Positions 1 to 54,361 of a DNA stretch of 54,361 bases are shown one piece after another. The notes under the pieces were generated by a model. It saw only the letters and a list, made by a program, of their open reading frames with translations, had not been told where the DNA came from and ran no database searches. Within the stretch, counting starts at the first letter, position 1, and each line of letters begins with the position of its first letter. A program made the translations under genes and the position numbers. Source of the stretch: Thermoplasmata archaeon (GTDB taxonomy: Archaea; Thermoplasmatota; Thermoplasmata; Lutacidiplasmatales; UBA184); NCBI GenBank assembly GCA_030037875.1, contig JASHPV010000183.1:1-54361 (forward strand), written 5' to 3'.

Positions 1-30
1 GGACTCGGCCACGCAAGAGTTTCTGACCGA

Positions 31-198
31 TCAGCTTGTCTTCTTGGCCATTTTCATGACTTCTTCTTTGCTCACCAACTTCTGGTGCATGTCCTTCACG
101 TGCTGCTGCACATGCTGAACGAGTTCGTGTTCTTTCGCACTGATTACCGCGAATCCATCCTCACACTCGACCTTCCACTTCTGCATTGTTGACGCCAT
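31..198 (-). CDS. DUF1059-like small protein (55 aa)
   Basis: Manual translation MASTMQKWKVECEDGFAVISAKEHELVQHVQQHVKDMHQKLVSKEEVMKMAKKTS*; C..G F ..E.EL..H...H....H resembles DUF1059. Absent from the supplied ORF track because it is short. Confidence 0.75.
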   Translation of the reverse strand: MASTMQKWKVECEDGFAVISAKEHELVQHVQQHVKDMHQKLVSKEEVMKMAKKTS

Positions 199-366
199 AC
201 TCCACACCCTCGCCTTGCGGGCGACGTCCGGCCAAAACCTCGAATTGTCATAAAATCATGGAGGGGAGCCCGAGGGGGCCGGGGCCGGTCGAGGGCCTGG
301 GCCAAATATGGGCCGTGCGCGCTCAGCAGGGTTATAAATGGGGCACAGGTCCCCCGCCGGCTTTCC

Positions 367-981
367 ATGTCCACCTCGTCGTATCGCTACGCGGCTCGCT
401 CGTTCCGAGCGACCCAAGGCCCGGAAGGAGCCCCGCTTCGGCATGAGCGCCTCCTGACCTGGCGACAGGAGACGACGGTTAACCGGCTCGAACATCCCAC
501 CCGGTTGGACCGGGCGCGGGCGCTCGGGTGGCGGGCCAAAGAGGGGTTCATCGTGGTTCGCGTCCGAGTCCGTCGGGGGGGCCAACGGAAACGAGCCATC
601 ATCGCGGGACGTCGGCCCAAGCACAAGGGAATCCTACGAATGACCCTTGCCAAGAGCCTGCAGCGGATCTCCGAGGAACGAGCGCAGAAACATTACCCGA
701 ATCTCGAAGTTCTCAATTCCTATTGGGTCGGCGAAGACGGGAAGCAGAAGTTCTTCGAGGTCATCCTCGTGGACCCCCATCATCCCGTCATTTTGGCCGA
801 CCCCAAGATCGCCTGGATTGCGTCACCGGCGCAGCGCGGACGGGTTTTCCGCGGGCTTACGAGTGCGGGATCCAAGGGACGGGGGCTCCGTCGAAAGGGC
901 AAGGGTGCCGAGCGAATGCGCCCTTCGCGGACGCAGAACCGGCGCGACGTCCGGCGGACCCAGGTAAAAGTCATCCCGTGA
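367..981 (+). CDS. rpl15e: 50S ribosomal protein L15e
   Basis: Full-length L15e-like translation (RLDRARALGWRAKEGFIVVRVRVRRGG...GRRPKHKGI...LEVLNSYWVGEDGKQKFFEVILVDPHHP). Confidence 0.97.
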   Translation: MSTSSYRYAARSFRATQGPEGAPLRHERLLTWRQETTVNRLEHPTRLDRARALGWRAKEGFIVVRVRVRRGGQRKRAIIAGRRPKHKGILRMTLAKSLQRISEERAQKHYPNLEVLNSYWVGEDGKQKFFEVILVDPHHPVILADPKIAWIASPAQRGRVFRGLTSAGSKGRGLRRKGKGAERMRPSRTQNRRDVRRTQVKVIP

Positions 982-1009
982 ACCGGGGGAAATGGCCCGG
1001 AGTTCCAGG

Positions 1010-1450
1010 TTACTCGCCGGGCTTCCGAAGCCAATGGTCCAGGGGGGCCCCTGCCCGTTCGGCCGACCGTTGAGCCCACCCGGCGAGTCCTTCCACATGG
1101 GCGACCTCCCCACGGAGCACTCTGGCCAACCGTCGTCGGAATTCCGCGTCGATCAGGATCCCCTCGGCGGCCAGTAATTCCGTCAACCGGTGGGCCAGAT
1201 GTCCGCCTTCACGGTCCCAGTCGGTGAGCACGACGACGTGTTGGCCGGGTTTCGAGAGAGTTTGGGTCAGTTGACTGAACCCCCGACCGGAATGGAACAG
1301 TACAACTCGCCCTGTCACCCCTAGTCGTTGGAGAGAGCGACGATCTCGTTCTCCTTCCACGACAACGACGGTGGCCCCATCCTCGGTTACGGCGAGGAAA
1401 TCCAGCCACAGTTTCAGAAAGTTCTCCCAAGCCTCGGGACGACGTTCCAT
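1010..1450 (-). CDS. Toprim-domain protein
   Basis: VVVEGERDRRSLQRLG ... VVVLTDWDREGGHLAHRL matches Toprim E...DxD motifs. Confidence 0.8.
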   Translation of the reverse strand: MERRPEAWENFLKLWLDFLAVTEDGATVVVVEGERDRRSLQRLGVTGRVVLFHSGRGFSQLTQTLSKPGQHVVVLTDWDREGGHLAHRLTELLAAEGILIDAEFRRRLARVLRGEVAHVEGLAGWAQRSAERAGAPLDHWLRKPGE

Positions 1451-1548
1451 CTGATGAGCTCCGAGTAAATCCCGCCCTGGCCAGGGGTATCAACTGCCGC
1501 GGACAGCGCGAAGAACTAAAGCCTCCGCCCTTTCCTCGCTCAAGACCG

Positions 1549-2214
1549 ATGGCGGACTACTACACCAAGCTCCTGGAGTTGCGTCGAGCCGAAGGCTCCG
1601 CCCACGGACTCTCGAAGATACCGGTCGACTTCTACCCTCAGACCCGGGCGTATCTCTCCGAGCTCAAGTCGACGTTCGAGACGGAGTTGCGCGAGAATCC
1701 TTCGGGCCGAAAGGGAGAGTTGGCTCGCCAGACCCATCAGCGGGCCGTCCAGACCGCGAGAGATGTGGTGGAGGCCCGCATGATGAAGATCCTCACCGCC
1801 GCGCTCCAGGCTAGTCTCGGGGGGTCACGGGACTTGCCCAACGCGCTGCCCGAGGAACGCGTTCTTCACGAGTCGCTGCTCGGCTACCTTCGCCAGCACC
1901 GGTCGGAGGTCGCTCCGTATCTCGAACCGACCGGGCCGCCCCCGGCGGCCCCAAAGCGCACGCCGTCGACGGCGTCGCGGAACCTCCCAGGCGAGCCCGC
2001 GCCGCCGCGCGCGGCGGCCCCTGCCTCCGTCGGCGGGGCAGAGACGCAGATCCTCCGCGTACTGAAGGACACTCCCAAGGTCGCTCTGGGGACGGAAACC
2101 ATCGAGCTGCGGCAGGACGACGTGGTCTCGCTCCCGGCGGATGTTGCACGTCTCCTGCTCGAGAATCGTATTGTCGAAGCGGTAGAGGTCCGCGAGAAAT
2201 TCTCTCCGGCTTAG
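1549..2214 (+). CDS. GINS complex subunit (Gins51/15-like)
   Basis: N-terminal helical A domain (YYTKLLELRRAE..L.KIPVDFY) and C-terminal B domain (LRVLKDTPKVALGTETIELRQDDVVSLPADVARLLLENRIVEAV). Confidence 0.8.
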   Translation: MADYYTKLLELRRAEGSAHGLSKIPVDFYPQTRAYLSELKSTFETELRENPSGRKGELARQTHQRAVQTARDVVEARMMKILTAALQASLGGSRDLPNALPEERVLHESLLGYLRQHRSEVAPYLEPTGPPPAAPKRTPSTASRNLPGEPAPPRAAAPASVGGAETQILRVLKDTPKVALGTETIELRQDDVVSLPADVARLLLENRIVEAVEVREKFSPA

Positions 2215-3356
2215 ACTGAAGCGCCGGGCGGCGAAAGTTCCAGGACTTTGAACGACTCGAATCCGAAAAGGAAACTCTTCTGCGCCAACCGAAGTTTCAC
2301 GGACTCCACGGAGTCGGCGCCGACTTCGAGCTGGGACCGGACGTCGTCTACCCCCCACGATACCAAGGCTTCCGAAAGGGGGCCGTAGTACGTTTCCTCG
2401 AGACCGGACGCTTTGGCCGCCCGCCGGACTCGAGTGAAATTTACCCAGGCACTGATGTCCGCGGTCCCGGGCCGCGACAGGGGATCGACCGGGCGATGGG
2501 CCCGGATCGCCTCCAGCGTGCCGCTCCTGCCCCGGGAGATGAGGGCCTCTTCCTCGACGCCGAAGTCGATGAGCACGGCCCGGCCACCGGCGAGATGATC
2601 CGCCAGCTCCCGAATCCAGGCCTCCATGGCGCCGGAAATCTCGAGCACGGTCCCCGGGGGAGCGCTCCCAGGAAGGTCCCCCGGCAGTTCGCTCGAGGCG
2701 GGCGCCCGCGTCTCGGCCTGGAGTGGGCCCTCCGCTGGAACGATGACTCCCACCTCCGACCAACCTCGGTCCGTCCTCACCAGCCGCCGAAAGGGGAACG
2801 CATCCAGCAGTTCGTTGGCGAGGAGTATCCCACGGAGTGGTTCCAGCGAACCTAGCGACGGAGCGAAGCGCCAAGGGACCTGTCCCGGCTCGGTCCGACC
2901 AAGGCGATTTTGGATGGCGGTCCGGAGCGAGGCCGACCGTTCGACCAACACGTACTCCCAACCCGCGAACTCGGTCGACCCACGAGGGAGCGCGGTCCGG
3001 ATGTCCGCGGCCAGAGTGCCGTCGCCGGGCCCCACTTCGACGATCGGAAATCGGGAGGGGGATCCTTCCGCGCGTCGAATCTGACGGAAGTGGGCGGCCA
3101 GCGTCGCGCCGAACAGGCCATGGACGTGAGCGGCGGTATAGAAGTCGCCTTCCCGCCCGAGTCGAGTCGACGCTCGGTCGTAGAACCCTCGACCGGGGTC
3201 GTAGAGAGAGATTTCCATGAAGCGGTCGAACGGTAGAAACCCGTCCCCATCCGCCGCGCCGCGTAGTCGGCGCCTAAGTACCGGGTCGACCGACCGGTCC
3301 CTGCCCGAGTCGGAAGGAATCGGGACGCGGGGCGACCCAGAATCGTCCGGCCCCAT
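2211..3356 (-). CDS. MidA/NDUFAF7-like class I SAM-dependent methyltransferase (DUF185)
   Basis: FMEISLYDPGRGFYDR...GDFYTAAHVHGLFGATLA...IVEVGPGDGTLAADI...GILLANELLDAFPFRRL. Confidence 0.85.
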   Translation of the reverse strand: MGPDDSGSPRVPIPSDSGRDRSVDPVLRRRLRGAADGDGFLPFDRFMEISLYDPGRGFYDRASTRLGREGDFYTAAHVHGLFGATLAAHFRQIRRAEGSPSRFPIVEVGPGDGTLAADIRTALPRGSTEFAGWEYVLVERSASLRTAIQNRLGRTEPGQVPWRFAPSLGSLEPLRGILLANELLDAFPFRRLVRTDRGWSEVGVIVPAEGPLQAETRAPASSELPGDLPGSAPPGTVLEISGAMEAWIRELADHLAGGRAVLIDFGVEEEALISRGRSGTLEAIRAHRPVDPLSRPGTADISAWVNFTRVRRAAKASGLEETYYGPLSEALVSWGVDDVRSQLEVGADSVESVKLRLAQKSFLFGFESFKVLELSPPGASV

Positions 3357-3386
3357 GGTCCACGTGGGGGGAACAGTCCAGCCCGG

Positions 3387-4166
3387 TCAGCCGATGTAGC
3401 CCAGGTCTTCCCGAGCCTGGGCGGGCGTTTCAGCTCCGCGAGTCGGAGTCTCGGCCTCGCGGAACTTCTGGGCGATCCGGTCGATCTCCTTCGCCTTGTG
3501 CTCCAGTTCGGTGAAGTCGATCGTGAGGTTGAGCACCTTGCTCAGGACGCGCAGTACCGCTTCCGCACTCCGGGGGTCGACGAAGTACCCCGAGGTCTCT
3601 CCCATCAAACACACGCCCTCCATCCCGTAGACGCGGCCAAGCCCCAGGAAAAGCCCACTCGCTCCGATGAGGCCCCCACCCGGGTCGGTGCGGGAGAAAA
3701 CGACGCCGAACTTCTTCATCGCTTCGACGCGGGCCTCGGAGGTCGCCGCTCCCAGCACGCGAGGACCCTCCACGAGGTGACCCTGAGCGAAGCCGGCAAG
3801 GGTGTAGACCTCGCGAACGCCCATTTGACTTGCCAAAGCGAGGACGCGATCGGTGAGTTCGTACTGACCTTCCGGGGTGATGCCCTGATAATCGCCCCCC
3901 AGGAGAATCAAATCGCGCTGAGCCGGGCCGGCGGCGCGCACGTACGAGAGATCATTGGAAACCAGGCGGATCAGGCCCTCCTCGCTGACGTAGACCTGGG
4001 GTGGGAAGAACTTGGAATGGATCCAGCCGAAGGAGGTGGCATTCAGCTTCTCCTTGAGGTAGTCGATCGCGAGCTTTCCGACGTTCCCCACGCCGGGTAG
4101 GCCCTCGATCAATACGGGGTCCTGGAGCTTCACCTGCTCGGTGATGCGGATGAGTACGTCCTCCAT
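3387..4166 (-). CDS. Proteasome assembly chaperone (PAC2) family protein
   Basis: DPVLIEGLPGVGNVGKLAIDYLKEKL...LGGDYQGITPEGQYEL...GLLGLG...CLMGETSGYFVDPRSAEAVL. Confidence 0.88.
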   Translation of the reverse strand: MEDVLIRITEQVKLQDPVLIEGLPGVGNVGKLAIDYLKEKLNATSFGWIHSKFFPPQVYVSEEGLIRLVSNDLSYVRAAGPAQRDLILLGGDYQGITPEGQYELTDRVLALASQMGVREVYTLAGFAQGHLVEGPRVLGAATSEARVEAMKKFGVVFSRTDPGGGLIGASGLFLGLGRVYGMEGVCLMGETSGYFVDPRSAEAVLRVLSKVLNLTIDFTELEHKAKEIDRIAQKFREAETPTRGAETPAQAREDLGYIG

Positions 4167-4246
4167 GGTGCCCTCTTTCGATGGAGCGGGGAACGATAGA
4201 TAACGGTTCGGTTACCGGAGGGTCCGGGAAGAGTGAGGTCTCCGAG

Positions 4247-4996
4247 TCAGGGAGCAACGTGGAAGCCCGTGTCATCGATGGTCAACCGACGGATCTGGGT
4301 GCGCTCGGGGTGATTCCGGAGCTTCCGGACCTCGAGCGTGTGTTCGAAAGTGGCCCCGTTGGGGTCGGAGCGCAAGGTGATGCCGAGGTCCGCGACGTCC
4401 TCGAGCATCGCACTGGACTTGTTGTCGAGCGACGCCTGCTGCACCGTTACCATCGCCTTGCCTCCCAGGAGTTGGGTCCGGGAGCGAATCTGCCGGACCA
4501 GGTTGACCACCTCGGACACTTCGAGCAGCTCGAGGAGAAAGTCGAGCGAGTCCAGGACCAAACGGAACGGCGCATCGAGGCCCGCGAGGTCGTTCAGGAA
4601 CCGGTTCACTAGACTGTAGGGTCCGACGGAGACCTCCGCCCGGCGAGCGTTCCGGAGGTCGTCCAACCGGAGCCCCCGTTCCCGGATCCTAGAGACCTCG
4701 AGCTGGGGCTCCAGTACGCGCTGGTAGTAATCATCGGAAAGGTTCCCGAAGCGGATCGGCTCCGGATCCCAGTGAAAGGAGCGGAACGCGTCCTGCGAAT
4801 CGATCGTACGTTCGGCGGTAGTGTAGTAGAACACGGGCGTCGAGCCGACCCCGGCTTGGGCGAACTGTTTCGCCAGGAGGTGGGAGCCGGACCCAGGCGT
4901 GCCGATAACCACGATGAGGCAGCCGGGAGGCAGGTAAGGAGAGAGGGCGGCGTCGATATCGGGAATGCCCATGAGCGGCTCGTCCCCGGTCGTCAC
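4247..4996 (-). CDS. RecA/RAD55 (KaiC-like) superfamily protein, degenerate Walker A
   Basis: RAD55-like fold pattern; P-loop position reads GTPGSGSHLL (no Lys); Walker B-like FRLVLDSLDFLLELL. Confidence 0.75.
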   Translation of the reverse strand: MTTGDEPLMGIPDIDAALSPYLPPGCLIVVIGTPGSGSHLLAKQFAQAGVGSTPVFYYTTAERTIDSQDAFRSFHWDPEPIRFGNLSDDYYQRVLEPQLEVSRIRERGLRLDDLRNARRAEVSVGPYSLVNRFLNDLAGLDAPFRLVLDSLDFLLELLEVSEVVNLVRQIRSRTQLLGGKAMVTVQQASLDNKSSAMLEDVADLGITLRSDPNGATFEHTLEVRKLRNHPERTQIRRLTIDDTGFHVAP

Positions 4997-5577
4997 GAGC
5001 TGCCCCCGAGCGTGAACGATTCGTCGACCACGAGGGCGAGGATCCGGTCGAGCTCGGTTCCCTCGGTCTCCGAGGTGGAGAACAGGACGGTGAGCACCGA
5101 TCGCGTCTTCAGGTTGTTCACGAGGATATGGAAGAACTCCGACAGGACCTCCGGGGCGTTGTGGACGGCCAGGGAATTCACCGAGTCAATGATGACCATG
5201 TTGCGCTGGCTAGGGTGCCTCCGGAGCAGGTACTCGATCCGAAGCATGATCCCCTCGAGCATGGTGGGGCTCTCCACGTACGAGGCGTTGGGCAGGGTGT
5301 CCTGGTAGCTCATCATCAGGTGAGAAATGGCGTCCACGAAGGAGAGCCGGGTGGAGGGGATGTCGAGCGCCTGCAGCAGACTCCAGACGAGCGAAGCGGG
5401 ATTCGTCACCGAGACGTAAATCGTGTGCGAGTTCGTCTCGCCCCCGAGGTCACGGACCGTGAGGCCGAGCGCCGCCAGATAATTGTCCGCGTAATCCCGC
5501 GCGCCCAGTCGGAGGGCCACCGTCCCACCGCTGGTGAACGACCGCAGCCGGTCGGCTATCTCGGATTCGCGGGCCAT
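4993..5577 (-). CDS. RecA/RAD55-like protein lacking Walker A
   Basis: NMVIIDSVNSLAVHN (Walker B-like), LSEFFHILVNNLKTRSVLTVLFSTSE; no GxxxxGK[ST]. 4-nt overlap with the 4247..4996 gene. Confidence 0.7.
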   Translation of the reverse strand: MARESEIADRLRSFTSGGTVALRLGARDYADNYLAALGLTVRDLGGETNSHTIYVSVTNPASLVWSLLQALDIPSTRLSFVDAISHLMMSYQDTLPNASYVESPTMLEGIMLRIEYLLRRHPSQRNMVIIDSVNSLAVHNAPEVLSEFFHILVNNLKTRSVLTVLFSTSETEGTELDRILALVVDESFTLGGSS

Positions 5578-5581
5578 GAGC

Positions 5582-6370
5582 CTAGGCAGTCTCCAATCGG
5601 CCGCCTTTGAGGAACGGCGCCATGAGCAGGCCGATCGGCGTGAGCTCGATGACGTACTGGGCCCGCGAGTGAACGGTTCCCCGCATCTTGATGATCTGCA
5701 GCACGCGCAGCATGTCGCCCCGGCGACGAACGTTCGAGAGCATCACGACCCCGTCGACAATCGCTTCTTCCACCCCATACAGCGAGTGGACGCCCGGTAC
5801 CGCCCCCACCTCGGCGACCATCAACGACGTGGTGCCGAGCTCCGAGAACGCCTGGGCCAACTTGAGGATGAAATCTCGGGCCTTCTCCTCGCTCCGAACC
5901 CGGAACCCCACCGAGGTTAGGGAATCCACGACGACGCGCCGGGCCCCGCTCTCCCGGACAAGGTCTTGAATCGTGCGAACCAGGATGTCCACCTCACCGG
6001 GCTTGAGTTCCTCTCGGTTGAGACCGAGACGGTCGTAGACTATCGGGAGGTCCACGATGGTGACCAGGTTGTTGTTCACGAGATCGGTGTGGAAGAACTC
6101 GAAGGTGCTGAAGTTCTGCATGAGTTTGGCCGACGCTTCGGTCACAGAGATGAAGAGTCCCTTCTCGCCCCGTTCCGCGCCCCGGACGAGGAACTCGAGG
6201 CAGAGCGTCGTCTTGCCCGTGCCGACACCCCCGGCCACGAGCACCATGTTCGCGCGCGGGATTCCACCCCCGAGAATGTTGTCGAGGCCCTCGATACCAG
6301 TGACACATCGGTCCGCCAGTGCGTCTGTGGAGGGAGTCGTCGCCGGCGGGCCGGGGCGTGTTCCGCTCAC
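5582..6370 (-). CDS. KaiC-like RAD55 family ATPase, intact Walker A
   Basis: VTGIEGLDNILGGGIPRANMVLVAGGVGTGKTTLCLEFL...RRVVVDSLTSVGFR. The ORF opens at 6451, but a GTG at 6370 about 25 nt below a TATA-like TTTTAGCA is a better start; start uncertain. Confidence 0.87.
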   Translation of the reverse strand: MSGTRPGPPATTPSTDALADRCVTGIEGLDNILGGGIPRANMVLVAGGVGTGKTTLCLEFLVRGAERGEKGLFISVTEASAKLMQNFSTFEFFHTDLVNNNLVTIVDLPIVYDRLGLNREELKPGEVDILVRTIQDLVRESGARRVVVDSLTSVGFRVRSEEKARDFILKLAQAFSELGTTSLMVAEVGAVPGVHSLYGVEEAIVDGVVMLSNVRRRGDMLRVLQIIKMRGTVHSRAQYVIELTPIGLLMAPFLKGGRLETA

Positions 6371-6577
6371 GAGGGCGGGAGCCGGGGCTATGCTAAAATG
6401 CTTACCGCCGTGGATTTCTCCGGTCCTGCTCGCCGGCCGTCCGGGACCCAAGCGGGCCCGGTGGTCCCGGCAAATCCCACGGGCTCCCGAGTGAACTGTA
6501 GCGGGTTTGGGCGACCGGTTCCGGATTCCGGGCGATTCGGAAGAATACGGTGGGAACGGATAACCGCCACCGCCGGG

Positions 6578-8116
6578 CTATGGGCTCGAAGGCGGCCCGC
6601 GGGGAGACGGGTTCCACATGAAGCATTGGGAACAGCGCAACGGCCCACCCGCACCCATGAGATCATGGAAGCAATCCGTGCAGAAGGGGCGACCGCAGTC
6701 CACGCATCCCGACAACCCCGAGGCGGTCCCGACCCGCCGGTTGCACCGTACGCACGCGACGGGGCCGGCCGCGGTACTCGTGCCGGTCTCCGGCGAACGG
6801 GGGAGACCCTGATTCGGAACCGGCTCAGAGGAAAGTAGGGCGGGGGCCGGGATTTCGCTGGGGGGAGCTTGCGTGTCGGTGAGCAACTCCGGTCGCCCCT
6901 CGGTGGAAACCACTGGTCCTAGAACGGTTTCAAGGGGTTCCGCCGAGGGTGAGGGCGGTTCCGGGGCCGTTCCTTTGTACTCGTCGGGCGCGGATTCCAC
7001 CGGGTCAGGGGCGGGGAGGCTCGAGGACGGAGGTATGTCGGAGATCACAGGTCGCGCCTCCCCTGGTACGTCTGGTGGCAAGTCAGATCGGCCGAGGCGT
7101 AGCGCGCGAGCGGACATCCGCGCCGCGAGTGAGCGAATGGGAGACTCGACTGGCGGAGCGGCGCTCACCGAGGTCGAGCCAAAGGGACTCGGTTCGGTGG
7201 TGCTCTCTGCGGCGACCGTGCTAGTCGGTCCGGTTGGCTTGAGAGAAACGGCTTGTATCAGGCGCTGCCACGACGGTCGGGTATCTCGGTTATCGGTCGG
7301 AACCTCCGGCGGCGGGGGATTCTCCTCCGGCGTCGCCTGACTAACGGACCCCACTTCGGGGGTGGGCGAAGCGTTCAACGGGAGATCTTCGACCGGCCTT
7401 TCAGACACTGAGATGGTGGGCTCCAACACCGGAGCGGAATCGGGTGATTCGACCACCACCGGCTGAACCGATTCGGGAATCGCGCCGGAGATTTCGGCCG
7501 GCATTGACGGAGCAGGGTGACTCTCCGAAGCAACAAGGTCGGGAGTGGTGGGGGTATTCGATTCGGCTACATCGTCAACGGGTTCCGGAGCGGAATCCCC
7601 TATCGCCCGAGGTGGCTCTTGGGATTGCGCACCAGGTCCTCCGATATCGCGCCAAGAGCCAGGGATGTCGATCGGGAGGGGTGCTCCAGCAGTATCGGTG
7701 GCTCCGGCGAGAGTTACTGGTGTCGATGGCTGGGATGTGAACGGCTCCGGCCCGATTCGCACATCGATCAGGGTGGGTGTCCTCGGGGGGAGCGCCACGT
7801 CGTGTGCGGCGACGGGCAGATCGTGGTTCAGGGGAGTGACTGGAGAGTAAGTCTGACGCGCCGGCAGGATGAAGATGCCCCCGGCAGAGATCAGGCCCAT
7901 CCCCGCGAAGAGCGGCCAGAGCGGAAAGTGGTGGTCGGCCCCCAAGGTCAACCTCAGAACCCCGGATGCTGCGGCCGCGCCGAGAAGAAGCACTGTGAGT
8001 GCGATCAAAGGAGCGCTCCCGACCACTTTCTCCTTCACCGATTCAGCCGCTCGAGGCGTCGGGTCGGGCGGGGCCGGAGCGTCCTGGAACGTAGCGCGGT
8101 GGAACTCAGCTGACAT
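6578..8116 (-). CDS. TM-hairpin + long Pro/Ser/Glu-rich disordered region + C-terminal zinc-finger protein
   Basis: Two N-terminal hydrophobic segments (LIALTVLLLGAAAASGVL; LWPLFAGMGLISAGGIFIL), ~300 aa low complexity, C-terminal CVRCNRRVGTASGLSGCVDCGRPFCTDCFHDLMGAGGPLRCSQC. Confidence 0.7.
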   Translation of the reverse strand: MSAEFHRATFQDAPAPPDPTPRAAESVKEKVVGSAPLIALTVLLLGAAAASGVLRLTLGADHHFPLWPLFAGMGLISAGGIFILPARQTYSPVTPLNHDLPVAAHDVALPPRTPTLIDVRIGPEPFTSQPSTPVTLAGATDTAGAPLPIDIPGSWRDIGGPGAQSQEPPRAIGDSAPEPVDDVAESNTPTTPDLVASESHPAPSMPAEISGAIPESVQPVVVESPDSAPVLEPTISVSERPVEDLPLNASPTPEVGSVSQATPEENPPPPEVPTDNRDTRPSWQRLIQAVSLKPTGPTSTVAAESTTEPSPFGSTSVSAAPPVESPIRSLAARMSARALRLGRSDLPPDVPGEARPVISDIPPSSSLPAPDPVESAPDEYKGTAPEPPSPSAEPLETVLGPVVSTEGRPELLTDTQAPPSEIPAPALLSSEPVPNQGLPRSPETGTSTAAGPVACVRCNRRVGTASGLSGCVDCGRPFCTDCFHDLMGAGGPLRCSQCFMWNPSPRGPPSSP

Positions 8117-8223
8117 CGGATTCCTTCGCCCGGCCCCGAACGTCGGCCAACGCCGCTAGTCGAACAAGCCCTGGAAGCGGTTGGTCAGGGGCTGGCACGG
8201 CACCCCTCGAGGATGGATTTCCC

Positions 8224-8847
8224 CTATGGGCAAGTCCCCACAGCGCTACACTGCAGCCAGATCGCTTGGACACTGTTGATGATCGGGCCTGTGCTGCCGG
8301 CTCCGACGTCGTAGTAGAAGGTGAACACGACATTGGCCCCTGGCGAGGTGGCTTGGGTCTCCACGTAGGTAGTAACGGTCGTGATCGCGCCGCCCGCGCC
8401 GGTCGAGATGGTGAAGCTCAGCTCCAACTCGGAACTGGCAGTAGCCCCGGCGGCCTCTGTGAACTTCCAGAACTGCCCGACGTCGCCGGCCGTGACCGCA
8501 TTGACTGCGTAGGATGCCGCGCCTGCCGTGAATACCTGAGGCGCAGCCGCGGTGCTTCCAGTGATACTGGTCGTTCCGGCGGGAACGGTGGCGACCCCGA
8601 CACTGGTCTCACTCCACCACGCGGGGTTGGCTGTTGCGCCATTGGACACGCCCCCGCCGTTCTCTCCACTCCCATTGGTCACGGTCAAACTCGCGGCCAC
8701 GGCATACCCGGCTCCAAAGACGACCATGAGCAGGGCGATGAACACATAGGCCGTCCGTCGGTCAATTCCAATCTTCGTCAAGGTCTCACTCCACCCGGTG
8801 GATACGCGTATTCCCGGGTCCGTGTATAAGAAACCGCGGGTGCGCAT
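8224..8847 (-). CDS. One-TM surface protein, paralog A of three
   Basis: N-terminal TM AYVFIALLMVVFGAGYAVAASLTVTNG; shares ASY.(V/I)N..TAGD...W.FTE, YVETQ, F.FYYD.G and C-terminal QCSAVGTCP* with the next two genes. Start uncertain. Confidence 0.75.
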   Translation of the reverse strand: MRTRGFLYTDPGIRVSTGWSETLTKIGIDRRTAYVFIALLMVVFGAGYAVAASLTVTNGSGENGGGVSNGATANPAWWSETSVGVATVPAGTTSITGSTAAAPQVFTAGAASYAVNAVTAGDVGQFWKFTEAAGATASSELELSFTISTGAGGAITTVTTYVETQATSPGANVVFTFYYDVGAGSTGPIINSVQAIWLQCSAVGTCP

Positions 8848-9014
8848 AGCGCCATATTAATACGCATTGCGGTCCGCCGACTTCGGGAGATCCCCCGCGG
8901 ACCGCCCCCGGTCGTCCGGGGGCGGGATCGCTACCGGTTTCCGGACGGACGAAGGCTGGGACGACGCCGGTCCCTGTTACGGGCCGGGTCCGGACACTTC
9001 CGGTGCGCAGAACG

Positions 9015-9629
9015 TTAGGGGCAAGTACCTACTGCGGTGCACTGCTGGGACACTTGCGTGAAGGCCTGGACTGCGACCGAAGCCGGGGCTCCGGTCCCGG
9101 CATCGTAGAAGAACTGGAACACAATCGGGTTCGCGGGCGCCGTGCCTTGCGTTTCCACATAGACCGTGACCGTGTTCGTTGCACCGGTGATGCCGTAGGC
9201 AATCGTGAAGATGATCTCAAGCTCCGTGTTCACCGGGGCCGCGGTTCCTTCGGTAAAGTTCCAGCGCACCGCGAGGTGACCGGCGGTAGCCGGGTTGATC
9301 CGGTAGCTTGCCGCAGCGTGAAGAACCGTGGGAAATCGGGCGGCCCCACTCACGAAGCCTGGCAACGGCGCGTGCATGGTGTCCGCGAACGTGCCGTCGA
9401 GAGTCCAATAGGTGAGACTGGTGCTTCCCTCGTATCCCCCGCTTGCCTGCTCAGTCGTCCCGGCGGTGATGACAAGAGCCGCGACCACCCCGCCCGCAGT
9501 CGCCAACACCACCAAAACCACTGCGAACAGCATCGAGATGCGAGGGAGGGCACGGTTTCTAGCACCCCGTGGGAGCGCTCGTCGCCGCAGCGGACCTTCC
9601 GGGACATCCGCCTCCTGTTCGGTCAGCAT
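9015..9629 (-). CDS. One-TM surface protein, paralog B
   Basis: TM ISMLFAVVLVVLATAGGVVAALVITAG; AASYRINPATAGH..RWNFTE; VYVETQ; FQFFYDAG; ends QQCTAVGTCP*. Confidence 0.75.
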   Translation of the reverse strand: MLTEQEADVPEGPLRRRALPRGARNRALPRISMLFAVVLVVLATAGGVVAALVITAGTTEQASGGYEGSTSLTYWTLDGTFADTMHAPLPGFVSGAARFPTVLHAAASYRINPATAGHLAVRWNFTEGTAAPVNTELEIIFTIAYGITGATNTVTVYVETQGTAPANPIVFQFFYDAGTGAPASVAVQAFTQVSQQCTAVGTCP

Positions 9630-10240
9630 GTGCCCGCTCCTCCCGAACAGAGCTGGGAGACCTCTTCCTCGGAGTTGAGGGAAATCGCGAGAGCCGATCC
9701 GGAATCCCAGTAGAACGTGAACTCCCAGTCGGGGGTGGGACCGGCCGCCTGCGTCTCGACGTACGCCACGATCGTGGTGATCGTGGGGCCAGCCCCAGTG
9801 GATACGGTGAAACTGAGCATCAATTCTCGATTCGCGTTAAATCCGTTGTCGGTCTCGTTGAATATCCACACGAGCGCCGTGTCACCGCCGGTGCCGGCAT
9901 TGATCATGTAGTCCGCGCTGGCCGAGGGTAGGGAGGTGGGACTCACCGCGCTAGTGCTGATCAGCGCCGGGGGCGTAGCGGGTGTGCTCAGGTTGTCGAT
10001 GGCCCCAATCTGATCCCAGTACTGCAGCCACGCGCCCGTATGATGGGACCCGTCGCCATTCTCGGCCGGGCCGGCGGTTACGGTAAGGCCCACCGCGGTG
10101 GCGAGTCCGGCGCCAAAAGCTATGGCAATCGCTACGACGACATAGGCCAAGCGGATTTTTTTCCGAATCCAGGGGAACATCCGTCCTTCGTGGTCTCGCC
10201 ATATAGACTCCCGGGGAGGCGTATTTCTGCGTATCGGCAC
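9623..10240 (-). CDS. One-TM surface protein, paralog C
   Basis: TM LAYVVVAIAIAFGAGLATAVGLTVTAG; SADYMINAGTGGD...WIFNE; AYVETQ; FTFYWDSG; ends QLCSGGAGTC*. 7-nt overlap (ATGCTGA) with paralog B. Confidence 0.75.
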   Translation of the reverse strand: MPIRRNTPPRESIWRDHEGRMFPWIRKKIRLAYVVVAIAIAFGAGLATAVGLTVTAGPAENGDGSHHTGAWLQYWDQIGAIDNLSTPATPPALISTSAVSPTSLPSASADYMINAGTGGDTALVWIFNETDNGFNANRELMLSFTVSTGAGPTITTIVAYVETQAAGPTPDWEFTFYWDSGSALAISLNSEEEVSQLCSGGAGTC

Positions 10241-10371
10241 AACGTCGCCCCCGTGGAGCTCGGACTATCCACGGGTGAAGTCTTCGGCGACCTGCACCAG
10301 AACCGCGACCCCAGGGCATAAAACGCCCCCAGCTTCCCGGACGTACGAAAGGTGGGGCGACCCGGCTCGGA

Positions 10372-10914
10372 ATGACCGTCTATATTGGACTCCTTCGAGC
10401 CGTGAACGTGGGCGGCTCCGGTAAGATCGACATGATCGCCCTTGCGGCGCTGTTGAGCCGTATGGGGCTTGGGGACGTGCACACCGTCCTCCAGTCCGGC
10501 AACGTCGTGTTCCGCACCGATGTCACGGAAGTGACCCCGCTGGAAGTTGCCATCGAGCGCGCACTTTCCGAGCAGCTGGGGCTCAGGACCGACGTTTTCG
10601 TTCGCACGCTCCCGGAATGGCGCTCCATCCTGAGACAGAACCCGTTTCCCCTGGAAGCGAAGACAGACCCGGCCCACCTGGTCGTTACGCTCCTGAAACG
10701 GGCTCCCGAACCGAGCGAGTGGAGAGACCTGGAACGATCCATTCCGGGCCGAGAGCGGATTCAAGGGGCCGGCCGCCACGCGTACATCGTTTACCCGGAC
10801 GGAATCGGCACTTCGAAACTCACTGCGGCTGTGATCGAGCGACAATTGTCGACGCGAAGCACGAGCCGAAACTGGAACACGGTACAGAGACTGGATCAAC
10901 TCGCTTCGTCCTGA
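10372..10914 (+). CDS. DUF1697 domain protein
   Basis: YIGLLRAVNVGGSGKIDMIALAALLSRMGLGDVHTVLQSGNVVFRT is the typical DUF1697 N-terminus. Confidence 0.9.
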   Translation: MTVYIGLLRAVNVGGSGKIDMIALAALLSRMGLGDVHTVLQSGNVVFRTDVTEVTPLEVAIERALSEQLGLRTDVFVRTLPEWRSILRQNPFPLEAKTDPAHLVVTLLKRAPEPSEWRDLERSIPGRERIQGAGRHAYIVYPDGIGTSKLTAAVIERQLSTRSTSRNWNTVQRLDQLASS

Positions 10915-13295
10915 GATCGCTCGGTCGCCGGGTTTCCAATACTTCCCCCGGTCGCGTCGGACCCGGGAATGCCCCGCTTGGCCGGCAACATTTCGGCGAG
11001 ACGTTTCCGCGACAGTACCCAGAAGCTGCCGGCGTCGTCCTTACCGTTCCGGATCAGCGCGCCCGCCGAGGCCAGGAAGCGACCCCCGCTCCGTACCCAG
11101 CTCTCCGCGGTCCGAGGATCGACGGACCATCTCGCCCGCAGGTCCGGGAGATGCACGGTCAACTCGGCCCGGTCTCCCGAGCGTTCGACCCATTCGGTCA
11201 AGGCTTCCATCACGGGCGTCGCAGCGTCCGGCCGGGATGGGCCGTTGGGAATCGGACTTGTAGCCCGTTCGGATTTGTCGTGCACGATGGGGGTGGGTTG
11301 GTCGCCCGCCCCAACATCCGTCGGCACGATAGGCCGGAACGAGTTCGGATCCCGCTGTCCCTGGACCGGGCGAGACAACTGGACCCAGTGCGTTTCCGCC
11401 CCTTTGTCGATCAGGATGGCCGCCTCGCCCCGAGGTAATCGGAGGAGGCGCTCGGCCGTGACCTGCGGCACCCACCGGGAGACATCTCTCGCGTCGAACG
11501 GATCTCCCCGAAACAGCACCACGTCAGCCGAGTTGGTCGTAACAGCGTCCCGGACCATCTCTGGAAGGGAGCGCAGCGATTGCGTAACGCTCCAGACGTG
11601 GAGATTGAATCGCCGCCCCAGACGCAACATTTCCGCCACACCTTCGTGGGCGTACCATTGCGCCTCGTCCAGCACGAGAAACACTTTCGTTTGTCTGGTG
11701 CGCACGAGGGCCTCGTTCCATACGAGCGCGAGCACGACCGCGAGCAGGTACCGGGCCGCGGGTTCACCGACTTGGGGCGCGTCGCCGGAAATCACGGTGA
11801 TCCGGCCGGGGGTCACCGCAGCGCCGACGGACCAAGTCGGGGACCGGGCGTCCAGCATCTGCGTCAAGACCGGGCTCCGAGTTATCTCACCCAGTAGCCG
11901 CCGGGCACCGTCGCCGTCTTGGGGCGCGCGTTCAATCCGGCGTCGGATCTCGTCGACCGCTTCTCGAGCGCCGTCCGGTACGGTGCGCCGAGGAAAACCT
12001 TCGGGCGACAGTAACCGCTCGGCTAACGCAAGCGACGATCCGGGCCATTGGCCCGCGGCGCGCAGCGCTTGAAGCAACATCTCCTCGAGCCGCGGACCCC
12101 AAAAGGAGGACTCCGCGTACTGACCTGCCCGGACCCGGCGAAGCGCCGCGACGATATCGCCGAGCAACCGTTCACGGTGTGCCGCACCGTCGCTCCGTTG
12201 GGAAGCGACCTGGTGCAGGAGGTTCAGCGTCAGACCCGGCACGGCCGGCGAAACCCAGGAAACTTGGGGGCTCCTCGCATCCGGAACGCCCGACAGAAAC
12301 TCTCTCGCGGTGTCACCCACCGGATCGAACAGGATCATCGACCCCCACTGGGCGGCTTGCCAGGCGAGCCGGACGATGAGCGAGCTCTTTCCCATGCCCG
12401 TCTCTCCCAACACTAGCAAATGCCGGCCTTGTTCGGACTCGACCGGTAGGCCGACGAAGGAACCCCCCAGGTCTCGCCCAACCCAAAGCCGGGCTCGATC
12501 GGAGCCGTGGGCCGCAGTCGCGGCAATCGGGGTGGGCGGGGGAAACAATCCGACCAGCTCGGCCTCGGTCAGAACGGCATCTCTGCCTAGTCTGGCGAGA
12601 GGGGAGCCGGCGGACCGACAGGCGAACCGGTTTCCGCCTTCAAGATGGGATGTGGCCTCGAGCAGGTGGGCTACCTGGGAACCCGCATCGTCAGCCTTGC
12701 GCCGGGCATCGATCAAAATCCTTCCGGAGACCCTCCACCGCAACCCGGTGCGGCGGGCTTCCTCACGGTCTTTGAGGATGCGTTCTGGAAGTGTCCGTAT
12801 GCGCTCGTCCTTCGCGAGCGGCTCGCCCCATTCGGGGAGCCATTTCTCTCGCGAGGGGAAGCCAAGGTCTGGAACCAGTTCCCACTCCACGGCGACACCG
12901 GCTCGGCTCATGCGGAGTTGCCCCAGCACCGTCTCGGACCATGGGGGCTCATCCGGCGGGGTAGGAAACGGCTGTTCGGCCGCTCCGCCTTGCGTCACTC
13001 TGAACTCGGGTCGCGACTGGGCGAGCCCGTGCCAATCGCCCGCGGCATGCCATTGTCCCATCTCATAGGCGGAGGAGAGTCCGAAATGCAACCATCGTTC
13101 CCCCACTGGGGACGAGACCCCCAGTACCACTCCCCCCGAGTCGCCGGAGGACCATCGCATTCGAAGAGGGATTCCGAGCCCATGAGCCGCGCGAAGAGCC
13201 CGACGCAGGCGACCGACGAATTGTCGGGTTTGATCGGGAGAGACCAAGGCGGAGACCGGCCGGTACCCGTAGCTCCGCCACCCCCGCTGCAGCAC
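10896..13295 (-). CDS. HerA/VirB4-like ATPase (DUF87-type, conjugation/DNA-pump superfamily)
   Basis: HLLVLGETGMGKSSLIVRLAWQAAQWGSMILFDPVGD...VFLVLDEAQWYAHEGVAEMLRLGRRFNLHVWSVTQSLRSLPEMVRDAVTTNSADVVLFR; putative winged-helix-like C-terminus. Confidence 0.82.
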   Translation of the reverse strand: MLQRGWRSYGYRPVSALVSPDQTRQFVGRLRRALRAAHGLGIPLRMRWSSGDSGGVVLGVSSPVGERWLHFGLSSAYEMGQWHAAGDWHGLAQSRPEFRVTQGGAAEQPFPTPPDEPPWSETVLGQLRMSRAGVAVEWELVPDLGFPSREKWLPEWGEPLAKDERIRTLPERILKDREEARRTGLRWRVSGRILIDARRKADDAGSQVAHLLEATSHLEGGNRFACRSAGSPLARLGRDAVLTEAELVGLFPPPTPIAATAAHGSDRARLWVGRDLGGSFVGLPVESEQGRHLLVLGETGMGKSSLIVRLAWQAAQWGSMILFDPVGDTAREFLSGVPDARSPQVSWVSPAVPGLTLNLLHQVASQRSDGAAHRERLLGDIVAALRRVRAGQYAESSFWGPRLEEMLLQALRAAGQWPGSSLALAERLLSPEGFPRRTVPDGAREAVDEIRRRIERAPQDGDGARRLLGEITRSPVLTQMLDARSPTWSVGAAVTPGRITVISGDAPQVGEPAARYLLAVVLALVWNEALVRTRQTKVFLVLDEAQWYAHEGVAEMLRLGRRFNLHVWSVTQSLRSLPEMVRDAVTTNSADVVLFRGDPFDARDVSRWVPQVTAERLLRLPRGEAAILIDKGAETHWVQLSRPVQGQRDPNSFRPIVPTDVGAGDQPTPIVHDKSERATSPIPNGPSRPDAATPVMEALTEWVERSGDRAELTVHLPDLRARWSVDPRTAESWVRSGGRFLASAGALIRNGKDDAGSFWVLSRKRLAEMLPAKRGIPGSDATGGSIGNPATERSQDEAS

Positions 13296-13453
13296 CGTCC
13301 CGGATACCCCTCCGAAATGAACCGGTCGAAGGAGTTCCTATTGGCGGCGACGACGAACGGTGAACGCTGATCCAGCCGGGCGCGCCTCCGGGCACTCGAG
13401 GGCGAGTTAGTCTCAAGTAGCGTCCCCGGTCCTCGACCCCCGGTCGGTTCGAG

Positions 13454-14572
13454 ATGGCGTCGCTCGAGGAGCAGATCGCGGCCATCGAGGACGAGATCCG
13501 GCGGACGCCCTACAACAAGGCCACCTCGGGGCACATCGGCCGACTCCGAGCGCGGATCGCATTCCTCCGGCTCGAGCGAGAGAAGCGGAGTCGCGGGAAA
13601 GGCGGCGGGATCGGGTACGCCGTCCGGAAGTCGGGTCACGCCACGGTGGCGCTGGTGGGCTACCCTTCTGTTGGGAAGTCGACGCTGCTCACCCGGCTGA
13701 CGGGCGCGAACAGCCAAGCGGCGGCCTACGATTTCACGACGGTCTCGATCATTCCAGGCATGATGGACGCCGCCGGCGCCTCTGTGCAGGTTCTCGACAT
13801 GCCCGGCCTCGTGCCGGGTGCCTCGCGGGGCCGGGGGCGGGGCCGGGAAGTTCTCTCCGTCGTCCGATCCGCAGACCTGGTTCTATTCATGATCGACAAG
13901 GATCACCCGGATTTTCGAGGACTTCGGGAGGAGCTGGAAGACGCAGGGGTCCGGGTCAATGCCCGCCGCCCGCGAGTCATTGTTACGCCCGCGGCCCGAG
14001 GCGGGCTCACGATCACGAGCACGGTCAAGCTCACCCGACTGGATCCGGAATCCGCGACTGGCATCGCCCGGGAGTTCGGCCTCCACAACGGCTCGATCGT
14101 CTTCCGGGAGGACGCCACCGCCGAGCAACTGATCGATGTGCTGGCGGGAAACCGGGTCTACCTACCGGCCATCCTTGCCGTAAACAAGTCGGACCTCCTC
14201 GCGCCGGCGGACCGGGCGAAGATTCGGGAGCAGGTCAAGCCTTTCGAACCGATCTTCATCGCCGCCGAATCCGGACAGAACCTGGACGAGCTGGTCCTCG
14301 CCCTCGTGCGGGCGCTCGCATTCATCCGTGTCTATCTGCGCCCGCCGGGCGGCGAGGCGGACCGGGTCGAACCGCTGATCCTCCGGGGGGGCAGCCGCAT
14401 CCAGGACCTCCTGGCCCGATTGCCCCCGGACCTCGGGAAGAACTTCAAGGCCGCGCTCGTCTGGGGTCGCAGCGCACGGTTCCCGGGCCAGACCGTCGGT
14501 CGGGATCATGCGCTCGCGGACGAGGACGTCGTTACGGTGCTCGTGCAGCGCGGTCGCGCCGTTCCGGCGTAG
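13454..14572 (+). CDS. DRG/Obg-family GTP-binding protein with TGS domain
   Basis: EDEIRRTPYNKATSGHIGRLRARIA..., G1 GYPSVGKSTLL, G3 DMPGLVPGASRGRGRGREVLSVVRSADL, NKSD, C-terminal TGS-like. Confidence 0.95.
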   Translation: MASLEEQIAAIEDEIRRTPYNKATSGHIGRLRARIAFLRLEREKRSRGKGGGIGYAVRKSGHATVALVGYPSVGKSTLLTRLTGANSQAAAYDFTTVSIIPGMMDAAGASVQVLDMPGLVPGASRGRGRGREVLSVVRSADLVLFMIDKDHPDFRGLREELEDAGVRVNARRPRVIVTPAARGGLTITSTVKLTRLDPESATGIAREFGLHNGSIVFREDATAEQLIDVLAGNRVYLPAILAVNKSDLLAPADRAKIREQVKPFEPIFIAAESGQNLDELVLALVRALAFIRVYLRPPGGEADRVEPLILRGGSRIQDLLARLPPDLGKNFKAALVWGRSARFPGQTVGRDHALADEDVVTVLVQRGRAVPA

Positions 14573-15290
14573 CGACCCGGACCCGCTTAGAGACGGCCGG
14601 CGGCATCCGGGCCGCCAAGAAGCGATGCTGACGATGGAATGGCTCCAGCACGACCGGGGCCGAGAGGGCCCTCAGGGGGCGAAGCTCCGCGAGCGATCGG
14701 TCGACGAGGACCTCCGGGGATAGGTCCCTACCCAAGCTGGACAGCTTGAGCACCAACAGGAGCGGCCGACCATCACGTAGGAAAAGGTCCGCGTTGCGAC
14801 GAGCGATGCCCACCTGGTCTGGCTGAGCGACGTCGGAGTAGACTCCGTCGACCGGCGGGACCCACCCCGCGTAGTCGTCGGGCCGTCGCGCGTCGCCCAG
14901 AATAGGGAACAGGTTCGGGTACCGCTCCGCCAACCGAAGCAGGCGGGCGAACGGCCGCAAGCTGATCTCCACGGCGTAGACCGCCCCCGTCGGTCCCACG
15001 AGGTCCGCGAGGTGGGACGCGGTGGTCCCCGTAGCAGCGCCTAGGTAGAGCCATCGCTCTCCCGGCTGGGGTACCGGCCCGCCGAATCCCTTGAGCAGGG
15101 CCGATGACAGCTTGCTCCGGTACGGATCCCACCGGCGCCACCACGCGGATCGCACCGGCACGAGGCGCTCTCCGTACACGTCCGGCGGCGTACCCAGGGC
15201 CTCGGTGGCCGGGACCCGTCGGTCGCCCTCTCGAAGCTCATGAAGGCGCGGAGACCATCGTGTCCACGCCGTTGACCCGGACCCGCTCAC
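14532..15290 (-). CDS. flpA: Fibrillarin-like rRNA/tRNA 2'-O-methyltransferase
   Basis: RSKLSSALLKGF...WLYLGAATGTTASHLADLVGPTGAVYAVEIS.RPF..LL.LAE.YPNLFPILGDAR.P..YAG.V..VDGVYSDVAQPDQ. Overlaps the preceding Nop5 gene by 4 nt. Confidence 0.93.
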   Translation of the reverse strand: MSGSGSTAWTRWSPRLHELREGDRRVPATEALGTPPDVYGERLVPVRSAWWRRWDPYRSKLSSALLKGFGGPVPQPGERWLYLGAATGTTASHLADLVGPTGAVYAVEISLRPFARLLRLAERYPNLFPILGDARRPDDYAGWVPPVDGVYSDVAQPDQVGIARRNADLFLRDGRPLLLVLKLSSLGRDLSPEVLVDRSLAELRPLRALSAPVVLEPFHRQHRFLAARMPPAVSKRVRVATPERRDRAARAP

Positions 15291-16195
15291 GACCGTCGCT
15301 TCCTGAGTTGGGCGATTCGTCGTTCTCGCCGGCTAACGAGTTCCGCCGATATCGATCGACCCGACGTGGCATCCGCACGGGCGGCGATGGCCGCTAGAGC
15401 CGCCACCGACCGGGCCAGCGCACCGGACCGGGCGGGCGGAACCTGCGACATCCCCTCCGCGTGGTAAAGGAACCCGAAACGAGGAGAACGCCCGGGACCG
15501 AAGCGTCGGCGAGCCCCGAGCAGTTGAACCCTGGATGCATCCATCCTCGACAGCGGCCCCAGACCCCCGGCAGCGGCGATGAGATGGGCCGCCACGGCTG
15601 GGCCAACGACCGTCGAGAGGTTGGGCGCAACCTTCCGGGCTTGGGCTTCGAGCGCCTCCGTCAGCTCCCTCAAGTGTCGAACCAGCTGATCTCGGGTGGA
15701 CGAAGAGAGACGGGCATAGTCCGATAGAACGGGGGCGCCTTCTGAGACCCAGCTGTCCGCCGCGTTCGTCTCCCGCCGGAGCACCCGTCGCACGCGCTCC
15801 TCTTCCCGGGCCAAGGCCGAAAGGGTGGCTTCCGGGGCTTGCATCGCTCGCTGGAGACGAAGACGGGCGAATGCGATCAGGAGCGTTCTTTCCTCTCGGT
15901 CCGGCCGGAAAGCCACGGCGCGCATCGCCCGACGTTCCGGAAGAGGAGGCACTCGCGACACCAGGTCGTGGTGCTCGAGCCACTCCTGCAAGGGTCGGTC
16001 GCTTGCGAGAATGACGGAGCCGACGGATCGTTTCCGAATCCAATCCAATAGGGCCGGCGGAATGCCGTCCAGGCCTCCGGCCAAAAGCTCTGCCGCCCGT
16101 TGCGGATTTGGGTCGACGGTGCGCTCTTCGAGGATCGTGCCCGCGGCGTCGAGCCAGCGCAGCCACCGGCCCGAGCGAACCAGGGCCTCGGGCAC
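15287..16195 (-). CDS. Nop5/Nop56-family C/D box RNP protein
   Basis: Nop domain: APNLSTVVGPAVAAHLIAAAGGLGPLSRMDASRVQLLGARRR...PRFGFLYHAEGMSQVPP; paired with flpA. Confidence 0.9.
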   Translation of the reverse strand: MPEALVRSGRWLRWLDAAGTILEERTVDPNPQRAAELLAGGLDGIPPALLDWIRKRSVGSVILASDRPLQEWLEHHDLVSRVPPLPERRAMRAVAFRPDREERTLLIAFARLRLQRAMQAPEATLSALAREEERVRRVLRRETNAADSWVSEGAPVLSDYARLSSSTRDQLVRHLRELTEALEAQARKVAPNLSTVVGPAVAAHLIAAAGGLGPLSRMDASRVQLLGARRRFGPGRSPRFGFLYHAEGMSQVPPARSGALARSVAALAAIAARADATSGRSISAELVSRRERRIAQLRKRRS

Positions 16196-16198
16196 GCC

Positions 16199-17605
16199 CT
16201 AGAACTCCTCGAGCACCTTCTGGAAGCGGCGGCGCTCTTCGGGTACCTCGACCGGATATCGGCCCGTCAGGCAGCCGAGACAGAGGTTCTCCTCCGACAT
16301 CCCGATCGCCTCGACGAGGCCCGGCATCGAGAGGTAGTGGACGCTGTCCGCCCCGATCTGTTTCGCGATGCTCTCCTCGGTCCGGCCGGAGGCCACGAGC
16401 TCTCGCCGGTCCTTCATATCGATGCCGAAGTAGCAGGGAGCGGTGATCGGGGGACACCCGATTCGGACGTCCACGCGCGTGGCGCCGGCATGTCGGACCA
16501 TGGCGACGATTTCCTTGAGTGTCGTTCCGCGCACGATCGAGTCGTCCAGCAGCACGACGCGCTTTCCCTGGATGAGCCCGGGAACCGGGTGGAGCTTGAC
16601 CCGGACCTCTTCCTCCCGGCGCTTCTGGTCCGGCAGGATGAACGTCCGCTCGACGAACCGGTTCTTGATCAACGCTTCCACGTACGGGATGCCCGCGATG
16701 GCCGAGAAGCCCAGAGCCTGGGGTCGGGAGGAGTCTGGGACGGGGACGACCACGTCCGCTTCGGTCGGCCGCTCCCGGGCGAGGATCTCTCCGACCCGGC
16801 GGCGGACGTCGTAGACCAGCCGCCCCTCGACGACGGAATCCGGTCGGGAGAAGTATACCCACTCGAACATGCAGTGGGCGCGCTCGTTGGCCCCCGCATA
16901 GCGGGAGCTCCTGAGCGACGCTCCCTTCTCGATCACAAGCACTTCGCCGGGGGCGAGGTCGCGAACGAGCGCGCCGCCCATCAGCTCCAGCGCGACCGAT
17001 TCGCTCGCCACGGCGTACCCGCCGTCCAACGTTCCCAGTACCAGCGGCCGGATGCCCAGCGGGTCCCGGAAGGCGACCAGCTGACTGCCGACCAGCATGA
17101 CGACCGCGTAGCCGCCCACGAGCTCGCTCATCGATTTTCGGACCGCGGATTCGAGGTCCCGGGTCCGGCCGTACTCCAGCGCGATCAGCTGCGCCATGGC
17201 CTCGCTGTCGGCGCTGCCCAGGAATTCGACCCCCTGGGCGAGGAGTCGTCGGCGGAGGTTTTCGTGATTCACGATGTCGCCGTTGTGCGCGAGCGCGGCG
17301 TCCTCGTCGCGCAGGCGGAGGCTCAGCGGCTGGGCGTTCTCGATGTCGGACGTGCCCGTCGTGGAGTACCGAACATGGCCGATCCCGACCGGCCCGCGCA
17401 GCGACTCGAGGAGTTCCCGATTGAAGACGTCGTGGACCAGGCCCATCCCTTTTCGATGGTGCAAGGTGCCGTGCGAGGCGGTGGCGATGCCGGCGGACTC
17501 CTGTCCGCGGTGCTGAAGCGCGCGGAGCCCTCGGTAGAGGTAGGGTGCCGCTCCTTTACCGGAGAGCGATACCCCCACCACTCCACAGTGCTCATGCAGC
17601 GCCAT
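16199..17605 (-). CDS. purF: Amidophosphoribosyltransferase
   Basis: HCGVVGVSL...LYRGLRALQHRGQESAGIAT; VVLLDDSIVRGTTLKEIV PRPP loop; CLTGRYP. Confidence 0.97.
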   Translation of the reverse strand: MALHEHCGVVGVSLSGKGAAPYLYRGLRALQHRGQESAGIATASHGTLHHRKGMGLVHDVFNRELLESLRGPVGIGHVRYSTTGTSDIENAQPLSLRLRDEDAALAHNGDIVNHENLRRRLLAQGVEFLGSADSEAMAQLIALEYGRTRDLESAVRKSMSELVGGYAVVMLVGSQLVAFRDPLGIRPLVLGTLDGGYAVASESVALELMGGALVRDLAPGEVLVIEKGASLRSSRYAGANERAHCMFEWVYFSRPDSVVEGRLVYDVRRRVGEILARERPTEADVVVPVPDSSRPQALGFSAIAGIPYVEALIKNRFVERTFILPDQKRREEEVRVKLHPVPGLIQGKRVVLLDDSIVRGTTLKEIVAMVRHAGATRVDVRIGCPPITAPCYFGIDMKDRRELVASGRTEESIAKQIGADSVHYLSMPGLVEAIGMSEENLCLGCLTGRYPVEVPEERRRFQKVLEEF

Positions 17606-17691
17606 GGGCGAGGAAACAGGTGGCTCCGCCGGGGAGGACCCGGCGGAGGGTCTTAAGGCGAACGGCGGCCGGAGGTAACCTGACGGCTTCC

Positions 17692-18003
17692 TCAGCCGAA
17701 GAGAGCGGAGAGACCCTCGGCGGCTTCCTCTTCGGTGACGCCCTTCTCTTCCTTCTTCTCTTCTTTCTTCTCGCCCTTGCCCTCTTTCTTTTCCGCGGGG
17801 GCGGCGGCCGGCGCGGCGACGGCCACGGTCTCGGCCTTCTTCAGGACCTCGGCGATGTTCACGCCCTCGAGCGAGGCCAGGAGCGCCTTCACGCGGGCGG
17901 CGTCCGCGGAGATCCCAGCGGCCTTGAGGACCCCGTCGATTCCCTTCTCGTCGATCGGCTTGCCCGCGGCGTTGAGCAGCAGGGCGCTGTACACGTACTC
18001 CAT
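17692..18003 (-). CDS. rpl12: 50S ribosomal protein P1 (archaeal L12)
   Basis: [31 protein letters not shown]...[33 protein letters not shown]. Confidence 0.95.
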
Positions 18004-18025
18004 CGTTCTTCCTCCTCTGGTTCCT

Positions 18026-18895
18026 CTATGATGCAGGGGTTCCTGTCAGGTCGTGAAGGGCCTTCGCCTCTCGGAAGGCCCGGGCAAGGATCTCGGGAAG
18101 GGTCGTGGCCGTGGGATACGCCGATTCGACCGCCAGCGCGATGGCCCCCCGGTAGGCCTTCGAGAGGAGAATTGGGATAGATTCCGGTGTAAAGTAGCCG
18201 ACCTCGACCGCGAGGGCCAGGGCACGGAGGTGGGCCCGCGCGAGTTCCGCCCGTTGCTGGGCCAGGTCGACGGCGAGTACGTTCGGGGCGTAGAAGGTCT
18301 CTCGCTCGACGGCAGCCCGAAGGTCGAGTCCGACCTCCAGCGGGAAGATGTTGAGCCGGGTCAGCAGGTTCGCTTTCTCGGCGGAGAGGACCTCCCCGGC
18401 CTTCGCAACGACGGAGTCCTTCTTGAGCACGACCTTGCCTTTTTCGATGGCGGCGGGGAACCCCGCGTGCTGCAGCTCCGCCACGATCGGGCCCGGTCGG
18501 AACGGCGTCTCCCCGCCGGGAACGAGGATGTCGTTCGGGGCGATGGACCCGCCGCGCGCGGGCGTCGGGGAGCGCGTCTGGACCAGTTCCTGGTAGAGGG
18601 AGAACGGGTTTCCATCCGCCGCGATGATTCCCGTTTGGTCCGTGACGTAGTCGAGGAGCGGCTGGAGGGACGGACGCTCCTTGGCCGCCTGCTCGAGCGC
18701 GTGGCGAATGGCACTGTTCGGAGCGACAACCAGTGGGTGGCCCCGTTCGAGCAGGTCCTTCCGCATTTTTTGCAACGCGGCGGCGGGAACACCCCGGATC
18801 CCCACGAGCGCAGTCACGGGATGGTCGAGGACCATCTTTTGGAGGCTCGCCACTCGAGCGATCTTCTCGGGCGGCACGGAAGCGCGGCCGGGCAT
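18026..18895 (-). CDS. rplP0: 50S ribosomal protein L10 (P0)
   Basis: [41 protein letters not shown]...[56 protein letters not shown]. Start placed at [11 protein letters not shown] (18895), not the upstream ORF start. Confidence 0.95.
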
Positions 18896-18908
18896 CGGTT
18901 CTCCTTCC

Positions 18909-19547
18909 TCACCAGAGCCGGATCGCGGGTCCCATCGTCGTCTTGACGTAGACCGACTCGATATTGTTGCGGCCCCGTTCCAACTTGCCGACGATGCGCT
19001 GGAGCAGAGCATCGATGTTCTGGGCCGTATCGGCCGGCGGCATGCTACGAGTGCCCACCGCGGCGTGGAGCGTCCGGTTGCCCTTGGACCGTACTCGAAT
19101 CGATCGCTTGAGCGCTTGGATGGCGTTCGAGGGGTCGCTGCCCGGTGGGAGGGGTCGAGGCATTTTGCCGCGCGGGCCCAGGACCACCCCGAGCCGCTTT
19201 CCGATCGTGGGCATCAAGGGAGCCTCGGCCAGAAAGAAGTCGATGTCTTCCACGAGCTTCTTGGCGGCTTTTTTGTTGGAGAACAGGTCGTCCATCTCGG
19301 CCGGAGAGATCGCCCGGTCCGCGACTCCGCGGACCCGCTGGAGCATTTCGGGACTGCCAAAGACCGCGACGCGGGTCGTCTTCCCTCGTCCCTTCGGGAG
19401 GGCGAGCTCCTCTTCAATCCGGTTCTTGGGAACTGAGAGGTCGAGGTCCTTGAGATTGATCGACAGATCGATGGTCTCCGGAAACTTCCGTTCCGGCGCC
19501 TTGGAGATAGCCTCGGTGACCACTTCCACCGCCGGACGATCCGCCAT
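18909..19547 (-). CDS. rpl1: 50S ribosomal protein L1
   Basis: ETIDLSINLKDLDLSVPKNRIEEELALPKGRGK...VLGPRGKMPRPLPPGSDP, followed by P0 and P1 (L1-L10-L12 order). Confidence 0.95.
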   Translation of the reverse strand: MADRPAVEVVTEAISKAPERKFPETIDLSINLKDLDLSVPKNRIEEELALPKGRGKTTRVAVFGSPEMLQRVRGVADRAISPAEMDDLFSNKKAAKKLVEDIDFFLAEAPLMPTIGKRLGVVLGPRGKMPRPLPPGSDPSNAIQALKRSIRVRSKGNRTLHAAVGTRSMPPADTAQNIDALLQRIVGKLERGRNNIESVYVKTTMGPAIRLW

Positions 19548-19640
19548 AATCTCCTCGTGGGATGCGGGGCCGCCGAGCAGGCCCCCCTAGATAAAGACTT
19601 AGGTCGGCGCCCCCGAGAAACGAGGTCGAAGTCCTCGTCG

Positions 19641-21170
19641 CTACGGCTCGCCGCTCCGGACCGAGTCCTGGAACGCCCGCACACCGAACGGTCGACCGGT
19701 GACCTCCCGCACGCGCGGGATCCAGTCGTACCGGGCCCCCGGGGCCAACCAGTTCTCTACGAGCCACGGCCCCATAGCGGGATTGGGCCAGAGAGGACGG
19801 CCAACCTGCTCCGTGAAGGCGCGAACCAGCTGCTTGCGGAACAGGAGAGACAGCAGGTAACTTTGGCCGTACACCGGATGGGTGATGTAGGGCGTCTGGA
19901 TGAAGGACCTCGGCGCGTATCGCCCGAAACCGAACAGCGTGCGAAGGTACGAGGTCGCGCTCCGAGTGGGGTCCCCGTCCGGGTCGCGATAGAGGTCCAG
20001 TTCAGTCCGGACCCAGCTGGCCATCATTGCGGCGCGCACTAAGTGCTCGAGCGAGCGACCCTTGCGGAATCTTCGAACGGAACGGGAGTCCACTCCGCGT
20101 CGGCCCTGCAGCCATCGAGGGGCCATCGAGACCTCTTCGAAGAGGTCCCCAATCCCTTCCACAAATCCCGAGAAGCCCACATCCGGGGACCGGAGGAGGT
20201 ACCCCGGCTGATGGACGGAGGCGAAGTGGACCGCATGACCAAATTCATGGAAGGCGACCAGGTACCGTTCCCATCCGCCTTTCGGCGGAATAACGATTCG
20301 GACGTCCGTTGGGATCCGAATCGCGAAGGTCAGTCCTCCGAACGGAATGTCGTGCATCGTAACGGCGATCGGTAGCCGCGAGATCGGCAAGCCCCATCGT
20401 CGGAGGGCCGACCGAATGGCAGGCACCATTGCGGAGCCCGGAAACGACCGGTACGGGAGGGCCGCTCGTCGCTCCTGCGCGAAGCGCAGGTCCCAGGGGA
20501 ACCAGGTCGCTTCACCGGAGTGTACGAGGAAGTCGTCCCGAATCTTCCGAATCTCCCGCGCGATTGGGCGGAGCGCTTCGTCGCACAGATTCCGAAGGGC
20601 CGCGACAGTCAGGCCCTCGAAGTTGAGCCGCAGCTCGGGATAACTGGGAAAGCCAAGCGCACGAGCCCGCGCGTTCCGGGCCTGCGTGAGCCTCCGAAGG
20701 TCGGGGCCAAGACGATTCCACAATTCGTCCTCTGCGCGGTACGCTTCTTCGCGGGCGGCACGTCGGGGATTCGTGCGCAGCTCGTCCCGGATCCGTGCGC
20801 GGTCCACGCGCCGACCCTGGAACCTCGGGCGGAACCCGACAACGCGTCGTTCTAGGCGGAGTCGAAGTTGCACCACACTGGGATGCTGTTCGGAGGCTGC
20901 GTCGAGATAGAGCCGGTCCAGCAACACCAAGCGCCGGGCGAGCGCGCCATCGGTATCGGCCAGCCGCTGGGCCCTCCGGACCCACCGGTGGATCGCCGGG
21001 TCTCCGAGAAATCGGGCCCGTGCGCTGATCCAACGTTCCGATTCGGCATGCGCTCGACCCGCGTACAGTCTCCACGTCGCCAGGGAGATTGTGTGGTCGA
21101 ACGTCGCGATTCGCCGTTCGAGCCGGCGCAGAGTGGCTTCGACGGAATGGGCCGAGTCCGGAGCCTCCAG
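19641..21170 (-). CDS. M2/M3-like gluzincin metallopeptidase
   Basis: YLVAFHEFGHAVHFASVHQ (HExxH), downstream FVEGIGDLFEE. ORF track starts at TTG 20930, but the in-frame sequence upstream (RRIATFDHTISLATWRLYAGRAHAESERWISARARFLGDP...) looks like family N-terminus; candidate CTG start at 21170. Frame stays open to TAG at 21243-21245. Confidence 0.8.
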   Translation of the reverse strand: MEAPDSAHSVEATLRRLERRIATFDHTISLATWRLYAGRAHAESERWISARARFLGDPAIHRWVRRAQRLADTDGALARRLVLLDRLYLDAASEQHPSVVQLRLRLERRVVGFRPRFQGRRVDRARIRDELRTNPRRAAREEAYRAEDELWNRLGPDLRRLTQARNARARALGFPSYPELRLNFEGLTVAALRNLCDEALRPIAREIRKIRDDFLVHSGEATWFPWDLRFAQERRAALPYRSFPGSAMVPAIRSALRRWGLPISRLPIAVTMHDIPFGGLTFAIRIPTDVRIVIPPKGGWERYLVAFHEFGHAVHFASVHQPGYLLRSPDVGFSGFVEGIGDLFEEVSMAPRWLQGRRGVDSRSVRRFRKGRSLEHLVRAAMMASWVRTELDLYRDPDGDPTRSATSYLRTLFGFGRYAPRSFIQTPYITHPVYGQSYLLSLLFRKQLVRAFTEQVGRPLWPNPAMGPWLVENWLAPGARYDWIPRVREVTGRPFGVRAFQDSVRSGEP

Positions 21171-21247
21171 CGTCGGCGGGATGAGCGCCGGATGCGCGGG
21201 GAGCCTAAGGATTTCGCGGCGAAGAAATCCGCTTTGGTTAGCCTAAT

Positions 21248-21257
21248 CCTATATAGG
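21248..21257. promoter_or_regulatory. Palindromic TATA-like element CCTATATAGG between divergent genes
   Basis: Perfect 10-nt palindrome 22 nt upstream of the rpl44e ATG and upstream of the divergent peptidase frame. Confidence 0.5.
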
Positions 21258-21279
21258 CACCCTACTTCCCCGCGCCCCG

Positions 21280-21564
21280 ATGCACTACCCTAAGGTCATC
21301 TCGACCTACTGTCCTCGGTGCCACAAGCACACCCCGCACGACGTCGAGAAAGGAAAGAAGAAGCCGGCGTCCGAGCTCAAGTGGGGCCAACGGCGGTTCC
21401 GACGCGCCACCGGCGGTTACGGCGGGTTTCCCCGGCCGAAGCCCGAGGGGCGCGCCAAGGCCGTCCGGCGGGTCCTTCTGAGGTTCCGTTGCAAGCAGTG
21501 CAAGTACATCGTCCAGCCCGTCGGCTGGCGGGCTAGCACGTTCGAGCTGACCGAGGCGGAGTGA
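21280..21564 (+). CDS. rpl44e: 50S ribosomal protein L44e
   Basis: YCPRCHKHTPHDVEKGKKK...KWGQRRFRRATGGYGGFPRPKPEG...LRFRCKQCKY. Confidence 0.97.
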   Translation: MHYPKVISTYCPRCHKHTPHDVEKGKKKPASELKWGQRRFRRATGGYGGFPRPKPEGRAKAVRRVLLRFRCKQCKYIVQPVGWRASTFELTEAE

Positions 21565-21749
21565 GTGCTCGTTCCATGACTGCCGCTCCGTTCTGGGTCG
21601 TCAAGTGTCCAGACTGCTCGGGAGAGCAGACGATCTTCAGCCGCCCCGCCACGACGGTCAACTGCGTGGTCTGCGGCGCCACGTTGGCCACTCCGACCGG
21701 CGGCAAGGCGCAACTTCGCGGAACGTTCGTTCGACCGGCATCGGCCTAG
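21561..21749 (+). CDS. rps27e: 30S ribosomal protein S27e
   Basis: FWVVKCPDCSGEQTIFSRPATTVNCVVCGATLATPTGGKA. Start GTG 21561 or ATG 21576. Confidence 0.95.
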   Translation: MSARSMTAAPFWVVKCPDCSGEQTIFSRPATTVNCVVCGATLATPTGGKAQLRGTFVRPASA

Positions 21750-22544
21750 GTGGGGAGGCGCTTCGCTGTGCCACTCCGGGGAGAATTCCCCGAAGACGGG
21801 GAACTGGTCGTCGCCACCGTGACGCAGATCCGAGACTTCGGCGCGTTCGTCACGCTGGATGAGTACGCGAACCGGGAGGCCTTCATCCACCTCTCCGAGG
21901 TCGCCACGGGGTGGGTCAAATACATCCGAGACCACATCCGAGAGCGCCAGAAGATCGTGGGTCGAGTCCTCCATATCGACACGGCCAAGGGGCAGATCGA
22001 CCTCTCCCTCAAGCGGATCAACGAGCACCAGCGCCGCGAGAAGATTCAGAGTTGGAAGAATGAGCAGCGCGCGCAGCGATTGCTCGCCATAGTCGCGAAA
22101 GCGCTCAGGATCGAGGTCGACGCCACCTATGCCTCGTTCGCGGAGAAGCTGGTCGAGGACCAAGGAAGTCTGTTTCACGCTTTCGAGGTGGCCTCGGCCG
22201 AGCCAAAGAAATTCGCCGCGCAGTACGGAAAGGCGGCCTGGGTGTCGGCCTTCCTGAAGGTGGCCGAGGAGAATCTGACTCCGCCCCACGTGACGATCCG
22301 TGGAACCCTCGAGATCTCCTCCGCCGCGCCGGAGGGCGTGAAGGACGTCCGGACCGCGCTGCGCGCCGCCGAGGAGGTGGACCCGGAGTCGGTCACGGTC
22401 CAATACGTCGGCGCCCCGCGATACCGGCTACAGGTCACCGGGACCCAGTACAAGCAAGTGGAGGAGGTCCTCAAGAAGGCCACCGAAGCCGCCCTCGCGA
22501 AGATCGCCAAGACCGGCGGGCATGGGAGCTTCGTCCGGGCATGA
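21750..22544 (+). CDS. eif2a: Translation initiation factor aIF2 alpha subunit
   Basis: S1 domain FPEDGELVVATVTQIRDFGAFVTLDEYANREAFIHLSEVATGWVKYIRDHIRERQKIVGRVLHID...QIDLSLKRI. Confidence 0.96.
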   Translation: MGRRFAVPLRGEFPEDGELVVATVTQIRDFGAFVTLDEYANREAFIHLSEVATGWVKYIRDHIRERQKIVGRVLHIDTAKGQIDLSLKRINEHQRREKIQSWKNEQRAQRLLAIVAKALRIEVDATYASFAEKLVEDQGSLFHAFEVASAEPKKFAAQYGKAAWVSAFLKVAEENLTPPHVTIRGTLEISSAAPEGVKDVRTALRAAEEVDPESVTVQYVGAPRYRLQVTGTQYKQVEEVLKKATEAALAKIAKTGGHGSFVRA

Positions 22545-22708
22545 CCGATTCCCTTCTCCGGGTATGTCGGACCTGCGGGCGATACACCCTGTCGATGACA
22601 TGCCCGGTCGACCACGCCGAGACCCGCACCCCGCACCCCGCCCGCTTTTCTCCTCAGGACCGTTGGGGGAAATACCGCCGCGCCTTGCAGACCGGGCCGG
22701 CATCGTAG
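22541..22708 (+). CDS. nop10: H/ACA RNP protein Nop10 (55 aa)
   Basis: Manual translation MTDSLLRVCRTCGRYTLSMTCPVDHAETRTPHPARFSPQDRWGKYRRALQTGPAS*; CGRYTL, TP.P.RFSP.D..GKYRR signatures; ATGA overlap with eif2a. Not in the ORF track. Confidence 0.93.
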   Translation: MTDSLLRVCRTCGRYTLSMTCPVDHAETRTPHPARFSPQDRWGKYRRALQTGPAS

Positions 22709-22741
22709 GACGCGGCGCGCCAAAGGAAGCAGAAGAGGATC

Positions 22742-23269
22742 ATGATGGCCACTGGGATGCATCGAATCAAGGTCGTGAACGAGATCAGCGACCTCGTACC
22801 GGTCCTGCGCGCCGTCGACACGCCGCTCAAGCTCAAACTGCTCCAACGCCTGTCCGAAACGTGGCTCACCCCCGAGGATGTGCAGCGCGAGTTCGGGAAG
22901 GAGGGGCTGAAGGTCCTCACCCTCTTCGAGAAGCTCAAGCTGGTCGACACCCGGTGGGTGGCCCGCGAGGGGCGCAAGACGCCGGACAAGAGCTACCACA
23001 CCTACTACGGGACCATCAACATCAACACCACGGCGCCGCTGACGGAGGTCTCCGAGATCCTCGCGATCGCCAGCATGGACGACAAGGAGTACGCCAAGCT
23101 GGAGCAGAAGATCTACGACGCGGTCGGCGAGGGGGGCATGTTCTTCTCGGACATCGCCGAACAGCTCGGCATGTCGCCGACGCGGCTCAAGGGACTCGTG
23201 AAGCGATCGGACAAGCTCGAGTACCGGGGGCATCGGATCGAGCGGTTCCATGCCCGCGCCACGCCGTAA
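22742..23269 (+). CDS. ArsR/winged-helix-like archaeal transcriptional regulator
   Basis: RAVDTPLKLKLLQRLSETWLTPEDVQREFGKEGLKVLTLFEKLKLVDTRW...DIAEQLGMSPTRLKGLVKRSDKLEYRGHRIER. Confidence 0.6.
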   Translation: MMATGMHRIKVVNEISDLVPVLRAVDTPLKLKLLQRLSETWLTPEDVQREFGKEGLKVLTLFEKLKLVDTRWVAREGRKTPDKSYHTYYGTININTTAPLTEVSEILAIASMDDKEYAKLEQKIYDAVGEGGMFFSDIAEQLGMSPTRLKGLVKRSDKLEYRGHRIERFHARATP

Positions 23270-23807
23270 ACGACGTCGACCGGACGTCGCGGTGCTCCGG
23301 GTCGGCCATCGTCCGGGACGCGACCCCCGGCTCACCACCCACCTGGCCCTGGCGGCCCGGGCGCTCGGGGCGTCCCGGCTCTTCTTGCATCCTCCGGACC
23401 CCGAGCTCGCGGACCGTATCGCAGCGGTCGCTCGACGCTGGGGCGGCACGTTTGGCGTGCTCGGCGTATCGTCCTGGAAGCCGGTGCTCTCCGAATATCG
23501 AGGGGGCGTGGTGCACCTGACGATGTACGGCGAAGCCCTGACGAGCGTGCTCCCTCGGATACGGCGCGCGCCCCGGCTGCTCGTTGTGGTTGGGGGCGCG
23601 AAGGTGCCCGCCGCGCTCTTCGAGGACGCGGACTACAACCTGGCGATCGGATCCCAGCCCCACAGCGAGGTGGCGGCACTGGCGGTGTTCCTTCATCGGC
23701 TGCTCGGAGACACCCCCCCGTCTCGCTTCCGAGGTGGCGAGCAGCGCATCATCCCTCAACGCCGAGGCAAGCGCGTGCTGGCGGTCCGGGGGAGGAACCC
23801 CGGATGA
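23250..23807 (+). CDS. trm56: tRNA (cytidine(56)-2'-O)-methyltransferase
   Basis: VAVLRVGHRPGRDPRLTTHLALAARALGA...VVHLTMYGEAL...LLVVVGGAKVPAALFEDADYNLAIGSQPHSEVAALAVFL. Confidence 0.92.
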   Translation: MPAPRRKRRRPDVAVLRVGHRPGRDPRLTTHLALAARALGASRLFLHPPDPELADRIAAVARRWGGTFGVLGVSSWKPVLSEYRGGVVHLTMYGEALTSVLPRIRRAPRLLVVVGGAKVPAALFEDADYNLAIGSQPHSEVAALAVFLHRLLGDTPPSRFRGGEQRIIPQRRGKRVLAVRGRNPG

Positions 23808-24772
23808 CCGAACCCTCCATCCCGCCGCAGGTTCTCCCCGTCGTCGCGCGCGCGCCCGGGAAGTGCATATTGTTCGGCGAGCACGCGGTGGTCCGGGGCC
23901 AGCCGGAAGTGCTCTTGGCCATCGACGTCTACTGCCAGGTGGGGATCCGACCCGCTCCCGAGTGGCGGCTCAACGGGCACGCGGACCCCGTCGCCGGGCA
24001 TCCGTACCTTCAGGCCGCGATCCGCGAGCTGTGGTCGAACGGGACCCCGCTCGATGTATCCGTTGTCTCCCGGATACCGAAAGCGTCGGGGATGGGGTCC
24101 TCCGCGGCGTTCGTTGCCGGCCTCGTCGCCGCGATGAGCGCGGCCCAAGGAGGCGTCGACCGGGCCAAACTCGCGCAGCAGGTCTTCGCGGTCGAGCGGA
24201 ACGCCCAGGGAGTGGGGAGTCCCGGGGACACGTCGGCCGCGGTCGCAGGAGGGTACTTGACGCTGAACACTGAGGTCGAAGCGGTCGGAGACCCGCTGTG
24301 GACGGTGACGGCGGAGCACGAACGCTGGACCATCCGGCGGGTCGCGGACCCCGGTTGGGTCTGGGTGGTGGCGTATTCCGGCCTCCCGAAAGCCACCGGC
24401 CCCAAGGTCCGGGCCGTGGCAGAGCGTTTCGCATCGGCCGAAGGACCGGAGCTCTTGCAACGGTTCTCGGAGGTGGCAACCGCGGGTCTGCGCGCCATGG
24501 CCAGCGAGGATGGACCCGAGACCGGCCGTCTCCTCGACGAGAATCAAGAGTTGCTTCGCGCCGTCGGGGTCTCGCATCCGCGTCTCGAGGCGCTGCTGGA
24601 CGCCGCCCGCCCGGCCGCCCTCGGGGCGAAGGTCACCGGCGCCGGGGGCGGCGGATCGATCGTAGCGCTTCCCAGGCCAGGGCAGGAGACCGACCTCGTC
24701 CGGCGCCTCGCCCGGGCCGGGGCGGTCCCGTTCGCGACGGGACCCGCCGCGCGCGGCGTGGAACTGGTCTGA
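23804..24772 (+). CDS. mvk: Mevalonate kinase (GHMP family)
   Basis: APGKCILFGEHAVVRGQPEVLLAID; IPKASGMGSSAAFVAGLVAAM; KVTGAGGGGSIVAL. Confidence 0.94.
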   Translation: MTEPSIPPQVLPVVARAPGKCILFGEHAVVRGQPEVLLAIDVYCQVGIRPAPEWRLNGHADPVAGHPYLQAAIRELWSNGTPLDVSVVSRIPKASGMGSSAAFVAGLVAAMSAAQGGVDRAKLAQQVFAVERNAQGVGSPGDTSAAVAGGYLTLNTEVEAVGDPLWTVTAEHERWTIRRVADPGWVWVVAYSGLPKATGPKVRAVAERFASAEGPELLQRFSEVATAGLRAMASEDGPETGRLLDENQELLRAVGVSHPRLEALLDAARPAALGAKVTGAGGGGSIVALPRPGQETDLVRRLARAGAVPFATGPAARGVELV

Positions 24773-24843
24773 CGGCGGCCCTCGACCCGAACGGGCTCGT
24801 GGCGGAGTCCGGGTTTATGTCGACCTGAGGCTCACGAGCCGCG

Positions 24844-25239
24844 ATGAACGCGGTCAAAGTGGAATTCGTGTACGCCGGTTTGCGGGTCCGCCATCTGGCC
24901 CGGTCGCTCCGGTTCTACCGGAAACTCGGCTTCCGAGTGGCCCGTCGTGGAACGATGAAACACGGAGGAACATGGGTTCAGCTCTCGTTCCCAGGGGCCA
25001 GCCAAAGGGTCGAGCTGAACTACTATCCAAGGTCGAACCAGTTTTACGAACCGTTCCGCAGGGGTACCGAGTTCGACCATCTCGGCTTTCGGGTCTCGGA
25101 CGTGGAGGCTTGGGAGATCGAGCTTCGCCGGCGCAGATTTCCGATCGTGGGGAGAATCCGGGAGGGTAACGAAAACCTTGTGTTCACGCGGGACCCCGAC
25201 GGGAACTGGGTCGAATTCTTTGGACCGCCCCCGGCCTAG
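24844..25239 (+). CDS. VOC/glyoxalase superfamily protein
   Basis: FVYAGLRVRHLARSLRFYRKLGFRV...FDHLGFRVSDVEAWEIEL...FTRDPDGNWVEFFGPP. Confidence 0.9.
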   Translation: MNAVKVEFVYAGLRVRHLARSLRFYRKLGFRVARRGTMKHGGTWVQLSFPGASQRVELNYYPRSNQFYEPFRRGTEFDHLGFRVSDVEAWEIELRRRRFPIVGRIREGNENLVFTRDPDGNWVEFFGPPPA

Positions 25240-25249
25240 GTTCCGCGTG

Positions 25250-26446
25250 TCATCGGCGCGCCACGATACGGATCACTGCGCCCGCGTCGACCGGATGGTC
25301 GGCCGCGAGCGCTCGGTGCGTCCGCCCATCGATCGCCCGAATGAAATGTTCCCCGAGCTCACTATGGACCCGGAATGCCACGGCCCGCACGGGGGTTCCC
25401 GCCGGCACGAGGAACGCGTCCGGAAGGACACGCCCCTTCGAGTCGGTCCAGTGCGTCTCGTCTTCGACCGGAAACACCACGACCTGATGGAGGCGCTCGA
25501 ACACCATCGATTCGAGGAGCGGCTGCACGCCGGTCGTACCCCACCGTTTCAGCACCTGCCGAATCCCCTCGAGCCCCTTCGCCTGCGCGGGAGATAGCCT
25601 CGAAGGGTCCGGTACTTGGAAGTCCGCGTCCCCGGGTGAGTACGCGACGAGTCCGGCTTTCACAGCCCGGCGGAGTGTTAGCTCGGCCTCGGCGCTGGTC
25701 GGCTTCGCAGGGATCGGCCGGAGCGCTTGCTCGAGTTCCGAGGCCCGGTCCGGCGCGATGCGGTCACATTTATTGAGGGCCGCCGCGCGGGGCTTGGCCG
25801 CATCGAGCAGAACGCGAGCCAGACGCAACAAGTCTTCGGCGGACCACTTGGACGGATGGGCCCGGTCGATGGGGGCCTCGCGCAGCGCCGTTTGGATCGC
25901 GGCCGGCGCGATCTTGAGCCCCGTCAACCGGTGTTCGAGGTACTCCTCGATTTTCACACCCTCGAGCTCGGCCTTTCGGACCTGCCGGTCGAACTCTCGC
26001 TCGAGGAGTCCCGCCACCCAGTACGCGAGCTCATCGCCGAGCCAGCCCACCTCCTCGGCCGGCTCCTGAGAGCCGGGCGGAACCGGGTTCCCTTCCGGGT
26101 CCGTCGCCCCGGTCGCGTCGACGACTTGGATGAAGCCGTCCGCCACGCTCAGGTCGTTCAGAAACTGATTGCCCAGGCCGCGGCCTTCGTGAGCCCCGGG
26201 GACCAGTCCCGCCACGTCGACCAGGGAGACCGGCACCCATCGCACCCCATTCCGACAGGCCGCGTTGCCGGGAGTGCATGGCGTGCCACGTTCGGTGTGA
26301 GGACAGGGGAATCGAACCGCGGCCACGCCCCGATTGGGTTTCACGGTGGTGAACGGATACGGCGCCATCGTCGCGTCCAGTAGCGTGAGCGCGTTGAACA
26401 ACGTCGATTTTCCGACGTTCGGTTTCCCGACGATGCCAACTTCCAT
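25250..26446 (-). CDS. YchF/OLA1-like GTP/ATP-binding protein
   Basis: VGIVGKPNVGKSTLFNALTLLDATMAPYPFTTVKPNRGVAAVR...LVDVAGLVPGAHEGRGLGNQFLNDLSVADGFIQVVDATG; C-terminal TGS. Confidence 0.96.
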   Translation of the reverse strand: MEVGIVGKPNVGKSTLFNALTLLDATMAPYPFTTVKPNRGVAAVRFPCPHTERGTPCTPGNAACRNGVRWVPVSLVDVAGLVPGAHEGRGLGNQFLNDLSVADGFIQVVDATGATDPEGNPVPPGSQEPAEEVGWLGDELAYWVAGLLEREFDRQVRKAELEGVKIEEYLEHRLTGLKIAPAAIQTALREAPIDRAHPSKWSAEDLLRLARVLLDAAKPRAAALNKCDRIAPDRASELEQALRPIPAKPTSAEAELTLRRAVKAGLVAYSPGDADFQVPDPSRLSPAQAKGLEGIRQVLKRWGTTGVQPLLESMVFERLHQVVVFPVEDETHWTDSKGRVLPDAFLVPAGTPVRAVAFRVHSELGEHFIRAIDGRTHRALAADHPVDAGAVIRIVARR

Positions 26447-26475
26447 TGCGGCCCCCTATCGCTCGGCGGTCCAGT

Positions 26476-27024
26476 TTAGACCGTGTAGTCCGGTGGAATC
26501 TCGGCGAAGCCTTCGGCCCGGTTGACGGCGAGCGCCAGGGCGAACAGCAGGGAGCTCAGCCGATTCGCCCATTGGAGCAGCGTCTCCCGCTGGGGTTCCT
26601 CCGCGTGGAGCGCCCACAGATCTCGCTCGGCTCGCCGTGCGACCGCGCGGGCGTATTGAAGGTGCGCGCCGCCCGGTCCCCCCCGTGGGAGAACGAACGA
26701 ATGCATCGGGTCGAGGGAACCGGAGAGCCGGTCGGTCTCCGTCTCAAGACGATGCACGTGACGCGGCTCGATCCGATGGGCGTCTTTCGCCACCGGCCCG
26801 GGAGAAGCGATCTCGCTGTTCGCGATGAAGACCTCGTGCGATAATCGCCGGAGGAGCGCGCGCTCCTCCGGCCGGTTCGGGAGGAAGGATTCGGCCACTC
26901 CGAGCGCGGCCGCCAGCTCGTCGTAGCTGCCCAAGGCGCGGATACGCGCCGAGGCCTTGTTTACGCGCGCACCACCAGTGAGGCCGGTGTCCCCGCGGTC
27001 ACCGGTGCGGGAATAGAGCCGCGT
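26476..27024 (-). CDS. Cob(I)yrinic acid a,c-diamide adenosyltransferase (PduO type)
   Basis: In-frame N-terminus RLYSRTGDRGDTGLTGGARVNKASARIRALGSYDELAAALG; C-terminal LLQWANRLSSLLFALALAVNRAEG. No ATG/GTG/TTG precedes the motif; codon ACG (27024-27022) sits at the expected initiator position. The ORF track truncates at 26934. Confidence 0.85.
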   Translation of the reverse strand, partial: TRLYSRTGDRGDTGLTGGARVNKASARIRALGSYDELAAALGVAESFLPNRPEERALLRRLSHEVFIANSEIASPGPVAKDAHRIEPRHVHRLETETDRLSGSLDPMHSFVLPRGGPGGAHLQYARAVARRAERDLWALHAEEPQRETLLQWANRLSSLLFALALAVNRAEGFAEIPPDYTV

Positions 27025-27203
27025 GGAATTCGAGCCTCCGGTCGCCAGGGCAGCGCATCGAGCGGTGACCCCAACCCATGGATGGGGCAGTACGAAATAT
27101 TGAGCACCTCATTATGCTTGGCATCTTGTCGGCACGACCGACAGATGAAACCGCTGCGTTTGGCCCAGGCTATCCCCAGCTCTTCGGTTGCTTGCATTCC
27201 CAC
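26961..27203 (-). CDS. Possible small zinc-ribbon-like protein
   Basis: MGMQATEELGIAWAKRSGFICRSCRQDAKHNEVLNISYCPIHG; overlaps the PduO N-terminus in another frame; weak support. Confidence 0.3.
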   Translation of the reverse strand: MGMQATEELGIAWAKRSGFICRSCRQDAKHNEVLNISYCPIHGLGSPLDALPWRPEARIPRGSIPAPVTAGTPASLVVRA

Positions 27204-27212
27204 ACCCGCGCG

Positions 27213-27611
27213 TTAGCGATCAAGGAGCTCGCGCCCCTCCCGGTCGGCCCGGCGTCGTCGTTCGGATCGGCCGGCCGTCTCCCGCGCCGCCCGGCGGAGG
27301 GCCGGGAGTCGCTCACCGTGGAGACGGCTCAGCTCCTGGACTCCGAGCGTCGCGACGAGGGTCACCGCCTCGTCGAGCGTTCGGGCCCAGCCATCCTCTA
27401 CGACATCTTCCAGCTCCGCCCGCAGACTCACGGGGAATTCGGAGGCCTTGGGCGGCGCTTCGATCGATTGCCGTACGAGTAACCGCACGGCATCCGACCG
27501 GGTCGCCACCCCCCGCGATTTCTGGAACTGGTCGAGTCGCTCGACCTCTTCGGGCGTGAGTCGCACGCCCAGAAAGTACGAGGCCGACTTCGTCGGGGTC
27601 GCTGACCGCAC
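27213..27611 (-). CDS. Ribbon-helix-helix (CopG-like) transcriptional regulator
   Basis: SYFLGVRLTPEEVERLDQFQKSRGVATRSDAVRLLVRQSIE. Confidence 0.8.
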   Translation of the reverse strand: MRSATPTKSASYFLGVRLTPEEVERLDQFQKSRGVATRSDAVRLLVRQSIEAPPKASEFPVSLRAELEDVVEDGWARTLDEAVTLVATLGVQELSRLHGERLPALRRAARETAGRSERRRRADREGRELLDR

Positions 27612-27631
27612 GCCGTTTAACAGAATTTACC

Positions 27632-27649
27632 AAATATTTAGATATATCT
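27632..27649. promoter_or_regulatory. Adjacent palindromes AAATATTT and AGATATATCT upstream of the RHH gene (promoter/operator candidate)
   Basis: AT-rich island about 21-38 nt upstream of the RHH start; both elements are perfect palindromes in a GC-rich genome. Confidence 0.5.
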
Positions 27650-27656
27650 CAGATTT

Positions 27657-27722
27657 CGTTAAACAACCGGGGGCAGTCCCGCCGACCACTGACCCGAGCT
27701 TTCAAGCGCTGGCGCGCCGCCG
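27657..27722 (+). repeat. Direct repeat, copy 1 (~65 bp)
   Basis: cgttaaacaaccgggggcagtcccgccgaccactgacccgagctttcaagcgctggcgcgccgccg, near-identical to 30926-30990. Confidence 0.85.
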
Positions 27723-27933
27723 CCGCGTTTGGATTCATGGTGACGTACGAGTGAGACTCGTCCTACGCATATTGGACGGACCGACGGGGATCTGGCCATC
27801 GACCAATACTCGATGGTCTGACCCGGACCCGTGGGGCACCTGGGAGAGCTCTTTTCTTGTTACGCGTCTTTAAACCCTCCCTATATTTCCACCTCGCGAG
27901 GCGGGCGGACATCCCGTCTCTCCGGGGGTCGTA

Positions 27934-30801
27934 GTGTGGTGTAAAGGCACCGCCGCTGAACCCTCACCCACAAACCGGAAGGCAGGTGCCCGGTGCGGAC
28001 GCGGGGCGCCATCAACACGAAGGGCAAACACCATTCCTGTCGTCGCGCTCACCCTCCTCGCGGTCGTCGCGGTTGCCGTCGTGCCTCCGCTCCAAACGGT
28101 CGCGGCAGCGAGCGGGGCGAGCGGTCATCGGACGCCCCCGTCGCAGCCCACGCCACCCCCGAGTTTCAACTGCGGGAGCTATGGCCAATCCCTCGACGTC
28201 TTTTCCCCGAACCCCGCCGCGGGCATCGCCGGAACACGGTTCACACTCCAAGGTTCGGGCTACTACAACGCCCCGTCCCCGGGAAATTTCACCATCTGGA
28301 TGGCCAGTTACACCGGCGGCGATCTTCTCTACTTCACGAAGGTAACGGCCGCCGAATACGAACGGGAGTGGCTGAAGGATCAACCCTTCTGGGTGAACGT
28401 CACCGTACCCGGAGAGGAATCCGGGAGCTCGCTTCCCCCGGGAGCCTACGAGTTCTGGTCGGTTAACGACTCCACGACGGATACGGGCTGTGCCAACTAC
28501 CCGTTCACGTTGACTGCTACCCCCCCGGCGGCGCTAGGTTGTGTGTCCTGGAACGCGACACTCACCCTCCTCTCTCCGATTCCGGCCACCGGAGGACCGG
28601 AAACTCCCGTCGTCCTGAACGGATCGGGCTTCTCCGAGACGGGGGCTACCGGGATTTACTGGGCCAACACGACCGGGTCAGCCTATCAGCTGGTCGGGTC
28701 TGCCGGCGCGGAGCCCCCAGGCGACTTTTTCGAGCTCACCGTCGACGCCCCTTCCGGTTACGCAGCGGGAACCTATGTCTTCTGGGGGGTCGATGAGGAT
28801 TCCGATTGCGCGGGCGTGGTGTTCGTACTCACCGCCGCACCGGCCCTCACCTTGTCCGCCACGTCGGGTCCCCCCGGCAGTGTCGTAACCGGAATGGGGA
28901 CCGGCTTTGCATCCGATTCGACGGTGACCTTCACCTTCGACGGCGCCCCGGCCCCCTCGGACTGTGCGACGAACAGCACCGGCGACTTCCCGGGCACCAC
29001 AGGCCTGCCGTGTACCTTCACCGTGCCACCGGTTGCGTATGGAGACGACGGGGGAGACAACGTGGCCGCCACCGACGCGTCCTCGCATTCGGCCTCGGCT
29101 TCGTTCACGGTGTTGCCTGAGATCACTCTGACCCCCAACATGGGGCCGATGGGGGGTGAATTCACCGTCACGGGCATCGGGTTCAGCCCGTCGCCGGATA
29201 CCGCCACTATCACCTTCGATGGTAATCTGATAGACCCGATCACCGACCTTCCCGCGTGCGATAACGAGACATCCCTGATCGATCTCAACGCGACCGGGGG
29301 ATTCACTTGCACGTTCACTGTACCGCCGTTTGCCACGTTCGGAGCCAACGAAGTTCAGGGAATGGATACGTCATCGGGCGCGCTGACGGCCGCGGTGACG
29401 TTCACAGTCCCGCCTGAGCTCTCGATCACGAGCTCGCCCACGGTGGGCCCCATCGGGACTCCGGTAACGGCGACGGGCGCGGGATGGACCCCCGGGGACT
29501 CGATCGCGCTCTGGGTCGCTCCGGTCAGCGACGAGTCTCAGATCACCGTGCTGAATTGTGTGGGCGCGCCCTCCGGCGAACCGACCGTCGCCTCGACGGG
29601 CGGGTTCACCTGCGATTTCGACTTCCCGTCGGTAGCCCCCGGGGCGTACACCGTCGCCGCGTCGGATGCGTCCCATGTTACCTACCCGCCCACCGTCATC
29701 TATTCGGGGAACACGTTCTACCTTGTCGGCCCCCTAATCACCGTGAATCCGAGCGCGGGTCCGATCGGATCCACTTTCACGGTGACTGGTACCGGTTTCG
29801 AGCCCTTCCCCTCTACTGCGATCGTCAGCTTTGATGGCCAACAGATCACACCGACGGGCGGTTCGGACTGCTCGTTCAACGATGTGCTGATTACGCTGAA
29901 CACGACCGGAGGATTCGTGTGCACCTTCTCGGTGCCAGAATCCGCGGCGCTCGGGGCCCACGAGGTGCGGGGCGACGACACCGGCACGGGCCTTCTCACC
30001 CCGGAGCAAACATTCATGGTCACGCTGAGTTTCGCGACGTTGTCACTTTCGCCGGATCAGGGTCCCGTCGGGACCGTGGTGTACCTGGCGGGGAGCGGGT
30101 ACGCTTCATTGGCATTGTTCGATTATTGTTTCGAGGGAAGCGGGGCGCCGGCGGCCTGCGGCAGCTCCCGGGAGTTTCTGACCACCCCTGGGGGGGACAT
30201 TCCATCGGGGACGGCCATTCAGGTGCCCTCAGGTGAAAACGCTCAGGTGGTGGTGTCCGCCCTCACGACCGGTACGCTGGAGGCCTCCGCGGCCTTCGCG
30301 TTGACCATCCCGTATGTCGAGACGGTGAGCTCGACCACGGGCACTTCGGGGTCCGCGACCTTCACCGTCAGCGGGCTGGCGGACAGCACGGCGTACTATG
30401 TCTATCTCGATACGGTACAAGGGGTGGCCTCAGTCACCTCCTACAACCCCCTGGGTACATGCACTTCCTCCGCGACCGGTGTGCTGACCGCCTGTACGGT
30501 CCCCATTCCGCACGGGCTCAGCGCGGGAACGTACTACGTAGATCTGTTCCAGGACCCTTCGCCGCCGCCTTTCATCTTCTCGGTGTTCAATTTCACAATC
30601 GCCCCCGCATCCTCGGCCGGGAACCATTTCTTCCTGTTTGGACTCACGACCCTCGAGCTCCTGATCATCGGGCTCGCCGTGATTCTGATCGCGGTACTGG
30701 CGGTAGGGATAACGATCGCACGACGACGAAGGCCGGCCCCCAGACCCCCAGCGCGTACGACGGGAACCGCTCCGAAGAGTCCTCCCAAATCGTCCTCTTA
30801 A
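27934..30801 (+). CDS. Large secreted, C-terminally anchored surface protein with TIG/IPT-like repeats (955 aa)
   Basis: Signal-like TIPVVALTLLAVVAVAVVPPLQTVAA; repeated ~95-100-aa units with GP.G..(F/V).TG.GF.....V.F.FDG...TGGFTCTFTVP; C-terminal TM LELLIIGLAVILIAVLAVGITIARRRR. GTG start about 45 nt below a TATA-like CTATATTT. Confidence 0.82.
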   Translation: MWCKGTAAEPSPTNRKAGARCGRGAPSTRRANTIPVVALTLLAVVAVAVVPPLQTVAAASGASGHRTPPSQPTPPPSFNCGSYGQSLDVFSPNPAAGIAGTRFTLQGSGYYNAPSPGNFTIWMASYTGGDLLYFTKVTAAEYEREWLKDQPFWVNVTVPGEESGSSLPPGAYEFWSVNDSTTDTGCANYPFTLTATPPAALGCVSWNATLTLLSPIPATGGPETPVVLNGSGFSETGATGIYWANTTGSAYQLVGSAGAEPPGDFFELTVDAPSGYAAGTYVFWGVDEDSDCAGVVFVLTAAPALTLSATSGPPGSVVTGMGTGFASDSTVTFTFDGAPAPSDCATNSTGDFPGTTGLPCTFTVPPVAYGDDGGDNVAATDASSHSASASFTVLPEITLTPNMGPMGGEFTVTGIGFSPSPDTATITFDGNLIDPITDLPACDNETSLIDLNATGGFTCTFTVPPFATFGANEVQGMDTSSGALTAAVTFTVPPELSITSSPTVGPIGTPVTATGAGWTPGDSIALWVAPVSDESQITVLNCVGAPSGEPTVASTGGFTCDFDFPSVAPGAYTVAASDASHVTYPPTVIYSGNTFYLVGPLITVNPSAGPIGSTFTVTGTGFEPFPSTAIVSFDGQQITPTGGSDCSFNDVLITLNTTGGFVCTFSVPESAALGAHEVRGDDTGTGLLTPEQTFMVTLSFATLSLSPDQGPVGTVVYLAGSGYASLALFDYCFEGSGAPAACGSSREFLTTPGGDIPSGTAIQVPSGENAQVVVSALTTGTLEASAAFALTIPYVETVSSTTGTSGSATFTVSGLADSTAYYVYLDTVQGVASVTSYNPLGTCTSSATGVLTACTVPIPHGLSAGTYYVDLFQDPSPPPFIFSVFNFTIAPASSAGNHFFLFGLTTLELLIIGLAVILIAVLAVGITIARRRRPAPRPPARTTGTAPKSPPKSSS

Positions 30802-30925
30802 CGTCGCCGGGAAAGCGCCGGGCGAGCCAGAAAACTTTCCGAGGCGCTCGGGAGCCCCGACTTCCCGGCGAAGCGGTCCCCAACGAATACGGGTCGGTGG
30901 CCTATGCCCCCACTTCGAATTCGGT

Positions 30926-30990
30926 CGTTTAACATAGGGGGCAGTGCCGCCGACCACCGACCCGAGCTTTCAACCGCTGGTGCGCCGCCG
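30926..30990 (+). repeat. Direct repeat, copy 2 (~65 bp)
   Basis: cgtttaacatagggggcagtgccgccgaccaccgacccgagctttcaaccgctggtgcgccgccg; see copy 1. Confidence 0.85.
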
Positions 30991-31023
30991 GGCTTAGGGG
31001 TCTAGAGCGCCGCAACGCAGGAT

Positions 31024-31041
31024 CCCCCAAGAACCTGGGGG
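31024..31041 (+). other. Short perfect hairpin CCCCCA-AGAACC-TGGGGG
   Basis: 6-bp perfect stem, 6-nt loop downstream of repeat copy 2; function unknown. Confidence 0.4.
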
Positions 31042-31474
31042 GTGCCCCGGCCGCGCGGGGCGGGCGAGGATGAGTGGCGGACTGGGGAGGGGGGTCAAGG
31101 GAGGGGGCGAAGGCTGCTTAAGACGAAATCTCCTCTCTCGCTCGTGTCAGACGTAGCCTCCTACATCGCCATCGGCCTCGTGTGGCCCCCCGACTCGATG
31201 ACCGCGTTCTCCCGCGGCCGGAATATGAGGTACTTGGTTGCGATGTTGCGCGACGCGTCGTGAGCCGGTTTCGAGGGAATCTCCGCCATGCGACGAACCC
31301 GAGATCGGCCGGCTCACTTGTAGCCCGCTGAGGGGTCGTGAAACAGAGCGGGGGAACTCCATCGCCTTCGTAGCGAGAGGGACGTGTGGGCTCGATTCTT
31401 GAGCCGCTATGTCCACGTTGGCTTTTTCGGAAGAGATGTTAATGGCCGTCCCGGCTGCAGTCCGGAACGGTGCA

Positions 31475-32014
31475 CTATCTTCGGATGCGGGAGCGGTGCG
31501 GCGTTCCGGAAGACGGGCTCAGCGCGAGCCCCATGCGACGCGCTAGTCGCCGGTGCTCGGCAGGACTGATCCATTGGACCTTGAGGTAGTCGACCAGCTC
31601 CTGGTCCGACATGCCGATCCGCTTACCTTCCTTCACAGTAAACCGGTACGCCTCGATCTCCGAGGGGGCATCCACGTAGCTGAGCTTGGGGTAGAACAGC
31701 GGCTTGTGATGCCGGAACTGATTCACGTGGCATAGCTCGTGAATGATGTCGAGGTACACGTCGCGGATGCTTCCCTCCTTGAGGTATCGATTGCTGATGA
31801 TCAAGTGGCCGTCGACGTCGCTCGTACCCATGTACCCGAACCGGGCAGAGAAGAATTCCACCTTCTGGCGACGCAGGACTTTCACCGTCTGCTTTCCAAA
31901 AAGGCCCCGGATAGCGGCCACGTCGCCGAAGCCCCGAAAGAACCGCTCAAAAGGGTACAGCTTGGTCGGCGCGTCACGCTGGATCCGCACGTGATACTTC
32001 GAATCGATCGTCAT
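31475..32014 (-). CDS. Putative HExxH metallopeptidase-like protein
   Basis: DVYLDIIHELCHVNQFRHHKPLFYPKLSYVDAPSEIEAYRFTVKEGKRIGMS; HELCH plus downstream Glu. Confidence 0.65.
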   Translation of the reverse strand: MTIDSKYHVRIQRDAPTKLYPFERFFRGFGDVAAIRGLFGKQTVKVLRRQKVEFFSARFGYMGTSDVDGHLIISNRYLKEGSIRDVYLDIIHELCHVNQFRHHKPLFYPKLSYVDAPSEIEAYRFTVKEGKRIGMSDQELVDYLKVQWISPAEHRRLARRMGLALSPSSGTPHRSRIRR

Positions 32015-32139
32015 GACTTTTGACGGCTCGAAAGTTGACAGACCGACGTGCGGAAAGAGCCTTCGACCCTTTCGGCAAGGGTCGGGCGGATCGTCTGGAC
32101 CCCGGAGGAGACGTAAGGTCCCTGGAGCCCGGGCGACTC

Positions 32140-32541
32140 TCAGCCCGGGTCCAAGGCCCGACGCGGAGGAAGGAGTGTCACCCGAATTCCGTCAGTAACG
32201 AATGCGAGCATAACGACCAGAGGTAACAGAGGGAGTCCTCCGAGGACACCCGACAACGCACCGGTCGCGAGGCTTGCCCCCGTTGCCGCTGCGGCCGCGA
32301 GCGCGACCAACGCGCCGGCAACGCGCCACATCGGGCGACTGTCGTGCGAACGCGACCGTATCGAGACGCCCAATGCAGCGACCAGCAGAACCGCAAGAAC
32401 CAGTCCTGCAACTTCGTGGAGTACGAATCCATTTCCCACGCGAGCCACGATCGCCGCGATGAAACTGATCCCGGTGGCCAGCGCAATCGTGAGCAGAATC
32501 AACAATGTCCGGCGCTTACTGGATTTCAGAAAGTCGACCAA
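32140..32541 (-). CDS. Small polytopic membrane protein, unknown function
   Basis: About four hydrophobic helices (LLILLTIALATGISFIAAIVA; VAGLVLAVLLVAALGVSI; VAGALVALAAAAATGASLATGAL; LPLLPLVVMLAFVTDGI). Confidence 0.6.
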   Translation of the reverse strand: MVDFLKSSKRRTLLILLTIALATGISFIAAIVARVGNGFVLHEVAGLVLAVLLVAALGVSIRSRSHDSRPMWRVAGALVALAAAAATGASLATGALSGVLGGLPLLPLVVMLAFVTDGIRVTLLPPRRALDPG

Positions 32542-32860
32542 CCCCTGGGGGTGCGATTAACCTTGGCCCGGTCGGATCCGACATTCGTTCGGCCACCGTC
32601 GTCCCAGTTCGGTTGAGCGGCGGCGTGCGCCGGCATTATGTTCCGCAGAGGCAGTCCTCTTGTTATCCGATGGAATCATCGAGGGCTTGTCTCTTATCCT
32701 CCGATGGCGCCCTCTCCGTTGTATCGGAGCTACACCCGATGCGGCCGGGCCGCTCTGGCCGATTCAAGACACTGCCCCTACTGTGCGGACGCTTTAACCT
32801 GACCTTCCCTGTTTCCTTCAGTATCGTCAGATCCGAGTGTAGACAGGTTTCGAGGGTTCT

Positions 32861-33664
32861 GTGAAGGCGTACAAGGTCCGGCCCGGCCAGCCCGCGCAAA
32901 TTGACCGGGCGGATCCGGCGGACACCTCCGGATTTGACGGGGACAAGGACGCAGGTCTCCGCCGACTGGAAAAATTGACGGTCCGATTGGAGGAGCTTCA
33001 GGAACTCCTCTATGCGGACCACCAGCAGGCGCTCTTGATCGTTCTTCAGGGGATGGACTCGGCAGGAAAGGACGGTACCATCCGCCGCGTCTTCTCCGGT
33101 GTCAACCCCGAGGGGGTACGCGTCGCGTCGTTCAAGCTCCCATCGACGCTCGAAAGCGAGCACGATTTTCTGTGGAGGATCCACCAACAGGTCCCGGCCC
33201 AGGGGGAGATCGTACTGTTCAACCGTAGCCATTACGAGGATGTGCTGATCACCCGGGTCCACGGGCTCATTCCAAAAAGCACGTGGGAGCGCCGGTACCG
33301 CGAGATCAACGAGTTCGAGCGCACGTTGACCGAAGAGGGCACGACATTTCTGAAGTTCTTCCTCCATATCAGCCGGGGCGAACAGAAACGTCGGTTGAAG
33401 GAGCGGCTCGACGACCCGACTAAGCACTGGAAGTTTCGCGAGTCCGACGTTCAGGAACGCCGGTTGTGGCCCGCCTACATGGAAGCGTACGAGGAAGCGC
33501 TCACGAAGACGAGCACGACGTGGGCGCCTTGGTACATCATTCCCTCGGACCGAAAGTGGCTCCGAGACCTGCTGGTCTCCGAGGAGATCGTTCGGACGCT
33601 CGAGGGATTCCGGATGCACTACCCGCCGCTTCCTCCCGAACTACGGGCCGCGCGAGTTCGATAA
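32861..33664 (+). CDS. ppk2: Polyphosphate kinase 2 family protein
   Basis: ALLIVLQGMDSAGKDGTIRRVFSGVNPEGVRVASFKLPS..ESEHDFLWRIHQQVPAQGEIVLFNRSHYEDVLITRVH. Confidence 0.94.
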   Translation: MKAYKVRPGQPAQIDRADPADTSGFDGDKDAGLRRLEKLTVRLEELQELLYADHQQALLIVLQGMDSAGKDGTIRRVFSGVNPEGVRVASFKLPSTLESEHDFLWRIHQQVPAQGEIVLFNRSHYEDVLITRVHGLIPKSTWERRYREINEFERTLTEEGTTFLKFFLHISRGEQKRRLKERLDDPTKHWKFRESDVQERRLWPAYMEAYEEALTKTSTTWAPWYIIPSDRKWLRDLLVSEEIVRTLEGFRMHYPPLPPELRAARVR

Positions 33665-33667
33665 GGA

Positions 33668-34933
33668 ATGGTCTCGCAATTCGACCGACCCCCATCCGGG
33701 TTGTCCGTGTGGATGATCCGCGGTCCGCGCGGAGCCTTTCGCTGGACAGCCTACGTTCTGGCCGTCACCTCGTTCGCGGCGGCCGTCCCGTCGCCCCTCT
33801 ACCCCGTGTACGAACACCAGTTCGAGTTTACCGCGGGCGTGCTGGGGCTGGTGTTCGCCGCCTACACGCCGGGGGTGCTGCTGATGCTTTTCTTGGTGGC
33901 TCCCCAGGCCGAACGGCGGGGCCGAAGGAGGATGCTGGCCATCGGGATGATGCTGACGGCGCTCGGGGCACTCGTCTTCGCCCTGGCGCCGGGCGTCACG
34001 TGGCTCGCAATGGCGAGATTCATTTCCGGGCTAGCCGTGGGCGCCACAACGAGCGTCGCCACGGCGGCCATGAGCGACCTCGAACCTAATCGGGACGCGC
34101 ATCACGTTGCCCGAGTGGCCGTTGCGGCGAACTTCGGAGGTTTTGCGATTGGAGTGGCGCTCAGTGGGCTGACGGTACAGTTCGGCCCCTGGCCGACTCA
34201 CCTCGTGTACTTCCTGCCCGTCGCGGCGAGTGTCCTCGGACTCCTCGCGGTCTCTGTGACGCCGGAAACAGCTCCGGACATCGGTGTGAAACTGCCGTAC
34301 CGCATCCAAGGCGTCTCGGTGCCGCCGCAGATTCTGCGTCCGTTCTGGGTCGCGACCGGGGGCATCGCGGCCTGCTACTCGATCTACGGCTTCTTCGCCG
34401 CTCTTGTACCCTCGTACGTGCGAACCGTGCTGATGGATCCACACGCTTCGGCGGTCGGGCTGGTCGTGGCGTCGATGTTCGGCATGGCCGCCATCACGCA
34501 GCTGGCCACGGCTCAAATCCGGGACCGACGCGCGCTCTTGGTCGGATTTCCCCTCATGATCTTCACCCTGGTCGGCCTAGTCCTGATCCTTCCGTACGCC
34601 TCGTGGACCTTCATCTTCCCCGTTTCCGCCGGGCTGGGGATCGCCGTGGGCCTGACCTTCATGGGCAGCGTTACGCTCGTCGACCGGGTGGCACCGGATG
34701 CGGCGCGCGGGGAAACCCTCGCCGGATTTTACTCTGCCGGATACATGGCGCTCGCGGTACCCACGATTGGTATTGCCGAGGTATCGGAGCGTGTCGGGCT
34801 CGCGGATGCGGGGATTCTGTTCGGGTCCGTTTTGGCCTTGGTCGTCTGCCTGATGTACGTGGCGATACTTCGCACCCCCACCCCGCCCGGCGGCGGCGGT
34901 CGGCGGCGGAACGACCCAACCGGCCCCGCGTGA
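33668..34933 (+). CDS. MFS transporter
   Basis: About 12 hydrophobic segments; MFS-like APQAERRGRRRMLAIGMMLTALGALVFALAPGVTWLAMARFISGLAVGATTSV. Confidence 0.9.
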   Translation: MVSQFDRPPSGLSVWMIRGPRGAFRWTAYVLAVTSFAAAVPSPLYPVYEHQFEFTAGVLGLVFAAYTPGVLLMLFLVAPQAERRGRRRMLAIGMMLTALGALVFALAPGVTWLAMARFISGLAVGATTSVATAAMSDLEPNRDAHHVARVAVAANFGGFAIGVALSGLTVQFGPWPTHLVYFLPVAASVLGLLAVSVTPETAPDIGVKLPYRIQGVSVPPQILRPFWVATGGIAACYSIYGFFAALVPSYVRTVLMDPHASAVGLVVASMFGMAAITQLATAQIRDRRALLVGFPLMIFTLVGLVLILPYASWTFIFPVSAGLGIAVGLTFMGSVTLVDRVAPDAARGETLAGFYSAGYMALAVPTIGIAEVSERVGLADAGILFGSVLALVVCLMYVAILRTPTPPGGGGRRRNDPTGPA

Positions 34934-35009
34934 ACTTCAGCCGGCGTCGCGGTTCCTCAGGCGGTCTTAAGCTCGGCTTTTTAGGGTCCCGTTGCCCCTT
35001 CGCGGCGGT

Positions 35010-36365
35010 ATGGCGAGAAAGCGAGTCGTTGTCATGGGCGCAGCGGGCCGAGATTTTCACAATTTCAACGTCCTCTACCGGGGCCATCCGGAGTATGAGG
35101 TGGTCGCCTTCACCGCAACGCAGATTCCGAACATCGCCGGGCGAATCTATCCGGCGGTGCTCGCGGGTCCCGAGTACCCGAACGGGATCCCTATTCTCCC
35201 GGAAGAGGAACTTCCGGACCTCGTCCGGAAGCAGAGCGTAGACCTGGTGCTCCTGGCCTACTCGGACCTGCCCGAAGTCGAGGTCATGCACAAGGGCTCG
35301 ATCGCTCTCGCCGCCGGCGCCAGCTTCCTTCTCGCGGGCCCTAAGGAAACAATGCTGAGGTCGACCAAGCCGGTACTGAGCGTCTGCGCGGTCCGCACAG
35401 GGGCTGGCAAGAGCCCGCTGACTCGTTTCGTCTCCCGGTACCTGCGCTCGCGCGGATTCCGGGTGGCGATCGTACGTCACCCGATGCCGTACGGCGATCT
35501 AGCCGCGCAAGCCGTCCAACGCTTCGCGAAGCTCGAGGATCTCGACACCGCTCACTGTACCATCGAGGAACGAGAGGAGTACGAACCCCACCTCCGAGAT
35601 GGGGCGGTCGTGTTCGCCGGTGTCGATTATGAGGCAATCCTGCGACGCGCTGAGCCGGAAGCCGACGTCATCCTCTGGGACGGCGGTAACAACGATTTTT
35701 CGTTTTACCGGCCCGATCTCCAGATCGTTGTAGCGGACCCCCACCGGCCCGGTCACGAGCTTTCGTACTACCCCGGGGAGGTAAATTTCAGAATGGCGGA
35801 TGTGATTGTCGTCAGCAAGACCGACTCGGCGCTCCCTCAGAACGTGGCTTCCATTGAGGCCAACGCCGCCCGGGTCAATCCCCAGGCCGAGGTCGTTCGC
35901 GGTGCCCTGGAGTTGACCGCCGATCAACCGGAACGGCTTCGAGGCCGACGCGTACTGGTGATCGAGGACGGGCCCACCATCACCCACGGCGGCATGGCCT
36001 ACGGCGCCGGCACCTTACTGGCGCGGGCCCAGGGTGCTGTCATCGTCGATGCCCAGCCGTTCGCGGTCGGGAGCATTGCCCGCGTGTACGAGCAGTACCC
36101 ACACCTCAAGAGCATCCTTCCTGCGATGGGGTACAGTGCGGAACAGGTCCGGGAACTGGAGGAAACGATTCGACGGTCCGATGCGGAGTTCGTTGTGGAC
36201 GGGAGTCCCGTCAACTTGAGCCACCTGGTCCACGTCGACGTCCCACTGGTGAATGTGACATACCTGTACGAGGACCTGGACGGCCGGATGGCTAGGGTGC
36301 TGGAGCGGTTCGCCCTGCAGTACCTCACGTCCGCCCGTCCAGGGTCGGCCCGGACCGCCGGGTAG
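35010..36365 (+). CDS. Cyclic 2,3-diphosphoglycerate synthetase-like P-loop protein
   Basis: KRVVVMGAAGRDFHNFNVLYRGHPEYEVVAFTATQIPNIAGRIYP..LAGPEYPNGIPI; TGAGKSPLTRFVSRYLR; ILWDGGNNDFSFYRPDLQIVVADPHRPGHE. Confidence 0.82.
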   Translation: MARKRVVVMGAAGRDFHNFNVLYRGHPEYEVVAFTATQIPNIAGRIYPAVLAGPEYPNGIPILPEEELPDLVRKQSVDLVLLAYSDLPEVEVMHKGSIALAAGASFLLAGPKETMLRSTKPVLSVCAVRTGAGKSPLTRFVSRYLRSRGFRVAIVRHPMPYGDLAAQAVQRFAKLEDLDTAHCTIEEREEYEPHLRDGAVVFAGVDYEAILRRAEPEADVILWDGGNNDFSFYRPDLQIVVADPHRPGHELSYYPGEVNFRMADVIVVSKTDSALPQNVASIEANAARVNPQAEVVRGALELTADQPERLRGRRVLVIEDGPTITHGGMAYGAGTLLARAQGAVIVDAQPFAVGSIARVYEQYPHLKSILPAMGYSAEQVRELEETIRRSDAEFVVDGSPVNLSHLVHVDVPLVNVTYLYEDLDGRMARVLERFALQYLTSARPGSARTAG

Positions 36366-36492
36366 AACGACGGCAAGGTTGGACGGCCCAATCTGCGCCC
36401 TGTGTTCGAGCCTCGGTCTCGGTAAGGAACCGCGGATGCAATGCGAGGCCCGATACGAACGTTAGAATAGGGGACCGCAAGTCCCCCTCGGG

Positions 36493-37014
36493 ATGAGATT
36501 CTCCCACTTGATCCCCATACTCATCGGAGTGGCAATCCTCCTCTTCGGAATCTATCTGGTCTCGACCAACGGGTATCTCGACGGAAAGTACCTTCCGAGC
36601 TTCATCGGGATTCAGCCGTGCAGCTCCGGTTCGCCGAGCTCGCCGCTCAACGGCACTGGGTGCACGGGGTTCGGGGCCTTCGAAGGCTTCGGCGTCGGCA
36701 CGATCGTGTGCATCTCTGGACTCGGGATCATAGGGGGTTCTCTCCGTCGAGGATTCTCGTCATCGGCCGCTGGCTCGACCGCTCTGACCCCTGAAGCCCT
36801 CTCCGCGCTCGTCCAGGGCCAAAGTCGGTTGCAGGCGGCTCCGGGGGCAATTGCTCCGGGTCCGCGATTGGGGACGGTTTACTGTTCCACTTGTGGTGCG
36901 GCCAATCCTTCGGAGGCCAAGTTTTGCCACCAATGCGCGACCGCGATGCCGGGCGCTGCCCCACTGGCCCAGCCTGCCGCACCGCCCTCCGTTCCTCCCG
37001 GGGCGGGGGGCTAA
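36493..37014 (+). CDS. Two-TM protein with C-terminal zinc ribbon
   Basis: LIPILIGVAILLFGIYLVS; VGTIVCISGLGIIGGSL; YCSTCGAANPSEAKFCHQCATAM. Confidence 0.7.
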   Translation: MRFSHLIPILIGVAILLFGIYLVSTNGYLDGKYLPSFIGIQPCSSGSPSSPLNGTGCTGFGAFEGFGVGTIVCISGLGIIGGSLRRGFSSSAAGSTALTPEALSALVQGQSRLQAAPGAIAPGPRLGTVYCSTCGAANPSEAKFCHQCATAMPGAAPLAQPAAPPSVPPGAGG

Positions 37015-37070
37015 CCGGCCGCTCGACCCTTGGCGCTAAATTTCCGCGCGTATCCGAAGGGGACGATTCC

Positions 37071-37607
37071 ATGGGACTTTCTCTATCGGAGATCACGTTC
37101 ATCCTCAGTGCCATCAGCTCGACGGCGGTCATCGCGGGCGCGTTTTTCATCGTCTTTCAGTTGCGCCAGAACGCGAAGCTGATCGAGGCCACTCTGGCCC
37201 AGAATCGGAACGATGCGGCGTTCAACATCCTGGACCGGCTGACGCAAGAGGGGACCGGGCGTCGCCGGAAACAGCTCCGCGACGTCTCCACGCGACATGT
37301 CAAGGAGGGCTGGGACGGATTCATCGGGAGCCTCGAGGCGTACGAGGTGAGCGGTTTCGCGTACCAGTACGAATTGATCGGCCAGTTCGTCCGCGAGGGT
37401 ATCGTCGACCTCGACCTCGTCACTCACATGCTGAGCTACCTGATCGTCTCGGACTGGCTTCAGTTCCGGCCGATCGCGGACTATCTCAACATCCAGTTCG
37501 GAACGAAGGTCAGCCCGTGGATCCATTTCCAGTGGCTCGCGGAAAAGTGCCGGCAGCATTTGGACTCCCCTGCCCACGACGCCGAGGCGCCCATCATCGG
37601 CACCTGA
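37071..37607 (+). CDS. Membrane-anchored helical protein (DUF4760-like)
   Basis: SLSEITFILSAISSTAVIAGAFFIVFQLRQNAKLIEATLAQNRNDAAFNILDRLTQE...; ATG at 37071. Confidence 0.55.
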   Translation: MGLSLSEITFILSAISSTAVIAGAFFIVFQLRQNAKLIEATLAQNRNDAAFNILDRLTQEGTGRRRKQLRDVSTRHVKEGWDGFIGSLEAYEVSGFAYQYELIGQFVREGIVDLDLVTHMLSYLIVSDWLQFRPIADYLNIQFGTKVSPWIHFQWLAEKCRQHLDSPAHDAEAPIIGT

Positions 37608-37636
37608 GCGCCCGGAGGCGCGGCGTTCGGTCCGGC

Positions 37637-40600
37637 TCAAGTGGGAGCGACGGGGAAGGCGACCTTCAACATCTCAACCTCTCCCGGGGTCAAAAGTCGA
37701 GGGTTGACCGGCACCCACACCGCGGTCCCGGAGGCCTGGGCTCGCACGTGCAGCTCCCGGAGCAGTTTCAACACGGGCGCCAGCGTGTTGACCGTGACGA
37801 GGTACTCGAAGCCTTCGAGCAGCACCGCACTGACGTGGCCCTCTCCCAGCGCACTAACGAAGAGCGTCTCGAGCGCCGCGACGTCGCTTGGCCGCACCGA
37901 GTTCTGACGCCCGACATTGGAGAGCCAGATCACGGTGATGTCCCGAGTTCCGATGCGCCGGCGGAGCCGGTCCGGAAACTCTCGCGTGACGCAAAGACCC
38001 CGGCGGCCGACCGACACGGCATCGAGGAATCGGCTCCAGGCCGCGTCCGTGGTGTCCTCGACGAGGAGTTCGATGCCTTGATGGAGCAAGGACGTCGGCG
38101 CAGGTGCCGCTTCGGCCACGTCCGCGGACACGGGCGGTTTCCACGGGGGAAGCGGAACGGCTTCGGGTCGGGGAGCCGGCGGAGCCACTGCGCGGATCAC
38201 GGGAGGGGTCGCTGCGGGACCCGCGCGCGGGAGGGCGGGAGTGGAGACACTCGGCAGAGTCGGGACCGAGGCACTGGGAGACGCCGAGGAGATCGGTTCG
38301 GGCACCGTCGGTTCTGGGAGAGACTCCGGGGGCGCAGCCTCCGGTTCGGGAGCGGGCTCCGGCTCGGGAGGCTCAACGCGCGGGGGAGGCCAGACCCAGA
38401 TACGGTCCGGGACCGCTCCTCCGAAGTGGCGGACCACCTCCCGGGCGAGATACGGTCCGAATCCGGGCACGGTGACCAGCTTCTCGTACGGCGCGTGGGA
38501 AAGGGACTCGAAATCTGTGAATCCCGCGTCCCAGGCGGCGGCGAGCTTGGTGACACCCAAGTAGGGTGCGCCGACGGCCTGGTCGAGTTGCTCCAGCGTA
38601 CCGTGGAGGGTCGTCTCCCGGTTCCGTACCTCCTCACTCAAGAAATCCGGACCCTCGGACTCCACCGGTTCGAAGCGTACGGCCTGGCGCCCCCGTCGGC
38701 CAAGATGCCGGGAAACGCGGGCCTTGCGCCGTCCCACCGGTCGTGGGAGGCCCGGTACCCAGATCCGCCATCGCGTGCCGACCGCGGTCCGGCCATTCGT
38801 GGTCTCTCCAGGGATGAACCGCGTCCCGCTCGACACCGCCTCAAAGCGAGGTACGCGAAGAGACTGTGCAATCGCCACGGCATGGCTTCGGAGCTCCTCC
38901 TCGAGCGCCGGAGGCGCCTCGACCCAAACCTCCGTGATGTTCGAACCCGCCGGCGCGGAGGTCAGTCGTCGACGCGCCGAACGCACTACGCGGTACGCGT
39001 CGGGACCTAGCCCTAACATTAGGTCGAGCGCGGCGGAGCTGGTTCCTTGGGGGAGCTTGAGATACAGCTCTCCCTGGGGCGCCGGCAGCACCATCATCCC
39101 GGGAGGGAGCGCGTCGATCAGTTCGACCATCGACGGGAGCAGCTGTACGGGGCTCGCGCCGAGCACAACGCTGAGCGTCTGATTCCGCAGCGCCTCCTTG
39201 ACCCTCTTCCCGGGCATCTGAGAGACCAACGTGGCGATCCGCCCGGCGCTCGCCCGATAGACGCGCTGGAGCTCGGCCAGGTTCGGTTCGACGCGGATCT
39301 GGCGGCCTTCCCACGGGCGGGCCGGTGAGGCGATCTCGATGCTCTCGGTTGGAAGCACGCGCGTGAGAACGGGCAGCAGGGCCTGGAGTTCCGCGGCGAC
39401 CGCCTCGTCGCGCGCATTGACCACGACGCTGGCCCACCGAATCGAACGCGGCAACGACAGCCGGTGACGGGCCCGCTCGACGGCCAGGGCGATCGGAACG
39501 AGTCGGTCCAGCAGCTTCTCGGAGGCCGGATCGACGAGACTCTGTCGGACCGGGGCAAGCGGCGCCTCGAACAGGCTCCGGGCGTCGTCCCGAAGGGAAC
39601 GGTCGATGGCCTCCATGGTGAAGGGAGCGAAGGGGGCCCACAGCTGTGCGAGCCCAGACACCACGTAGACCAGCACTCGTTCAGCGGCCGTTTTGCCGGG
39701 GCTTTGAGCGGCCTCATCGAGGCGGCTTCGAGCGATCAGCAGGTACTGCTCCCGGAGGTCGTGGTCGGCGAACCGGGTGATGCGGTCGAGCGTTTGGGGG
39801 AACCGCCCCGCGGCCAATCCCGCCAGCGCGTCGGCCCGAAACCGTTCGAAGCGGGACACGAAGGCCCGGTCCTCTTCGGGCAACGAATCTCGGACCCGGG
39901 CGAGGGACTGGTCCCCGAGCGGAAGGCCGTCCCGAGCGAGGCTTCCGGAGAGCTGGTACGCCACTCGCCAAAATCTCCGTAGGTGCCGCACATCCTCGGC
40001 CACTACGGACGCGAGGGGGGAGGCAGCCCGGCGTCGGGTGGCCATCCGAACGAGAGCGCAGCGGACCGCGTCGACGGGAGCGGCCGGGTCCACGCGAGCC
40101 GAGGCCTCGTCCACGGAACCGGTCGGCACGAGGATGAGGCGAGTGTCGGCCGGACGCGCGGACGCCGCGAACTGGCCGACGAGGTGGGTCAACAGCAGTG
40201 GCCCCCTCCGCTGTTCGGGCAATAGCAGTCCGACCCCATTGTCCGTGGGAAATGGGTTCATGCGGGCCCATCGGTAGAGCGCCTCATTGAACACCGGAAG
40301 CAGACGCCGCCGTACTTCGACTCGAACGCCTCCACAGGAGCATTTGGGACCCGTCCCCGCCGGTGCGAGCCGTGAGCAGCTTCCACACTCTTGGAGGGCC
40401 GGGTACGCGGGGTCCTCGGTGGTCCGTGCGTCGGTCGCCGGCCAAGGCACCACCTCCGACGCCAAGGGTAGCGCCTCCCCGGGCAGAAGCTGCTTGAAAA
40501 GGTACAACGTTTCGGCGTCGATCCGGTCCGGTTCCAGCCTCCACGCCCGGCCGGGCCTCCAGAAGAGACCGGTCCCGCAGTCCCCGCACCGCGGAACTCC

Positions 40601-41686
40601 GTGCCGGACGCGCAACTGAGCGAAGATGAGGGCACCGTCGTTCAGATCCCGCAGGATGAACGCCTCGGCGGTATCCACGGGGAGGCCCTGGTACTTGTGT
40701 GCCGATTGTCCTTCCAATCTCCCGTTAGCCGAGAGGACCGGCCATCCCGGGATCTCGAGTTTTTCGGCGATGCGCGCGTCCGACGCCCCGTGTGCCGGGG
40801 TCAAGGTGACGATGCCGGTACCGCTGTCTCCCACCTCGACCGACGTCTGGAGGAGCCCTCCCGGGCTGAGCAACGAGTAGAGTGGAGGGTACTCCGAGCC
40901 CAAGGGATGGACGTACGCCCGACCCTGCCAGGAGGCGCCGGGGTGCTCCTCGAGCACCTCGATCTCGGAATCGGGGAGCCACGCCCGGAGACGGTCCAAG
41001 CTGGATTTGCTGGTGAGAACCCTCTCTTCCGACCCCCGCCGGGTGAATTTTGCGATAACGTACGGCAGGGTCGGATTCAGGAGCACCGCCGTCGTGCCGA
41101 GAAGTTTCCAGGCCGAGTCCGTCCACACCAACGCGTCGACCCGGGGCTCGGTGTCGCGCAGGGCGAACCGGACGAGGTAAGCGGGACCCTCCTCGTCCAC
41201 GTAAACGAGGTTCGCAGGTCCCTTCGGCTCGCGGCAACGAGGACACCAACGGAGCGGGCCTTCCTTGGCGACCAGGACATTGGTCTCGGCCAACCGGCCA
41301 AGCATCCCATCCACGATCGTGGTGAGCTCCGGACGGACCGTCGGTTCCAGCGCACCATGGCCGTACCAGAGTCCCAACCCCTCCCACTGGGCCGCGGCCG
41401 TGGGGGGCACGCCCTCGCCGGGTCGGGTCCCGAACAGGACCGGTCCCGTGGCGGTTCGCTCGAGGAGAAGCTGCGCCCGCGCGGCCACGTCGGCGAGCAG
41501 CCCTCGCTGGAGCAACGGGAGAGGAACCTCCCCCCGAGACGGAATCCCGCCGATGGAGAGGTGCGTCGGAGGCCCCCCGCGATCCGGCCGGTCGTCCGGC
41601 CCCGGCGGCAGCCCCCGCCCCGACCAGAGCTCCCGGGCCTCGCTCTCGACCGCGTGGGGATCCAATACTGGGGCCAACGCGCGCAA
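37637..41686 (-). CDS. Pseudo-isoleucyl-tRNA-synthetase-like protein fused to HhH and DUF835-like domains (1349 aa)
   Basis: IleRS-like order: LRWCPRCREPK; ALVWTDSAWKLLGTTAVLLNPTLPYV; GTGIVTLTPAHGASDARIAEKLEIPGWPVLSANGRL; HGVPRCGDCGTGLFW; CGSC..CSCGG; EDVRHLRRFWRVAYQLSG; LAQLWAPFAPFTMEAIDRSL. No HIGH or KMSKS. C-terminal HhH (TKLAAAWDAGFTDFESLSHAPYEKLVTVPGFGPYLAREVVRHFGG), Pro/Glu-rich linker, DUF835-like GLCVTREFPDRLRRRIGTRDITVIWLSN...SAVLLEGFEYLVTVNTLAPVLKLLRELH..VPVNPRLLTPGEVEML. Confidence 0.82.
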   Translation of the reverse strand: MRALAPVLDPHAVESEARELWSGRGLPPGPDDRPDRGGPPTHLSIGGIPSRGEVPLPLLQRGLLADVAARAQLLLERTATGPVLFGTRPGEGVPPTAAAQWEGLGLWYGHGALEPTVRPELTTIVDGMLGRLAETNVLVAKEGPLRWCPRCREPKGPANLVYVDEEGPAYLVRFALRDTEPRVDALVWTDSAWKLLGTTAVLLNPTLPYVIAKFTRRGSEERVLTSKSSLDRLRAWLPDSEIEVLEEHPGASWQGRAYVHPLGSEYPPLYSLLSPGGLLQTSVEVGDSGTGIVTLTPAHGASDARIAEKLEIPGWPVLSANGRLEGQSAHKYQGLPVDTAEAFILRDLNDGALIFAQLRVRHGVPRCGDCGTGLFWRPGRAWRLEPDRIDAETLYLFKQLLPGEALPLASEVVPWPATDARTTEDPAYPALQECGSCSRLAPAGTGPKCSCGGVRVEVRRRLLPVFNEALYRWARMNPFPTDNGVGLLLPEQRRGPLLLTHLVGQFAASARPADTRLILVPTGSVDEASARVDPAAPVDAVRCALVRMATRRRAASPLASVVAEDVRHLRRFWRVAYQLSGSLARDGLPLGDQSLARVRDSLPEEDRAFVSRFERFRADALAGLAAGRFPQTLDRITRFADHDLREQYLLIARSRLDEAAQSPGKTAAERVLVYVVSGLAQLWAPFAPFTMEAIDRSLRDDARSLFEAPLAPVRQSLVDPASEKLLDRLVPIALAVERARHRLSLPRSIRWASVVVNARDEAVAAELQALLPVLTRVLPTESIEIASPARPWEGRQIRVEPNLAELQRVYRASAGRIATLVSQMPGKRVKEALRNQTLSVVLGASPVQLLPSMVELIDALPPGMMVLPAPQGELYLKLPQGTSSAALDLMLGLGPDAYRVVRSARRRLTSAPAGSNITEVWVEAPPALEEELRSHAVAIAQSLRVPRFEAVSSGTRFIPGETTNGRTAVGTRWRIWVPGLPRPVGRRKARVSRHLGRRGRQAVRFEPVESEGPDFLSEEVRNRETTLHGTLEQLDQAVGAPYLGVTKLAAAWDAGFTDFESLSHAPYEKLVTVPGFGPYLAREVVRHFGGAVPDRIWVWPPPRVEPPEPEPAPEPEAAPPESLPEPTVPEPISSASPSASVPTLPSVSTPALPRAGPAATPPVIRAVAPPAPRPEAVPLPPWKPPVSADVAEAAPAPTSLLHQGIELLVEDTTDAAWSRFLDAVSVGRRGLCVTREFPDRLRRRIGTRDITVIWLSNVGRQNSVRPSDVAALETLFVSALGEGHVSAVLLEGFEYLVTVNTLAPVLKLLRELHVRAQASGTAVWVPVNPRLLTPGEVEMLKVAFPVAPT

Positions 41687-41834
41687 GGTACTGCCCGGAC
41701 GCTCCGAGATGCTCCGGCGAGAATGATGCGCGGTCGCGAACCTTAAGGATTGCTGGCAACGGTCGAGTGCCCGGGCTGCGCGTCACCGACAACTCTTATC
41801 ATTCGGCTCGCGTCCGCGGCGTCGGGGCAACGAA

Positions 41835-42221
41835 ATGGCGTGGACGACGGCCGAGGTCCGGGAACTCAAGGAGGGCCGGTACCTCCTCCTGGATGACGAA
41901 CCGTGCCGGATCCTCTCGATCCAAACCTCCAAACCGGGGAAGCACGGGGAAGCGAAGGCGCGCATCGATGCGGTGGGGATATTCGATGGCGCCAAGCGCA
42001 GCGTAGTGTTCCCGGTCAAGCACAAGGTCCAGGTGCCGATGATCGGCAAGCACCAGGCCCAGGTGCTCTCGCTCACGGGCTCGGAGGTCCAGCTAATGGA
42101 CCTCGAGACGTACGAGACATTCTCCCTGACGTTGGAACCCGACCAGAAGGGCGAACTCACCCCGGGCACCGAGGTCCAATACCTCGACGCGATGGGAAAG
42201 CGTCGCATCACCCGGAACTGA
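41835..42221 (+). CDS. eif5a: Translation initiation factor aIF5A
   Basis: [59 protein letters not shown]; hypusination-loop [10 protein letters not shown]. Confidence 0.96.
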
Positions 42222-42350
42222 AGCGCCGGCCCTCTCCACTATCGTTCGGCCGGGGTCGCACTTTATAAAGCGGACCGTCCATCATTTTCGATGCGGGGTG
42301 CCTAGCCGTCCGGCAAGGGTCCGCGTCGCTTGGGGGATCGAGGGTTCGGC

Positions 42351-45300
42351 ATGGCAGGACTCGGCTCGCTTTCCTCCTCCCGGCTCACCAAGTTGCTCCA
42401 AGAAAAAGCGGAGCAGCTCAAGAAACGGCGCGAAACGGCCGAAGCCGTCTTCAACGAGATCGAGGCTCGAGCGGAGCTCCTCTCCGCGGTCGGAGTGACC
42501 CTCCCCGACCTCGCCAGCAAGATTCCACCCCTGCGCGAGCTGCAACGAAAGGCCGACTGGGAGGCCCTCGAGACCCAGGCGAAGAGCGTCCTGGCCGAGA
42601 TGGAACAGGCGGCGCGGGAGCCCGTCGAAGAACGGCAAGCCGCCTTGGTGAAGCGCGCAGACCGTGTCGCTCTCGTGGGGAATCCCCTCCCCGCCGAGGC
42701 CCGGGCCTTGCTGGACGAGGTGGGACCCAAGATCCGCGAAGGGCAGTGGCGAGAGGCGTTCGAGCGGTTGGCCGCGATCGAGGAGGCTCTCGCCGGCCTC
42801 GAAAAGGCATACGAGACCAGCCTGTCGGACCGGGTTCGTTCCTTCGTTCGATGGGCGACGGGTGACGACGCCGTTCCACCCGCGCTGGAGACCGAGGTCC
42901 AACCGGTTCTCGCGGACTTGAAGGGCGCGAACCCGGAACCGGCTCAGAAGCAACTCGCCGAGATTCTGGAGCGGGAATTCCCTCAAGCCGTCGAGCGGCG
43001 CACCGGGGTACGCGAGAGCGCGGAAAGAGCTGTCCCTGCGGCCCGTGAGCTGGGCGCTTCCACGGGGGGTATCGAAGCCGCGCTCGAGGCGGACAAGCGC
43101 TCGTTCATCCTGGATTGGCCCCAGAGCGTCACGTTGGTCGAGCAGGCGATCGAGGGCCTCCAAACCATCCTGAGGGACCGCGTGGCCTCGACGATCGGCT
43201 CCCTCCGAGACACCCTGGAGTCGCTTCGAACGCAGGGCGTCGACCCCAACGAAGCGCTCGCATCTCTGGAACAGATATCCGCCCAACTGAGCACCGCGAA
43301 GAGCTACGACCTGCCGGGACTGGTGGCCACCGCCCGGGAAGCCGCCGAGGGACCCGTCGTTGCTGTCGTGGCTGGGGTGCTCGACGAAGTGCGGCCCCGG
43401 TTGGTCGAGGCCAGGCGCCTGGGCCGTGATCCGAGTGACGTCTTCGCCGCGATGAATCGCGCCCGGGAGGCATTGCGCCTCCGGATCTACGGGGAGGCCA
43501 TCGCGGCCAGTCAGGAGGCGCTCGAACGGGTCAGTACCCTCATCCAGGACATCGAGGGGGTTCGTTCGGAGGCGGAGTCGGTACGCGACATGCTGTCCCG
43601 GCTAGCGAAAAATGGCTTCGCGACGGCTCCGTTCGATGCGCAGATCACCCGCTCGCTCCAGGCGCTCGACCTCGGCGACCTCTCCGGGGCTCGTCGGCTG
43701 CTCCAGGAATCGATTTCCTCGCTGGGCCGAGATGCGGTGGCGCATTTCCAGGGCCGATTGACCAATCTCTCCCAATCTGTCGCCATCGCCAAGGAACGGG
43801 GGTTCCTGCCCCCGGAGGTCGAGGCCGCGGAGCAACAGGCACGCGTGGCGCTCGACGGGGGACGGCTCGCGGACGCCGGAGCGCTGCTCGGACAGATCGA
43901 TGCGGACCTGCGGGCCGCCGCCGCACCGTACATGTCTCGCCGACTCGAGGAGATGGAGAAAGGGCTCGCCGAGATCCCCGAGGAACAAGCGGTGACCCCC
44001 GTCCGCTCCTCGATGGCGGACGCCGACGTGAACCTCCGAGTCAAGGAGGACCTGTCCGCCTCCCTAGACTGCCTTCGGCGGGCCGAGCGGGAATTCTCTG
44101 CGGTCTTCGCGGCGCGTGCCTCGTCGCTCGTCGAGGCCCTAGCGCAGGAACGCCGGGTTCTGGAGGAGATGGGAGGGACGGGCGATGCGATCCAGCGGGA
44201 GATCGACGAAGTCGAGCAGATCTTCAACATGGGCGACTTCGTCAAGGCCTCGAGGGCCGCCCAGGAGATCCGGACGCGGACCCTTCAGCAGCAGCTCGTT
44301 CGTAGCGAAGAGGCCGTTTCTCACGCGAAGCTGGCGCTAATCGAACTGGAGACAATGGGGCTCGATGTCTCTGCTCTTCGGACGGATCTCGAACTGGCCC
44401 AAGAGGCGGCCCGGAGTTCGAAGCATGCCGAAGCTTTCAAGGTCTCCGAGGCCACCGCCTCCACGGCCCGGAAACTCAAGACCGAAGCCCAGGAAGTCCT
44501 GGACCTGTTGGCCGAGACGGGGGAGCAGCACGCGGCCCTCGCCAAGCTGGGCCAGTCCGTCGAGGAGTACCGCGCGTCCGTTCAGGAAGCCAAGCAGGCG
44601 TACCAGTCGCTCGACTTTCCCCATGCCCGGGCCGTTCTCGCGCAACTCCGCGAGGAGCTGCAGAGCACGAGTCTGCGGACGGAGGCGGTCCGGCTACTCG
44701 CGGAGGCCAAGCTGGTCGTGGAGGACGGTCGCCGTCTCTCGGTTCCGATGGATGCCGCCATGGAACGGGTGGGTCACGTATCCAAGCTGTTGGAGGAAGG
44801 CCATCTCCGCGAGGCCGCGGCCGAGATTCGGTCCGTGCACGCCGAGCTCATCTCGCTGGTACGGCCGGTGCTGGAAGAGAACCTGCGAGCGGTGGAGAGC
44901 GACGCCGATACGGCCCGCGGCATCGGCCTCGACGTGGCAGCGGTGGCCGCGACGCTCGGGGAGGCGCGGCGTCGACTCAGCCAGCCCGTGCCGACCGGCG
45001 TGGCGCCGCTGATCGAGAGTGCCCGTTCCCAGTTCTTCGAGAGCCGGGGATTCCTGGAGCATTCCGACCGTGTGCTGCGGCGAGCCTCGGACGCACTCAA
45101 TCAGGCGGAACTGGTCCGCGTCGACGTGGCCCAGCCGCGCGAGCGACTCCGGAAGGTCCAAGAACTGATTGGCCAACGGGAGTACCCGAGGGCGATCGAG
45201 CAAGCGTCGTCCCTCGAACGGGAGCTCACCCAGGCCACGACCCAGCAGGTGTCCCGGTCGCTGGCCGGATTCCAGGGCCTGGTCGCTCGGGCCCGACAGC

Positions 45301-46814
45301 AAGGGGTCGACACAACCCTGGCAGAGAATTTCCTCCAGCAGGCGCGCGCGGCGCTCGACAATTCGCAACCGATCGAGGCCCTCCAGCTCGCGGCCCGGGC
45401 CGAGAGCGAAATCGAACGGGTCGAACTCCAGCACTCCATCGCCCAGGGCTCCCTCGAGACGATGGAACGAAAGCTGAGCGCGGCGGAGAAGGACGGCGTC
45501 GTCGCTCCCGCCGCCTCGGAGGAACTCGGCCGGGCCCGCACCGCGTTCGCGCGGCACGACTACGTCGAGGTTCTCGAGATGACACTGGCCACGTCCGACT
45601 CGCTCGCCATCGCCCGGGAGTACCACCGACGAGCCATGGAAGCGATCGAGGTGGCCGACCGGCACGTCAAGGAGGCCGGACATCTCTCGGCGGAGGTCTC
45701 CGAAGCCGCCGCCACATTGGCCTCGGCACGCGAGCTGGCGACCGCGGGCCAGTACGTGGACGCGATCCGGCGCGCTCGGGAGGGGTCCGAGAAAGCGCGT
45801 TGGGCCACCGAACGTCTCTACTCCGGCGGACTCGAAGAGGCCCGCCGGCTGCTTGAACTCGCCCAACGATGGGTACCCGATGCGGCACCCCAGATCGCTA
45901 CTAATGTGGACGACGCCGAAGCCGCGCTTAAGGCTCGTGAGTGGAACCGGGTCACCGACCGACTTCGCCGCGCGCGCGAGCTCGCCGACCTCTCGCTCGG
46001 AGGCGCGCTGGACGCCCGTCAGGACACCCTGCGTGGGCAGTACGATCGCATCCTCGGCGTCGATGCCGCCGAGAAGGATCGCCGCGCCGAGGTACTGCGC
46101 CGGCTTTCGGAGCTACGGGGCCGGCATGCCTATACCGACGCCTTCGAAACCGCTCGAGAGGAGGAGACGCGCCTCGCCGATACCCGCGTGACGGAACTGC
46201 GCCGCCGGACGAAGGACCTCGAGGATAGCCTCCTCGTCGGCGAGAAGCTCGGCCTCGACACCACGCCGGTCATGCAGCTGTTCAGCGAGGCGAAGATCGC
46301 CCTGCAGGCCGGGAAGGTCGATCCGGTGGGAGCCCTGCTCGACAAGGCGATGGCGCTCCTGGGCACCATCGTGAAGCCCCGCGTGTCGGACAAGCTGCGG
46401 GACGTCCGCGCCGAGTACGTGTTCGCCCGGGACGGTCTCAACGTGAACCTCGGAACCGTCGGGGAGATCCTGGATGGAATCCCCCGCCTCGTCGAACGTG
46501 GGGAGCTCGTGGATGCGGCCCGGATGCTGCTGAGCTGCGAGGAGCAGGTCAACCAGCGGAAGGCGCAGCAGCGCGAATTGACGAACCTGCACTATCTCGT
46601 CGACGCCGCCCTGTCCCAGGCCCGGGAAAAGGGCTTGGACACCACGAAGGCCCAGGAGTTGCTGTCGGCCTCGATACAGGCGCGGAGCACGGATTATGGC
46701 GTGGCGCTCGAAAAGGCCCGACAGGCCCATGAGACGCTCAAGGCCCTGCTGAAGCCCCCGGAGGCGCCCAGCACGTTCTGGCCGTTCCGTCGCGCTCCCG
46801 GGAGCGGGACCTAG
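42351..46814 (+). CDS. Giant all-helical repeat protein, unknown function (~1487 aa)
   Basis: Continuous charged helical sequence with recurrent ~75-90 aa units (e.g. ARQQGVDTTLAENFLQQARAALDNSQPIEALQLAARAESEIE; AREKGLDTTKAQELLSASIQARSTDYGVALEKARQAHETL). No TM, no recognised catalytic motif. Start at MAGLGSL 42351. Confidence 0.85.
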   Translation: MAGLGSLSSSRLTKLLQEKAEQLKKRRETAEAVFNEIEARAELLSAVGVTLPDLASKIPPLRELQRKADWEALETQAKSVLAEMEQAAREPVEERQAALVKRADRVALVGNPLPAEARALLDEVGPKIREGQWREAFERLAAIEEALAGLEKAYETSLSDRVRSFVRWATGDDAVPPALETEVQPVLADLKGANPEPAQKQLAEILEREFPQAVERRTGVRESAERAVPAARELGASTGGIEAALEADKRSFILDWPQSVTLVEQAIEGLQTILRDRVASTIGSLRDTLESLRTQGVDPNEALASLEQISAQLSTAKSYDLPGLVATAREAAEGPVVAVVAGVLDEVRPRLVEARRLGRDPSDVFAAMNRAREALRLRIYGEAIAASQEALERVSTLIQDIEGVRSEAESVRDMLSRLAKNGFATAPFDAQITRSLQALDLGDLSGARRLLQESISSLGRDAVAHFQGRLTNLSQSVAIAKERGFLPPEVEAAEQQARVALDGGRLADAGALLGQIDADLRAAAAPYMSRRLEEMEKGLAEIPEEQAVTPVRSSMADADVNLRVKEDLSASLDCLRRAEREFSAVFAARASSLVEALAQERRVLEEMGGTGDAIQREIDEVEQIFNMGDFVKASRAAQEIRTRTLQQQLVRSEEAVSHAKLALIELETMGLDVSALRTDLELAQEAARSSKHAEAFKVSEATASTARKLKTEAQEVLDLLAETGEQHAALAKLGQSVEEYRASVQEAKQAYQSLDFPHARAVLAQLREELQSTSLRTEAVRLLAEAKLVVEDGRRLSVPMDAAMERVGHVSKLLEEGHLREAAAEIRSVHAELISLVRPVLEENLRAVESDADTARGIGLDVAAVAATLGEARRRLSQPVPTGVAPLIESARSQFFESRGFLEHSDRVLRRASDALNQAELVRVDVAQPRERLRKVQELIGQREYPRAIEQASSLERELTQATTQQVSRSLAGFQGLVARARQQGVDTTLAENFLQQARAALDNSQPIEALQLAARAESEIERVELQHSIAQGSLETMERKLSAAEKDGVVAPAASEELGRARTAFARHDYVEVLEMTLATSDSLAIAREYHRRAMEAIEVADRHVKEAGHLSAEVSEAAATLASARELATAGQYVDAIRRAREGSEKARWATERLYSGGLEEARRLLELAQRWVPDAAPQIATNVDDAEAALKAREWNRVTDRLRRARELADLSLGGALDARQDTLRGQYDRILGVDAAEKDRRAEVLRRLSELRGRHAYTDAFETAREEETRLADTRVTELRRRTKDLEDSLLVGEKLGLDTTPVMQLFSEAKIALQAGKVDPVGALLDKAMALLGTIVKPRVSDKLRDVRAEYVFARDGLNVNLGTVGEILDGIPRLVERGELVDAARMLLSCEEQVNQRKAQQRELTNLHYLVDAALSQAREKGLDTTKAQELLSASIQARSTDYGVALEKARQAHETLKALLKPPEAPSTFWPFRRAPGSGT

Positions 46815-46830
46815 GGCTCTCAGAAGGGTT

Positions 46831-47271
46831 TCATTCGGGCGGGAGCAAGCCGCTCCCCGGCGGAAGTCCCCGGACCGCACCGAGCTGCAACCGGTCATAC
46901 TCGACCGAGTGCTTGATGGAACGTCGCCTCAGCAAGGCGGAGACTTGCTCCGTAATCTGGACGACCTCCTGCGCTCGGAAAGCCTTGTAAAAGTAGAACT
47001 CCGGTCGACCGTCGGCCGGGATGGGAAAGATGAGTCGAATACCGGCCGCATCTTGCCGGTTGTACCCCGCCGGTTTTCGGTCTCGCTTGAGGTCTCGCAA
47101 GTTCTCGTCGAGCAGCACCTCGGGAAGAAGCGGCTCGGCCTCCTTCATGAATGGTCGATTGGCCTCGACGACCCGTTTGTGGATCTCCGGGTAGATCCGG
47201 ACGAGGTCCTTGTAGCTCCGGCGACCTTCGAGGATAATGTGCCCGCTACGCGCTTTGACGGGGGGAGTCAC
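46831..47271 (-). CDS. Hypothetical protein
   Basis: 146-aa ORF with coding-like composition; ends 17 nt after the convergent giant helical gene. Confidence 0.55.
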   Translation of the reverse strand: MTPPVKARSGHIILEGRRSYKDLVRIYPEIHKRVVEANRPFMKEAEPLLPEVLLDENLRDLKRDRKPAGYNRQDAAGIRLIFPIPADGRPEFYFYKAFRAQEVVQITEQVSALLRRRSIKHSVEYDRLQLGAVRGLPPGSGLLPPE

Positions 47272-47395
47272 GGCCGTTGACAGCTGTGCGCGGTATATGG
47301 CGGTCGCGGCGGTGTCCGGAACGGTGCACGCGGGATGTTGTTCGCTCTGCCGGCGAAAGCCTCAAAGAGGCTCCATCCTAACCGCCGCCGGGCGC

Positions 47396-47498
47396 GCTCC
47401 CGTAGTCTAGTGGTCAAGGATAGAGGCCTCTCGAGCCTCTGACGCGGGTTCAAATCTGCGCCGGACCGGTCCGGCCGGTGAAACTCCCGCCGGGAGCA
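47396..47498 (+). tRNA. tRNA-Glu(CTC) with a T-loop intron
   Basis: Acceptor GCTCCCG/CGGGAGC, D-arm GTCT-AGTGGTCAA-GGAT, anticodon arm GAGGC-CTCTCGA-GCCTC (CTC at 47430-47432), T-arm GCGGG-TTCAAA|T-CCCGC once 47455-47484 is removed, discriminator A73; no encoded CCA. Confidence 0.93.
47455..47484 (+). other. Predicted archaeal tRNA intron, 30 nt, position 59/60
   Basis: TCTGCGCCGGACCGGTCCGGCCGGTGAAAC. BHB: outer helix GCGGG:CCCGC, 3' bulge ACT, central 4-bp TTCA:TGAA, 5' bulge AAT, inner hairpin including CCGGACC:GGTCCGG. Confidence 0.9.
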
Positions 47499-47569
47499 TG
47501 CCCATGCCAACTAAAGGGTCGTCCCGCACGGCGACAAGGACATCCCATTGGACTCAAGGGTCCCACCAG

Positions 47570-48151
47570 TTAGGTGGTAGGAGGCTTAGGTGGCTTACTC
47601 CTCTGCCGGCGAATCGCGAAGGCGAGGCCTGCGCCAACCCCGACAACCGGCACGGCGAGGAGCAGGAACACCGACAGAACGGAGGGCGCCACGAGAACCG
47701 CGGGGCAGCCTGCGCAGACAGCCGGATTTTCTTGAAAGAACGGACCTGTGACGTTCCCAGTGGAGGAGTTAGCCGCCCAGTACTCCTGCTCCGAACATTC
47801 ACCGAATGCATGGGCCCACGTAGTGTTCCGACATGTTGCAATCCAGACGAAACCCCAGTCGTAAAACGTCCCATTCGGCCCACCGGAGCTACCCCAGGTG
47901 AAGTTCATAATCCCCCAGGCACGAAGAGCAGCACCGAACTGAGCCTCGCTGCAGATTTCTAGGAACTGGGAGGAGTTCACCTCAGGATCTGCGTTCAGGA
48001 TCGTTGTGCAGGCGGAGGCGAGTGCCGTCTGCCCGTGGAACCCCTCCATGTCCGGACTCGCAACCGCAAGTCCTACGCCTTGCCCGCAGAGGGCAAGGAT
48101 TGCAAGGAGAACCAGCAGCTTCGGGAAGGCAAGGAAAGAGGACCGAGGCAT
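47570..48151 (-). CDS. Secreted/surface protein with signal peptide and C-terminal TM, Cys-rich ectodomain
   Basis: LLVLLAILALCGQGVGLAVA; ectodomain with seven Cys and several N-x-S/T sequons; SVLSVFLLLAVPVVGVGAGLAFAIRRQR. Confidence 0.65.
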   Translation of the reverse strand: MPRSSFLAFPKLLVLLAILALCGQGVGLAVASPDMEGFHGQTALASACTTILNADPEVNSSQFLEICSEAQFGAALRAWGIMNFTWGSSGGPNGTFYDWGFVWIATCRNTTWAHAFGECSEQEYWAANSSTGNVTGPFFQENPAVCAGCPAVLVAPSVLSVFLLLAVPVVGVGAGLAFAIRRQRSKPPKPPTT

Positions 48152-48217
48152 CGCGCCCTCGGCCCATAGATGGGGTTACTTGACTTGAAGTCCTCGTCCG
48201 AGACAGGCGGGGCCGAT

Positions 48218-49039
48218 ATGTCGACCCGATATCTCGTCGTGGTCAGCGAGGCGGATTCCACGGCATCGTTCATCGCCGAGCGATGGGGGACCCCGCCGAG
48301 TATCGGTGAATTCGTCGAGGGGTCCGCGCTGCGGCAACTCGCTCCGGAAGTGGAGCTGCTTCGGCGCCCGGGTCTTCATGTCCTCGATGCGTCGCTCAGC
48401 CATGCCCTGCCCGAACGGCTTCGGTCAGTTCCGATCGTATTCCCGGCCCGGCACCGGAGCGAGAGCGGCATCGCTTGTCTGACGGTTCACCCGCTTGGTA
48501 ACCTCGGACCGACGGCGGAAGTGGGGGGCGAGCCCGGCCGGCTCGTCCCCACTGCTGCCCGTCTGATGGCCGACGCGTTACGGCAGCTGGAGGAGCCGGC
48601 TCGGGCCATCGCGGTACCCGTTACCTATGAGGCCACGCATCACGGTCCTTTGCTGCACCAACCGGCCTTCTTCGTGGAAATCGCTGACGCGTTACCGGAG
48701 GCCGAAAGGCGCGCCGTGGCGATTCCTCTTGCCGACTCGCTATTGGACCTGGATGAGGATCCGGCCGACCGGGTGGTCGTCGGCGTCGGGGGAGGGCACT
48801 ACGCCCCGCACTTCACCGAACTAGCTCTGACACGCCGCTGGGCTTTTGGTCACATGGTTCCCCGACACGCCTTGGAAGGTCTCACCGCGGACGTGCAACG
48901 GCAACTTCGGGGCGGATCCCCTTCGGCGGAAGGCGTGCTCTTCCAGCGGGCGGCGGATGCGGACCGGCCCGAATGGAAGGGCTGGGGCGCGCGACTTCGT
49001 GACCCCGACGCTCCCCCGCGACCAACGGGCGAGGCGTAG
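48218..49039 (+). CDS. dtdA: D-aminoacyl-tRNA deacylase (DtdA/DTD2)
   Basis: YLVVVSEADSTASFIAERW...PIVFPARHRSESGIACLTVHPLGNLGPTAEVGGEPG..VPTAARLMADALRQL...VTYEATHHGP...VVGVGGGHYAPHFTELAL..WAFGHMVPRHAL. Confidence 0.93.
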   Translation: MSTRYLVVVSEADSTASFIAERWGTPPSIGEFVEGSALRQLAPEVELLRRPGLHVLDASLSHALPERLRSVPIVFPARHRSESGIACLTVHPLGNLGPTAEVGGEPGRLVPTAARLMADALRQLEEPARAIAVPVTYEATHHGPLLHQPAFFVEIADALPEAERRAVAIPLADSLLDLDEDPADRVVVGVGGGHYAPHFTELALTRRWAFGHMVPRHALEGLTADVQRQLRGGSPSAEGVLFQRAADADRPEWKGWGARLRDPDAPPRPTGEA

Positions 49040-49047
49040 GATCCGTT

Positions 49048-49314
49048 TCAGTCGGAGTCGGCGCGGCGCTTGCCGGGCCGCTGGTACATGACCGCGCCGC
49101 TCCGGTAGACCGCCTTACCGATCCGTAGGGTCTGGGCCGACGCGAAGCGGGGCGCCTTTTCGGCCAGCATGAGGCTCTCGACGACTTGACGGAAGAGGGC
49201 GCTCTGGTTGATCTCCGGGTGCCGCTCCAGGAATTCGTTCTCTTCCGACGTGATTGTGATGTTCTTTCGCAGCATCCCGACAATATCCGCGTGCAGCCGT
49301 GGCTTCCCGGGCAT
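49048..49314 (-). CDS. Small DNA-binding-like (RHH-type?) regulator
   Basis: MPGKPRLHADIVGMLRKNITITSEENEFLERHPEINQSALFRQVVESLMLAEK; start at 49314. Confidence 0.55.
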   Translation of the reverse strand: MPGKPRLHADIVGMLRKNITITSEENEFLERHPEINQSALFRQVVESLMLAEKAPRFASAQTLRIGKAVYRSGAVMYQRPGKRRADSD

Positions 49315-49336
49315 GGACGCTCGAACAGAGTATTCA

Positions 49337-49346
49337 GTATATATAC
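49337..49346. promoter_or_regulatory. Palindromic TATA-like element GTATATATAC
   Basis: Perfect 10-nt palindrome 22 nt upstream of the 49314 start. Confidence 0.5.
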
Positions 49347-49370
49347 GTATTCGAGTATTGGCAGCTTCTC

Positions 49371-50639
49371 TTACGGCGCCGGCGGACCCGCCGTAACGAC
49401 CACCGCATGGCCGGTGGTGAACCCCGTCTCGGCCGCCGCCCGAAGCTCCCGAGGACTGACCCGTCGAAGACGCGCGGGCCACGTCCGATAGAAGTCGCCC
49501 GGAAGACGATGATAGGCGACGTCGACGGCCAGCTCGTGGGCGGAGGCCGTGGTATCGAGTTCGAGAGGTAATGACCCGAGAGCGCTCTCCCGAATCCGTT
49601 CGAGCTCCGCCTGAGGAATGAGGTCGCTCGACAGGTTCTCGATCTCGTGGAGCATGAAACCGACGACTCGATCTCTCGTCGCGGGGTCGGTCCCGGCCAC
49701 CGCTTCCCAGTATCCACTCCAGCGCATCGCCTCGAGCTCACTGGAGGCGTGGTAGACAAGCCCGTGCTGCTCCCGAATCCGCTGGAAAAGCCGGGATAGG
49801 AGCGGGCGCCCTCCGAGCACTTCGTTCAACAGAAACAGTTCGGGATACGAGGGATCGGATCGGGCGATCGTTGACGCGCCGACGCGTACCGCGACCTGGC
49901 TCTGGCCCTTGATTGTCACGTTCAACCTCCGGCCTCGTGGCGACGCGGCCGGGAGTGAAGGAACCGGTGGATCAGAACAGAACTCGGCAGCCGGGAAGTG
50001 ACGCTCCAGAGAAAGCCTCAGGTCCCGCGGCGGCGCTCGGCTGGTGACCGCCAGGACACTTCCTCGAGCCGGGTAATGACTCCGGTGGAACCGCCGGAGG
50101 CCTTCGAGGGAAATCCGGGCGGCCGAACGCGCATTTCCGATCCCGGTGGAGCGATAGGGGTGTCCTTCTGGGAACACACGGGCCAGAAGTTCCCTCTCGG
50201 CTCGAAGGTCCGGCTGAACCATCTGACGGAGTTGACGTTCCTCCAGCTGTCGACGAGCACGCCCCAGTTCATCGGAGGCGAAGTAGGGCCGGAAGACCGC
50301 GTCGGCGAATATCTCCAGCAATGGGGCCCACGAATCCTGGGGGCCCCACAGCGTGATTTCTGCGGTCTCGGCCGCGATGCTGGCCGTCAACGACGCCCCC
50401 AGTCGGTCCAGCGTTCGGGCGAGATCTTCCCGGGAGCGTTTCCCCGGCCTTCCGACGACGAGCTTCGCGGCCACCGTCGCTAACCCCTCCGTGTCGGCAG
50501 GCTCGAATCCCCAACCCGCGGGCGCGACGTATGAAATGGAGAAGCTCCGGGCCGAAGCCGGCGGTGATTGGAGAATGACCTCGAGCCCGCTCTGGAGCGT
50601 CGTTCGTTCCATGAGCAGCGGGTCGCGCCGTTCGCTCAT
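49371..50639 (-). CDS. M16-family peptidase homolog lacking HxxEH
   Basis: LQSGLEVILQSPPASARSFSISYVAPAGWGFEPADTEGLATVAAKLVVGRPGKRSREDLARTLDRLGASL; M16 C-terminal half retained (QVAVRVGASTIARSDPSYPELFLLNEVLGG). 4-nt overlap with 50636..51952. Confidence 0.85.
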   Translation of the reverse strand: MSERRDPLLMERTTLQSGLEVILQSPPASARSFSISYVAPAGWGFEPADTEGLATVAAKLVVGRPGKRSREDLARTLDRLGASLTASIAAETAEITLWGPQDSWAPLLEIFADAVFRPYFASDELGRARRQLEERQLRQMVQPDLRAERELLARVFPEGHPYRSTGIGNARSAARISLEGLRRFHRSHYPARGSVLAVTSRAPPRDLRLSLERHFPAAEFCSDPPVPSLPAASPRGRRLNVTIKGQSQVAVRVGASTIARSDPSYPELFLLNEVLGGRPLLSRLFQRIREQHGLVYHASSELEAMRWSGYWEAVAGTDPATRDRVVGFMLHEIENLSSDLIPQAELERIRESALGSLPLELDTTASAHELAVDVAYHRLPGDFYRTWPARLRRVSPRELRAAAETGFTTGHAVVVTAGPPAP

Positions 50640-51952
50640 TCGGCCGGTCCCCCTGTAGGTTCGTACCGGACCGTGACGCTCGACTCCTCTGAGAAGAGGC
50701 GTTCGGCCTCGAGCCGAGCCTCCGATCGCGAGACGCGGAGGACCTGCCGGAGCAGTTCGCGCTCGCGGCTCAGCGGCCCATTGATTCCGAAGAAACCGAG
50801 TCGGAATCCGGATCGAGTGCTCCCTTCGTAGGCCAGCTGAGCTCCGCGGGCGATGATCGTGCGGGCATCGGCCCATTCCGCTGGGCTGGGGCCTTCCCGT
50901 CGAAGCCGCCGAACCTCCGCTCGCAGCGCGTCCTCGACGGTCTCAATGGCGACTCGAGAGGCCGCCTGAGCCTCCAGCGTGAAAAGTCCTGGGTAGAGAC
51001 GGGGTCGATAATCGCTCGAGGCACGTACCGCTAGGCCGGCTCGAACTAGCTTCCGGTACAAGAGGGAGTTCGGGTGCTCGGTCGAACGGGACCAGAACGG
51101 TTGCGGTGAGAACAGACTGGTTTCGCCTCCGAGCAACTGGTCGAGCAACATGGTCGCCGCAGCCCGGCGATCGCCGAACGCTGGCGCTCGCCAGCCCACC
51201 TCGACAAGTGGGGTAGACCCGGGTCCACGGAGGTGGCCGCGACGGGATCCCCGGATTGCCGGTTCGGTGTCCGAGACCCCGGTCGGGTCCCCGCGGCTCT
51301 CGATGCGTCCGAACCGCGAGCGGATTTGACGCAACGCGGCCGAGGCGTCGAAGCCGCCGGTCAGAACGAGGAGCCCATTTCGCGGTCCGTAGAACCGGTG
51401 GTAATAGTCGGCCACCGCCGAGGTCGGCATGTGAGCCATGTCCCCGGCGAATCCGAGCGGATCCCAGCGATATGGGTGATGTCGAAAAGCGAGGGCGTGC
51501 AGTTCCTCTTCGACGCGGAATTCCGGACGATTTTCGTTCCCTTCTCGCTCCGACAGGATGACGACGCGTTCCCGATTCGAGTCCTTGGGCTCCATCCGGG
51601 CGTCGACCATCCGGTCGGATTCAATACGGAGCGGAACGGCCCAGTGTTCCTTCGGGACCGTGGCAAAGTAGGCCGTAAAATCGTTGTCCGTAAACGCGTT
51701 CGACGTGCCTCCGATGGCAAATATCGCTCGATCGATCTCTCCCTTCCGGTAGTGCGGGGAACCTTGGAACATCATGTGCTCGACCCAATGGCTTACCCCC
51801 GTGATTCCAGGATGTTCATTGACCGAACCAACGTGGTACCACACCCAACTGCTGACGGTCGGGCTCTGGTGATCGGGGGCAAGGATCACGTCGAGCCCGT
51901 TGGCCAGCCGCTGCCGGTACACCCGCCCCGGAAAGCCGAGGGACGACTTCAC
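50636..51952 (-). CDS. M16-family zinc peptidase (active subunit)
   Basis: LANGLDVILAPDHQSPTVSSWVWYHVGSVNEHPGITGVSHWVEHMMFQGSPHYRKGEID; HWVEH is the inverted HxxEH motif. Confidence 0.93.
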   Translation of the reverse strand: MKSSLGFPGRVYRQRLANGLDVILAPDHQSPTVSSWVWYHVGSVNEHPGITGVSHWVEHMMFQGSPHYRKGEIDRAIFAIGGTSNAFTDNDFTAYFATVPKEHWAVPLRIESDRMVDARMEPKDSNRERVVILSEREGNENRPEFRVEEELHALAFRHHPYRWDPLGFAGDMAHMPTSAVADYYHRFYGPRNGLLVLTGGFDASAALRQIRSRFGRIESRGDPTGVSDTEPAIRGSRRGHLRGPGSTPLVEVGWRAPAFGDRRAAATMLLDQLLGGETSLFSPQPFWSRSTEHPNSLLYRKLVRAGLAVRASSDYRPRLYPGLFTLEAQAASRVAIETVEDALRAEVRRLRREGPSPAEWADARTIIARGAQLAYEGSTRSGFRLGFFGINGPLSRERELLRQVLRVSRSEARLEAERLFSEESSVTVRYEPTGGPAE

Positions 51953-52010
51953 GCGGGGCGGGAGTTGGCCCGGCTTATAACAGGCAAGTGACGGCCTGTT
52001 CCGTTAAGGC

Positions 52011-52898
52011 ATGACAATGGTTAAGTCCGGGCGCCCCCCACCGACCGCCGTGCCCGCGGCCTTCCAACTCGTTCGCTTGGGCAACACCATCGTATCGTTT
52101 GTCGGCACGATCGTCGGAGGGGTCGCGGCCCGCGGAGCGGGAGTGGAGCTGCCCGCGTCCCTGTGGATCGCCTTGGTGCTCGCCGCGTTCTCCACGGCGT
52201 TCGTGACCGCGGGGGGCAACGTCGTGAACGATATTCTGGACCGCGAGTCCGATCGAATCAACCATCCGGATCGTCCCCTCGTCACGGGCGCCATCTCGGC
52301 GGCCGCGGCTCGATGGACCGCGGCCGCGCTCCTCGTCGCGTCGGTCGTTGTGGCCATCCCCGTCATACTCGGCCGTCCGCTTGTAGGCGTCTTTCTAGCG
52401 GCGGCGCTGGTCGCGCTGCTCTCCTACGAGTTTCGGTTCAAGTCCGCCGGGTTCGGCGGTAATCTCTTGGTGGCCTTCTTGACGGGTCTGGTCTTCCTCT
52501 ACGGCGGAGCGGCGGCCGGGATGCCGGTGGCCGTCCTACCGTTTGGGTTCATGGCGTTCTTCGCCACCCTGAGTCGGGAAGTCATCAAAGACATGGAGGA
52601 CCTGGCCGGGGATGTGAACCGCCGGACACTGCCGCGAATCCGTGGGATGGGGTTCGCGAGCGGCGTCGCGCGGGGGTCTGTCGTCACCGCCCTTGCGCTC
52701 AGCGCAGTACCTCTCTTCATTCTCTTGCCGCTCGACTCCGTCGCGGGAATTATGTACGCGGCGCTGGTCCTCGTGGCGGATGCGTTGTTCGTCGTGTCGG
52801 TAGTATGGCTCCCGGCCCGACTGCATACCGAACAGACGGTGAGCAAAGGGGCCATGGCCGTGGCCCTACTGGCGTTCCTGGCGGTGGCGTTCCGGTAG
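52011..52898 (+). CDS. Digeranylgeranylglyceryl phosphate synthase-like UbiA prenyltransferase
   Basis: FQLVRLGNTIVSFVGTIVGG...AGGNVVNDILDRESDRINHPDRPLVTGAIS...SREVIKDMEDLAGDVNRRTLPRIRG. Confidence 0.93.
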   Translation: MTMVKSGRPPPTAVPAAFQLVRLGNTIVSFVGTIVGGVAARGAGVELPASLWIALVLAAFSTAFVTAGGNVVNDILDRESDRINHPDRPLVTGAISAAAARWTAAALLVASVVVAIPVILGRPLVGVFLAAALVALLSYEFRFKSAGFGGNLLVAFLTGLVFLYGGAAAGMPVAVLPFGFMAFFATLSREVIKDMEDLAGDVNRRTLPRIRGMGFASGVARGSVVTALALSAVPLFILLPLDSVAGIMYAALVLVADALFVVSVVWLPARLHTEQTVSKGAMAVALLAFLAVAFR

Positions 52899-52906
52899 GG
52901 GAAACG

Positions 52907-53656
52907 ATGGGTCGCGTGCTCCAGTATCTGACCGATAAACTGCGACGGGGCCCGCTCCATATGACGCTAATCGACCCGGAGAAGAAGGTTGGTCGCTCGG
53001 CGGCCAACGTCGCCGCCGCGGCGGTCGCTCTCGGCTCGGACGCGATCATGCTGGGCGGCTCGACGGGAATCTCCCCCGAGATCATGGCCGAAACGGTCCG
53101 TGCGGTGAAAGCGGCGGTCCCCGTGCCGACCATCATCTTCCCCGAGAGCCCCGCCTCCATCACCGCGGCGGCGGATGCGATTTACTTCATGAGTTTGCTT
53201 AACTCCCGAAGCGTCGACCACGTGATCCGGATGCAGGCGCATTCGGCGCTCGAGATCCTACGAATCGGACTGGAGCCGCTCTCGCTCGGGTACATCATCG
53301 TCGCTCCGGGGATGCGCGTAGGGGAGGTGGGCCAGGCCGACCCCGTCCCCCGCGAGAACGTAGAGCTGGCCCAATCGTACGCCTTGGCCGCCGAATTTCT
53401 CGGAATGCATCTGGTCTACCTGGAAGCCGGATCCGGGGCCCCCGCTCCGGTGCCCCCGGAAATGGTTCGGGCCGTCCGAAAGGTGCTGCACATCCCCGTG
53501 ATCGTCGGGGGAGGGATCCGGACGGCACAGGAAGCCGGGAATCTTCTTGCCGCCGGCGCTCAAATCCTCGTCACGGGGACCGTGACGGAACAGGAGGGCA
53601 TTGGCCCCGCGTTCGAAGGGATCCTATCGGAGGTACGTCGGGCGCGTGGCGAATGA
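52907..53656 (+). CDS. Geranylgeranylglyceryl phosphate synthase
   Basis: HMTLIDPEKKVG...GSDAIMLGGSTGI...PTIIFPESPASITAAADAIYFMSLLNSR...LGYIIVAPGMRVGEVGQADPVPREN...LVYLEAGSGAP...IPVIVGGGIRTAQEAGNLLAAGAQILVTGT. Start ATG 52907. Confidence 0.95.
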   Translation: MGRVLQYLTDKLRRGPLHMTLIDPEKKVGRSAANVAAAAVALGSDAIMLGGSTGISPEIMAETVRAVKAAVPVPTIIFPESPASITAAADAIYFMSLLNSRSVDHVIRMQAHSALEILRIGLEPLSLGYIIVAPGMRVGEVGQADPVPRENVELAQSYALAAEFLGMHLVYLEAGSGAPAPVPPEMVRAVRKVLHIPVIVGGGIRTAQEAGNLLAAGAQILVTGTVTEQEGIGPAFEGILSEVRRARGE

Positions 53657-54361
53657 TCCCACCCTCCCCACGCACTCCGTTGCCGAGGACCGCCAGAACC
53701 GGCTCTACTCCCGCTTCTTCTTCCGGGCTCCGTCGATCGCCTGGGCCGCGGTCCTTCTCGCGCTCGGCTCACTTCTTGACGCCGGTCTGACCTGGTTGCC
53801 CGGCGGCTTCCCTGTCCAATTCGCCTACGGCTGGGGGCTGGTCTTTCTCGTGCCCGGATTTGTCGGCCTGCTTCTGACAACTCCGCTGGCCCGCGCGCTA
53901 GGGGGTCATTTTCCCTGGCACCGGAACGCGCTGCTCGCACTCACCTCGAGCCTCGTTCCGATTCCGGTCCTCCTCGTATGGCGCGGCGTCGGACTGGCCG
54001 CGGGTCACCTTCCCGCGAGCATCCCGCTGATCCTGTTGTTCGTACAGGGACCGGTCCTGTGGTTTCGTCACATGACCCTGTTCGGCGTTTCCAAGCCGCA
54101 GCACGGGGCCTCTCTCCCCGCTTCGTTGTGTCAACCGTTGCTCGCGATCCTCGGCGTATTTCTACTGTACCCGCCCCCCGTACTCTGGGTCTTGGCGGCT
54201 GCCCTGTTCCTGCTTCTCGGTTTCTTGTGCGCGGCTCTGCTGCTCCGCGCGGCTGACCGACCCATCCGGCGAGAGTTCGGCGCTTCGGGCGTCTCGTTGA
54301 TCCGGCCCTTGATCGAACACGTGGGAAGTCGAGACCCCACGGCGACGGAGACGTTGGAGAA
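53646..54361 (+). CDS. DUF2070-like multi-pass membrane protein (5' part, truncated by window end)
   Basis: GTG start overlapping the GGGPS end; VANDPTLPTHSVAEDRQNRLYSRFFFRAPSIAWAAVLLALGSLLDAGLTWL... several TM segments; DUF2070 assignment tentative. Confidence 0.6.
   Translation, partial: MANDPTLPTHSVAEDRQNRLYSRFFFRAPSIAWAAVLLALGSLLDAGLTWLPGGFPVQFAYGWGLVFLVPGFVGLLLTTPLARALGGHFPWHRNALLALTSSLVPIPVLLVWRGVGLAAGHLPASIPLILLFVQGPVLWFRHMTLFGVSKPQHGASLPASLCQPLLAILGVFLLYPPPVLWVLAAALFLLLGFLCAALLLRAADRPIRREFGASGVSLIRPLIEHVGSRDPTATETLE

What the first reader, a model, noticed from the sequence alone, without database searches (positions are those of the whole stretch)
47396..47498. tRNA-Glu(CTC) interrupted in the T-loop by a 30-nt BHB intron
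Seen: read contiguously the tRNA fails (T-stem GCGGG faces CTGCG). Removing 47455-47484 yields a perfect T-arm GCGGG-TTCAAAT-CCCGC and acceptor GCTCCCG/CGGGAGC. The junction forms a strict 3-nt bulge (AAT) / 4-bp (TTCA:TGAA) / 3-nt bulge (ACT) motif with the T-stem as outer helix and a strong inner hairpin. Established: archaeal splicing endonucleases cut such BHBs, and non-canonical intron positions are best known from Crenarchaeota/Thermoproteota and are less common in euryarchaeal lineages. A T-loop intron means the TPsiC arm cannot form until splicing.
Basis: partly seen in the sequence, partly recalled or inferred. Interest (0 to 1): 0.85.

Follow-up and report, generated by a model that had tools for sequence, protein, structure and literature searches.

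The report
T-loop intron in archaeal tRNA-Glu gene
The gene for one glutamate tRNA in this soil archaeon (order Lutacidiplasmatales) carries a 30-base intron in an unusual place, the T-loop, and so do a dozen other tRNA genes of the same genome, which is unexpected for an archaeon whose only splicing enzyme is of the type thought to handle only the standard intron position.

Summary
tRNA-Glu(CTC) at 47396-47498 contains a 30-nt intron (47455-47484) between tRNA positions 59 and 60, flanked by a full 3-4-3 bulge-helix-bulge (BHB). It is the genome's only detected Glu(CTC) gene. The same intron position is found in 89 of 107 scoreable homologous loci from related Thermoplasmata. Those introns are 26-32 nt and hypervariable in sequence, but keep the exon-intron pairing and covary strongly in the intron helix; the other 18 loci have a clean T-arm.

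The finding is larger than this one gene. The genome has 13 tRNA genes with a T-loop 59/60 intron (of 37 found). All 46 sampled genomes of the family carry 4-14, against 0-5 in other Thermoplasmata.

The only splicing endonuclease is a two-domain α'2 enzyme without a broad-specificity loop insertion. Published reviews call this type strict and describe euryarchaeal tRNA introns as few and canonical in position.

My explanation: the T-arm (5 bp, 7-nt loop, intron after loop nucleotide 6) is a geometric copy of the anticodon arm with its 37/38 intron, so a motif-strict enzyme can cut it. Splicing itself was not observed. The kind (archaeal BHB tRNA intron, position 59/60) is known; its abundance in this enzyme background is the news.

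The parts
47396..47498 (+). tRNA-Glu(CTC) gene, intron-containing precursor (exon 1 + intron + exon 2, A73 included)
47396..47454 (+). exon 1: tRNA positions 1-59, ending ...GCGGG-TTCAAA
   Evidence: identical 5' part in uninterrupted genes of sister genera
47455..47484 (+). 30-nt intron TCTGCGCCGGACCGGTCCGGCCGGTGAAAC at position 59/60
   Evidence: removal gives the mature 73-nt tRNA
47485..47498 (+). exon 2: tRNA positions 60-73 (T60, T-stem CCCGC, acceptor CGGGAGC, A73)
47449..47452 (+). exon strand of the central 4-bp BHB helix (T54 T55 C56 A57) pairing with intron TGAA 47479-47482
   Evidence: pairing of 54, 55 and 56 kept in 70/70 Glu introns; base 57 covaries with intron -6 across isotypes
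47453..47455 (+). 5' bulge A58 A59 | T (predicted cut after 47454)
   Evidence: geometry of the BHB; inferred cut site
47456..47478 (+). inner intron helix and hairpin
   Evidence: fold; covariation of inner pairs
47483..47485 (+). 3' bulge A C | T60 (predicted cut after 47484)
   Evidence: AC in 60 of 70 distinct Glu introns
47444..47448 (+). T-stem 5' strand GCGGG, outer helix of the BHB; pairs with CCCGC 47486-47490

Best explanation
This is a genuine archaeal tRNA intron, excised by the genome's single alpha-prime-2 splicing endonuclease, with the halves presumably joined by the RtcB ligase present in the genome. It is one of 13 T-loop (59/60) introns in this genome. T-loop introns occur sporadically across Thermoplasmata and have accumulated strongly in this family. 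The proposed reason the strict enzyme can use this place is geometry: like the anticodon arm, the T-arm is 5 bp plus a 7-nt loop, and the intron sits after loop nucleotide 6 in both (37/38 and 59/60). So outer helix, 3-nt bulge, 4-bp helix (loop nucleotides 1-4 with the intron's 3' end), 3-nt bulge and inner helix come out in the same register. Shown here: the motif, its conservation and covariation, the enzyme type and the distribution. Inferred: actual splicing, the enzyme as the cutter, and geometry as the reason for the position.
For: Exact BHB at the junction. Homologous intron in 89 of 107 scoreable loci, absent cleanly in 18. In 70 distinct Glu introns T54, T55 and C56 pair with the intron in 70/70, and most inner pairs exceed all 500 shuffles in pairing and in mutual information. 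Across 109 introns of many isotypes G57 always meets C at intron -6 (19/19), whereas A57 meets G or T (86/90). A 12-sequence, multi-isotype T-arm alignment has covariation score 0.654 against 0.18 shuffled and 0.09-0.18 when slid. 13 T-loop introns in this genome, with a clean score gap (26.9 bits and above, then 14.3). 46 of 46 family genomes carry 4-14. Endonuclease: one ORF with two PF01974 domains and catalytic Tyr/His/Lys motifs in the C-terminal domain. RtcB present. The Glu intron maps as one change on the endonuclease tree, support 100/99.
Against: No RNA data. In most relatives the fourth base pair of the central helix is A57 opposite G, not a standard pair (52/70), so many of these motifs are not perfectly strict even though the window's is; the enzyme may be less strict than reviews say. 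Three D-arm insertions in the same genome (Pro, iMet, Lys) suggest positions are not limited to the two 7-nt loops. The alpha-prime-2 type is general in the sampled class, so the enzyme type alone does not explain why this family is enriched.
Confidence: 0.93

Rival explanations
1. [quoted passage not shown] or they were brought in by such elements through intron-bearing attP sites. This concerns why the introns are there, and is compatible with the splicing explanation.
For: T-arm and anticodon arm are both dyad-symmetric integrase targets (PMC8371274). Randau and Soll's shielding hypothesis and Sugahara et al. 2012's attP model of intron gain are described in PMC3293823. Introns recur at one exact site in many isotypes.
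Against: No integrase, provirus or att site was examined here. Thaumarchaeal tRNA genes with introns are still used as integration targets (PMC8371274). The Glu intron behaves as one old change inherited vertically.
Confidence: 0.25
2. Decayed or pseudogenised tRNA: the 30 nt are a random insertion and the gene is dead.
For: Standard tools read the locus as a poor or truncated tRNA.
Against: Exons are almost unchanged across dozens of species while the intron drifts under pairing constraint. It is the only Glu(CTC) gene found in the genome.
Confidence: 0.01
3. Recent spread by intron copying between tRNA genes, as described for Thermoproteales, produced the 13 T-loop introns.
For: Many isotypes carry an intron at the same site.
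Against: Introns of different isotypes in this genome are not recognisably copies: best pair 76% (Ser-CGA and His) against a shuffled-set maximum of 73%. Same-isotype introns of a sister species are mostly more alike (65-90% for seven of eight, 58% for Ala).
Confidence: 0.1
4. The tRNA is made in pieces: a permuted or trans-spliced tRNA, since known permuted tRNAs open at exactly 59/60.
For: Permuted tRNAs of Thermofilum pendens and Cyanidioschyzon merolae use the same 59/60 BHB (PMC3218864).
Against: Here both exons lie in normal order 30 nt apart, with a closed inner hairpin.
Confidence: 0.01

Closest known systems
Non-canonical archaeal tRNA introns at 59/60 and other positions (mainly Thermoproteales and other Crenarchaeota; PMC4090602, PMC3218864, PMC8450103)
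   Same: BHB at the exon-intron junction; short intron; position 59/60 is on the published list of non-canonical sites
   Different: Found in a Thermoplasmatota (euryarchaeal) family with an alpha-prime-2 enzyme instead of (alpha-beta)2. One site, the T-loop, dominates here: 13 T-loop insertions against 3 in D-arms among those seen in this genome.
Canonical archaeal tRNA introns at 37/38 (e.g. Tyr, Met and Leu(TAA) of this genome)
   Same: 5-bp stem, 7-nt loop, intron after loop nucleotide 6, 3-4-3 BHB register
   Different: Located in the T-arm, so the T-loop/D-loop elbow, not the anticodon, is disrupted before splicing
Permuted tRNAs of Thermofilum pendens and Cyanidioschyzon merolae opened at 59/60 (PMC3218864)
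   Same: BHB at exactly the same tRNA position
   Different: Halves are in permuted order there; here they are in normal order with an intron
Alpha-prime-2 splicing endonucleases of Archaeoglobus fulgidus, Thermoplasma acidophilum and Ferroplasma (PMC6379350, PMC8707768)
   Same: Two tandem PF01974 domains in one chain, catalytic triad in the C-terminal one, no CSL/ASL loop
   Different: Reviews rate the A. fulgidus and T. acidophilum enzymes as narrow in specificity and link alpha-4/alpha-prime-2 to canonical-position introns; this genome gives its enzyme many T-loop substrates

Membership tests
Archaeal BHB tRNA intron | Removal of the insert restores a canonical tRNA of the expected isotype | tested here: met
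   73-nt tRNA-Glu(CTC), same body as uninterrupted genes of sister genera
Archaeal BHB tRNA intron | Strict BHB: 3-nt bulge, 4-bp helix, 3-nt bulge at the exon-intron junction | tested here: met
   AAT / TTCA:TGAA / ACT in the window. In most relatives the fourth pair is A opposite G.
Archaeal BHB tRNA intron | Conserved across species with structure kept and sequence free to drift (covariation) | tested here: met
Archaeal BHB tRNA intron | Genome encodes a splicing endonuclease and an RtcB-type ligase | tested here: met
Archaeal BHB tRNA intron | Spliced mature tRNA and excised intron observed in RNA | not testable with these tools
   No RNA data available
Broad-specificity splicing system ((alpha-beta)2 with CSL or epsilon-2 with ASL) | Heterotetrameric or three-unit endonuclease with a CSL or ASL loop insertion | tested here: not met
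   Two domains in one ORF in 59 of 61 genomes, none found in two others. No insertion relative to other Thermoplasmata enzymes or, in the ASL region, to A. fulgidus 2GJW. Loop positions taken from PMC12397907.
Thermoproteales-type intron transposition | Near-identical introns shared by different isotypes of one genome | tested here: not met
   Best pair 76% identity against shuffled maximum 73%; only one genome tested
Permuted or split tRNA | Halves in permuted order or at separate loci | tested here: not met
   Exons in order, 30 nt apart

The most novel reading that the evidence does not exclude
In Lutacidiplasmatales the T-loop has become a second standard intron address. Because the T-arm copies the anticodon arm's 5-bp/7-nt geometry, a motif-strict alpha-prime-2 endonuclease, without loop insertions or subunit diversification, can serve about a third of all tRNA genes there, and the introns are kept because they break the T-arm attachment site of integrating elements. 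This would overturn the rule that intron diversity follows endonuclease type.
Probability: 0.25. Interest if true: 0.7.

Novelty: new member of a known kind. Interest (0 to 1): 0.5.

Why it matters
Reviews state that α4/α'2 euryarchaea have few tRNA introns (under 10% of genes), all at the canonical position, and that intron diversity co-evolved with broad-specificity enzymes (PMC4090602, PMC12397907). Here an α'2 lineage has T-loop introns in about 35% of the tRNA genes found. That separates motif from position: the enzyme may read BHB geometry wherever a 5-bp/7-nt arm provides it. The system gives a clean natural test, because sister genera differ in the same gene. It also has a practical side: generic tRNA finders give wrong ends, or even the wrong strand, for such genes, and may under-count tRNAs in these genomes.

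Tried and rejected
The 22-nt genomic match to the intron core (G000 C65:46382-46403) lies in what looks like protein-coding sequence (its translation reads like an isopropylmalate-synthase-type enzyme, by eye) with no tRNA around it, and is taken as chance. The first mixed-isotype MAFFT alignment (A1) was out of register in the D-arm and was not used for a model. A4 placed gaps inside the intron helix and was replaced by equal-length introns (A5). Intron copying between isotypes was tested and not supported. A search for literature on T-loop introns in Thermoplasmatales found none in the open library; Marck and Grosjean 2003 and Sugahara et al. 2008 are not held, so prior mention of single cases there cannot be excluded.

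Full report
WHAT IS THERE. The window is contig C22 of a 1.77-Mb archaeal draft genome (187 contigs, 90.5% complete). At 47396-47498 it holds a tRNA-Glu(CTC) gene that cannot form a T-arm when read straight through. Removing 47455-47484 (30 nt) gives a perfect tRNA. The junction has T-stem GCGGG/CCCGC as outer helix; 4-bp helix T54-T55-C56-A57 with intron TGAA; 5' bulge A58 A59 T and 3' bulge A C T60; and an inner intron hairpin. The cuts inferred from the motif are after 47454 and after 47484. Sequence alone would also allow a shift of +1 or +2 with the same product. ARAGORN and Rfam both see the gene but end it wrongly inside the intron. In one sister species ARAGORN even reports it on the opposite strand.

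IT IS CONSERVED AND COVARIES. A DNA search of 60 relatives and a pattern scan of the GTDB genome collection gave 109 homologous Glu(CTC) loci in the script (the two collections overlap, so some loci are the same gene twice). Of 107 that could be scored, 89 have an intron at exactly this place and 18 have a clean TTCAAATCCCGC. The intron-bearing records include Ca. Lutacidiplasma silvani AcS3-62 and UBA184, which, with matching contig lengths (G005 C4 and JAKIWV010000004; G002 C83 and JASHQC010000059), places the genome in the Lutacidiplasmatales of Thermoplasmatota (PMC9287336). The 70 distinct introns are 26-32 nt. T54, T55 and C56 pair with the intron in all 70; the inner helix varies by compensatory changes well beyond shuffles at most of its pairs. 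The fourth central pair is a standard pair (A57-T) in the window and 13 others, but A57·G in 52. Across 109 T-loop introns of many isotypes, G57 always meets C (19/19) and A57 meets G or T (86/90). This is covariation between exon and intron. A multi-isotype alignment scored 0.654 for covariation against 0.18 for shuffles and 0.09-0.18 for slid controls.

IT IS NOT ALONE. A structure script on the tRNA loci of this genome found the same kind of T-loop intron in Glu(CTC), Asn, Gly(TCC), Ser(GCT), Ser(CGA), Ser(GGA), Arg(TCT), Arg(TCG), Ala(GGC), Gln(CTG), Asp and Lys(TTT) and in His: 13 of the 37 tRNA genes located (36 tRNA-family matches plus His). A covariance model of the T-arm with intron (R2) recovers exactly these 13, at 26.9 to 55.6 bits, with the next match at 14.3 bits. 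The better-assembled sister G005 has 14 above the same gap. Over 201 Thermoplasmata genomes, all 46 of this family have 4-14 at E<=0.001; of 155 others 42 have 1-5 and 113 have none. Of 30 such loci outside the family that were read, 28 passed the automatic test for a complete tRNA with the T-loop intron, and the other two also read by eye as tRNA 3' halves with a T-loop intron. A phylum-wide sample gave 0-5 outside the family. T-loop introns are therefore an occasional feature of the phylum that has multiplied in this family. In this genome canonical 37/38 introns are called in Tyr, Met and Leu(TAA) (ARAGORN labels the last Arg, I read it as Leu), and Lys(TTT), Pro(TGG) and iMet have D-arm insertions that look like introns (not tested further).

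THE ENZYME. The genome has one splicing endonuclease: two PF01974 domains in one reading frame. Of 61 relatives, 59 have two domains and no further copy; two genomes gave no hit. Nearest solved structures are archaeal tRNA-splicing endonucleases. The C-terminal domain keeps the catalytic motif FKYGxHFRxY, the His and the VRK/VKK Lys; aligned with other Thermoplasmata enzymes there is no insertion where the broad-specificity loops sit. This is an α'2 enzyme, the type described as strict for canonical BHB (PMC6379350, PMC12397907, PMC4090602). One group holds that homodimeric enzymes also cut looser motifs (PMC8707768). An RtcB ligase is present.

HOW IT MOST LIKELY WORKS. The T-arm and the anticodon arm share the same plan: 5 bp, 7-nt loop. 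The intron follows loop nucleotide 6 in both (59/60 and 37/38), so the BHB elements fall in the same register relative to the outer stem. A motif-reading enzyme that needs no mature tRNA body could cut both. The T-stem forms in the precursor; the 7-nt T-loop and the elbow contact with the D-loop form only after splicing, so T-loop modifications and end processing that need the elbow should follow splicing (inference from general tRNA biology). Shown: motif, conservation, covariation, enzyme type, distribution. Not shown: splicing itself.

ORIGIN. On the endonuclease tree, species with and without the Glu intron are separated by one branch (support 100/99), so the Glu intron changed state once: a gain in the ancestor of three genera or a loss in the other four. 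This is a single-gene tree. Introns of different isotypes in this genome do not look like copies of each other, unlike the Thermoproteales case. Shielding of the T-arm attachment site from integrases, or delivery by them, is a published idea for archaeal introns (PMC3293823, PMC8371274) that fits the site but was not tested.

WHAT IS KNOWN. Position 59/60 is on the list of archaeal non-canonical intron sites (PMC4090602), and permuted tRNAs of T. pendens and C. merolae open at exactly 59/60 (PMC3218864). The same sources say non-canonical introns are almost exclusively crenarchaeal and that euryarchaea with α4/α'2 enzymes have few introns, at the canonical position. The paper that named Lutacidiplasmatales ran tRNAscan-SE in archaeal mode but its text does not mention introns. 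The kind is therefore known; the concentration of one non-canonical site in an α'2 lineage was not found described in the open literature searched.

Noticed in passing
G000 C69 (L037), C142 (L038), C28 (L045): Lys(TTT), Pro(TGG) and initiator Met genes of the same genome carry D-arm insertions that look like further non-canonical introns; Lys(TTT) has both a D-arm and a T-loop intron.
   Followed up: partly
window 37637-41686 (-): 1349-aa protein with a class I tRNA-synthetase anticodon-binding domain (PF08264), weak helix-hairpin-helix matches and a C-terminal DUF835, but no catalytic synthetase domain recognised by Pfam; possibly a synthetase-derived protein with another role.
   Followed up: partly
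window 42330-46814 (+): 1494-aa protein rich in Ala, Glu, Leu and Arg, apparently repetitive, without any Pfam match, next to the aIF5A gene.
   Followed up: no
window 48170-49039 (+): D-aminoacyl-tRNA deacylase gene (PF04414) 0.7 kb downstream of the tRNA gene.
   Followed up: no
L048 1501-1603 (+): ARAGORN places this intron-bearing tRNA-Glu on the wrong strand (1531-1603, -), an example of how such introns mislead standard annotation.
   Followed up: no
Thermoplasmata genomes of family f24 (G090, G100, G136, G105): A second group with several T-loop introns (2-5 per genome), some in tRNA genes whose length suggests a further intron.
   Followed up: partly
T-loop introns in general: The fourth pair of the BHB central helix is usually A57 opposite G rather than a standard pair, yet C is almost never used opposite A57; an A-G closing pair may be a tolerated form for this enzyme.
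   Followed up: partly
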